DNA from: Antedon mediterranea
Lineage: Eukaryota > Echinodermata > Crinoidea > Comatulida > Antedonidae
Assembly (NCBI RefSeq): GCF_964355755.1
Contig: NC_092671.1
Location: 6,645,001 to 6,709,000, forward strand
DNA: 64,000 nucleotides
Direction: 5' to 3'
Below, piece after piece: positions 1-64,000 of the stretch. The notes beneath the pieces were generated by a model that worked only from the letters and a program-made list of their open reading frames with translations, was not told the origin of the DNA and did not search any database. Each line of letters starts with the position of its first letter. Within the stretch, counting starts at the first letter, position 1. Both the position numbers and the translations under genes were made by a program.

Positions 1-92
1 CTACTTCTCTTATACATCATAACCATAAGGTTCCTTGCAATTTTCCTCGTTTTTAACGTCTTTACTGATCATCAAGGTTATTGCAGAAGGTG

Positions 93-257
93 TCATACAA
101 CTGTGACTGGAGAAGTTTCGTCTTTTTCGACTAACTGACGTCCATTTATAAACGTAGACAAGTCGTAGAATCTAACCTCGACGCACGATGCTGATAGACG
201 GGCTTCCGGATCGTCATCCCAACCGTCTTGAATTGTAGCTGAAACAATTTTCATACC
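93..257 (-). CDS. TGFBR2: TGFBR2-like last exon: kinase C-lobe end and C-terminus
   Basis: A 165-bp exon with an acceptor at 259-258 and stop TGA at 95-93. It contains [17 protein letters not shown], the terminal subdomain XI signature with the invariant Arg. A short tail, about 17 residues, follows the kinase fold. No AATAAA is seen in the remaining 92 bases, so the poly(A) site lies outside the window. Confidence 0.9.
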   Translation of the reverse strand, partial: GMKIVSATIQDGWDDDPEARLSASCVEVRFYDLSTFINGRQLVEKDETSPVTVV

Positions 258-3200
258 CTGAAAAGAAATTAGAATAATAACGTTATTTATTGCCAGTGAA
301 TAGTTCTTGTTGTCGTCTCTAATTCCTTTCTCAGAAAACAGTTACGGTACTAAAAAACGTTATGCTAGCCTATAACAGCTTTCAAACCATTGATAGGATT
401 TAATCTTGTGGGTAGGAAGAATACTTGGATCACTTACCTGCCATTTAAACAATACTAGAAACGTAATATGGTAAAAACCTTTAGATTCAGTACCTGTGTT
501 TTAATATCCCATTACCATAAATTCCCATTTGAATTTTGTTTAAACAAAATTGTTTTGTTTTAATATACAATTTTCCTTGTTTAGTATAACCTGCCTATAT
601 GTCTTAGTTAGGTAAGAAATAGCACATTTTCCCTTTCATACCGTAACAGTGGACCATTGCTCTGGTATCGGTGGTCGTAACCGACTGTATGCCACTAATG
701 TTTTCATTTTTTCCATCGACGGGTGGCCGGATACCTTATCTCCAAACGGTAGCTGATATTCATGGGCATCTAATTGTAAAAATAATATAAAATATGAGAA
801 ATAGTCAAAACGGATTTATCAAAAGTGAAGAGCCTATTTAATTTACATTTTGATCGTATATGGGATATTTATCTAACTCTTTTCTGATCATATCGTCTTT
901 ACCACCGTTTCATAATATTGCAGCGTTATCGCTGAGAGGTGGTTTCTCTCTTTCTGTTACAATTACAAACGGTTACATCAGTCTAGTTTCTCAACCTTCT
1001 GATGCTTGTTGACTGCTATATCTACATAGTTAAATGCTACATTAGTCAATCTTATTTAATATTCATGAAACTTACATCCAATGACGTCACATCTCATCGC
1101 CATCTCCCACAAGATCAAAGCCATTGAGTATGCGTCCATTTGTTTGAAAGCTTCGATATCTCGCAGGTTAACCTTACACTCAAGTGCTTCTGGTGCCATG
1201 TACCTTGGGGTACCAACCTAGAAATAATGGGTACTAATTAATATAGGCCTAATGATGTTTTTTTAACCTTTTACATAAAAAAAAAAGTAAGTTTTTGTTT
1301 TGCAGCGTAACCTTAACGGTGAAGTAAAGAATGACCTACTGAACAGCTGCTTCCTAACGATAGTGGAAAAGTGTTACCAAAGAGTTTTTATTAACTCCTC
1401 ATTGGTGTTACCAACGTTTTCTCTATTATTATAAATCGTTGGTATAATAAAAGCGAACGCGACCTTTGGGCGTGTGCGCTTTCCGTCTCTACGCTTTTCC
1501 GACTGGGTGCATACGCGCGCGTGTATTATGCGCTATGTTGTCAAGACAAGCGTTCTTTGGAAACGTAAACAAAACCTTTATAATATTTCTCTATTAACTG
1601 AAGTAAGATCAAGAGCACTTAACAATTATTTTAAAAGATCGAGTATTCACTATTTATCATTTTTAGTAAATTCCTTAGAAGCAAGTTTAACTAGGTGCAT
1701 TCATCTATTCATTTGTTTATTTCGTATAATAGTATAATAATATAATAATATTATCTACTGTCTGTTTTCAGAAACTTGGGATGGCTCATCCTGTACCTAT
1801 ATTATCACTAGTAAAATCATAATATATAATTTATTTAAATTATAAAACCCCAATTTATGTTTAATTGTTTAACAAACTCGCTGTGAAGCACCCATCATAA
1901 AACGTATAATCATTTGTGAGGCATATAATATAAATGTGGAAAATATGAAACCTTAGTTTATACTGTACCTGGCCATTGTTAGCCATCTCATCGGTAGAGG
2001 ACGTAGGATCGAGTCGAACCGCAAGACCAAAATCTGCTATAGCACATGACCCGTCAGGTTTTACCAGTATATTTGAACTTTTCAAGTCTCTATGAGCAAT
2101 TGGTACTTTCCGCAAACCATTAGGAGAATAATCAGAATGTAGATGAGCAATGCCACGACAGAGCGTCAGACCCATCAAGCAAAATTGTTCCCAATCTAAT
2201 GTGTTAACTTTAATATAGTTCATCAAAGAGCCATTTTCATAAAAAGTTGTAACTATCCACAAATTCCGTTGATAAGCCTGACGTCTTTCTTCAGCAGATA
2301 TAAACCTTACAATGTTTTCATGTGCAAGAGAAACTGACGCGTCTGTGAAGAGGTCTTTCTCAACATTCCATGACGTTGAATCGTAAGAGTGAAACACCTT
2401 GACGGCAACGTCTTTGATCTGATCCCGTTGTTTCCATTCTGCTTTCCATACGGCACCATAGCGCCCTCTTCCAATTATATAGTCTAACGTTATCCTCATA
2501 TTTTGATTATAATCATGAATCGGACTCTCTGGTGGTGTGTCGGCTCCAATAATCTTCTGATCACTTCCTTCCGATGTTATATCAACACTTGTGCTTTCTG
2601 CGTTGCTTGATGGTCTTCCATGTTTATAATCTTCCATAAGACGGCGACGTTGTTGAGCAATTTTTATGCCGAAAAGTGCCAGAATGATCAATATGGTTAA
2701 ACTACCCATTACGATTCCACCAATAACGTAACCGCTTATGTTTTGTCCCACTTTTTGATTAGATATTTTGAGAGTACTGATGGTAGTAGAGTCTAAGAAG
2801 AAACAAAAGACACAATTAGTGACGTCAACATAAAATCTAACAAACGAACATTTTTTTAAGTAAGGCTCGAGATTCTACGATTTCTCCAACCATGCTTAAT
2901 AAGATACAATTCACGACAATGTTCAAACCAGTAAGTTAATATTAACAACTCCCTGTTCAAACGAATTTTTGTTAAACATGCCATGGTAATGTCACAGTTA
3001 TGGATCGAAAATATTAGTTACCTGATAAAACTGTAATTTAATTACAAATAGTCAACCGGAACTCATTGTCTGGATTTCAATGGGTTTCTGGTTAAATTTA
3101 CTGTTTATTTGTCGTTTTATAATTAGTGAAACCATTATTGTTGTTAAATGTTTGGGCGTTGAAACCTAATAACTATTTAAAAACTAGAAAATGGCACATT

Positions 3201-6200
3201 ATATATTCAAAGTCTGATTTTATTTTTCATGTTTTGAGGGACAATCATATGGAAATAAGAAAGAAACAAACTAACCTGAAGAATTTGTACTGTTTTTGTC
3301 CGGTGGAGGTAGTTGGGGTTTTGGTGAAGGTTTGTACCCCTCTGGATAAACTATAAAGTTTGACGTACAATTTGAAACAGCACATTGGCAAATGAAGTCC
3401 CCGTAGTCATGATCAATGAACTCGGAGCACTCGGTATTTCCAGTGTAAATCTCATCTTTGTTATCTATTGGAAAACATCCAGCAAAATTAGAGCTTTCTA
3501 TAACAGTTCCATTATCATGGAATCCCGATACCAGCGTACACTCACTGTCCGCATCGCATTCTGTTAACGGACAATTTGTCAGGTGACATTGCATAATCCC
3601 ATCTTGAATAGTATTACATTGGATGGTACCTGTACCAGCGCATTCCGGGCACCAAATCCTATCGCTGACTTCGATTAGGCTAACTAAAAAAGGAAAACAA
3701 GAAAAATATTTTAAGCATCAGTATGGGTTGATAGCAAAGTAAATGGAATAGATTCTAAGTTGGTTGGCTCAATTGGTTGGCTCATAGTGGAGCTGTAGCT
3801 TAATGAGATTTAGTTTATAAGTTACTCGCTGTTGGATGCGTTTGAAAAAAATATCGATTGAAAATATAGAAATGTTGAGAGTACTGATGGTAGTAGTGTC
3901 TAAGAAAAAACAAAAGAAACAATTAGTGACGTCACCATAAAATCTAACAAACGGAATTTTTTTTTAAGCAAGGCTCGAGATTCTAAATATTTCTTCTCCA
4001 ACCATGCTTAATAAGATACAATTCACGACAATGTTCAAACCAGTAAGTTGTTAATATTAACAACTCCCTGTTCAAACAAATAAACATTTTTGGTAAAATA
4101 CTTAAACAATTTTGGTTGAATATGCCATGATAATGGCATAGTTATGAATTGAAAATATTAGTTACCTGATAAAACTGTAATTTAATTAAACAAATAGTCA
4201 ACCGGAACTCATTGTCTGGATTTCAATGGGTTTCTGGTTAAAAACTTAAATTTACTGTTTATTTGTCGTTTTATAAGGGAAACCATTATTTTTGTTAATT
4301 GTTAGGGCGTTGAAAGCTAATAACTATATAAAAACTAGAAAATGGCACATTATATATTCAAAGTCTGATTTTATTTTTCATGTTTTGAGGGACAATCATA
4401 TGGAAATAAGAAAGAAACAAACTAACCTGAAGAATTTGTACTGTCTTTGTCCGGTGGAGGTAGTTGGGGTTTTGGTGGTGGTTTGTACCCCTCTGGATAT
4501 ACTATAAAGTTTGACGTACAATTTGAAACAGCACATTGGCAACTGAAGTCCCCGTAGTCATGATCAATGGACTCGGAGCACTCGGTTACAGCGTAAATCT
4601 CATCATTTTTATCTACTGGAAAACATCCAGCATAATGAGAGCTTTCTATAACAGTTCCATTATCATGGAATCCCGATAACAGCGTACACTCACTGTCCGC
4701 ATCGCATTCTGTTAACGGACAATTTGTCAGGTGACATTGCATAATCCCATCTTCAATAGTATTACATTGGATGGTACCTGTACTAGTGCATTCCGGGCAC
4801 CAAATACTATTGCTGACTTCGAATAGGCAAACTAAAAAAGGAAAACAAGAAAGAAAATACTTTAAGCATCAGTATGGGTTGAGAGCAAAGTAAATGGAAT
4901 AGATTCTAAGTTGGTTGGCTCAATTAGTTGTCTCATATTGGAGCTGTAGCTTAGTGGTTAGCATAGTGGAGCTGCAGCTTGGTGGTTAGCATGCTTGCCT
5001 TCCAATCCTAAGGTCCGGGGTTCAATCCTGACCTAGTGCCAGGGTTGTAACTCACGACTCTTTCAACTTCATTCCCAAAGCCTCTCAAATGAGACTTATA
5101 ATTTATTCGCTGTTGGATGTGAAAAAAGAATACAGCATTTTATCGTGTCATCTCATTTGAAAGAGATGTAGCATGGACTTGAAGCATTTCCACGGTTCAC
5201 TAGACTAGAAAAAGAGATGAGATTGTTTCTCAACGGTAGTCTCACATTCTCATCCGATTCCAACACTCACTGGATAAATCAAATGAAGATTAAACAAATT
5301 ACTTACACAATTTAACGTGTAATATTTCATTGAACTCATTTGTTATAATTGGCCAGTTACTGTACTAGTTACTGTAGGCCTACAGTACTAGCATTTTACT
5401 CAACACTCCCCTCTTTTTTTTTTCTTTAACGAATTCTAAGGTTTGTTTGACCTCGGTTTGTTTTAGGAAAGTTTGAGAAATATATCTCAAGCTCTTTCTA
5501 CATACACTATCAAAATAGTTTGACAAAAAAGTATGAAGTGCCCAAATATGGTAGTGATATTTCCAAAAATAGTAGGAATATGACATCATCTTTTTTTTGT
5601 CACATAAACTTTGATAGTGTAGATAAGGCTTTAAGATCATCAGTTTATTTTCATTAGTACAATATAGCCTGTATTGTTATCACAATCATTCATAATGAAC
5701 ATCAAAACTTTCAGTTTCCAAGGTTAAAATGGCGGGGCGGAAATTTCAAATGTCATGGTCAAATGATCAATTGGCAAGTATTGGGATTTTATTGGAGGCC
5801 TACATTGAACGACAGACGACGCTTTCCGCATCAGTTCCTGTACAATTTAACATTAGTTATCTCTTAAACTCATAATTAATTTGCCAGACTAAAAAATCAA
5901 GAAGACGTGGATTCATAACTTATAAGGGCCTACTCGTAACGGAAAAAGGAAAACTCAAAATGTAGATCATAAATTTTTTGTGAAACGATACGTTGAAAAA
6001 CCCCTCTCAAACTGAGATTCAAACTCCGAACCTTCTAATTTTACAGGGTTAAGACTGGGTTGTAACAGAACTTCGCTAAACAAAGATATAGCACTAGGAG
6101 GCCACTTTAAAAATCATGGATCATAACTTTTTACGTTTAGGCCTACATTATGGCCCATCGTGAAAGGACTGTGTTTATAGATAGGCCCTATCTACAGTTT

Positions 6201-9200
6201 TTTTCGCTTCTTATAAATTTGTTTATGTTGAAATAATTAAGTTATCACTGCTCTAAATGTGTTGGTCCTATCATTTTACCCGTAAATGAAGAAAAGTTCA
6301 AATGTCATATATAATATAGTACAACTATCAATAATAATAATCATTTGTTGGGCACAGTGTCGCTTCTAATTCGATTATGTGTATATGTTCATTCTTTCCA
6401 AAATGTAGTAGAGTCACTGTTTTCCTTTTTTTGTCACTCCACGTAATTAGAGTATAATTTAGAGTATTAAATATATTATACAGAGGTACCGGTACAGTAT
6501 TACATTATTTTCAATTTTGCTTAATGCCAATGCGTGTAACGTTGTAATTTGACACATTACCTGTTGGCCGATACAATTCCCCCTCTGACCCCGTAATTGT
6601 AACTCAAGTTTATGTTTATACAATGTATGACTCATGTGAAGAATTTCGTTATACAGTAGTATAGATTTACACTAAAATTGTAAAAAAGGAAAATATTAAA
6701 TCGTAATAAGGTACATAACAAAACATCATAGACAATAAAAGGAACGGACATCTAAAAAAACCAGGACTCATGACGATATCCGAATTACCGTTTCTGAACA
6801 TTTAGATAGAAATACAAACACAAAATTGCCATTATAGGCCTATTGAAATAATTTTGTTTTAAAAATTGCCTTGGGGGGTTTTACAAAAATAGAAAATGGC
6901 GCTATGATAACGACTATGACATCAAGGATAAAGTTGAAAGATGAATTTTTAATAGACATTGAATTGATTAATTATTTGTTTATACTTTCACAGGGCCGCC
7001 ATCATGCACGTAAACAATGGTAGGGGTAAATTCTCATATTTCAGTTTTTCAGCACGCCTGGAAAACAAGCATGTGTAGGCGTCGAGTGGAGAGAAATAAA
7101 CATTGAAAAAGATCTTATTTCACACAGTTTTACTGTTCGGTATAATCTAATTTAGTTCGAGTGTAGTTGAGTCGAGTACTTGCATGGATTGTATACCTCG
7201 CCTATTGTAAAGTCATCAGCAGAAAATGCGGGAGAAAACGCAATGTCTATCAGACAATATTCGTAAAGTTAAGCCAGGTTGAGTGTAGATCAAGACAATG
7301 GATAACCGTATAATATTAAATAGGTAGTAGGCCTATTCGTAAAAGTTAATCCCAAAGTTACAGTTTTGTATTCTTTGAATCGTTTCTACAAACCGTGTAA
7401 ATTCTTTTATTATACAATTGTGGTTTATTTCATTTCATTTCATTTATTTATTTGACCAACAAAACATAATATACAATGTACAAAGATGAATTGGTCAGGG
7501 ACTGCTAAAGTAATACGATTACTGTAACTACAAGAGTCAGCAGTCCCATATCAAGATTTGCGGATAGTTCTTGTCACCTATAACTAGTACAATCATCTGA
7601 CTAATTATTGATAGAATGTGTGAGTTCAAGAGTTTAGAATGGATTTTAAAAATGTGTATACTTATATATCTCTATTTACCATAACAGGTTTAACTTTCAC
7701 AGTTTTGGATCTCTCTATTAAAATTTTAAGATTAAATTTGGTTAATTCAAAGAAAAAATAATGGAAATGATTGAAATGTTATAATAATCCCATTGCATCG
7801 TGCATGTCAAACAATTATTGTATATTGTATTGTTTTGATATTGATTTGGCTGCTTCTTCTTCTGTCCATTTTAGAGGCTTTATTAATACGAATAAAAAAA
7901 ATTCATCAACCTACAGAACAAACTAAGCACAGATGCAGTGATACTTATGCAAGTTAAAACAAGAAATGGCCGCGTTGCACAATTGGGTAGTGTTTTTTCC
8001 CAAGCAAGTTCACGCAACCAAACAATAAAACAGCTGATAATTCAAATTGACCACGCATGGGGTTTGCAAGAATGTCACGTTATTCGGCAAAACTTGCTGC
8101 ACTCCATCCGATTCTACCTGTATCAATGTATGGTTACGGATGACATTTTCTATAATATACAGTAGTCACAATTTAGCGTACATCTGACAGAGTACATAGT
8201 TTGGCGATGCAACACTCTTTTTTTGCAAAAGCTTTTTTTTATAGATATTGAAACACATTGTATTACATATTCCGTAAAATAAATAACATGAGTGCTTTGT
8301 AATAAAGTATTAAATTAAATTTAACATTGTCTTTCTTGTGTCGTCGTCATAGCTTTTATCATATCATACCACCTAACGTAAGTGAAATACTGTATAATGT
8401 ATATGCGAACATTGATAAATAATCCAAAGAGTATTGAAACATTTCATTGGTAATTGAGGACAAATATAAATACCTTTACCTTTACCTTTACCTTTACCTT
8501 TTCTCGTAGTGATATAATTACTAACAAGTAATTCCTTCTCAATTTATATTGTTTGCAATTAAGCTGTTAAAGTGTTAAAAGGTCATGAACTAAACAAAAT
8601 TGGGCTAAAAGCCATATGTTGATTTTTCTCCATTAACTCAAGTTCATTAGTGCAGTTAACATATCATTATCATGTGGAGTTGAAAGAAACAAATTAGATT
8701 ATTTCGGTTGCACGAACCTGCTGCTCGAATAACAAACTGGACTGGTTTTGCCCCAGTGACTAAACCAGTGACCTCGATTCTCTCTAGGCGTCATCTTTGA
8801 CACTGAAGCTAAATAGGATTGGTGACATTGTAATACATTCATTTGAATTTAATAACTGAATTATATACAAACAAATATTTAAACATATTCTATATTGATA
8901 TAATTCGCATATTGGTTTTTATTTGTTTTATTTACGGAAGGAAAAATGATCTTTCTAGTTTTTATACAAATGCAAAATAGGCCTATTGTGTGAATTGTAG
9001 CAAGTGCAATCTTACACTTTATACATAGATAATTGCCTTTCTGTCACTAAATATGCCAAGCAATATGTCCCAAGGGAATGTACCCATTTATTATAAAGGT
9101 TTCCTAAAATCATAACTAAAGATCAATTCTAATTTCAAACTCGGTTTTATGTAGGCCATCTAGGACCTGTATTTTATTGCTGCAATGCATATGCTGCAAA

Positions 9201-12200
9201 ATGGCAAGGATGGTATAAATAGGCTACAACTTAAAACATTTCAAGTTCAATATAGGCCTAACATTTGCCAGATATAAGCCTAGTATATTAATTATAACCT
9301 CTCTGGGACTGGAATTCAGCTCCGCAACTCATAAAATGGAAATCAGGTCAAGAGATTTAGCAACTCTATTCATTATTATTTATCTTTTGGATTTAACAAA
9401 ACGTTTAAAGTTTCAAAGGTAGCAGAACAATTTTAACAATAGGTCTACCTTTATAACGAATACAACTTTCAGTGGTTATGTGCTATTCAGTGCTAGCGCG
9501 GGTGGGAATTAAGCGGTAGAGAGTTGAGGATTCAACAATGTCAAGTCATATGACATGTAGGTTACGTACGTTCTATCTGCAGAAAATATAGCGTAAATAT
9601 GTGTATTATTACATTTTATAGCGATGCCCAATGTAAGCAAGTATACCTCTTTGTCTCTAAATAGAACCTAATTGACATATATATATATATATATATATTC
9701 ATGTATTAAAAGTTGTTAATACACCGAGACACATTTTAGCTGACTTTCAGTTAGAATATATTTCATGACAGCTGCAGAATCGAGTGACTAAAAACCCTAG
9801 TGCCACTGCTGCTAGTCAACCACGGTTTATTGTACAACGAAACATCACAGAGAAAAGTACAAACAATTACCTTTCTGGCCTATGAGGAAGTAGCGCTTAC
9901 AATACAATTTTATATAAGGTAATATTGTATTACCTTAATATAACATTGTAAGTGCTGCTTCGAAAATCTATTTCTACGTCAGCAACGGAAATGTTTCTCA
10001 TTCCAACTTGGAACGATTGCATTGTTTCTAATTCTTGTCTCTTCGTGCGACAACTTGTGTGACCGATAGGAACAATTTTTTTTATTAGTGACAATTGATT
10101 TCCTACTGTTGGCAAAAGGCCATGTGAACGGGTGATGAGAACATTCTAAATCCGTAAACAAGCTGTAAACTATATACACAAGGCCATCATCAACGAAAAC
10201 AAATTTATAATACAGATTATATTAAAGCTCAGGTGCAGGCATGAGTTTTAAATATAATATCTGGTTAGTTGTACATAAATCAAATATTTGTAATAGAAAT
10301 CAACACTTAAAATGGTCAAATACAAAATTTGGCAAAATTCTGCTATAAAAACCAGAACTACCTTTTTTCAGTAGTTAGGTATTTTAACCTAATTAATGTA
10401 ATAACATGTAGGCCTGTCTGGTGAACCCTAGAATGTGAAAAAGAGGTGGATATATGGTCTCTAAGCCGCTCTATTTACAACATTTGTGTACAAAAGAATA
10501 GAGATATTACTGTATAATTTGAACTATCCCCTCCCCCCTCCTCCACACTGATAAAAAAGTGCTTGTTTTCAACAAGATGGTGTAACACAAATAAAATCGA
10601 TGAAACATAGGGAAACTATAGATCGATAATTATTTGAATGTATGATCAATAGAAATGTTTTGCCCGCACCTGACCTCTAAAGCTAAACAATTACTATGGA
10701 GTCATATAAAAATAAGCTCAGCTAATTACTAATTAGGCCTAAACATAGTATTTCAACTAATGTCGTGTCTAACCGGTGGTATAACAAGACTACTATGGAC
10801 TATAGTATTCTTCTTAAACTTTTTAATTCGATGGTTTCTGCTTGGAATTTGAAACGCATTAGAAAGTTCAATGTTTTAGTAAATTCATTGTTACAACAAA
10901 AGATCCTATGTTTTATCATAGGCTTCGTTGCTCATGGTAGGAAATGTCGACAAAAATACGAGTACAGAGGCCTAGTTCTGATTTCAATTCCAGCCATCAT
11001 GTAATCAGAATTACTTTAAACGATGCCAAGAGACGACACTTAATTCAATAAAATACGAGACATCAAAACAAATATTAATTCAAAACTTTAGTCACATGAT
11101 TGTCATGGGGACAATTTTGGGACAATGAAATTCTCCGAGCTCTTTGTGATAATCTAAGCCAATATATACAATATCGAGGGAATTGTCTGTTGCTTTAAGT
11201 GTAATTAAAGCAAGAGAGGCGGATTTTTGTTTCTCTCTATCTGATAATAATCAAATAATACTGTATTTCATTTAACATGTTAAGTACATTTCTGAGTTTA
11301 TAACTAATTTTATTTATCTTGGGTACATAAAGAGGACTGGATTCCCTTCTTTTCATTGGAGCCCCGCCTATGAGCATAGGCCTACATTCCACCTGTTTCG
11401 TACGTATGAGAGCTTATTGCAAACTCCAATCTTAAATTCCATTTGCTGCTCTTTTACAATAAATATTTCTAAAAACAAAAACTATTTCCGTGTAGAACCA
11501 CAGCAGTATTTTATATCCTATGTTTATGTAATGTTATTCGACCTTTTTGAGTAATTTGTTTGAGGCCTATGGGGAAATAAGGAATTACATATTTAGATCA
11601 TGTCCAATATGAGTTGGCACAGAACAGTATACTATTTCACGTCAAAATCTATACTTGTAAATCTTGTCAATATATATATATTGCGCACACTACCTGGGAT
11701 GTAGATGCAGTTTCTTTAATGGTCCTTCAAAAATTTTTTCCCTGATTTTTTTTTTGTTTTTACGTGCGCGTGTGAGGCTCTTTATCTACCTACGTAATTC
11801 AACCCCGAGAGATGAGCATCATTCTACGCAGTCGCGTGCTCAAGTTAGTGTTTACCGACCGACCGACATAGTGAGCTGTAGAGTCGCTAGACTAAAAATA
11901 AAGTATAGCTTATGCTGATTTTCACGGCAGTAGGCCGCACATAAATTACCAGGAGAAAATAATAGATATTAGTCCAAATCAAATCACTCTTACACCAACA
12001 AAATACACACGACATTTCTGTGAATCTTAGGGCCTATATCTCAACATTGTTAAAACTTTTTAGTGTGAAATCCATATTTAAAAGATAGGCCATACACTAT
12101 ATTATTTCCGTATAATTTCGTAACTCTATCAAAATATAGAGTTGCGAAATATTGCTCTCTGTAGAGTGATGAATATAAATTTAATCCGTTAAGTGAATAA

Positions 12201-13192
12201 AACAATTGCCGTTTTGCTACATCAGTTAAATTAAGCGGAAAGGTCATGCTAATAATGGAAGTAAATAATATATGAATTGCTTCCCCGAAATAAAAAAAAG
12301 GAATTTATTTCAATCATGTCAAGGTGACAAAATAAATTCACAAAGCTTAGAAGTTCAGAAAACAAATCCTGATAGTACACAAGTATGTAACAATTTCAGT
12401 AAATCATTTGATAATGTCATGCCTAACTAAATACATACATACTTTACCACAATTTCTATGAAATGGGTCGGATGATCAATCATATATGTCGACAGAACCA
12501 TTATTAATTTTACTTCAATGCCTACTCGGGTTACAAAGATGTTAAACGCTTATGGTGTATTTGTTATATTAACCACAGAAATTATTAAAGAATAATGAGG
12601 AATTAGATGTTGGTATCAAGGTGTATGAGTCACGGACTAGAAACAAGTAGCATGTTGGCTTCGTGATACCTTGAAATTTGAATAACAACAATTATGAAAT
12701 ATGAAATTGGAAAGACCAAAGGGAACTTATATTCACAGCAGTTGACCCAACCTTAACATAAGAAATTTGAAACACATAGTAAAACGAACCAATAACATCG
12801 GAATAAGGAACATATTTTTTCCAAGAAAGGGAAGGGCTTTCCGGATATAAATGCAGTAAATTACTAAAATCCAATGAATGAATGGAAAATTTAAATACAT
12901 TTTAGTTTCCCCGTAAAGAATCTCACAGATATAGGCCTAGAGTAATTTTAATTCAAAAGGGAAAATCATGGTAACTTTTTTTCAAATATGTCACAACAAA
13001 CGACGATCACATATTATCATATAGGTGGTATTATAATCGTTTTGAAAATGGATCACTCTTGGTCATTAATATTATAGGCCTATTATATAGTTCGTCAAGT
13101 AAGTAGTAGACCTACGGTAGCCTGAAGATGTCATACTTACCAACAATTATCCCTACAATAAGCAATGTATAAATCCTCTGATGCGAATACAT
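93..13192 (-). CDS. TGFBR2: TGF-beta receptor type II-like serine/threonine kinase (spliced, minus strand)
   Basis: Single-pass type II receptor that would bind TGF-beta-family ligand and phosphorylate a type I receptor. Exons in transcript order: 13192-13141, 4831-4427 (ligand domain B), 3683-3276 (ligand domain A), 2792-1969, 1217-1076, 769-642, 257-93 (TGA at 95-93). With one ligand exon the product is 572 aa, close to vertebrate TGFBR2; with both it is 707 aa. Numbering with exon A: signal peptide about 1-24, Cys-rich ectodomain to about 130, Pro-rich stalk, TM about 174-197, glycine loop 261-268, catalytic Lys 285, HRDLKSSN 387-394, DFG 407-409, APE 436-438. The motif MANNGQVGT, the SMALILWEM segment and the 824-bp TM/N-lobe exon match TGFBR2 better than activin or BMP type II receptors. 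All junctions are GT-AG and in phase. Odd: the usual ECWDxDPEARL reads [11 protein letters not shown] and the preceding Cys is Ser. The 3' UTR runs off the left edge. Confidence 0.88.
642..769 (-). CDS. TGFBR2: TGFBR2-like exon: kinase C-lobe (YQLPFGDKV segment)
   Basis: A 128-bp exon, acceptor TTAG at 772-770 and donor GTATGA at 641. It encodes the insert conserved in type II receptors ([20 protein letters not shown]), then LRPPIPEQW, equivalent to the RPEIPSFW region of TGFBR2. It ends exactly on a codon. Confidence 0.9.
1076..1217 (-). CDS. TGFBR2: TGFBR2-like exon: activation loop and APE motif
   Basis: A 142-bp exon starting [13 protein letters not shown] and running through the [14 protein letters not shown] helix. 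Acceptor TAG at 1220-1218, donor GTAAGT at 1075. It begins in phase 0 after the preceding exon and leaves one nucleotide for a split Tyr codon. Confidence 0.92.
1969..2792 (-). CDS. TGFBR2: TGFBR2-like exon: transmembrane segment and kinase N-lobe to DFG
   Basis: An 824-bp exon from the acceptor TTCTTAG at 2795-2793 to the donor GTACAG at 1968. It encodes the last stalk residues, a Gly/Ile/Leu-rich transmembrane helix, a basic stop-transfer (QQRRR), an acidic juxtamembrane linker, the glycine loop, the VAVK lysine, the HRDLKSSN catalytic loop and ADFG. It ends at NNGQ, so the activation loop continues in the next exon. Its first 25 bp were copied into the 3.9-kb duplication junction. Confidence 0.93.
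3276..3683 (-). CDS. TGFBR2: TGFBR2-like ligand-binding exon, copy A (downstream copy)
   Basis: A 408-bp exon with the same splice signals and the same 1-1 phase as copy B. It carries all the ectodomain cysteines and ends in a Pro-rich stalk with NSTNSS, a potential N-glycosylation site. It splices in phase to the TM/kinase exon at 2792 (codon G|AC, Asp). An alternative acceptor 4 nt inside, at 3679, would break phase. Whether A and B are used together, alternatively or one alone cannot be told from genomic sequence. Confidence 0.87.
3788..3840 (+). repeat. Internally deleted copy of the tRNA-derived SINE
   Basis: The start matches the SINE head (GGAGCTGTAGCTTA) and jumps directly to its tail (TAGTTTATAAGTTACTCGCTG). 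It lies at the junction of the ligand-exon duplication. Confidence 0.6.
4427..4831 (-). CDS. TGFBR2: TGFBR2-like ligand-binding exon, copy B (upstream copy)
   Basis: A 405-bp exon bounded by a TTTTTAG acceptor and a GTTAGT donor, phase 1 at both ends. It encodes a Cys-rich three-finger-type ectodomain: the WCPEC start, the [10 protein letters not shown] segment and the CQCAVSNC terminal cysteine box correspond to the TGFBR2 extracellular domain, followed by a Pro-rich juxtamembrane stalk. It is nearly identical to copy A 1.15 kb downstream. Differences include LLSG for LVSG, SSHYAG for SSNFAG and a shorter EIYAV loop. It has no stop or frameshift, so it appears functional. Confidence 0.85.
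4938..5120 (+). repeat. tRNA-derived SINE, with a duplicated head
   Basis: A tRNA-like head with an A-box region (TAGCTTAGTGGTTAGC) and a B box (GGGGTTCAATCCTGA), then a tail with the CTAGTGCCAGGGTTGTA block and the CGCTGTTGGATGTG end. The first 30 bp occur twice. A second copy with the same tail lies at 27909-28075, so this is a dispersed family rather than a tRNA gene. Confidence 0.75.
5370..5387. repeat. Perfect 18-bp palindrome centred on TAGGCCTA
   Basis: TACTGTAGGCCTACAGTA is self-complementary over its whole length. It is the longest perfect extension noticed of the octamer that recurs through the window. Confidence 0.8.
5489..5633. repeat. Palindromic MITE, CTCTGTCTACACTATCAAA family, copy 1
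   Basis: The left end matches AAGCTCTNNCTACA..ACTATCAAA and the right end TTTGATAGTGTAGATAAGGCTTTAA. Between them lie CAAATATGGTAGTGATAT and a TGACATCATC core. About twelve copies of this family lie in the window. Ends begin near TTTAAAGCT, compatible with insertion at TTAA or TA; no transposase is encoded. Confidence 0.8.
7425..7560. repeat. Possible retroelement end with CATTT repeats
   Basis: TTTATTTCATTTCATTTCATTTATTTATTT is followed by GACCAACAAAACATAATATACAATG and a unique-looking segment. The pattern resembles the antisense tail of a non-LTR element, as does 19387-19500. No reverse transcriptase is present. The class is a guess. Confidence 0.3.
8471..8502. repeat. CCTTTA short tandem repeat
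   Basis: Four to five units of TACCTTT in a row inside the long intron. Confidence 0.8.
9677..9700. repeat. TA dinucleotide microsatellite
   Basis: An uninterrupted run of alternating A and T in the long intron. Confidence 0.9.
13141..13192 (-). CDS. TGFBR2: TGFBR2-like exon 1: start codon and signal-peptide core
   Basis: On the minus strand an ATG at 13192-13190 opens 17 codons, [17 protein letters not shown], then one G and a consensus GTAAGT donor. The hydrophobic run continues across the junction into either ligand exon (VSLIEVS or VCLFEVS), giving a plausible cleavable signal peptide. The phase (1) is exactly what both ligand exons need. The choice rests on phase, donor and hydrophobicity, not on homology. 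It implies an 8.3-kb first intron. A different first exon elsewhere is possible. Confidence 0.62.
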
Positions 13193-14605
13193 TTTTAGTG
13201 CTGAGCTCCACAATGTATAATAAAACTACTACAACAAATGTTCATCTATTTTGTAGAGTATGTATCTGTCGCTTTATTCAATATTTAACTCCAAATACAG
13301 CATGTCTCTAAAAGTGAAACCGAGTTTACGATTGTTTTGGATAATAATAATATCTCAGAGTAAGTTTCACAATATTTACACAAACTGAAACGCTATGATT
13401 AATAGTCTTCTATTTATAGTAACGAAGATTCCTTTGAAATTTGGATTTTCTCACAAATTTCAAAAAACTGACTGACGCTAGTGTGTCTTTTTGGTTTCGC
13501 TCCTTTGAAGAAAGTAACGGGAATTGAAATAATCTTCATTAAAGAAGATCGAGTGACTACTCAAAGACTGGTGGTGACTTGTGAAGTTCAACGGTCTTAC
13601 CCGTCTTTGACAGATCATCCATCCACTAAAACTGTTCAGTTGAATTGAATGAATATGAAACGCCTCCCAAACAGAGGGATTCCTAAATGCAGAACATTCT
13701 ATTTTTCAAATAGGGAAAATCGTCAAGCATTACCAAATAATTTTAGTTTTATAACTGCATTATGTACTTACTTTCAAGCAAATTATTGTTTAGCATTATT
13801 ACATAATATAAATGTCATAACATTATTTTATATAGTATCTGTTTTGATTACAAATGTGATGTTATTCTTCGTTGCAGAAAATGGATTATTCCATATGGCA
13901 TGCCAAAAAGGTGACTAGTTATATTAGCAGCACAACACAATTTTTACCCAACGAAATGAAACGCGTTGGCGTTTGACATCATGACATCACATCCTGTTTA
14001 CTTATATCAATAGTGTTTCATTTTTTAGAGAAAGTTTGCATTTTGTGTTTTGATATAATTATGCCTATTTTATGTTGGCACTTGGATAATTTTAAAAAGT
14101 GACGTGTATAGTAATACATAATTACAAAAAAAAACAAACAAAAAAACTGACAAAAATGTAGGTCGCTATGATCGATTCAAGGTCTATTTTGTATTTGAAT
14201 GATAACCTTCAATATTGAAGCGAAATCAAAACTTGGATCGAAAAAAAAAGTTTCTATGGTGGCCGTGGTCTTATTATAATAATATAATGAAATACTGTCT
14301 TAGTCTTGGCATGGAATAATTATTTAGAATCCCTCTCCTAGGGTCCTAGTGTAGTTTAGGCCTATAGTTCTGGAAAAATTCACTTATTAGGCCTATGACA
14401 AAGTACACTTTTTATTGTCAAACTGAATAAACGTATTGATTGACTTAGATGGGTCTGAACTCTGAGATAAATGATGTACTTCAATAAAATAGAAAGAGGA
14501 CAACACGACGGGGGACAACATTAAAATACATGAAAAGTTTCATTTCTAATTTCTTTTTTTTTTATTACCTCCGCCAAGGAGGTTATGTTTTCACGTACCC
14601 CTGTA

Positions 14606-14660
14606 TGTTTGTGTGTGTGTTTGTGTGTTTGTGTGTTTGTGTGTTTGTGTGTGTGTCTGT
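14606..14660. repeat. TGTGTGTT microsatellite
   Basis: Alternating TG with periodic TTT, giving units of about 8 bp. It lies inside the element and creates a His/Thr-rich reading frame on the minus strand that is not a gene. Confidence 0.9.
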
Positions 14661-14954
14661 GAACAGCCTGGAGGCCACAGTTTTTATCCGATTCTAACCA
14701 AATTTGGACACAATGATCTATGCCCAAAAAGCTTGGACGAGTTCGAATTTGAGAGGGAAAGGTCATAGGTCAAGGTCACAACTAACAAAAAACTATTTTA
14801 CTGCCTAGAGACCACAGTTTTGATCTGATTGTCACCAAACTTAGCCACAATGATCAATGACACATCATATAATTGTGGTTAAATTTTGAAGGGTCAGGGT
14901 CAAAGATCAAGGTCCACAAAAAAAAAAAAAAAAAATAATAATAAAAAAAAACCC

Positions 14955-15025
14955 CTCAGTGGGACTTGAACCAGCGATCTCAACTGTGAGAGGCTGGATA
15001 CATAACCATTACACCACACTGTCAT
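14955..15025 (-). repeat. tRNA-like sequence (Glu-like), part of a repeat
   Basis: On the minus strand the order is a D-arm-like GTGGTGTAATGGTTA, an anticodon-loop-like CTCTCAC (anticodon CTC) and a T-arm GCTGGTTCAAGTCCC. The acceptor stem does not pair well and it sits inside a transposable element next to a poly-A-like run, so it is read as a tRNA-derived SINE head or decayed tRNA, not an active gene. Confidence 0.5.
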
Positions 15026-15380
15026 CCACAACTTTGAAGTGTGCAGTTAATATATTTACACTTAGAACTAATAAAAAAAAATGAAAAAAAAAAATATTCA
15101 GGGGGAATTTTATGTAGGGGAATTTTACAGTAGGCGGAGGTTTGTACTCTCGGAGTACCCTCTAGTCTTTCTTATTTTTTTTCTTCTTCTTTTTCTCCCA
15201 TTTTTCTTTCTTTCTTGGCATATTTTTTTCTCATTTTCTTTTTATAGGGGCCTAGTTATTTTCAAAAATAAAGTAGGCCTACGTACACAGTAGTACACTG
15301 CTATCAGTTTACGCGTTTAATGTTTTGGAAGTGATTTTCATCATAGGAATTGACCGTGTGTGTACGTTTACGTAATCAAC

Positions 15381-15488
15381 ATGGCAGATGGAACAGAATC
15401 TCCTGAATATGACCCTACAATATCTGTGGGTAGTGCAACCGTTCCCGTTACAACCGATGTCGATGAGCTGTCTAAAATTGCAGCCAAG
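15381..15488 (+). CDS. SNX4: SNX4 exon 1: start and variable N-terminus
   Basis: It encodes MADGTESPEYDPTISV and an acidic low-complexity lead ending at SKIAAK, 36 codons, donor GTATTT. This part is not conserved with vertebrates. Start context AACATGG is favourable and no upstream in-frame ATG was found nearby. Confidence 0.8.
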
Positions 15489-18400
15489 GTATTTATACAT
15501 ATCTATGTGTAATTTAAATGAGGAAACCTCTTTTATAAGACGTAGTATTTTAGATTTAAAATTGCCCATTAGCTTGGCTAGGGCTAGGCTCCCTCTTTTC
15601 TTTCATTAATAACCAGCAGCAACAGTCTTCGACCGTCAGCGCCATGAAGGGTGGGTAGCCCTGGCCGGTTTCACTCATATAGACATAGGCCTAGGCTTAG
15701 GCTAGACTGAGACAATCCTTTCAATGTATTCTAAGTGCATAGAGACTAGCTAGACCTAGGATAGGCCTTATTATTTTAATTTTTGACATTCAAACAAACT
15801 CAAGCGGAATGACGGATTTTTTAGATACTACTAGGCCTGGCTAGGCCTCTAGAAAAATAATACTAAATGCGAGTTCCAGATCGATCTGTAACTAAAACTG
15901 TGTATTCTATCTGTGTCAGTACTGGTTCTAGAGTAACTAGGCTAGGCTTAGTATATAGAATAGTAGTATAAAGGGTATAAAGGCAAGAAGTGGGTTGTAG
16001 TTTTATGTTGTAAAATTGCCTGTTTTTTTAAATGAATTCTTTTGTATTTCAAGACTTTTTTCTAATTAAATGTATCCTCTGCTGTTTTTTTTTTCACTCT
16101 TTAGATTCGACAAGCAAGGCCTCCCAGACCCTGTGTTTATCTCACTGTCCAGGTAGCATTTAGCATGTTTGCTTGCAAAATTCAATTTTAATGTTATATA
16201 GACAGAAAGAACATGGTAGCTACTGATATTCACTCACAGAGCAAATTACATTAATGGGATTAATAAATAGTGAAATTACTGAAAAAGTGCATTCAAATGT
16301 TAGCTCAGTAATCTTTTTAAAGTTCCAGATTTTTTCATAAACCAACATTTTCATAAAATAAAATACTGTTTTTTGCAATCAAACCATTTAAAAATCAATA
16401 CTAATAATACATTAAAGTGGATAATTTTTAACAAAAGTGCTAGTTTAAAAGTGTTAATGTAACGCTTTCCCTAATTTTAAAACATGCAACAGGTGATTCG
16501 GCGTAGTACAAATACCCCCTCTATCCCCCCTTTCAAGAGTCCAAAGCTAGTTTCTTTTTGGTTAAAATGTAGTTTAACAAAATGTTAAGGTGTTACAGTT
16601 ATTTCTTATGTTTGGTGGCTAATAAATCTAACTTTGACTAAAATTATTGCACTTTATTAACATTTGCATTATCCGTTGATACACATCTGGCAATAAAAAA
16701 TTCATCCCTCAAATCAATTGTATTCAATTTCAAGAAATAATTACAATTCATGTTTTCCAAAATGTTTGTCTTGTTTGTTCATCTTGAGACCTTAGTATAC
16801 TATTCCAGGGTAAAATATACAAAGGTTTCCGTGCTATTTTTGTTATTATTGTTACTATTAAACTGTGATTTTTATTATTTTTCAACTTACTGATTACATG
16901 CATGAATGAATTCTGTTCCAACAATAAGTGGCCTACTGTACATATATCTGATGATCTGTATGTTAGTTTTTCTTTCATTAATTTAGTGAATCTTTTAATT
17001 TAAACAATATATATAAATATCGTCATCGTCTTTTTGAAGGTCATTTAATTTCTTTTTTACTTTTCCTTTGTAAGAATTAAGATTTGTATTAATATTTAAT
17101 AATCATTTTTTATTTCTTTTCATTGAGTCATCATCATCTCACAATAGTTGAAATTAACAAAATAAAGGTTATTGTAGTTTTTGTTTTTGGTTGTTTGTTT
17201 TGATAGTTAAAGTAGTGTTTGCATGTTTAATGTTAAATTGTGATTTGTATTGTGCTATTGTAGCGGGTGTGTACTGGGGATTTTAACCATTTACAATTCA
17301 ATGTGCCAATATTCTTTAAAAATAATGATGAAATAACTCAGTAAGACACACCAGACTTCATTTATTTCACTAAGCAGTACATTTACATAAATGCTGTCAG
17401 TATAAACCAAACAAAAAAATCACAGACTGTATAATTTATAAGCATGGAAATATATGCTCACTATTAGAAGAGCTGCTAGTCAATTAAGTTAAGCAGTACA
17501 GTTGCATAAATTCTGCAGTATAAAACCAAGCAAAAAAGTCACAGACTGGATAATGTCTAAGCATGGAATAAATTATCAAGAAGCTGCTAGTTAACAAGCT
17601 GTACATAACCTGGAACTTGAATTTAGAACACCAAATTAATTTTAAATATTGATTTTCACCTGAGTGAAATTCTAGATATTGTTAGATTGTTTTCCAAGAA
17701 TTGTTAGATTTACATTGAGTGCTCTATTGTAGTAGAAAGTCACAATTTAATGGTTGTGTTCTTTTGTTCAATAATAATTAATACCACTAAAGAGTAATTA
17801 TATTCTGTACTAGCCCAGAGGTATATGGTAAACAGATCTAAATCAGATTATTGAAATAGGCTCTAATGCCTGGATCACAATGAGATCAATTGCAAGACAA
17901 GAAACTATGCAGTATGAAAACCTTAAAGAAAGAGAAATGGCAAATAATTTTCAAGCAAATGAGACTGCTTGATTTAGTATACTGTAATCATATTCATCGA
18001 CAGATAAACCAAATCAAGATACAGTACCACTCTATCAGTCAGTCTTTGTGATCCACTACCATCACATTTTAATAATAATTTGCATATCATTATTGATTTA
18101 AATAGATACATACTGTATGCTGTTAAATTACAGACAGCTTTGTGTATACCAATGCTGGTATAAATACACCTGAGGATTAACTGTTGGTTTAGCAGGGTGT
18201 TGTAGTAAAGAACAAGCTATTTAAAGCTTGTTTCCATCTGATAGTTTCTGTTGTGAATGGGTGAGTGGATACCAATGACAGGCTTTGGTGATTTCTTGCA
18301 GGATGGCACTCTTTTGGAAGCCATGGAGATAAACGTTATCGAGCAGGAAAAACGTACAACTCAGACGTCTATGGGCTTGAAAGATGTGTACACGGTGTAC

Positions 18401-21400
18401 CTAGTAGAAACCAGGTAAGTATGTATAAAGGTGATATTCTGTAACCCCTAACAATTCAATTCTACAGGATTCTATCTGAATTAAACATCCATCTTTGGTG
18501 GTGTGTTTCAATGTCCTATATTCTTCAATCAGTTGCATTAAGCAGGAAAGGGTGAACATTCTGACCTGTATTAGGTATAGTACAGTATGTATTCAATGAT
18601 TAAAATTAAACAAAAAAAGGTTTTTTCTTTAGTAGTAGTCAGCAGGGCAAGTTGTGCAGTATTTTACTTGCCTCTATCAAACTTAACTTGTCCCAACAAA
18701 ATGTTCTGTACAGAATTGGGTCGTCGTTCTATCATTATTTTGAACATTTTTTATGGCACTAGTTAGTATCTTACACACAAATATTTGACTTACCCTTGTC
18801 TGGCGACTGTTTTAATATTTGTGCAATACTTAGCATAGTGACTGCCAGTCTTAACTGAGGTAGATAAACTAAGTTGGTATGTTGTATGAAAGAAATACAG
18901 TATAATACAGTACTTAATAATAAAATGTAAAGCCTGTCTTATAGATAAAATAGTTACTGCACAATTAATTTCGAACATGTACCTACAACGTTATGCTGTA
19001 CAGAGAAATATTTTATATAAAAATTAATTAAAATAATTAATAAAACTAAGTTTAGTATAATTATACTTTCATTGTTTATAATAATTAACGTCTTTGTTTT
19101 GTAGTGTGATTATACATTAAAACTAATTGTTATTAGATTATCGTGGAGGAAGAAACCGCATACAAGTACCAATACCACAATTTCCTTTGTATTTAATTCA
19201 TTCTAGGCCTGTACTAACTACTATACTTAAAAGTACCTTCCCACATCCTATGCATCCTTATCTCTTTCAACTTGTGTTTTGATTTGACCGTCAATGGTGG
19301 GTGATATCGTGGAGTATTATTCTTATTTTTTACTCCATCATTTGATATAGCAGGCTTTTTCAAATCAGACATTGTCAATATCATTCATTCATCGACATTT
19401 TTATTCCATAATCAAAATAAAAACATATACAAATACAATACAAATAATAAGATAATGGAATGGGATACAAAATAAGCACAAGTGCTTTAAGCATGTAACC
19501 CTAACAAAAAGATCAAACAATTAGGACAAACAAAAAAGAACAAACCAAAATAACATAATGTGATTTACTTAACTTAAATATTTATATTGTTATAATATTG
19601 CTTTAATCTCTTAAACAAACTTAAAGTGGGGGATTGTTTTATATAATCTGTTAAATTATTCCAAATATGTGTTCCTTGGTAGGAAATACATTGCTGTCCG
19701 ACTCTGGTGAGTCCAATCGATCCATTCCATTTTAACAGGGTTCATTAAAAAACAATGTTTATTTATACTTAAGAACTTACTTCTATACAGATGTTCCTCA
19801 TAGTGTCATTTAGCTAAAGTAGCATTGGAGACAATCGTCTGTAGTGGCTTGTTAGAATACCACAGTAGTTTGCGTAGAATGTTTGTTTTATAATATTCAT
19901 CCTCAATATTCCATCTACGGACCCATGAGGCAGCCACGGTGCAGTGCCAAACATGAATATTTATGGGCGGAGATGGACCAGTACACAAGGTATAACCCCA
20001 TTGGCCCTTCCGAAAGATGCACTGGGTTCTTAAAAGCCCACAGAATCCAGATCTGTACATAATTTCTATATGTATATTTTATATGCAAATGACAATAATT
20101 AAAAGTAATTTGCCACTGATGAATGAATGAACCCTCAGAAGCATGTCTGAATTTCATAGTAAAGCCGGATTGTGAATTTATTTCCTGCCCATTAACTGCC
20201 CAAATGTAAACAAAACCTGATTGCATACACAGTGTTTATAAATTATCAAATGCAGCCTTTGATGAAAAAACGCAGTAAATGAACTGGCTACATCAACGTC
20301 ATTATTTGACTGTATTTTGTTTTATTAGACAGTTTTTTTTAAGTTGTACAGTAGTATGATCAGACTTGATTCTATTCACTGTACTTTCAATTTCAAATTT
20401 GATCATATTCTAGTACTGTTGTTAAAAACATGTCAATCAATCAGAAATATAATGAACGTCTAAAGTCTAATAACTAGGTCATTTCCAAGTAAAATTTAAA
20501 ATTTAAATGTTAACTACAAGTGCTTTAAAATGTATAGTCTGTTGGAGAGATTTATAGAAAATAATGACTAATATAACTGTTCTACTCCGTGGCCAAAATT
20601 GGAGGCTTTGTGCCTTTTTTTTGATTGGCCGAAGCAGTGGATTAATTGAATAAAAGTTTACTTTAGAAAAACAGGTATGCTATAAAACAGATAATGACTG
20701 TTTTTGTATTTGTTGAATAGGGAGAACTGAATATTTTCATTTGCTGAAAACCTTTTTATTTATTTATTTTATTTATTTCATATTGTTAGTGTTCTTTTTA
20801 ACTCAAACTTTTCATGTGACGTGTTATGATGTGATGTGCCCATATATGGACATGATGATGTCATATCAATACCATATTTAAGCATATCAATACCATAATT
20901 TTGGACATTACAGTTTTTTTGTCAAACTAGTATGATAGTGTAGACAGAGCCTTAGCTTTGTAAAATAGAACAAGTCAGTCCTGGATCCATTCAACTTCAC
21001 ATGAATTATTTGTATTGGTTAATAATATCACGGTATGGTTTCTTTATTTTTTTGACACAGAACCAAAGATGGAGCAAATAAAGCATTGGGACAAGAATCA
21101 ACGTCCCTATGGCGGCGATACAGCGAGTTTGAGCTACTGAGGAACTATCTTCTTGTCACATACTCTCATGTTGTTATCCCACCACTGCCAGAGAAGCGGG
21201 TAAGTGTTTTGAAAATGAATAAACTGATTTTCTTGTTTATACAATATATATAGCATTGGGAAAATCAAGCAATATTGTGAATTTGATCTACCTCAAAACT
21301 GGTATTGATAGTTTATTCAATAAAACCAGTTCAATTGTGTTATGAAATACATATTTTACTCACAACACTGTTTGGCACAAGTGCAACAACTACAATAAAC

Positions 21401-24400
21401 TGAAAAATGTTGGTTCTGTTTTCAGTGTGAATTGACCTCATACTCCCAGGGTTGAGTTGAGGTAAAATTAAAGCTAAGCTGTTACATTGCAACTGAAAAT
21501 ATAATATACTTCCTGGAAACTGGTTGAATGCCCATTCTTGGTGATTCAAATTCGAGTTAAATAGAAACCATTTTATGACAAATTCTTTTTGTGTTTTTTT
21601 TTGTGTGGACCTATTTCTTATAAATAATTGTGTGTAAAACGGTATTCTCCTGTTCAATAGAAAAAGGCACTAAAATCCAGTTATATACAACTGTTATCGA
21701 AAGACATTTTTCTTGTGAATTATTTAAATGAAATATTATAATGACCTAATAAGGACCTCATTTGTGTAGCCTGAATGAACAAACACATTTAAACCAGGTC
21801 TTTATATTTAAAGGACACCATATTGCAGCGAGCCTGTCAAAAATAGTTTAACATTTTCAATAACCATATTTGACCTTCAATGTCTCAATTTTGTATGCTG
21901 AAAACGACAGTAGACATTTTCCCAAAAAAAGACGGGATCAATCGTGGAAATCTTTATATAACTTTTACAGGTGTAGAATTAGAATAGTGACAACACGCGA
22001 TCTTTATCTCGTTGCTCAGAATTCAAAATGTAGGTTTCCAGATGACGGAAATCTGTTCAAATTTTTTTTAGAATGTCTTGATGATCATCATCAATCGCAA
22101 CTTAAAATATCCTTAACATTTATAGAAAATTATAATATAAAAAGCCTCAAAAATTGCTTTTGCAGTAATTTGTTGTTTTGTATAAGTTAGTTTGATATAA
22201 AGTTTGCAGTACACTACGTATATTAATTCTGAAAAGAACTGTTGAGTTTCTTGACGCTTAGGTGTAGTTTGATAGTATCTTGGTGGTAAAGATGTTTGGC
22301 TACCTGATTCCTTTGGTTCAGAGATGTGAGGATTAACTTTGTTTGTGTTTTTCACTTGAATGAATTGTCACTTGAACAAATTGTCACATGAACGAATTGT
22401 CACCTGTATATCAGGACAGTGATTAGTCCTACATGTAATGTACCTAAATGAACTAATAACACAAAATACTATAGAAGCATGTAGTTGTTATTTACTTAAA
22501 GACCCCTTCCCTGCAATTTTGGACGTTTTTTGGAAAATAATACATATATATCACTTTAAAAACATTAAACCATGTCATTCCTTGTCTTATATGTACGTTT
22601 TATGGTAAATTATGATAAAAAGTGAGAAACAATGCACTACCTAAGTAGCTCGCGGCGATCGACCTCTCGTGGACGGTCTTAGGCCTAGCCTAGCTAGGCT
22701 TAGTTTTGTAGGCCTAGCTGGTAAACATCGGTAACGTACGAACATCATACGCTAGCTATATACCTAGCCTGACGTTGTATAGTTGCTGCATTAATTGTCT
22801 TTCTATTTTTGCCAGACTCCGTTGATACAAATTGGGGAAAACCCGGTATTTTCGCTGAAAACTTAGGAGTCTTCCATTTGTTTTGGCCTCACGATCGATC
22901 GAAAACAATAAGACCATATAGTATTATTTTTACATTAAATATAGTTTGTGATCTTAAATTAGATCTAAAAATTGTAGGGAAGGGGGCTTTAACAAGGAAT
23001 GAGGTTGGCCTTAAGGACCACTGTATTTAAAACTGATTTTAGAATAGTGTACAGCTGTAGAGAACATCATAACATAGGATATATTGTATTTGGAAGCATT
23101 TCATTCTCAATCAGGTTTTTTTAGTTTCTATTATTTTATTAAATAATATTTATAGCCCTAGCTTTTTGGATTACATGTTGATAAACACATTATCGTATGA
23201 TGCAATTTGTTATAAACATAAGTACAATTCATAGCTCGGCAGCTAAACATTGCTACCCCATTGCATGTTAAAAAGTAGGTGAAAATAATAATACACATTC
23301 GCACTAGTTAACGTTTTTCATTCCTGCGAATAATTTCATCTAATGGAAAACATTTTTTAAGCTTTGCTGTCAAGTGTGAGAAAGAAACTACAACATGTTT
23401 TTTACATTTTCTTGTTTTTATAGTAGTTTTTCTAGTTTATTATAAAGCAAACGAATCACTTTCAACATTTTAAACAATTATGTCACTTTTGTCGTGTATT
23501 TCAAGTCTAGTTTTTTTTAGTTTTTACAGTATAGTGTGATTTTAAGCAACGTTGAGATGTTATTGATTATAAACTAGTCGTATTTAAGTATATAATACAA
23601 TTATAACATCCAACCAAAGCATGGTGTCTAGACTAAAACAAAATGAGTAAGAGATGCTGTCTAAAATGTTTAAAATAATTTAGAATGTCAGAAACTGAAG
23701 CCTGTATTCTGCTTGGAAGAATGTTCTTTTTTTACAAAACAAATATGACAAAATAGCAGTTAATTTTTTCTGACACACTTTTTTTTGGTTAGTTACTTTG
23801 GCAATTTTCTTCCGATTTCTAATGTATGTATTTAGGAGAGCTGTCTCTATGTGTCTATCTGGAAAATGGAAACTAAAAATGGACTTTTAAATGTCAAACG
23901 TGCCACTAATTAAGAACTTACCGTGTGCTATGCCAGAGAGATTAGACGTACAGTAGTTTGATTGTGGTCGAGAAAGTGATTTTTTACGTTATAAACTTGA
24001 CCAATTGTGGCAGGAAAAGGTCACTATGAATAATTTAGTACAGTTTTTCTAACGGTCAGAAACATATTAAGCAAGAAATTTCCTTTGTGTATGAATGGCA
24101 ACATTTTCATTAATGTTGTATTGATAATTAATGTTTCAATCAACCTCCAATTCTGTTAGTCTGAATATTAATATTAATATTGTTTTCTTTTTTTATACAA
24201 ATCTACTGTACCTCCACCCAAACTGAACAGAGATTGTTTCATCATGCCATTAGAATTTTCAAACAAAATCTTTAACACCGGTTGCTTTAGTAAACCTGCT
24301 GGGCATGCAGTAGACTGTAGTAGCCATGCCTTGTAATAAATGGGCTACTTTGTTGAAGATATCTCTTTAGTGGTTCTAAAGCTTTGTCTACACTATCAAA

Positions 24401-27400
24401 CTAGTTTGACCAAAAAAGTGTGATGTGTCCAAATATAGTAGTGATATGCTTAAATATGGCATCATCATGTCCTAATAATGGGCATATCACATTTTTTTGT
24501 CACATAAAGTTTGATAGTGTAGACAGAGCTTTATGTAGTATAAAAGACAAGGATGTACACAAGCAACAGTTAAATGACCAAACGTGTTGCTTTATGTGTG
24601 GAACAATATAAAAAAAACAATATACAGTATAAAAAACCTGTGTACGTTTCTATGTAGAGGAATTTTTTTATGCAAGCATTAAAATGATCTAGCGGATGTT
24701 GACAGCCAATTCATTGTGTTTTGGTTTCGTACAAGTATAAAATGCCCCACCACTGAAACATGACTATATTGTGTTTAAGAATAGTAATAAATTGTCCTGT
24801 TTTATAATTCGGAAAAGGATTGTTCCTGAAACTCTTCCTGTTGACGACATACAGCACACACCCATCCTTTATATTTGTTGTTCATTGTGAAATAGTTTGA
24901 TATACAGTTTTGTATTACTCAATTAAATTGTCAAAAACATCCGTCATTCATACTTTATTAGTTCTTTAAGTTTCATTATTGTAATATTGTTTACATTATT
25001 ATCCATTTAATTGGGTTATGAAAACTATCACTTGTATTTTACTATCAATAAAAAGTCTATTCTGGTGTAATACTCTGATTTAGGCCAAACAGGCTTTAAA
25101 CCTATGCGCCCCCCCCCCCCCCCCCACTAAATTTTAACAGCCATGTCTTTAAAAATAAAATAATGTAATATTTTTATTTTTCTTCAACCCGACAGATTGT
25201 TTTATCATATGAAATATTTAAGGGGGACCCCCTTCCCCGCTCCCCTAATCTATAATGCTGGATATCCCCGAATTATTTTTTATTATTGTATCATTTCAGG
25301 CAACAATTATGTGGCAACAGTTATCAACTGTCGATAACTTTGATAGTGAATTTATTGAACGGCGACGAACTGGTCTTGAGGGCTTCTTGAGGCGGGTTGC
25401 TAACCACCATAAGCTATGTCAAGACAAGATATTTCATGGTTTCTTGCAAGATGAAAACGGTTGGAAACCTTCAGTGAATGCAACTGGATTCCAGGCTAAG
25501 GTTTGATTTTATTTTTTTAAATACGACAATCAGATCCACGCCACGTAACAGACAGCGCACGCAGCAGAGAATATGTGTAGTACAGTACTTTGGTATAATA
25601 ATTGTTGCAGCCAGACGTAAGATCAAAGGACTGTTACGGGTTCCTATCTTGGCAAGGGGAGCTCATTGTCCTGCTGTTACTAGATTACCTTGCCTGAACC
25701 CACTGATTGTTGTATATTGCCAATTGTAAACAATATCATCAATGTAATTTAAACAGCTCTGTTCAACTTCAATCAAAATAGTTTTTGTCTTATGATAACA
25801 ATATAAATTGATAATTGTATAAAGGTGCTATAAATAATATGCAGTTGATTTTGACTCTATACTGAGTATAAGCCATTCTTGAACTTACTGTGGGCTTTAA
25901 GTAGCACAGTAACATGTACAATGTTTATTTATTTAGTTAGTCTAGACCAAGGCTTCTATGCTAGCCCTACAGTTATTGTCAAATTTCCGATATTTGCCAT
26001 ACTGTGTACATACATTTGAATATGGATTCTTTTGTAAACTACTCAAGCTGTTGCAGTGAATTTCTAGGCTGCATGAAAACAATTGTATGTCATGTACAAT
26101 AGTCGACGTCACAACACAAAATTACTGCAAATTTAGACGATTTTTAGCAGTAATTTCTTTTCAAGGCAAGGCTTCGTGAGACGCCATTACCAAGTTTTTT
26201 TTTGTTTTTTGCTTGTACTTCAAGAAAAAAAACCCAATTCTTGTGGGACTGGGAGAATTTCTGACTAAATTGTCTGGGTGAATGTACAACTAACGCTTAT
26301 CATGATCATCATCTCGTACAGTAGCTGTTCATTGTGGTTTTGTCTTTACCACAGTTGTAAACAGATTTTTAACCACATACTCAAACAAAATTCTTATATT
26401 TTTTACAATTCTATTTTAATTTAAACAGCACTAGTATAAGTACAGTACTAGTAATTATCAATCAGATTTAGTGATTTTATTATTATAAATTATAACAATT
26501 TGATATGGTTCTTATGATTTCCTTGTATCAAAAGTTTGTTGGTACATATCCAAGATATTCAGATAGCTGTCATTGTCATCAGCATCGCTGCAGGTCATTA
26601 CTTCAATAAGGAAATCCGTCTGGGGGGATTTTCACTGTCTAATTATTGTGACCCAATTCACAAGGACACTTGGTGCTTTAAATACAATAGACACAAACTT
26701 TGATAGATTCAAGATCTGATAAAAATTAGTAACATTTTAAAGCTCTGTCTACACTATCAAACTAGTTTGAAAAAAAAAAGTGTGGTGTGTGCACAAATAT
26801 GGTAGTGATATGACATCATCGTTTCCATATATGGGCACATCACATAAAGTTTGATAATGTAGACAGTTTAAAGTACAGTGCAGTGTTTTTACTACAGCTT
26901 AATAAATTGCTTTACTTTAGTTAGTAGTTCTTTCATGTAATGGTGGATCCCACTTGTTGTACACTTCAAATAAAATTGCTACTCCCTTATAGTCATAAAT
27001 TCAGTATAACATGAATATAATTCAGATTAATTAAGTCCCTGTGAAGATAATTTTTGGAATCTAATTTATTTATTATTGTACTGTACCCACCCAATTTTAT
27101 TTTGAACCCTCAAAATAAAAGCTCTGTCTACACTATCAAACTTTATGTGACAAAAAAAATGTGATGTGCCCATATATGGATATCATGTTCATATTACTGT
27201 AATACTATATTTATGAATATCACTATCATATTTGGGCACATCACACTTTCTTTGTCAAACTATTTTGATAGTGTAGACAGAGCTTTACGATCTCAATCAA
27301 TGACAAACTGCTTTTGTGTCAAATTACTGATTTCCAATGACGCCAATTCCATTACATTACAAGAAGAATACTATATGCAGTTTGAACTTTACCGATTTGT

Positions 27401-30400
27401 TGAAGATTAGCCAATTTTTCCATCCTGCCAAACTTTTTAAAAGATTCTAAGAAGAACATGGTTGTGATTACAAAAACCTTCAGTGTGCTTTCAGATGCAG
27501 ATTACAAGAGACAGTGCATCAGTCTCTGATGTTGACAACAGGCCATGGAATAGAGCCATAACCATTGGCAATCATTCACAACATTTGTAGCAATTTTTTT
27601 CTTGTCAGACTGGAGGTGTGATAAACAACATCATGGTTGATTAGAAGTGGGTCATTTTGCGACCTACTACAGCTAATTGCCAATTTGGACGTTGGCCCAA
27701 ATCTTCTCTCAGACAAACAGTCCCTAGTATGCCAAAGAGTAGTGCCAAAGTTATTATTAATAAACCTCATATCGCTCAGCTTAATTATAGCAGATGAAAT
27801 TTTTTTCTCTCACCATGAAAATGTAAAAGTGCATTATGTTAAAACTGTGGGTTTAAATTGTTTCAATAAGGATAAGCATTTGTAACCACATGAATTGTTA
27901 ACATGTAATGATATAGTTTGGTGGTTAACATGATTGCCCTCCAATTCCTGGTCCTCTGTTCAATCCTGACCTAGTGCCAGGGTTGTAGCTCACGACTCTC
28001 ATACTCCAGTGCTTACAGTAAACTTCAGACAGGCCTTTTAGAGAGACTTTTTAGTTTATAAGCATAGATTATCCAATTGGTGAACAAAAAGTACTAATTA
28101 ATTGAATTGAATGCCATTACTTTTTATAGACCTATTAACTGTAATCTGTATTATTTTTACGAATGCAAAAACTAGTTTAAAATAGTATAAAAGGAAGTTA
28201 ATTATCCACATTAGCAAATTGTGGTGATAGCACATAAACGAAAATTGACATCACAATGTTTTTATTTTCAATAAAATAGATGAAAATCTTACCAGGATCT
28301 GTTAACGTGAACAAGGTACCAAGTGTTTATTGAGTGTTTGTTTGTATTAATATTAATATTAATATTTAGTGAGCTTTGAATTTTGAGACTGAGTACATTA
28401 CATTAGTTTCCTTTTTGTAACATGTAACAGTTTTTTAGAAACGTCACAAAACGAGAGTATGTGACATCATTTCTCTTCCGATGTTGAGTATTTTTTCCAA
28501 TGATTTCCTCACTTCAAAACTTAGTGACAAAATTTGATTGTATTATATGTACAGTACTTATAGTCTCAAAATTGAAAACTCCCTAATATAGCTGTTGTAT
28601 TGTGAGCATTGTGTTATCACCAAACACTACACTACTGTAGGCTACAATATCAATGTCAATGGTGGTAGATCCAGTCTATGAATAGAGTTGTGGAGAGAAA
28701 ATGATGGTTGAGATGATGCCAGCATTCGTCAAAACCAGTCACTGGCTGACATTGCCAGCATTTGTCACCACATGCCACTGACTGACATTGCCAACGTTCA
28801 TCACCATCCATCACTGCTTGACATGTTGCTTTCACACAAACACAGTGTTTCAGCGTAGACCCTTGCTTCCCTTATTGCACATAACATTACATTAGGGAGG
28901 TTTCGAATCTTACGAATACGATAACGAAAACGGATACGTCACGCATGCGTATTCGTTTTCGTAAGCCAGTAAAAATCTTTTTCGCATGGCAACGAAATAT
29001 TGAGGGCGTCGTCCAAAATATGACTGCGGTAAAGTTGAGCGAAGTGCAGGTACATGTTGCTTGGTGCTTGGCTGCCTAGGCCTAGCGTAACATCAAAGCG
29101 AGTGAGGACTTTAAAGACTGCTATTTATCAAAATTGACCTGGCATTTTAGTAAATTACTTTAGTAAATTACTTTCAATAAATCTATAATTATATTATAAT
29201 TATGAATCATTCCTGATTCAAATGCAAAATGTGCAAAATAGATCAAAAACTATACTCGTTTTGTAGTTACGAATATGACTGGTGATATTCATCAACACGA
29301 ATACGCTTTAAGAATATGAAATGGGGATCAGCTCAAAAGTTTCACAATGTGTGACGTATCCGTTTTCGTTATCGTATTCGTAAGGTTGCGAAACCTCCCT
29401 ATTATAACAAACACAATACATAACTGTACAGGTTGTGTGAGAATTAAACCATTGAGGAATTTGTTAAGCAATTTTTCTACAAATCTACAATAGCAAGTAG
29501 TGACCAACCGACACGGTAAAAAATGTTAGGGCAAAGCACTAAAAAACTATTAATTGTATTGTTTAATATTACAAATTCAGTAAACCTATAGTTTTATTTA
29601 TAGTTATTTTTTTGTTGGCCGTACTGTGCAGTTATTTTATGTAGTGAATTGAACTTCATAAAATACATTAGTACTTTAAAACCCCTACTTGGGGACACTG
29701 GGTTAGGTCCCTAAAGTGTCCCTTTAAAAGATGTTCTACTGTATTACTGTACACTTTTGTGTTGTCTGAAATTTGTGAGTGTTGACATGATTGTGCTGTA
29801 ATGTGATTCCAAGTATGTCTATTAAAATATGAAGCCATATGGACATGTAGAAACTCTTGATATTTTGCAGCTGGCCTATGACCTACCTGTGATGTACAGA
29901 CATTGTAATGTAATAATATTAATAAAGTTAAATTATTTTTTCTAATGTATTTGTATTAACCAAGTGTACAATTTTCTTGTAATAGGATTCCCTGAGTTTC
30001 ATTTTGATGTTTTAGGAAGTTTTGATGCTGTGTAAATTCCCCTGTACCAGTTATTGATGCAACTTCCACTGCAATGCAACTATCCAGCATGTTTCCTCGG
30101 TTTAGTTAAACTGAAAAAATAAGATGAAATTCAGATTAGGTCCTTGTGGTCCCACATAAGCCACAAATGCAGAGGCTACCATGACTTTTTTCCTTAAAAA
30201 AGTTTATTATTGTGCACATGTACTGTATACATAGGACCAAATTCTACTGTACTGTACTGTACTGTAAGAACACTTATCATCTCTTATATAACTACAGTAC
30301 TGTACTCCTAATCTAGATAGGGAAAGCATTAACAATTCTGATTGGTTGATGTTTAGAAATGTACAAATATTCATAACCATTTCTTGTATTTGTGTGTAGA

Positions 30401-33400
30401 TATTTTTACAATTAAATATTTTTTTTTTATATTTATAGCAAGATTCTCGATTGAAGAGCCTCAATGCTGCTTTTCGTCTCAAGAAACCAGATAAGTAAGT
30501 AAAAGATAAACACAATTTACAGGAGAATCTGTATTAAGAGGGCTTCTTTAGAACCAAATAAATAGGGGTTTCCCTAGGCTAAATAGGGGTTGGCCATAGT
30601 GTTAGAACACTACTTTGTTTCATAGCAGTGTTCTAATTTATTTGCAATTATTTCGTTACTGTACTTGAGAAAGTAGCCTGTATTCTATACAAAGGTTATT
30701 CAGTAGCAAATTCATAAAATCCATAACAATAACCAGGAGTTCATGATTTACAATGTTGATAAGATTTACTGGTATTTTTACCTTCACCTATGACAAATGC
30801 CTCTGCCCTCAACCACCATGAAATCGATAAACACCCAATTTACAACGTGTTGTGTACCAGCGTGTGATCAAACAATTTGTGATTCAACAATTTTGACAGT
30901 AAACCACTGCAAACAGCTAACATAAAATCACACACATGCAACAGATGTCATGAAACTTTACACTTTAAATACAGATGTTTGATTTGTTTGAATCTTGTGA
31001 ACACACCTTATTTATTTTATACAAAAATCCTTTTCCTGATTTACTTATCAGTAATAAGCCTTTATTCATACCGCCATGGTTTCTGGCATATTCCCATTCT
31101 GTCTTTATATAATATCGGTATGTTTAGGAGTATACCTGTATGACTTGGACTAAACTCTGTAAAGCTCTGTCTACACTATCAAAAAATTGTGATATGCCCA
31201 AATGTGGAAGTGATATGATGTCATGTACTGTATGGGCACATCACATTTTTTTGTCACATAAAGTTTGATATTGTAGACAGAGCTTTAAGAAAGGGGTTAC
31301 CATCATGCAAGATATTTTCATATAAGAAACTGTACAGGTACGTTCAGGAATACATTGCTGGCACTTGTCTCTGTATGAAATAGGCTAAATTTAGTTATTG
31401 TTTTTCCCTTGTTTAAACAACATTAAATGAGGTTTATAAAAGAAAAAAAGTTGAAAAATATGAAATAGGAATTCTCACGGTCAATGTACTTTATATATTT
31501 GATAAAAATGTCACTAAGTTGTGAATGTAAAAGACTGTATATCATTATATATTATGGGAGTGTTCATTTCGGTAATTGTATTGTGTGGTTTTAATCATCT
31601 TAAATGCCTGATTAGCGGCAACTTCATGATTCAAGTAATTAAATACAAAAATTGGATAATAGAGTTAGACGTCCGCTTTTGTACTCTGTAAATTTGCTCT
31701 AGTGTTGAAAAATGAATTTGACAACAGGATGTCATGGTGTCTACCCACTCGCAGCTCATTAAATATGTAGTATTTTCAAGTCATTTTGAAGAATATTTAT
31801 AATACACTATATAAAGTAAAGCCCCTTCTTTGAGAAACTTGTAAGTAAAAACCTTTCCATGAAACAATTAAAGGGGCAAAAAAAGTTTTTTAAAACTAAA
31901 GCTCTGTCTACACTACCAAACTAGTTTTTTAAAAAAAAGGTACATGATGTGCCCAAATATTTTAGTGAAATGCCCAAATAGGGGCATTTGATGTCCAAAT
32001 AAGGAGAAAATAAATTATTAATAACTAAAAGAATTACTTTTATAATATATATTATATTATTCTTATAATATAGGATACTGACAGAGGTTGACATTTTAAA
32101 CCCTTTTGTCATTGTTTCATCAGCTGACTTTCCTAGAAAAACCTTAAAATCTGGAAGAGGTCCAATGTTAAATTAAACAACTAGGTGGTAGGTTTAGAGG
32201 GGATCTGAAGGTTCCCCTTATTCTTTCAGTTTTACAATACTCCTGTAAATAGATATCAACTTATTACTACAGTTGTCATACTACCTTACAATTCAAGATA
32301 TTAGAACTTCTGAACCACGCGATACTGTATATATTTAGATGCATGCAAAGCTTATTTATACTCTCAATGTAACTTTTTTTTCTTGGCTTCCTGACATATT
32401 GCTTGGTTTGAAATCCTTTGAAAAGTACTAAATTAATGTGAACAATACATTGTAGGTGTAATAGCAAACAATGGCACTATAATTATACCACTACACACCA
32501 TTTCACTGTGACAGATGAAATTCATTTACAACCTTATTTCTACCTTGTTTTTTAGATGAACCATAGATTATGGACCAACTATCTTTGATATTAATTTACA
32601 ATAGATATAGTATTTTTCAGAATTAATTCTGGTTTTTAACAATAATATAAACTTTTATTGATGTATGGCAATTGCCAACGATTTGTCAGTGTCAGTGCTG
32701 TACATGTAGGCCTACACCTCCAGGTGTTGTATAAATCTTTAAAAATAGTCAATTGAGGAATTCCTGAGGATACTGGTATGTCTTAAAGGATTTAGAATTT
32801 TATCCTAAACCGGACATATCCAGCAGATGGAAAACTAGTTGGTTGGTGGTGTCATCACTATATTGTAGCTTCACTGCTAGCTAACACAGTAGTCTTGTAA
32901 TAAACATGATAACTAATAAGGAGATCTTTTTTCTTTTCACTTTTGTATCCGACCGTCATTGTTCTGTTTATCAGTGTTTTTTTTTTTTATGTTTTTAAAT
33001 GTGCAACAGTGATCACAAAAAGCTTCCATGTAATAGAACCATTAAATAGAACTTTTACCATGCAATAGAATGAATACTGAATGGCACATGATAAGAAATT
33101 AACCAATTAAATGGCAAGAATACACTAAGGTGTGATCAGAAAACTGATTCTTTTAGTCATATATGCCTTTTTTATTGTTTAATGCAGAAACACTGTACTA
33201 TAAACTTTCTTTCATGGAATAGCAGTACTACACCTGCCAACTTTCACACATTATACGTGCATGAACTTTTCCCATACAACATACGACTAAAACAATATAG
33301 TTGCTCCAAGCTGTTTGAGTCATAAACATCTTTACTTTATTATTAAAAACAACGCCAACTGCACTACACAATCAAACTTTATAAGACTTTGTGTCAAAGT

Positions 33401-36400
33401 GTTCTGTACTTCTTCCAACAAGCTGACAGATTGTGTCGTGTAACCAATAATAGAGGGTGCTATAACATGTTAAAAATAGCACAAAAGTCAGTATTGTCTT
33501 TAGGGAAAATAGTAGATTTTTCTTGTACAGTTACTATTACTTAAGCTCTCAAATTAAATCTATTCCTCATGTTTTCAAGTTGCTCGGTTTCCTGTATAAT
33601 GTTTTGTCGTTTGTCATCACAGTGTTAAATGTACGTTTATTATTCCAACAAAATGAAATTGAAACTTTTAACAATAAGATGAGATCAAGGAGATTTATAC
33701 TAAAGATGAGTAACAGTCACACTTCAGAAAACTGAAAGTAACAGGCTATAAACGAGAGTATAAATGACACAAAAGCCCCTTGCAAAAGAGAATTTAGCAT
33801 TTCCCTAAAATTGTATTTCCTATTGCTTAGAATGACAATTTTTTATTTCTATGATTAAATTTCAATACAACAATTTTAGTGCCATCATATAAGCAATTTA
33901 AAGATCAATTAAAAACAATAAATGAAATTTGATTACCGGTATTGTATACAGTAAAAACTTGAAAAGGACTTTTTTTCAAGGTTTTACAGTATTTGTTTAA
34001 GTTTATCACTCCAAGCCTGCATGTAGTCTCCCTGACCTGTTTTTAAATGATTTTTTTTTTCATTTTTCAGACGTTTCGAAGACCTTAAGAACTATTGCAC
34101 TAATCTACAGAGTAATATAACAGCATTGTTAAAGTTGAGAGCTGTAAGTAATGAGTCTCAAAGAACTCAATTAAATGCTTCAATGATGTATGGTACCATG
34201 ATAAACTATACTTGGTAACACAAGTAACTGACATACACTGTTAAGCTTCATCTACACTATTAAACTAGTTTTAAAAAAGTGTACTGTACCCAAATAGGGT
34301 AGTGATATACCCAAATGGTAGTCATATGACATCATGTCCATATATGGGCACATCACATTTTTTTCACATAAAGTTTGATGGTGTTAATTACAGTAGTTCA
34401 TGTATTCTTTGTGTGTTCATTTCTTCTATAAAACTAAGTTTTCAAGCCTGTAGTCAGGGGGTTTGAACGAACCCCCTTTTTCCTGAAATGCCCTTTTGAA
34501 ACTAGAGATCATCTATCACTAGCTCATGACGATTTAAAGCTCTGTGTATACTATCAAACTAGTTTGACAAAAAAGGTGTGATGTTTCCAAATATGGTAGT
34601 GATATACCCAGATATGGTAGTGATATGACATCATCATGTCCATATATGGGCACATCACATTGTTTTGTCACATAATAGTGTAGACAGAGCGTGTGGTCCA
34701 CAGAAAAACAGAATACTTTTTTATATATTTTAATCCACCACACAGTTGTAAATGCTCATTAGCACAAATGGTAGGCTATCTATGTATTACAATGGTTGTT
34801 TACACATTTTCAGAAATTAGCTGACAGACTGTATGGTATCCATAAGATCCATGGTAACTATGGACGTGTATTCAGTGAGTGGAGTGGCATTGAACATGAG
34901 ATGGGAGATGGTCTACAGAGTGCTGGTCACTATATGGACTCGTAAGTAAACACTTTTATTGTTACTATTGTGCACCACAAGAACACCCTCCTCCACATCA
35001 CCGAGTTTAGTTTACAGTTTACATACACTAGAGCGTCAAAACAAGCGTTTTGTATGTGTTTTGATAGGTGATGGGAAAGTGGTATAAATGTTCTCCAGTG
35101 GCTGTATTCACTATTCACACTTGCACTGAGGAAACACTTAATATTTAAGGGAAATGTCTCACTTAAGTGTGATTGGTGAATACAGCCACTGGACTGTATT
35201 TGTGAGTGAAGTGGGATTGAACCATAGATGGCAGATGGTATTAAAAAAAAAAAACAACCATTGGAAGATGGTGATAAGGGACCATCACATAGAGATTTTA
35301 TATTTTAAGTTTTAATTTTTAAGATTTAACCAGCCTGTTAAGTTCTGTCTACACTATCAAAAAAAATGTGATGTTCCCATATATGGATATGATAACCTCA
35401 TATCACTACCATATTTGGGGATATCACTACCATATTTGGATATATAAAACTTTTTTGTCAAAGTAGTTTAACAGTGTAAACAGAGCTTTAGTGGCGATGA
35501 CTCGCTGTTGGATTGGAATAAAATAAATAAATACATTTTTCAGTGGTCTCATAAATGGACATTTCTGTGGGACACCATTAGTTTTGTTCTGATAGGAATT
35601 ATTGATTACTTGGGAAAAAATCTCAACAGAGTAGTTTATCATGGTCTCATAGTGTCTTGGCTTTTGGCAACATGTTCTTTATGTTTCTTCACCGGTGCAA
35701 TATTTACTGCCTTTAGTAGTAGTGACTATCTTTTTTTTGTTGAAAAATGGTGACTACTACATACAGTATTTTTGACAGGACGTTTTCAGTATACAGACAG
35801 TTTCGGTGTCCTTATTTTAACTTCTCAACACAATGCATGTTCTCACCCTTGAAAGTAATGTGTCTTGACTTTCTTAACCTTGCCCCAGTTATTAGTCCAT
35901 CTAGAGCTTATGTGTATTGACTTTAACCACCCACTTCACATTTACAAGGTATGTATAATTGGAGTTGCAGACTCAATTATGAGATGATGTCATAGACAAG
36001 ACAAAGGTGATTGAGGAAATCCACCTAGGCACCTGTTTAGCACATCCTTACCTGATGGCTATATCATCCTATTGTTCTTATGTATTATCCAACATTACTT
36101 CCGCTGTGAAGTATAAAAAAGTTAAACAGCGCCCACGTTATTGTTTTATTTTAGATCATCCCTGGGTGAGTATTTTTAACCCGAAATGACAGGGCTGAGA
36201 TGACCAGTACACTAGGGTAATTAAACCTCCTACTCATTCTGAAAGTTGCACTGAATGCACATGAACCAGATGTGTACACTGTGCCTCCAATTTTAAATCC
36301 TGAGAAGATTTGTTCTACCACCAGAACTATGGCTAAGAGGAGAGGCTTGAACCTGTGCCGATTTTATGGTTGCCTCAACCACTCAACCATGTGATGTCTT

Positions 36401-39400
36401 AACTGATCTTAACCACCTTGTCCCAACTGATTAACCACCTTGTCCCACAGATTAGAAATTACAGTTATCTACATTTTTGTTTTCAAGGCAAAATAGAAAA
36501 AAAATGCTGTGATATAGATAAGATCGAGGCTTATAATAGAAACTGATTTGGGTGGGTTGTTTCCATGAAAGGTCACAGGAATCATACACAGCGCCTAGCT
36601 GAAGCACATGCTCACTGAGTCATTCTATAGACTAGACACTTCATTAGCATGACATAAGATCAGATCTAGGTCCCTTCTGCTTTCTATTTATTCCGAGGCA
36701 TTAGTCTGTAGCCAATGAGTGACACTGTCTTATTTTCTTTCATATGATGTTTACTCTACAGTTTAATTGACCCACGATGACCCTCTATCTATGCACCCCT
36801 AGCTTGATTCCAATTGTAAAGGCTTACAGTAAATCTAAACCCAACCTCACGTATATCAATCTTGTCTCGTGCGTTGATAGATTAGGCAACAACAGAATCC
36901 CTATGGAATATAAACTCTATATAAATCTACATGCAGGATTAATGTTTGCCATTAATCATAATTTTCCTAGTAAATATTCTCTTATTAAAATTTGGTGTGG
37001 GTACCCAGAGTGAATTACAATCCAAGGAAACTCTACTAATCTGTAACTAGTCCACAGTAGCCCATACGATGAGTCCACATGCAATAATCTCTTTTTGAGA
37101 TGTTACCTAAATGGCCACAATAAAGAAATTGTATTGTACTTTCTTAGCAAAGATTAAAGTGCAGCTCTGCTGTGCATGATGTGTATCTGTTGCTAGGTCT
37201 TATTCTAGTACAACACTACGCTCCCAGTAATCTCATGAACACCATTTGAGCAGTAACATTGAAAACAAAATTATATTGTGTATTCTACCAGTGATTATAC
37301 AGTAATTATTGTCAATAGTCATTTATTTTGTAAACATATTTTCGTACAACATGTAATTAACTAATTAACATTAATTAATTTTCAAGTCACAAAGTTTCCA
37401 TATATTGTATCATCCATTTTTGTCCACCCAAATGGCGTCCAAGTTTAAATTATCTTGTGCTGTATAACGGCACTATATTTATAAGTGTGGAAACAGTCAA
37501 TCATACATTTATATGAATTGCTGTAATAAACAAATAGAAAAAGGAAAAATTGGATAAAAAAAATTGTACAGTGTGTATCGGTCGATGATGTAAAGTGTAA
37601 ATTCCATGTTTATGAGCAAAAGGCTAGTGGTTTTTAACAATATATTCAAACCACCATGAAAATAGTATCTATTACAATATAACCAAATGCCAACATGTTT
37701 TTTGTTTTTTAAAAACCATTAACATATTAAAAAATAAATCAAAGCGATAGATTCAATAAATTTCAAATGCCAAGTTAACTTAAGACTTTCTAAAGTAACT
37801 TGACATGATTTTTCTGTCTGGCGTCCTTGCCCCTAAAATCTAATTTTCGGTTTGCAGTCCCGACGACGACAATAACACAAGTGCAGCGATGGTCTAAAGA
37901 TCAATATGCATCTTGAGTCATGGATCACTTCCTGTTTTCAATGTCACAATTCAAGTAGTTTAAGATTGATGGTAATGTTGCTCGACGATGGTAGTGCGGA
38001 CGCGCCAGCTTCCTGTGCATATCCTGTGTGCGTGTGTCCAATGATGTATTCCCACATAGCTTTGGTGAACAGACACCTGCGAGCCGCATTGGTCTATGTC
38101 AATGGAATTTTCAGTAATTACACTTTGTGATGAATATTGATATATATTGTTACCCATTTCATTACATTACATTGTGATATGTCTGAGTAGAGTATGAAAA
38201 TATAATGTATCATTATTAGGTTATATGCATGATATGCATATAACCTCTTGATTCTGTCAAAATCTTTATTTATTTATTTATTTATTTATTTATTCTTTCC
38301 TTAGCACTATTTTGTCCGTGCATTATCTTGGCATCAGTTTAATCTAGCTAAGTCAAGTTTTCAGAGTATATTCCTCATGGCCAGGAATCGATGTGGTTAT
38401 ATTTTCACGATGCGTAATCAAAAATTACGCGGTCTACGCGTGATTTTACGAAATCACGTTTGTAATCATATCTTCACAAGCATGAATCACAATTAAACAA
38501 AATTTGGTACTCATAAATTTCAGGTCATATTTCATCATATGGCAATAAAATTACGTGCGTAGCGCATATAACGCTTGCGTACGCGCGCTTAAAATGTTCA
38601 AAATTGTCAAAATTTATTTTCGATGAAATTAGAGTACGTTTCAGGCAATTTTAAGCGTTTAAAAAATTGCCATGAGTGCGCAGATTTTTGCACGCGCACT
38701 GCGCGTTAAACGTTATTGCGCACTCTTTTTGCCCGATTTCTGTTTTACAATCTTTCTTTAATAATATCATCATATTTGATTCAGGTTTCAACTCGAAATT
38801 GCGTTATACGAGCACGTCAAAAGTGACTGGCTACGCACGTATAAGTTAACAAAATGGTGAAAATATGCTAAATTTTAAAATTAATATATATCGTCAGAAT
38901 GCAGGGGAACACCTATTTTTTATTTCATTTTCTTGAAGTTTATGTATCATATGTATGATTTATTATCAAATAAAGAGAACAAAAGTTGATTAAGTCATCA
39001 TTAATTGCATATTAAATTAAAAAATAATTTCGACAATCAAACAAATTATGACATTTTCTTAGGCCAAAATAACAAACTTAACATTAACTTTCTTCCTTCA
39101 AAAATTCATATATTAAAGTTAAAAGTATGTAGTTTGACAGTGCATCATTTGTATACATTTTAAAGATGTCATCATAGTAAAAAATTATAATTCATTTCGG
39201 TATGTAATAATCTATTTGCATCAAAGTGGTTACTGCATAGTAAATACACGGAGGAATTTTTCTACAACTTTTAGTCAGACGGTGGTCTGTGCTCGTGTCT
39301 ATGGCATTCAAGGTACCGAGATCGAGTCTCACCTTGGGAAATGAAATAAGATTTTTTTTTTATTATCCGTATTGTTTGTTCAAATTTATTTCTTAGTGTA

Positions 39401-42400
39401 TAGATTATACACATGATTTATAATGAAATCTAGATAAAAATTAACTTATTTCTTTATTATTATGTAACAACAAATGTGGTTTATAGCATTATACGCATAT
39501 GGATCTTTGATCGGATTGTGATACCGGCTATGGTGTTCGCGTTAGCAAGGTCCTATCATATATTATAAATAATTAAAGATTCTGAGAAAATCAATCAATC
39601 AATATATCTTTTAAAAATCAATTATCTTTATTTAAATCAATGCATATAACCTATAATTCGTCATAGTGACGAATTAAATCTAGTTTATTTATTTATTTAT
39701 TTATTTATTTATTCTTTCCTTAGCACTATTTTGTCCGTGCATTATCTTGGCATCAGTTTAATCTAGCTAAGTCAAGTTTTCAGAGTATATTCCTCATGGC
39801 CAGGAATCGATGTGGTTATATTTTCACGATGCGTAATCAAAAATTACGCGGTCTACGCGCGATTTTACGAAATCACGTTTGTAATCATATCTTCACAAGC
39901 ATGAATCACAATTAAACAAAATTTGGTACTCATAAATTTCAGGTCATATTTCATCATATGGCAATAAAATTACGTGCGTAGCGCATATAACGCTTGCGTA
40001 CGCGCGCTTAAAATGTTCAAAATTGTCAAAATTTATTTTCGATGAAATTAGAGTACGTTTCAGGCAATTTTAAGCGTTTAAAAAAATGCCATGAGTGCGC
40101 AGATTTTTGCACGCGCACTGCGCGTTAAACGTTAATGCGCACTCTTTTTGCCCGATTTCTGTTTTACAATCTTTCTTTAATAATATCATCATATTTGATT
40201 CAGGTTTCAACTCGAAATTGCGTTATACGAGCACGTCAAAAGTGACTGGCTACGCACGTATAAGTTAACAAAATGGTGAAAATATGCTAAATTTTAAAAT
40301 TAATATATATCGTCAGAATGCAGGGGAACACCTATTTTTTATTTCATTTTCTTGAAGTGTATGTATCATATGTATGATTTATTATCAAATAAAGAGAACA
40401 AAAGTTGATTAAGTCATCATTAATTGCATATTAAATTAAAAAAAAATAATTTCGACAATCAAACAAATTATGACATTTTCTTATGCCAAAATAACAAACT
40501 TAACATTAACTTTCTTCCTTCAAAAATTCATATATTAAAGTTAAAAGTATGTAGTTTGACAGTGCATCATTTGTATACATTTTAAAGATGTCATCATAGT
40601 AAAAAATTATAATTCATTTCGGTATGTAATAATCTATTTGCATCAAAGTGGTTACTGCATAGTAAATACACGGAGGAATTTTTCTACAACTTTTAGTCAG
40701 TTGTGTATGGCTCGGTGGTCTGTGCTCGTGTCTATGGCATTCAAGGTACCGAGATCGAGTCTCACCTTGGGAAACGAAATAAGATTTTTTTTTTATTATC
40801 CGTATTGTTTGTTCAAATTTATTTCTTAGTGTATAGATTATACACATGATTTATAATGAAATCTAGATAAAAATTAACTTATGTCTTTATTATTATGTAA
40901 CAACAAATGTGGTTTATGACATTATACGCATATGGATCTTTGATCGGATTGTGATACCGGCTATGGTGTTCGTGTTAGCAAGGTCCTATCATATATTATA
41001 AATAATTAAAGATTCTGAGAAAATCAATCAATCAATATATCTTTTAAAAATCAATTATCTTGATTTAAATCAATGCATATAACCTATAATTCGTCATAGT
41101 GACGAATTAAATCTAGTTTGTATTATAGTACTGTAGTATCTTTTAAAATGTTTTTCTATTCTATCCTTGTGGATTTATGCATTGATGTATATTGGCATAT
41201 ATCAATTTATTTATGTTGTTCATTTGAGAGCTGTTAGTGACAATTTTGCATTGTGAGCAATCAGTGTTGTAGTTGCTATAATCAATAAATCTATTTAAAA
41301 ATAGTATTTGAGAATCTTGCTACAACTGATTATGATGAGTGTCTAATCAGGGAGTCTAATGGGGTATATGTTAAATGCTCCAAGATTACAAATAAAATCT
41401 GTGTCTCTATTGCTGTACTTCCAGACATGATTAACGTATCAAATATTTTCCTTTTTGTATTTAGGTACAAAGATTATATTGATGACTTTATGGCAGAAGA
41501 GGAGCTAATTGCAGATCAGTTGAAGGAATATGCATGTTTTGCAGATGCTGTTAGGTAAGAATGCTAGAGGGCAGTAGACTTGTACTTTAAACTCTTTAAA
41601 CAACTCAACATCTTCCCATTGTCAAGCACGTAATACACTAAAAACTTGTGAGTCATCTCAATATATTCTCTTCCACACAATAAATAAACAATTTTCAAAT
41701 TCCTCCAGCAAGATTTGAACTAGAACACATGGATACAAACACACAACATTAGGCCTACACTGACAAACACTCTAGGCTAACAAATTGCTTGACAGCTTGT
41801 GGATATTTTAAATCCTACCCTTTTACAAAACAATTTATTATGAATTCACGATCTTTTGACTCATGATTCGTGAGGTAAATATGTGGATTTATTTATCTAA
41901 TGTAAGAAAACTAGCTTTATATGTTTTTACATACACAGTAAATCTATATTTATTATGAAAATCTATTGAGATAGAATGTAATTGTTACATTTTTATTACA
42001 GATCTGTTTGTAGCAAACAAGAAATGTTGCAATATGAGGTTGAAAAAGCCGAGGAATTGTTAGCATCTAAAACTCAACTAAGAGATCAGCTTCAGGTTGG
42101 TAATAAGTCACTGTAAATTATGATGTAAAATATGTAAAAAAATTATAATATGAATAGAAATAATAATAAATAATTAAAAAATAATAATACATAATAATAA
42201 TAATAAAATTATAGTAATATAATAATGTCACTGTAAATTGTGATGTAAAATATGTAAAAAAAAAAATGGTAAAAAAAGTATGTAATAGTATGAATAGAAA
42301 TAATAATAAATAATTAAATAATAATAATAATATGAATAATAATAATAATAAAATTATAATAATATAATAATGGTGATTGGCCTACTAGTAGACATTTTGG

Positions 42401-43481
42401 AATTTAAAATATTAATAATAAAAATAAAGCTCCCAAGTATACAAATACAATGCGTTTACGAAATCGTGTAAAAAATTGTTAATTTATATACTTGTGAAAA
42501 TGTTATAACATAGAAGTTGTGCGTTCTTTTTATATTTATTATAGGGTACCGCACCAACAAAAACCTTCTCCTGGCGAGGCCTTAGTAGCAAAGTATTTGG
42601 TCCTGAAACGGAACAAGTGAAAGAGACTAAGTTAAGACAGGTCAAAGATCAAATTCAAGAAGCTGAGGAGAATGTGACAAGAACACAAAAAGAGGCAGAG
42701 TGAGTTATATTTTGATTTAAAAATAAGTAATATAGTACACAAATATTATTTTATTTGCCTTGAGAGTGGTTTGACAGTTTTTGTTACAAACTATGGGCAG
42801 TGGTGCCTTCAAAATAGGCATTTATTGGTGAAAATCATTTCAATTTAATGTTGTTCCTATTTCAGGGAATTTGTAGAAGAGGCACTTAAGGAAATAGATG
42901 CATTCAAGAAAACTAAAACAGCAGATCTAAAAGAAATATTTATAAATTTCTCCGTTCTTCAAATAAAAATTGCAAAAAGGGTAGGTGATCACATTCACAT
43001 ATTAACCTTTTATGTTTTTCGTTTCACCACATGCGCTGATTTTGTTGTCCGTTGGCTTAATAGATCGGACGTCGCCACTTCTTTAGCCATCCTTTCAACA
43101 GATCTGGGATGTACTAGATCAGCGGGGTAACTCTCTACTCTTTCTGAAAGATGCTCTGGGTTCTTTAAAGTACATACAAGCGAGATGTGTATAATGTATA
43201 CTCCAGTCCTTATCTGAGAAGACTTATTTTACCGCCATAGCTATGGTCTTAAACATGTTCTAATATTATGGCCATCAAACTTTATGTGACAAAAAATGTG
43301 ATGGGTATATCACTACCATATTTGGGCACACTTTAATTGTCAAACTAGTTTGATAGTGTAGACAGCTTTAACCACTCGACTTGACTATTGCAAAATGTAA
43401 CCTTGTTGAAATAATGTTATTTTTTTCTTACAGGGAATTACAACTTGGACCAATACAAAAGAATGTTTTGAAAAGATGTAA
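15381..43481 (+). CDS. SNX4: Sorting nexin 4 (PX-BAR endosomal recycling protein), complete
   Basis: A PX-BAR sorting nexin that binds PI3P on early endosomes and tubulates them for recycling. Exons: 15381-15488, 18302-18414, 21061-21199, 25300-25500, 30439-30494, 34071-34143, 34814-34941, 41465-41554, 42002-42095, 42545-42699, 42866-42980, 43434-43481 (TAA 43479-43481). They total 439 aa; human SNX4 is about 450. A phase-compatible cassette at 16105-16152 would add 16 aa. The PX domain spans about 40-170, with the RRYSEFELL phosphoinositide motif at 92-100, PPLPEK at 114-119 and ERRR at 140-143. The BAR region covers about 200-439 (YGIHKIHGNYGRVFSEW at its start). The C-terminus, WTNTKECFEKM, closely matches vertebrate SNX4. 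All junctions are GT-AG and every phase closes. The ATG chosen is the first in frame, in AACATGG context. Confidence 0.95.
16105..16152 (+). CDS. SNX4: Possible SNX4 cassette exon (48 bp)
   Basis: A strong polypyrimidine tract and TTTAG precede 16 open codons (IRQARPPRPCVYLTVQ), followed by GTAGCA. Entry and exit phase are both 0, so inclusion or skipping keeps the frame between exons 1 and 2. There is no counterpart in vertebrate SNX4 that I recall. It may be alternative or spurious. Confidence 0.35.
17368..17600. repeat. Diverged tandem duplication (~115-bp unit) in SNX4 intron
   Basis: Two blocks share, in order, TAAGCAGTACA, TAAAT..CTG..CAGTATAAA, AAAA.TCACAGACTG, TAAGCATGGAA and AGAGCTGCTAG or a close version. 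They begin near 17368 and 17481. Confidence 0.7.
18302..18414 (+). CDS. SNX4: SNX4 exon: start of PX domain
   Basis: Encodes DGTLLEAMEINVIEQEKRT and the DVYTVYLVETR strand, matching the KKIEISVSEAEKRT region of vertebrate SNX4. Acceptor TTGCAG, donor GTAAGT; ends two nucleotides into an Arg codon. Confidence 0.92.
19905..20065 (-). repeat. Dispersed GGGTTCTTTAAA-type repeat, copy 1
   Basis: Contains AAAGATGCACTGGGTTCTTAAAAG preceded by GACCAGTACACAAGGTA and GGGG-type blocks. The same block order occurs near 36150, 43080 and, reversed, 51100. It is a repeat I associate with marine invertebrate genomes; class uncertain. Confidence 0.5.
20829..20955. repeat. Palindromic MITE family, copy 2 (left end missing)
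   Basis: GTGATGTGCCCATATATGGA, a TCATATCAATACCATAT core and a complete right end CTAGTATGATAGTGTAGACAGAGC. The left terminus is not recognisable. Confidence 0.7.
21061..21199 (+). CDS. SNX4: SNX4 exon: PX phosphoinositide-binding motif
   Basis: Encodes SLWRRYSEFELLRNYL and VVIPPLPEKR, the PI3P-contacting arginine strand and the Pro-rich loop of the PX domain. Acceptor GACACAG, donor GTAAGT. Confidence 0.95.
22353..22400. repeat. 17-bp short tandem repeat (GAATTGTCACTTGAA)
   Basis: About three imperfect units of TTGAATGAATTGTCACT type in a row. Confidence 0.7.
22497..22992. mobile_element. MITE with TTAA ends and 22-bp inverted termini
   Basis: The left end AAGACCCCTTCCCTGCAATTT and the right end AAATTGTAGGGAAGGGGGCTT are inverted repeats with few mismatches. 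TTAA flanks both sides (22497-22500 and 22989-22992), as expected for piggyBac-type target duplication. No transposase reading frame inside. Confidence 0.7.
24378..24533. repeat. Palindromic MITE family, copy 3 (complete)
   Basis: Both ends are intact: AAAGCTTTGTCTACACTATC at left and GATAGTGTAGACAGAGCTTT at right, with the CAAATATAGTAGTGATATGC core. Confidence 0.85.
25108..25126. repeat. Poly(C) tract
   Basis: An uninterrupted run of about 19 C in SNX4 intron 3, unusual in this AT-rich sequence. Confidence 0.9.
25300..25500 (+). CDS. SNX4: SNX4 exon: C-terminal PX domain
   Basis: 67 codons including FIERRRTGLEGFLRRV and LCQDKIFHGFL, aligned with the FVERRRIGLENFLLRI and LCRDKIFYLFL segments of vertebrate SNX4. 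Phase 0 at both ends. Confidence 0.95.
26738..26871. repeat. Palindromic MITE family, copy 4
   Basis: Left end TTTAAAGCTCTGTCTACACT, right end TTTGATAATGTAGACAGTTT; internal CATATATGGGCACATCACAT. Confidence 0.82.
27118..27288. repeat. Palindromic MITE family, copy 5
   Basis: Complete element from AAAGCTCTGTCTACACTATC to GATAGTGTAGACAGAGCTTT. The inner half is inverted relative to copy 4 (CATATTTGGGCACATCACAC lies on the right). Confidence 0.85.
27909..28075 (+). repeat. tRNA-derived SINE, second copy
   Basis: Shares TTGGTGGTTAACATGATTGC, TTCAATCCTGACCTAGTGCC and AGGGTTGTAGCTCACGACTC with 4938-5120, with about 15-20% differences judged by eye, and ends near a GTTTATAAGCATAG tail. Confidence 0.7.
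28718..28822. repeat. Degenerate ~46-bp tandem repeat
   Basis: Units of CACTGGCTGACATTGCCAGC, TTTGTCACCA and similar recur about two and a half times. Confidence 0.55.
28895..29399. mobile_element. MITE with ~50-bp inverted termini, TA flanks
   Basis: The left terminus begins GGGAGGTTTCGAATCTTACG and the right ends CGTAAGGTTGCGAAACCTCCC. The arms (ACGAATACGATAACGAAAAC and its complement) agree almost base for base for about 50 bp. TA lies at both flanks. The interior is non-coding and locally CpG-rich. Confidence 0.85.
30439..30494 (+). CDS. SNX4: SNX4 exon: PX-BAR linker
   Basis: A short exon encoding QDSRLKSLNAAFRLKKPDK, equivalent to the DSRLKALNATFRVKNPDK linker of vertebrate SNX4. Acceptor TTATAG, donor GTAAGT. 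Confidence 0.93.
31160..31287. repeat. Palindromic MITE family, copy 6
   Basis: AAAGCTCTGTCTACACTATC at left and GATATTGTAGACAGAGCTTT at right; the interior is shortened. Confidence 0.83.
31898..32006. repeat. Palindromic MITE family, copy 7 (right end missing)
   Basis: The left end AAAGCTCTGTCTACACTACC is intact, then ATGATGTGCCCAAATATTTT and AGGGGCATTTGATGTCC; the right terminus is lost. Confidence 0.7.
34071..34143 (+). CDS. SNX4: SNX4 exon: first BAR helix
   Basis: Encodes RFEDLKNYCTNLQSNITALL and KLRA. Acceptor TTTTCAG after a T-rich tract, donor GTAAGT. Confidence 0.92.
34238..34387. repeat. Palindromic MITE family, copy 8
   Basis: Starts TTAAGCTTCATCTACACTAT in the intron before the BAR exon at 34814 and ends ATAAAGTTTGATGGTGTTAA. 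Confidence 0.75.
34534..34690. repeat. Palindromic MITE family, copy 9
   Basis: Starts TTAAAGCTCTGTGTATACTA and ends ATAGTGTAGACAGAGC, with two ATATGGTAGTGATAT units. It lies only about 120 bp upstream of an SNX4 exon. Confidence 0.82.
34814..34941 (+). CDS. SNX4: SNX4 exon: BAR segment YGxHKIHGNYGRVFSEW
   Basis: The most conserved BAR stretch of the SNX4 family, including GRVFSEWSGIEHEMGDGLQS. Ends two nucleotides into a Ser codon. Confidence 0.95.
35094..35193. repeat. ~100-bp hairpin-forming inverted repeat
   Basis: The left arm starts TCCAGTGGCTGTATTCAC and the right arm ends GTGAATACAGCCACTGGA, exact for 18 bp and continuing imperfectly (TTCACACTTG..CACTTAAGTG). Probably a small MITE in the intron after the exon ending at 34941. 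Confidence 0.8.
35338..35490. repeat. Palindromic MITE family, copy 10
   Basis: TTAAGTTCTGTCTACACTAT at left, TTTAACAGTGTAAACAGAGC at right, and CATATCACTACCATATTTGG inside. Confidence 0.8.
36150..36390 (+). repeat. Dispersed GGGTTCTTTAAA-type repeat, diverged copy 2
   Basis: Has CTGGGTGAGTATTTTTAACC, ATTCTGAAAGTTGCACTGAA and CTGAGAAGATTTGTTCTACC, in the same order as the 43080 copy, but more diverged. Confidence 0.35.
38218..38246. repeat. Perfect 13-bp hairpin at the edge of the tandem element
   Basis: AGGTTATATGCAT, a 3-base loop GAT, then the exact complement. The right arm, ATGCATATAACCT, also occurs at the 3' end of both 1.42-kb copies. Confidence 0.9.
38262..39686 (+). mobile_element. 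1.42-kb repeat, copy 1 of a head-to-tail pair
   Basis: Begins with TTTATTTATT repeats, continues TTCTTTCCTTAGCACTATTT, and ends with a hairpin AATTCGTCATAGTGACGAATT-type motif followed by AAATCTAG. It contains unusual CpG-rich blocks (GCGCATATAACGCTTGCG) and a tRNA B-box-like AGATCGAGTCTCACC near 39320. No long reading frame. The terminal hairpin before CTAG suggests a non-autonomous Helitron, but this is not proven. Confidence 0.75.
39687..41119 (+). mobile_element. 1.42-kb repeat, copy 2 of a head-to-tail pair
   Basis: Nearly identical to copy 1 with scattered substitutions. The main difference is about 15 bp (TTGTGTATGGCTCGG) near 40700, present here and absent in copy 1. It directly abuts copy 1 at CTAG/TTTATTTATT and ends with the same hairpin plus CTAG. 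Confidence 0.8.
41465..41554 (+). CDS. SNX4: SNX4 exon: BAR helix
   Basis: Encodes YKDYIDDFMAEEELIADQLK then EYACFADAVR, matching the EEEHYADQLKEYLFYAEALR region. Acceptor ATTTAG, donor GTAAGA. Confidence 0.93.
42002..42095 (+). CDS. SNX4: SNX4 exon: BAR coiled helix
   Basis: Encodes SVCSKQEMLQYEVEKAEELL and further heptad-like sequence to RDQLQ. Acceptor TTACAG, donor GTTGGT. Confidence 0.92.
42106..42373. repeat. AAT-rich tandem duplication (~125-bp unit) in SNX4 intron
   Basis: Two copies starting GTCACTGTAAATT and TGATGTAAAATATGTAAA, each ending in AATAATAAT-type microsatellite, immediately after the exon ending at 42095. Confidence 0.8.
42545..42699 (+). CDS. SNX4: SNX4 exon: FSWRGLSSKVFG segment
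   Basis: Encodes GTAPTKTFSWRGLSSKVFGP then a charged helix to KEAE, corresponding to the TFSLKGMTTKLFGQ region of vertebrate SNX4. Donor GTGAGT. Confidence 0.93.
42866..42980 (+). CDS. SNX4: SNX4 exon: penultimate BAR helix
   Basis: Encodes EFVEEALKEIDAFKKTKTAD then a segment ending in QIKIAKR. Acceptor TTTCAG, donor GTAGGT. Confidence 0.93.
43080..43260 (+). repeat. Dispersed GGGTTCTTTAAA-type repeat, copy 3
   Basis: Carries GCGGGGTAACTCTCTACTCT, AAAGATGCTCTGGGTTCTTT and GTATACTCCAGTCCTTATCT. It lies in the last SNX4 intron. Confidence 0.55.
43270..43372. repeat. Palindromic MITE family, copy 11 (left end truncated)
   Basis: Starts inside the left arm at CATCAAACTTTATGTGAC and ends CTAGTTTGATAGTGTAGACA, in the last SNX4 intron about 60 bp before the last exon. 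Confidence 0.75.
43434..43481 (+). CDS. SNX4: SNX4 last exon
   Basis: Encodes GITTWTNTKECFEKM and TAA, a near match to the vertebrate GIQVWTNAKECFSKM ending, which fixes both gene identity and completeness. Confidence 0.96.
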   Translation, partial: GITTWTNTKECFEKM

Positions 43482-43577
43482 CAATATATATTGAGGAATA
43501 TTTAGAAATAATATTAAAGGTAACCGAGGGATAACTAATGCTGGACTTGCTTTTAAGCAAGAAACTAAATTTATAAT

Positions 43578-43583
43578 AATAAA
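43578..43583 (+). terminator. Likely SNX4 poly(A) signal
   Basis: The first AATAAA after the SNX4 stop codon, about 100 bp downstream. Another lies near 43697. No cleavage data. Confidence 0.5.
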
Positions 43584-44189
43584 GATCTATTTTTAGAGTA
43601 TTTGATCTTCTTTATTTTCTATATCTCTTTGGAAATATCTGTTATTATATTTATATTATGTTTCAGTGATGTAGTACTAGCATTAGTTTAATTTGTAATA
43701 AAACTGTATTTTCAATATTAATCCATTCGTTTAATATATATGTCAAATTTCTGTTTTTAGCCTCTCATTTCTTTTTCTTGGTTTTTTGTGTTATATATTT
43801 TAAATTTAACATTCTTGTAATCAAAACACTGTAGTACTATTAATTATCACTATTCACTTCTCTATACTCTTCCCTGGTACATATTGTATAGTTAGTATAA
43901 TAATATATTATTTATAATATTGTGGCATGGATGACTTTATTTATTCAGTCTATATCCAATCATTATAGATTAAAAGGCCCAGGGAGATATAAAATAACTA
44001 ACTAACCAACAATAAGGATAGTCCATGCATGGCCTAAGACAAAACTAATAATTGATTTAGCCAGTGGACTTGTTTGTTTTAATTTTGAGCCCATAAATGT
44101 GGGTTGCTGAACAGTACCTTTCAGTTCATTATCAACCAATAATAAGTTGTCATTCTAGGTTGGTTATAGGTGACAATTTAACATAATGA

Positions 44190-44385
44190 AACATTTTGGC
44201 ACACATGGCATTTCATAGGTTAAAAATAATAATAACTAGAGACTTGGGGCAAGTCTACCTGATATTTAGACTTGCCTCAAGTCTGTGTAGTCATTGTCTT
44301 TTTTATGTTAGTCCACCAGATCGATTTTCTCTGAATACGAGCTCAGGTATCATATGTATGAAATGCCATATGTGCCAAAATATTT
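44190..44385. repeat. Nested inverted repeat (possible MITE)
   Basis: Outer arms: ACATTTTGGCACACATGGCA..TTTCATA against TATGAAATGCCATATGTGCC..AAAAT. An inner hairpin, GACTTGGGGCAAGTC..GACTTGCCTCAAGTC, sits near 44240-44284. Confidence 0.75.
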
Positions 44386-45087
44386 ATTTTTTTATTACCT
44401 GGTATTGTGTAATGCATAATCCTGCCATATTTTATTTATCTATTATTTCTTCAATATAAAAGTATATTTTGACATAAAGTGCACTTACATTTGCTTTTGT
44501 AACCTGAGAGGCTATAATCAATTCTGTTTTACGGAAAACATTAATGTTTTGTTAAATATCGTAATCAAAATTCATATAAATAATTGATTGACATCAAGTT
44601 TAAAATACTTCGTAGATTTTCCGGAACTGGTAAAAGGAATTAAATGGTGTTCTTTTCAATTTTGTAATGGAATGTATCATACCATTAATAATATAAAAGT
44701 AATGATTTAATAAATATTCAACATTATATTAATAATTATTATATTAAAAGAAATATGATTGTGCAATGCTATGGACAGCACATTTTAAAATTGCAGTTCA
44801 GCATGTACAATTTTATTACTGTTTATTAGATTAATTTATTTAAACTTTTGTTCAAGTTATCTCATGCAATAGCAGTTTTATGCCATGCAATAGCATTTAT
44901 AGTAATTTGAATGCATTAAACATTAAAAATAATGTTTATTTGTCATGTTTTAACACGCCTTGACTCGACCAGTTACATGGAGTGCATAAGGTACAATCAA
45001 TGTTGTATTTTCATACCACAATAACTTGCAAGACCTTAGTATATTAGTGCTACACATTTATCAAAAACGCAATCAAATCTATGTTTC

Positions 45088-45243
45088 TAAAGCTTTGTCT
45101 AAACTATGAAACTAGTTTGACAAAAAAGTGTGATGTGCCCAAAAAATATGGCAGTTATATTCCCAAATATGGTAGTGATATTCCCAAATATGGTAGTGAG
45201 ATGACATCATCATGTCCATATGGGCACATCAAGTTTAATTTTA
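45088..45243. repeat. Palindromic MITE family, copy 12
   Basis: Starts TAAAGCTTTGTCTAAACTAT, has three CAAATATGGTAGTGATAT-like units, and has a decayed right end (CACATCAAGTTTAATTTTAG). Confidence 0.75.
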
Positions 45244-47585
45244 GTTTGAATAAAAATGTTCCCTTGTATCCGTTAACCTGAATATCATTAGATGAATTAG
45301 AAAACATATCCTCACGTACATTGGACCTTCTGTGAGGTTATTTTTTTAATTCTAATTTGTAATCAAACTGCCAGTATGTATAGTATACCTGTCACTAATA
45401 GTAATGATGTATTATAATCTGTCCTATCATTAAGTATAGTACTAGTAGACATTTGTAGGATATGTGGATATATTTGGTCTGTATACTGACAGAGTTTCAA
45501 CTCTGGAATGGGTAAGTGGGGGGTGGGGAGGGGGTAGAAGTTAAGGGTTGGATGAGGAGCTAAACTTTACAGTCAAATCATTCCATTATTATAGTGAATA
45601 TTTCTGTATTTTATTCAAGTTGATTGAAATCAAATTAATTGTGTAATTTTGGTACAATAATTTCAATTATGTATTGGGTTGCAAACCAAATAAATTATTT
45701 AAACAAAAATTACAATTTCACGTTTTCTTTGTGTTGAATTAAAATAAAACGTTTCTACAGTATACTAAATAGGCCTTCTGTATTATAATCATATTAAATT
45801 GTCTTGTCATAACCAAAAACATAGGCATACATGAACATTTCAATTCATGATTAACATATATAAAGGGTTTCAAATGCCTACTGCATTATCAGATATGATT
45901 TCCTCCAATCCAATGATTTTCATTATGTAAGATTGGAAAAGCACAAACAATTTATTCAGGCAGACTATTTATATGATTATGACACAATATGCCTAAGTAT
46001 TAATATTTACAGAGTATTGAAATAAAGAACGTAGAGACAACTCATCGTTGAAACTCAGCATATCTCATTTATTTAAACGAATGAGGAGGAGACATACGAT
46101 TTGAACACAATATCAGTGTCAGTAGCGACCTTGCGTTTCCAGATGCAGCAAGCAGCTAAGCAGCTATTGATTACAACAGTCATTCTGGTGTGCATTCTTA
46201 AATATATGTTTCTGAGCGTGCCCCCAACGACTTCAATGAAGAGAACATTCAGTGTACAGTTTGATTACTGTACATTATAAATGGTTACTATAATTTGGCA
46301 GATTTGGCGTCCCATACATGTATGTATGTTTGGTTTGTTGTTTTTTTAGTGTTTATAGAATGAATGAGGAAGTGATACGAAAAATTGGAGATTTTAAGAA
46401 TTAAGATTTCTGAATTCTGTACCAAAAGGTAGTGGACTTATATTTTAGATGTGCTTGAATACTATACATTGACCTATAATTTATTATCAAGTTAAAACAT
46501 TACTTGCTCAGATTTTTAAGCTAGGCCCTAGTTAGGCTAGTACTACTAGCTAGGCCTAGTAGCTAGCTAGCTAGTCTAGGCTAAGTACAGTAGGCTCGAC
46601 TTGGTACCCTCTGCATGCACCATGGACCCCACCCTAGTTGTTGTGTAGCCTAGGATAATCCAAGAGGTGATATCCATGGTATTATTAATACAGTAGTATA
46701 TTTGTAGTAAACTGGTGTTATTATACAGTATGCCTATTAGGGATTATTTAGCTTTTAAGAAGTTTCAATCAAGTTCATTCAGTTCAGTTTATCGGCACGG
46801 TTAATAATAACAGTGACACTGCTTTTGTATTTCTTTAAGTATTATTACCGTGCTAATTAATAATATTTGTGGTGGCTATAAAATTTGTCCATTGTTTCAA
46901 ATCTGGAAGGTCAATCGTGTGTCTGATACTTGTCTTTTTCTATTAAAATTATCAATCGTATACAGTGATTAGCTTATCATGCTGTCCAGTTTGGTAACTT
47001 ATTTGATGTATGGAACATATTAACATAATATTTTAGCCGATCACAGATAAAGATACCGGATATTCATTCGTTAATTTACTGATAAATTATTTTTTTATCT
47101 TTCTTTATCGTGATTATATTCGACAGCCTATTTTTGTTAATTGAATCACAAGATAGATTCGTGCAATTGTAACTGTGCTTGTTTTAATTTGGTCTTACTT
47201 TGTGGTAGGTTGTGTGTATAATTGTTCTCCATTTTAATATCAAAATAAAAAGCTAACAAATATAGATACTGTAGTACAGTATGTGGTTATTAATTATGAA
47301 TAGTAAAATAATTACTTATAATAACATGGAGTAAAGAATGATAATAATAAGTAAATTACCTGAATTCTGTGGGTTTGCTGTTTTTATCTTGTTGTATACG
47401 GCATTGTTTGTACGTGACTGTTACTGTAGATTTGTGATCGCACTTGCATGCCTCACTTGACAGTAGTCGCTCACTCAAAATTTGCAGTGAACCTATACCT
47501 ACTGTACATCATTATTATGATAAGCTATAGTGTAGTATAAGTTTTGTTGTTTATCAGGAAAGACGAAAGAAAGAAGGGGAGTAGA

Positions 47586-53363
<5,778 letters not shown>

Positions 53364-53477
53364 TTGTGTAACCAGCGTGTGATTCAGATTTAACTGCTTG
53401 AGATAAATTTCCTGATGATTGATCAACTAGCATTCATGTTTCAAAGTTCCAGTCATCCATTTGTAAAAAGTACAGTA

Positions 53478-53735
53478 CCTGATGAAGAAGTCTACCTGAT
53501 GAAGAAATGTACCTGATGAAGAAATGTACCTGATGAAAAAGTCTATCTGATGAAGAAGTATACCTGATGGAGAAGTGTATTTGATGAAGAAGTGTATCTG
53601 ATGAAGAAGTGTATCTGATGGAGAAGTGTATCTGATGAAGAAGTGTACCTGAAGGAGAAGTGTATCTGATGAAGAGGTCTACCTGATGGAGAAGTGTATC
53701 TGATGAAGAAGTTTATCTAATGAAGAAGAAGTCTT
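53478..53735 (+). repeat. 17-bp minisatellite in the MyD88 3' UTR
   Basis: About 15 imperfect copies of ACCTGATGAAGAAGTGT or ATCTGATGGAGAAGTGT between the stop codon and the likely poly(A) signal, so it should be present in the mRNA. Confidence 0.9.
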
Positions 53736-53809
53736 TCTATATATAGACATATATATATGAACCTAAGATCTGACTTACTTTGACTTTTATTAGGTAGAAG
53801 ATTAATAAG

Positions 53810-53815
53810 AATAAA
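53810..53815 (+). terminator. Likely MyD88 poly(A) signal
   Basis: AATAAA about 450 bp after the MyD88 stop codon, just beyond the 17-bp minisatellite. Confidence 0.5.
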
Positions 53816-54019
53816 GTTGTACAGTACATCTAAAAATAATTTTAAAATCAGAGTGTGCTGCAGATCTAAATACTTTCTCAGAACATTCCATTATAAGACG
53901 TTAGGATTCTTCTGAATATATTTTGTTTTAAATATTGGATATTATATTATGATATGTCAACTAATATATACCATAATTCATTCTATACTGTAAGCATACA
54001 ATTCCTTATGTAGCTCATA

Positions 54020-56350
54020 GTAATAGGATATATTACAGGATTTTTTTCAAAAAATGGCCATAATATCGACTTGTAAAATTAAATTAATAGGGTTGAAATT
54101 TGACTAAAAAATTAATTTTATAGTTGATATTTTGGCAAAAAAATTTAAATGTTTACCTTTTTATTTTTTAACATAACTGGTTACTATATGAGAATTTGAG
54201 ATGCGCTGACTCACATAATATGTTCTGAGCATGTTATCTCAATATATATTTCTGCGCATGTTTATTATGCTATAGTAACCATTTATGTCAAAAACTAGTT
54301 ACTACAGCACAATTGACATGCGCAGAACCCATTATTCGTCTCTGCGCATGTTTATTATGCAATAATAACCATTTATGTGAAAAAATAAAAAGGGTCGAAA
54401 ATCGGCCATTTTTCGACCTTTTTATTTTTCGATAAAACTGGTTAATATAGCACAATTAACATGCGCAGAACCCATTATTTGCCTCTGCGCATGTTTATTA
54501 TGCTAGTAACCATTTATGTCAAAAACTGTTTACTATAGCACAATTGACATGCGCAGAACCCATTATTCGTCTCTGTGCATGTTTATTATGCAATAGTAAC
54601 CCTTTATGTGAAAAAATTAAAGGGTCGAAAATCGGTCATTTTTCGAAAATTACCCTGTACTATAGTAGGCCTACAGGGATTTTTTCCAAAAATGGCAAAT
54701 TTTCGACCTTTTAATTTTTCGATAAAACTGGTTACTATAGCACAATTAACATGTGCAGAACCCATTAGTCGACTCTGCGCATGTTTATTATGCTATAGTA
54801 ACCATTTATGTCAAAACTAGTTACTATAGCACAATTGACATGCGCAGAACCCATTATTCGTCTCTGCGCATGTTTATTATGCAATAGTAACCATTTATGT
54901 CAAAAAATAAAAGGGTCGAAAATCGGCCATTTTTCGAAAGTTTACCTGTACTATATATAGTACAGGGATTTTTTTTTTAAATGGTCAATTTTCGACCTTT
55001 TTATTTTTCGATAAAACTGGTTACATAGCACAATTAACATGCGCAGAACCCATTAGTCGACTCTGCGCATGTTTATTATGCAATAGTAACCATTTATGTC
55101 AAAAAATAAAAAGGGTCGAAAATCGGCCATTTTTTGAAAATTTGCCTGTACTATAGTACAGAGATTTTTCCAAAAAATGCGCAGAACCTATTATTTGTCT
55201 CTGCGCATGTTTATTATGCTATAGTAACCATTTATGTCAAAAACTGGTTACTATAGCACAATTTACATGCGCACAACCCATTATTCGTCTCTGTGCATGT
55301 TTATTATGCAATAGTAACCATTTATGTCAAAAAATAAAAGGGTCGAAAATCGGCCATTTTTCGAAAATTTACCTGTACTATAGCACAGGGATTTTTTCAA
55401 AAAATGGCCAATTTTCGACCTTTTTATTTTTCGATAAAACTGGTTACATAGCACAATTAACATGCGCAGAACCCATTAGTCGACTCTGCGCATGTTTATT
55501 ATGCTATAGTAACCATTTATGTCAAAAACTGGTTACTATAGCACAATTGACATGCGCAGAACCCATTATTCGTCTCTGCGCATGTTAATTATGCAATAGT
55601 AACCATTTATATCAAAAAATAAAAAAGGTCGAAAATCGGCCATTTTTCGAAAATTTTCCTGTACTTTTCAAAAAATGGTCAATTTTCGACCTTTTCATTT
55701 TTCGATAAAACTGGTTACTATAGCACAATTAACATGCGCAGAGCCCATTAGTCGACTCTGCGCATGTTTATTATGCAATAGTAACCATTTATGTCAAAAC
55801 TGGTTACAATAGCACAATTGACATGCGCAGAACTCATTATTCGTCTCTGCGCATGTTTATTATGCAATAGTACGGTAACCCTTTATGTCAAAAAATAAAA
55901 GGGTCGAAAATCGGCCATTTTTCGAAAATTTCCCTGTACTATAGTACAGGGATTTTTTTTTTAAACTGGCCAATTTTCGACCTTTTTATTTTTCGATAAA
56001 ACTGGTTACTATAGCACAATTACCATGCGCAGAGCCCATTAGTCGACTCTGCGCATGTTTATTATGCAATAGTAACCATTTATGTCAAAAAATAAAAATG
56101 GTCGAAAATCGGCCATTTTTCGAAAATTTTCCTGTACTTTAGTACAGAGAAATTTTCGAAAAATGATAAACTTTCGACCCTTTTATTTTTTGACAAAACT
56201 GGTTACTACGACTCTACAAGATGATTATAACGCAATATATGCGCATTTATGGCAATATTATTGCATAACAATTGAAGTTTAAAAAATCCATATTTTTGCC
56301 ATTTCGAAAAAATCCTTGTACTAGTACAGGTACATTTTCGAACATTGTTC
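54020..56350. repeat. Nested-palindrome satellite, about 7 units of ~300 bp
   Basis: Each unit contains a pair of inverted blocks (GGTCGAAAATCGGCCATTTT against AAAATGGCCAATTTTCGACC) around CCTGTACTATAGTACAGGG, then one or two blocks of CTGGTTACTATAGCACAATT with inverted ATGCGCAGA..TCTGCGCAT arms, then AATAGTAACCATTTATGTC. Units start near 54390, 54617, 54910, 55100, 55335, 55625, 55900 and 56095. Small open frames inside are by-products of the repeat. Confidence 0.92.
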
Positions 56351-56566
56351 TGCGCATGTCAACTCAATATAGATATAGTATAAAATTTGCATATTTAAAA
56401 CATATTTTGTTAATGAGTAACTAATTTTTAAAATAATTGGTTTAATGTTCATGATGAGATATTATCGGTTTTGTTTTGGGGTTTGGCGGGTTTCCCTGTG
56501 TATACTAATGGAGATACAGATTAATACGCTCTCAATAAAATAATAATAATAACATTATTTAAAACT

Positions 56567-56751
56567 TCCGTAAGGAAATACGAAAATGAAAGTGACTTCT
56601 GTTTATTTATTCAAGAAAAGTTTTCTTTGAATTGATAATAAAGTTTATATTATAGTTTATTTCCTTATTCATATCCTACCGTACAGTTACTGACGTGTTT
56701 TTTAAATATACAAGCGGACAAGTTGCATTTTAATTTACAAGATAAACAAAA
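56567..56751 (+). promoter_or_regulatory. Shared upstream region of the GPCR array
   Basis: The motifs AAATACGAAAATGAAAGTGA and AGCGGACAAGTTGC occur upstream of paralogue 1 (56576 and 56713) and of paralogue 3 (62291 and 62411); a variant AAGTGGAAGTTG precedes paralogue 2 (59235). Conservation suggests a duplicated promoter or 5' UTR; no core element was identified. Confidence 0.45.
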
Positions 56752-56755
56752 ATGG
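56752..56755 (+). CDS. Four-nucleotide coding part of GPCR 1 first exon (ATG G)
   Basis: AAAAATGG is followed by GTAAGTAAGGCCTACC, a strong donor. The next acceptor ATTGTTTTAG at 56977-56986 gives G|AT, so the protein starts Met-Asp. The same ATGGGTAAGT occurs upstream of all three paralogues. Confidence 0.6.
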
Positions 56756-57990
56756 GTAAGTAAGGCCTACCTTCAATAACATACGAATAGTTTTAATTTA
56801 AAGACAATGATTTATATTACAAAGATTAAAATAAGGAAGAGGAAAAGTATGTTTTAACAACGAATAAGTGTTATTTTTGATGTTGTATTAATTATTGCTG
56901 TTAGATGATGATAAAATAGAATAAGACAACAGATTAAATGTTATTCATTTTTGTTTTAAGTATAAAAAGATTTATGATTGTTTTAGATGACACGTATACA
57001 ACTACTACCAACATTGCCAGTACATTTGGAACTATATTCAACGAACCAGATAACAAATGGCTGATAAAGTTACGGTTTGTTGTCATAGGCATTGGAATTA
57101 TGCTGAATGTTGGCGTCACTGCAGTTTTCTTGTACATAAAAATGTACAAGAAGTCTTTACTACATGGCTTAATATTTCAGCAGTCGGTAGTAGATCTATT
57201 TGGTTGCTGTATGTTTCTGTTCTTTTACAACCAAGATGCGCCAGACGGAACAGGAGGGTGTGTCTTCTGCAAAGCTCGAGTACTGTACTGGTTCGGAACG
57301 TATACCTCAGTATACAACCTTGTGATGATAACAGTTGAACGTTACATTGCAGTGGTACACCCTCTGACGTACAGAAACAGAAATATTGGCAGAAAATCAG
57401 GATTATTTTACACAATTCCGTACATTATCGGTTTCTTGATCTCCTTTCATCTTGCCATAATCGCCGATGCCAACGAAGAGCTTCCGGGAGAGTGCCGTTA
57501 TAATGAGTCCAGTAAAGCGGTCAGTGTTCTTTCCGGATTGCTGCAGTTTCTTCTGATATTCTTCCTACCTGCTGGTTTTATGATCTTCTGCTACTCACGC
57601 ATTCTGTCAAAAATACATAGAAAATCTCAAGAGAATAAGCAGCATGTTCGTGGCAGAAAACAACCGTATGTCTCCATAAAAAGAAATCTTGTGTTTACGA
57701 TGTTAATCGTGGTTATTGCATTCATTATCACTACAGCACCAAATACCATTATGTACCTAATTTATAATATCTGTCACTGCTTTGCTTTCAGTACCATCAT
57801 TGAGCACGAATTTACAGTTCTCCTTAGCACGTGTAATATGTGTATTAACCCTATCATATATGGGGCAAAGATGGACAATTTCAGAAGCGGTTTGCGCAAA
57901 ATTTGGCGTCGGATATTTAGATTACGGTATGTCGGTGATGAGTCTAGCGCAGTGAATACTTCTCAAAGTATCACAAATACTGGTGTATAA
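56752..57990 (+). CDS. Rhodopsin-class GPCR, tandem paralogue 1
   Basis: A seven-transmembrane receptor, probably for a peptide or small ligand; family not identified. Proposed exons: ATG G at 56752-56755, then 56987-57990, 335 aa starting MDDTYTTTTNIAS. Class A marks: N42 in TM1, D71 in TM2 (SVVDLFG), Cys96 and Cys171 as the extracellular disulfide pair, ERY 119-121 ending TM3, P196 in TM5, P253 in TM6, NPIIY 289-293 in TM7, then DNFRSG as helix 8. Unusual: TM4 lacks the common Trp, and TM6 has TTAP where CWxP is usual. It has an extra Cys93 absent in its paralogues. The C-terminus NTGV fits a class I PDZ ligand. Alternative: unspliced start at ATG 56974 (MIVLDDTY). Its 5' flank and intron are nearly the same as those of paralogue 2. 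Confidence 0.88.
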
Positions 57991-59290
57991 TTGTATAATG
58001 CAGTATTTTAGGTCAATTTAATGTCGACCATGTCGATCCATCAAATGTGAAAATTGTTCGTAAATGTAACAATTACAATGTAAATCTTAGCCCATAAATG
58101 TAAAATTGTTATACGCCTTTTTTTAATCGGAGTTAAAGGACAACTTTACCGAAAACCATATGTTGACAACGTATTAGGAATGTATAATTATGATTTCAGA
58201 ACACAATTGTGAGATTTACGATATCGCCCCGCGCGCTCGCCGTACAGTCGTCGCCGTAAATTGCTGTGACGTCAAGTGTGCTTAGCAAAATATACCTCAT
58301 GAGTTTTCACTTTTGTTAATATACAAGAGATAATTAGTACTCGTCATTTAAATTGCTAAATTGACCTGCATTAGGCTTAAATTTGCCAAAATATTTGGGC
58401 TGTTATTTTGAAGAAACACTTCAATATCCAGATGGGCAAAAGAAACAATACTAACATTCAACATTTATATTTTTTACAATTTATTTATTACTATACATTT
58501 TCGTTTTATATATTGCAGTAATTGGTCATATCTGTTTAAGAGGAGGGAGGTTTGGAGATTTAAATAAGATAGGCCTAATATTTGATTTTTTAAAGGTCAT
58601 CATCTAAGATGCTCTGATTGGTACCGTGAACTTCCTGAAAATATGGTTAATTATCTGTTGACACTGCAGCTGAAGTAGTATCTTCGGGGTGTTTCGAAAA
58701 CAGAAACCTAAAAAAACAGAGAGACCAGTGACCCCGGGTCTACATAACGTAAATATTAAGAAGTTTTTGTTGGGGGCTCTGTATTTGAGAATTCTCGAAA
58801 CAGACCACCTATATGACGTAATATTGAGAAGTTTAGTGATGGTGTCACATTGGGTCACTGACCTCCGTGTTTTAGGTCTCTGTTTTCGAATCACATAGTA
58901 TCGTTCGTAGAAAACCATATGAAAATAGATAGGCGGAATTAAAAGTTTCAAATATACATTTACAATTGTATATATAAACAAATCAGGCAAATATATAAGT
59001 GATTTTCAAATTTCCTTGTTTATTGTGTTACCTTTTAAGGGAAGCACAATTCTGTCATATTTTTAGATACAATTTAGAATTGGGTACTTCCCTATTTGCG
59101 TCATTATTGAATAAAATGAGATTTGACACTATATTCATTTCTGTGTTTTTTGGGAGCCATTTGTCAAGTTTTTTCTAATTTAGTTCCTTATTGATAGCTT
59201 CCGTACTAGTAATGACGTGTTGTTAAATATATACAAGTGGAAGTTGTGTTGCTATTCTTTTAGTTTAAAGATTACAAGAAAATCGAAAAA
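57991..59290. other. Spacer between GPCR 1 and GPCR 2
   Basis: Non-coding. A CG-richer segment near 58210-58270 (CGCCCCGCGCGCTCGCCG), a 204-bp MITE (58691-58894), and a block from about 58740 to 59290 that is homologous to 61808-62440, showing that spacer and gene duplicated together. Confidence 0.6.
58691..58894. mobile_element. MITE with ~42-bp inverted termini
   Basis: The left arm, TTCGAAAACAGAAACCTAAA then CAGTGACCC, is complementary to the right arm, GGGTCACTGACC then TTTAGGTCTCTGTTTTCGAA. The interior repeats AATATT(A/G)AGAAGTTT. A decayed relative lies at 61808-61932. Confidence 0.85.
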
Positions 59291-59294
59291 ATGG
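59291..59294 (+). CDS. Four-nucleotide coding part of GPCR 2 first exon (ATG G)
   Basis: AATCGAAAAAATGG then GTAAGTAAGGCCTACC; acceptor ATTGTTTTAG ends at 59679. Same arrangement and phase as paralogue 1. Confidence 0.6.
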
Positions 59295-60695
59295 GTAAGT
59301 AAGGCCTACCTTCAATGACATACGACTAGTTTTATTTTAAAGACAAGGATTTAGATTACAAAGATTAAAATAAGGAAGGGGAAATTATGTTTTAACAACC
59401 AATATGTTATTTTGATGTTGTATATCTATATAATATTGAGGCAGTTTTAACTTATTTGAATGTATGTTTATATGCCCTGCCTATGCAGCTCTTTGATTTA
59501 TACTGTATTATAGGCCTATTGTCTTTCTATGCATCAATCCTGGTTATAGACGACTTTGGTTGCTCAGGTTTAATTGATGCGGAAATAAAATAAGACAATA
59601 AGAGACAAAAAGGAAAAAAAATCACTTTGCAACAAGTTAATCATTGTTTTAAGTATAAAAGAATGTATGATTGTTTTAGATATGGATGACACGGATACAA
59701 CTACTGACGTTGCCAGTACATTTGGAACTATATTCAACGAACCAGATAACAAATGGCTGATAACTTTACGGTTTGTTGTCATAGGCATTGGAATTATGCT
59801 GAATGTTGGCGTCACTGCAGTTTTCCTGTACATAAAAATGTACAAGAAGTCTTTACTACATGGCTTAATATTTCAGCAGTCGGTAGTAGATCTATTTGGT
59901 TGCTGTATGTTTCTGTTCTTTTACAACCAAGATGCACCAGATGGAACAGGAGGGCGTGTCTTCTGCAAAGCTCGAGTACTGTACTGGTTCGGAACGTATA
60001 CCTCAGTATACAACCTTGTGATGATAACAGTTGAACGTTACATTGCAGTGGTACACCCTCTGACGTACAGAAACAGAAATATTGGCAGAAAATCAGGATT
60101 ATTTTACACAATTCCGTACATTATCGGTTTCTTGATCTCCTTTCATCTTGCCATAATCGCCGATGCCAACGAAGAGCTTCCGGGAGAGTGCCGTTATAAT
60201 GAGTCCAGTAAAGCGGTCAGTGTTCTTTCCGGATTGCTGCAGTTTCTTCTCATATTCTTCCTACCTGCTGGTTTTATGATCTTCTGCTACTCTCGCATTC
60301 TGTCAGAGATACATAGAAGATCTCTAGATAATAAGCAGCATTCCAATAGTAGGAAACAACTGTATGTCTCCATAAAAAGAAATCTTGTGTTTACAATGTT
60401 AATCGTGGTTATTGCATTCATTATCACTACAGCACCAAATACCAGTATGTACTTAATTTATAATATCTGTCAATGCTTTGCTTTCAGTATCATCATTGAA
60501 CACGAGTTTACAGTGCTCCTTAGCACGTGTAATATGTGTATTAACCCTATAATATATGGGGCAAAGATGGACAATTTCAGAAGCGGCGTGCGTAAAATTT
60601 GGCGACAATTAATATTACATTTAGGCCTACACAGTGTTGGAGATGAGTCGACTGCAGTAAATACATCACAAAATAAGTCGAAAACAAGTATTTAA
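59291..60695 (+). CDS. Rhodopsin-class GPCR, tandem paralogue 2
   Basis: Proposed exons 59291-59294 (ATG G) and 59680-60695, 339 aa starting MDMDDTDTTTDVAS. From TM1 to TM5 it is almost identical to paralogue 1, including at third positions. It differs in the third intracellular loop (SEIHRRSLDNKQHSNSRK) and in the C-tail, which is instead like paralogue 3 (GVRKIWRQ, GDESTAVNTSQN). C-terminus KTSI fits a PDZ ligand. Conserved marks: ERY, Cys pair, NPIIY. The intron is longer by insertions near 59420-59570. AATAAA at 60832-60837 may be its poly(A) signal. Alternative unspliced start: ATG 59667 (MIVLDMDD). Confidence 0.88.
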
Positions 60696-60837
60696 GTTTA
60701 CGTCGATTACAAGTGGTTGACAATGAAAGGTATCCTCCGCTTCTCGGATGTCTATCACCATCGACGACCAATCCGATTAAACTTTATATAAATTAGTGAG
60801 TTAGATTCGTTCGCTAGTCTAAATAAAATATATAATA

Positions 60838-62440
60838 GGCTAAAGAAAGTTATGCCAAATTGAATTTTTAGTAATACCTTTCGACTCTGTGATCGGTGGA
60901 ATGTCTATGAAAGTTTAGTTTTTAAACCGAATTTGTTGTATCTCCACATACTACAATATTTGCTCAGTATCAAAGAAATATCTGTATAATATAGCATCGA
61001 ATTTGCATCACATGTGGTGCCTGTATCATGTTAGGTTAAGGGTTAGGTTTTGGTATGTGATGTTGTATTACCGAGTATTCCTGATACTGGAGACATACGT
61101 CATCTAGATTATCTAGCCGATACTGGAGGCCTATTATTGTACCCCAAAAACATGAATCAGAATAGGCCTTTTACAGTTTAAAATAAAAGTTATTCTCTTC
61201 TGCAGAAAATAAACGGAAACAACATTTTAATTATAAAAACAAACAAAAACACAGTTAAATCTAATAAAAAAAACTTGTTTCTTTAAAATACAGTTTTTCA
61301 TGGGGACAATACTGTATATCTTTAATTCGCTTGAAATTACAGTTTTTTCGGGCAAATATTTTCTTGATTTAATTTTTTGTCAAAGTGAATACTATAACTG
61401 TTATGCGACATTAAAATGGCATAAACAAAAAAAAATTAATTTGTCATGGGAACAACTGTATACTGTATTTTTAACTAAAATATGTTGTATTAATTGGACA
61501 AAATAAAATTCTTTGGTTCAAAATAAACATAACAACAATATCACGTGTATGTATTTAATAATAATATTACTGTATATGGTATATTATGATTTTAAAAATC
61601 TTAAAACAAAAATAATCAGATATGATATGATTTATTTTTAACTTTCTGAATTTACATAAATGTTGGCCAGTGTAGTTGAATGTACTTTTATCAGAAAAAA
61701 AACGAAAATAAAAACAAACAGATATTTTTAATCTGTTTATTGTGTTACTTAAAAGTACTAACATACTTGTCTACTGTAACTTCCTAGTTTATTTTAAGTA
61801 TTATACAGCAATATTGAGAAGTTTTTGTTTGGGCCTCTGTTTTTGAGAAATCTAAAAAACGAAGACTAGTGAGAAGTTTAGTGAGGGTCTCACATTGGGT
61901 CACTGGTATGGTCTCCGTTTTTGAGTCACAATAGATCGTCCGTAGAAAAAACAATATAAAAAAAGACGGAAATAAAGGTTTAAAATGTATACTTTTACTT
62001 GTATATTGTAAAGTAATTTCAAATATTGAAATGTGTCTATTTCTTTGTTTATTCGGTTACCGACTGCATTATACTTTATAAGGGAAGAATGCACACCACA
62101 ATGGGTAGGCCTAAGTAAATATAATTGTATCAACTAACTATTATTGTAGATACAATTCCTTTAAATTTTCTCTTTCTGAAATAATTTTTCTTTTCAATAG
62201 TTTATATTTTAGTCGGTTTTGTCAGTGAGTAGTCCACAAGTAGTACAAATGTTCTTAATTTACTATATAACATTCCAACTCCCGAAAGCAAATACGAAAA
62301 TGAAAGTGATATTTATTTTTTTGAAAGTGTGATAGCCTATAGTATCCAAACGCATATTGGTTTAGTTCTTTATTGATAGCCTACAATACCATACTATTTT
62401 TTAAACTTTAAGCGGACAAGTTGCGTTGGTAATCGAAAAA
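60838..62440. other. Spacer between GPCR 2 and GPCR 3
   Basis: AT-rich, no gene seen. A decayed relative of the 58.7-kb MITE (61808-61932) and flanking sequence homologous to the first spacer (GTTTATT..GGTTACC..AAGGGAAG) precede paralogue 3. Confidence 0.55.
61808..61932. repeat. Decayed relative of the 58.7-kb MITE
   Basis: AATATTGAGAAGTTTTTGTT, then TTTAGTGAGGGTCTCACATT and GGGTCACTGG are shared; the left inverted terminus is missing. Confidence 0.65.
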
Positions 62441-62444
62441 ATGG
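62441..62444 (+). CDS. Four-nucleotide coding part of GPCR 3 first exon (ATG G)
   Basis: AATCGAAAAAATGG then GTAAGTAGTAG; acceptor ATTGTTTTAG ends at 62907. Conservation in the most diverged paralogue supports the exon. Confidence 0.6.
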
Positions 62445-63932
62445 GTAAGTAGTAGTAGTAGTAGTATGAGATGTTCTAACTAAAAACAATGGGTTACATT
62501 ACAAGTGATAGAGCAAGCGGGTGTGGGGTAGGTCACCCCATACTTTGTGTCACTATTCATTTAAAAATATGTAAAATTTCGTTGCTTTCAAATAATAACA
62601 AAAATACGGATAGATACAAAATATATACCTAAATATCTTTAGCCTATTCCTACCATTTCTTGTATAATTACAAACAAACAATAGATTATGTTACAAAGAT
62701 TAATCAACTGTTTTGTAAATTTATCGAAAAATGTGTTAAGTTCCTGTAATAAAAATGTCACATTAAATAACACGGGTTGTTTTAATTACAAACAACGGAT
62801 TATAATGTGCTATCAATATTATCAAGTCAATCGGAATACACAATAATGTTTATGTTTAAAAACAAACACGACTTGCATAATATAACTTGAAAAAATGATT
62901 GTTTTAGATACGATGATTAATGGAAATGATACAAATACTATTATTGCAAGCAGGCCTACGTCTGGAACTATAAACAACGAACGTGATCATGGATGGCTGA
63001 TAACGTTACGGTTCGTCGTCGTAGGATTTGGAATTCTTTTGAATGTTGGCGTTTCTGCAGTTTTCTTTTACATAAAAATGTACAAGAAGTCTTTACTACA
63101 TGGCTTAATCTTCCAGCAGTCTATTGTTGATTTACTCGGTTGCTGTACGTTTCTATTCTTCTACAACCAAGATGCACCGGATGGAAGAGCTGGACGTGTC
63201 TTCTGCAAAGCTCGAGCGCTAAACTGGTTCATAACGTATACATCAATTTACAATCTTGTAATGATAACAGTTGAGCGATACATTGCTGTGGTACACCCTC
63301 TGACGTACAGAAACAGAAATATTGGCAGAAAATCAGGCTTATTTTACACAATTCCGTACATTATCGGTTTTTTGATCTCCTTTCATCTTGCCATAATCGC
63401 CGATGCCAACAAAGAGCTTCCGGGAGAGTGCCATTATAATGAGTCCAGTAAAGCGGTCAGTGTTCTTTCCGGATTGCTTCATTTTCTTCTGATATTCTTC
63501 CTACCTGCTGGTTTTATGATATTCTGCTACTCTCGCATTCTGTCAAAGATACATAGAAAATCTCAAGAGAATAAGCAGCATACTAGTAGTAGGAAACAAC
63601 CATACGTGTCCATAAAAAGAAATCTTGTGTTTACAATGTTAATCGTTGTTATTGCATTTATCATCACTACAGCACCAAATTTCATCATGTACCTAATTTA
63701 CAATATCTGTCACTGCTTTGCTTTCAGTACCATCATTGAGCACGAGTTTACAGTGCTTCTTAGCACTTGTAATATGTGTATTAACCCTATCATATATGGG
63801 GCAAAGATGGACAATTTCAGAAGCGGCGTGCGTAAAATTTGGCGACAAATATTATATTTAGGCCTACACGGTGTTGGAGATGAGTCGACTGCAGTAAATA
63901 CATCACAAAATATTTCGAAAACAAGTGTTTAA
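62441..63932 (+). CDS. Rhodopsin-class GPCR, tandem paralogue 3
   Basis: Proposed exons 62441-62444 (ATG G) and 62908-63932, 342 aa starting MDTMINGNDTNTII. It is the most diverged in the N-terminus and TM1-TM3 (FGILLNVGVSAVFFY, CCTFLFF, ARALNWFITYTSIYN), yet nearly identical to the others from ERYIAVVHPLTYRN through TM5. It shares helix 8 and C-tail with paralogue 2 and ends KTSV, a PDZ-type terminus. Its 3' flank (GACAATGAAAGGTATCCTCC) matches paralogue 2 and runs to the window edge. Alternative unspliced start: ATG 62895 (MIVLDTMING). Confidence 0.88.
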
Positions 63933-64000
63933 GCTTACGACGAAGTTGTTGACAATGAAAGGTATCCTCCGCTTCTCGAATGTCTATCACCATCCACGAC

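Follow-up and report, generated by a model that had tools for sequence, protein, structure and literature searches.

The first 13.2 kb of the window, i.e., of the whole 64,000-nucleotide stretch of Antedon mediterranea DNA analysed here, is occupied on the minus strand by a TGFBR2-type receptor gene, in which the exon for the ligand-binding domain (LBD) was probably doubled by a recent, intragenic tandem duplication. Based on the sequence and on analogy with characterised two-LBD forms of TGFBR2, we infer that both copies, termed exons A and B, are probably included constitutively, so that the gene would give rise to a two-headed type II receptor, together with the ligand binding, splicing and signalling expected of it.

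All exons of this gene were located on the minus strand. Exon 1 (13141–13192) carries the start codon and the signal peptide and ends in phase 1 with the donor TTG/GTAAGT, from where it splices in frame to either A or B. Ectodomain exon A (4427–4831; 405 bp, phase 1-1) encodes 12 mature cysteines and would be membrane-distal in the A+B protein, and ectodomain exon B (3276–3683; 408 bp, phase 1-1), with 86% amino acid identity to A, would be membrane-proximal. They are followed by an exon of 824 bp for the juxtamembrane region, the transmembrane (TM) helix and the N-terminal part of the kinase (1969–2792), two further kinase exons (1076–1217 and 642–769), and the last coding exon (93–257), whose stop codon ends at position 93. 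Translation of exon 1, A, B, the TM exon and the three kinase exons revealed one open frame of 707 aa, and joins with a single ectodomain were in frame as well (571 aa with A alone, 572 aa with B alone). The layout read from the translation is that of a type II receptor, with a signal peptide, a cysteine-rich LBD (two in the A+B form), one TM segment and a kinase. The first-pass annotation had proposed a tandem in-frame duplication of the ectodomain exon, and this was borne out by the phase 1-1 exons, the open A+B frame and the intact splice sites. Its lengths, phases and splice signals for both exons were confirmed, and its junction coordinates (13141, 4831, 4427, 3683, 3276, and 2792) are correct, as the exons read as one 707-aa frame.

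The kinase clearly groups with TGFBR2 by sequence (2e-76), 20 orders of magnitude ahead of the next family, TGFBR1 (4e-56), which was followed by ACVR2B (6e-52) and BMPR2 (2e-47). Together with a TGFBR2-like ectodomain of 12 cysteines, this agrees with the earlier assignment to TGFBR2. The cysteines occur in TGFBR2 order, starting with CxxC and ending with CxCx4C, and are spaced by 2, 7, 9, 4, 4, 5, 20, 14, 12, 1, and 4 residues compared to 2, 6, 5, 3, 5, 6, 16, 19, 14, 1, and 4 in human TGFBR2, whose sequence was checked letter by letter against 1KTZ from residue 8 onward. A likeness of this degree was reached in 5 of 100,000 random placements (P 5e-5). Pfam model PF08917 (ecTbetaR2) gave no match above the cut-off, neither in a genome-wide search nor with exons A and B; since PF08917 is a detection model and not a biological definition, and the ectodomain has diverged, the gene was filed by its kinase and cysteine pattern. 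A PDB sequence search with the ectodomain resulted in no significant match. With respect to the three-finger fold of TGFBR2, a structure model of LBD A, predicted from an alignment whose sole other row was B, reached a pLDDT of 50, with no meaningful match in Foldseek. Because the ectodomain lacks a significant Pfam or PDB match and the structure model is too poor, we can only infer ligand binding. A genome search in which the best candidates were scored revealed neither a second TGFBR2-like kinase nor a third ectodomain copy; the next-best kinase (L007) matches ACVR2A/B. Weak ectodomain matches on contig C7 (E=8) were dismissed as chance, and no further decayed LBD copies were detected within the window.

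The similarity of A and B is far above chance, with one repeat spanning 300 nt at 96% and another 267 nt at 94%. Alignment of both copies showed that the duplicated unit comprises about 1.15–1.25 kb and exceeds the interval given in the first-pass annotation, as homology runs from the upstream intron through the exon and the downstream intron into the first c. 32 bp of the TM exon. A tandem event of this extent within the gene would have doubled the single LBD exon of the one TGFBR2-type gene detected. With approximate borders, copy A of the unit, containing the upstream intron, exon A, the intron and the 5' bit of the TM exon, lies at 3867–5135 and copy B at 2760–3866 (both minus strand). A truncated 5' copy of the TM exon is thus left between A and B (3868–3899, minus strand), differing at three of 32 bp from positions 2792–2761. 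Its acceptor is kept and scored 9.36 compared to 8.75 for the true TM exon, on a simple custom matrix with vertebrate-type frequencies. Neither a usable donor nor a poly(A) signal was found for it ahead of exon B. The truncated copy represents a possible cryptic splice site. Upstream of exon A, a tRNA-like SINE fragment was also seen (c. 4950–5090, minus strand; GGATTGAACCCCGGACC at 5012–5028), which is absent upstream of B and was either inserted after the duplication or deleted from copy B.

Exons A and B differ by 21 substitutions in 405 positions (5.2%), and the copies of the downstream intron by 25 in 480 (5.2%) or, in a second alignment, by 28 in 512, giving an intron range of 5.2–5.5%; exon and intron have thus diverged equally. 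Nineteen of the 21 exon substitutions are nonsynonymous and two synonymous, with one codon indel in addition. The neutral expectation derived from the intron was 17.4 nonsynonymous and 4.5 synonymous changes, from which neither class differed significantly. Positive selection was considered and rejected, since the dN/dS of 2.5 lacked significance (Fisher P=0.27) and both classes are in line with the intron. Of indels, 5.5 events would be expected in the exon from the intron and one, in frame, was seen (P=0.026), and none of the 21 substitutions introduced a stop or removed a mature cysteine (P about 0.06–0.08). Judged from the sequence, frame and disulphide scaffold appear to be kept while the surface changes freely; for the latter, one pair of exons fits relaxed constraint as well as diversification. 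Because amino acid divergence equals the intron rate, the protein itself is under weak constraint. A clustering of the differences in one loop, as suggested earlier, was not upheld, as the densest window of 20 aa holds seven of them (P = 0.23 under random placement) and they are spread over the exon. The claim that the cysteines are untouched holds for all 12 mature ones and fails at the first complete codon, which encodes Cys in A and Ser in B and belongs to the signal-peptide/linker region. When A and B were aligned with the human receptor by their cysteines, they showed no difference in the stretches corresponding to human SITSI, EKPQEV, and SSDE, which we take to contribute to the surface in contact with TGF-beta.

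With respect to splicing, the acceptors of A and B are identical over the scored stretch, as are the donors (CAG/GTTAGT). Together with exon lengths divisible by three and the intron of 743 nt that separates A from B, these features favour inclusion of both exons. Since both are phase 1-1 exons and neither has the stronger splice sites, we expect them to be joined in the default transcript. We looked in the DNA for a block to joint inclusion, namely a short intron, a frame shift, RNA pairing or a mismatch of splice class, and found none; inverted repeats that could pair the intron with the exons scored no higher than chance. The predicted protein of 707 aa would consist of signal peptide, LBD A, a proline-rich linker of 33 residues, LBD B, TM segment and kinase, and single-LBD forms would be minor products of exon skipping. 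By analogy with the characterised two-LBD TGFBR2, such a two-headed receptor would bind more ligand, by inter-ligand capture, and would buffer or fine-tune SMAD2/3 output.

An improbable alternative to the two-headed receptor is that each transcript takes either A or B, in mutual exclusion or depending on tissue, which would lead to two receptors with one head each that prefer different ligands. This would suit the fact that either exon alone joins exon 1 and the TM exon in frame and that amino acid differences dominate the divergence of the exons, and Drosophila babo makes such a choice with three fourth exons (PMC12124520). However, given the 743-nt intron and splice sites of the same class and strength, no mechanism for it is visible, inverted repeats being at chance level, and joint inclusion stays in frame, so that no filter by nonsense-mediated decay (NMD) would act. 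Moreover, the equivalents of SITSI, EKPQEV, and SSDE at the ligand-binding edge known from human are the same in both exons, and single-LBD forms are marginal in chicken and horse (PMC13187141). We regard it as slightly less probable still that the fresh A/B pair yields a regulated mixture of two-headed, A-only and B-only receptors, possibly with a secreted A decoy made through the acceptor of the truncated TM-exon copy, that differ in ligand preference. If true, the gene would be the type II equivalent of baboon at an early stage after duplication, in which the cysteine frame is fixed and the amino acid sequences diverge as fast as neutral DNA. For a secreted decoy ectodomain as partial output, the chances seem very slim. 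It could result from joining A to the truncated TM-exon copy, where the frame stops after 43 residues, or from retention of the intron after A, where a stop follows one Gly; in read-through, the frame ends before any membrane segment, and the truncated copy's acceptor outscores that of the real exon. Such a transcript is nevertheless probably an NMD target or not made, because B is preceded neither by a poly(A) signal nor by a good donor (the best scored -0.99 and would shift the frame).

An assembly artefact, in which two haplotypes of a gene with one such exon were placed end to end, is as unlikely in our view as the regulated mixture. Echinoderms are highly heterozygous, with 2.21% in one brittle star (PMC11959729), and the copies differ by about 5%; yet the intron divergence of about 5.4% plus seven indel events exceeds the heterozygosity of that brittle star. 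At the join, which falls within the TM exon, c. 25 bp are unmatched, as in a true duplication breakpoint. Furthermore, the assembly comprises 18 contigs, the unit is short relative to long reads, and the kinase occurs in a single copy. We give little credence, less than to an artefact, to one copy being a neutral leftover that is normally skipped or non-functional in a gene working with one LBD. The divergence at the intron rate, the youth of the duplicate and the nonsynonymous and synonymous counts, neither significantly off the intron, are compatible with it; against it, frame, cysteines and splice sites are intact in both copies, and an in-frame exon that is not skipped is included by default.

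The first-pass annotation had regarded a double-headed receptor or a choice of ectodomains as novel, which does not hold, since both receptors with several LBDs (PMC13187141) and alternative ectodomain exons in baboon (PMC12124520) are already known. Twelve independent LBD multiplications were described in vertebrate ACVR1, BMPR2, and TGFBR2 (PMC13187141, Nat Commun 2026), with LBD-duplicated TGFBR2 in chicken, Perissodactyla, zebrafish tgfbr2a, pike, herring, salmonids, and amphibians; the two-LBD TGFBR2 predominates in chicken and horse and is the sole form of zebrafish tgfbr2a. Multi-LBD receptors bind more ligand with SMAD output unchanged or blunted, and a two-LBD human TGFBR2 bound more TGF-beta1 while early SMAD2 activation was blunted (PMC13187141). 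The doubled exon is thus a further instance of recurrent TGFBR2 LBD multiplication with known precedents. It resembles the vertebrate cases in the in-frame tandem duplication of an LBD unit and in two LBDs preceding one TM segment and kinase, and chicken and horse in having no backup paralogue, as far as found. In contrast to them, the host is not a vertebrate, so that the event is independent, the LBD is one exon instead of the exon pair of vertebrate TGFBR2, and a truncated TM exon is left between the copies. The linker comprises 33 residues by the definition of PMC13187141, whereas known linkers mostly have under 24 (44 in herring), and at least 36 were predicted to be needed for a single receptor chain to bind a ligand dimer on both of its sides (PMC13187141). 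As this natural linker adjoins the predicted limit, it could be used to test the prediction of bivalency.

Triplication of an LBD exon in medaka ACVR1, cited in PMC13187141, likewise multiplied a single LBD exon in tandem, though in a type I receptor and to three copies. Drosophila baboon, with isoforms A/B/C, has alternative exons each coding for an ectodomain joined to a shared kinase (PMC12124520), but it is a type I receptor with distinct exons, reported ligand pairing and isoform-specific splicing, whereas the pair described here is young and without a sign of exclusion. Extracellular-domain duplications of sponge and oyster receptors (Suga 1999; Herpin 2005), to the extent that they are cited in PMC13187141, are also invertebrate cases in the same receptor family, from different phyla. 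A full-text literature search, with subscription papers mostly outside its scope, gave no echinoderm case of LBD duplication. Our finding extends the recurrent multiplication of the TGFBR2 LBD to an echinoderm, adding to the cases from vertebrates, sponge and oyster that PMC13187141 cites, and is marked by its youth (about 5% divergence), the absence of a detected backup gene and the doubling of one exon instead of an exon pair.

Elsewhere in the window, an ORF at 47541–47927 (plus strand) was judged by eye to resemble a death-domain protein. ORFs composed of short tandem peptide repeats at 53434–53712 (minus strand) and 54548–55588 (plus strand), with the units SIRYTSSSDTLLHQ... and AQLTCAEPIxRLCACLLCYSNHLC..., probably represent repetitive DNA instead of genes. 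At 56938–57990, 59589–60695, and 62886–63932 (plus strand), three single-exon ORFs of about 350 aa each lie in tandem; they are very similar to each other, look like rhodopsin-type GPCRs, a family named by eye, and would represent a local gene expansion. Two tektin exons (L020 and L022) matched chains of 8SNB, presumably a sea-urchin sperm doublet microtubule, far better than the other tektin chains compared, which we take to be mammalian (2.7e-62 compared to 1.4e-38, and 4.7e-51 compared to 4.7e-39), as would be expected of an echinoderm genome. A search of the assembly for COX1 gave no match. Of its 18 contigs, eight or more have sizes of 22–41 Mb.
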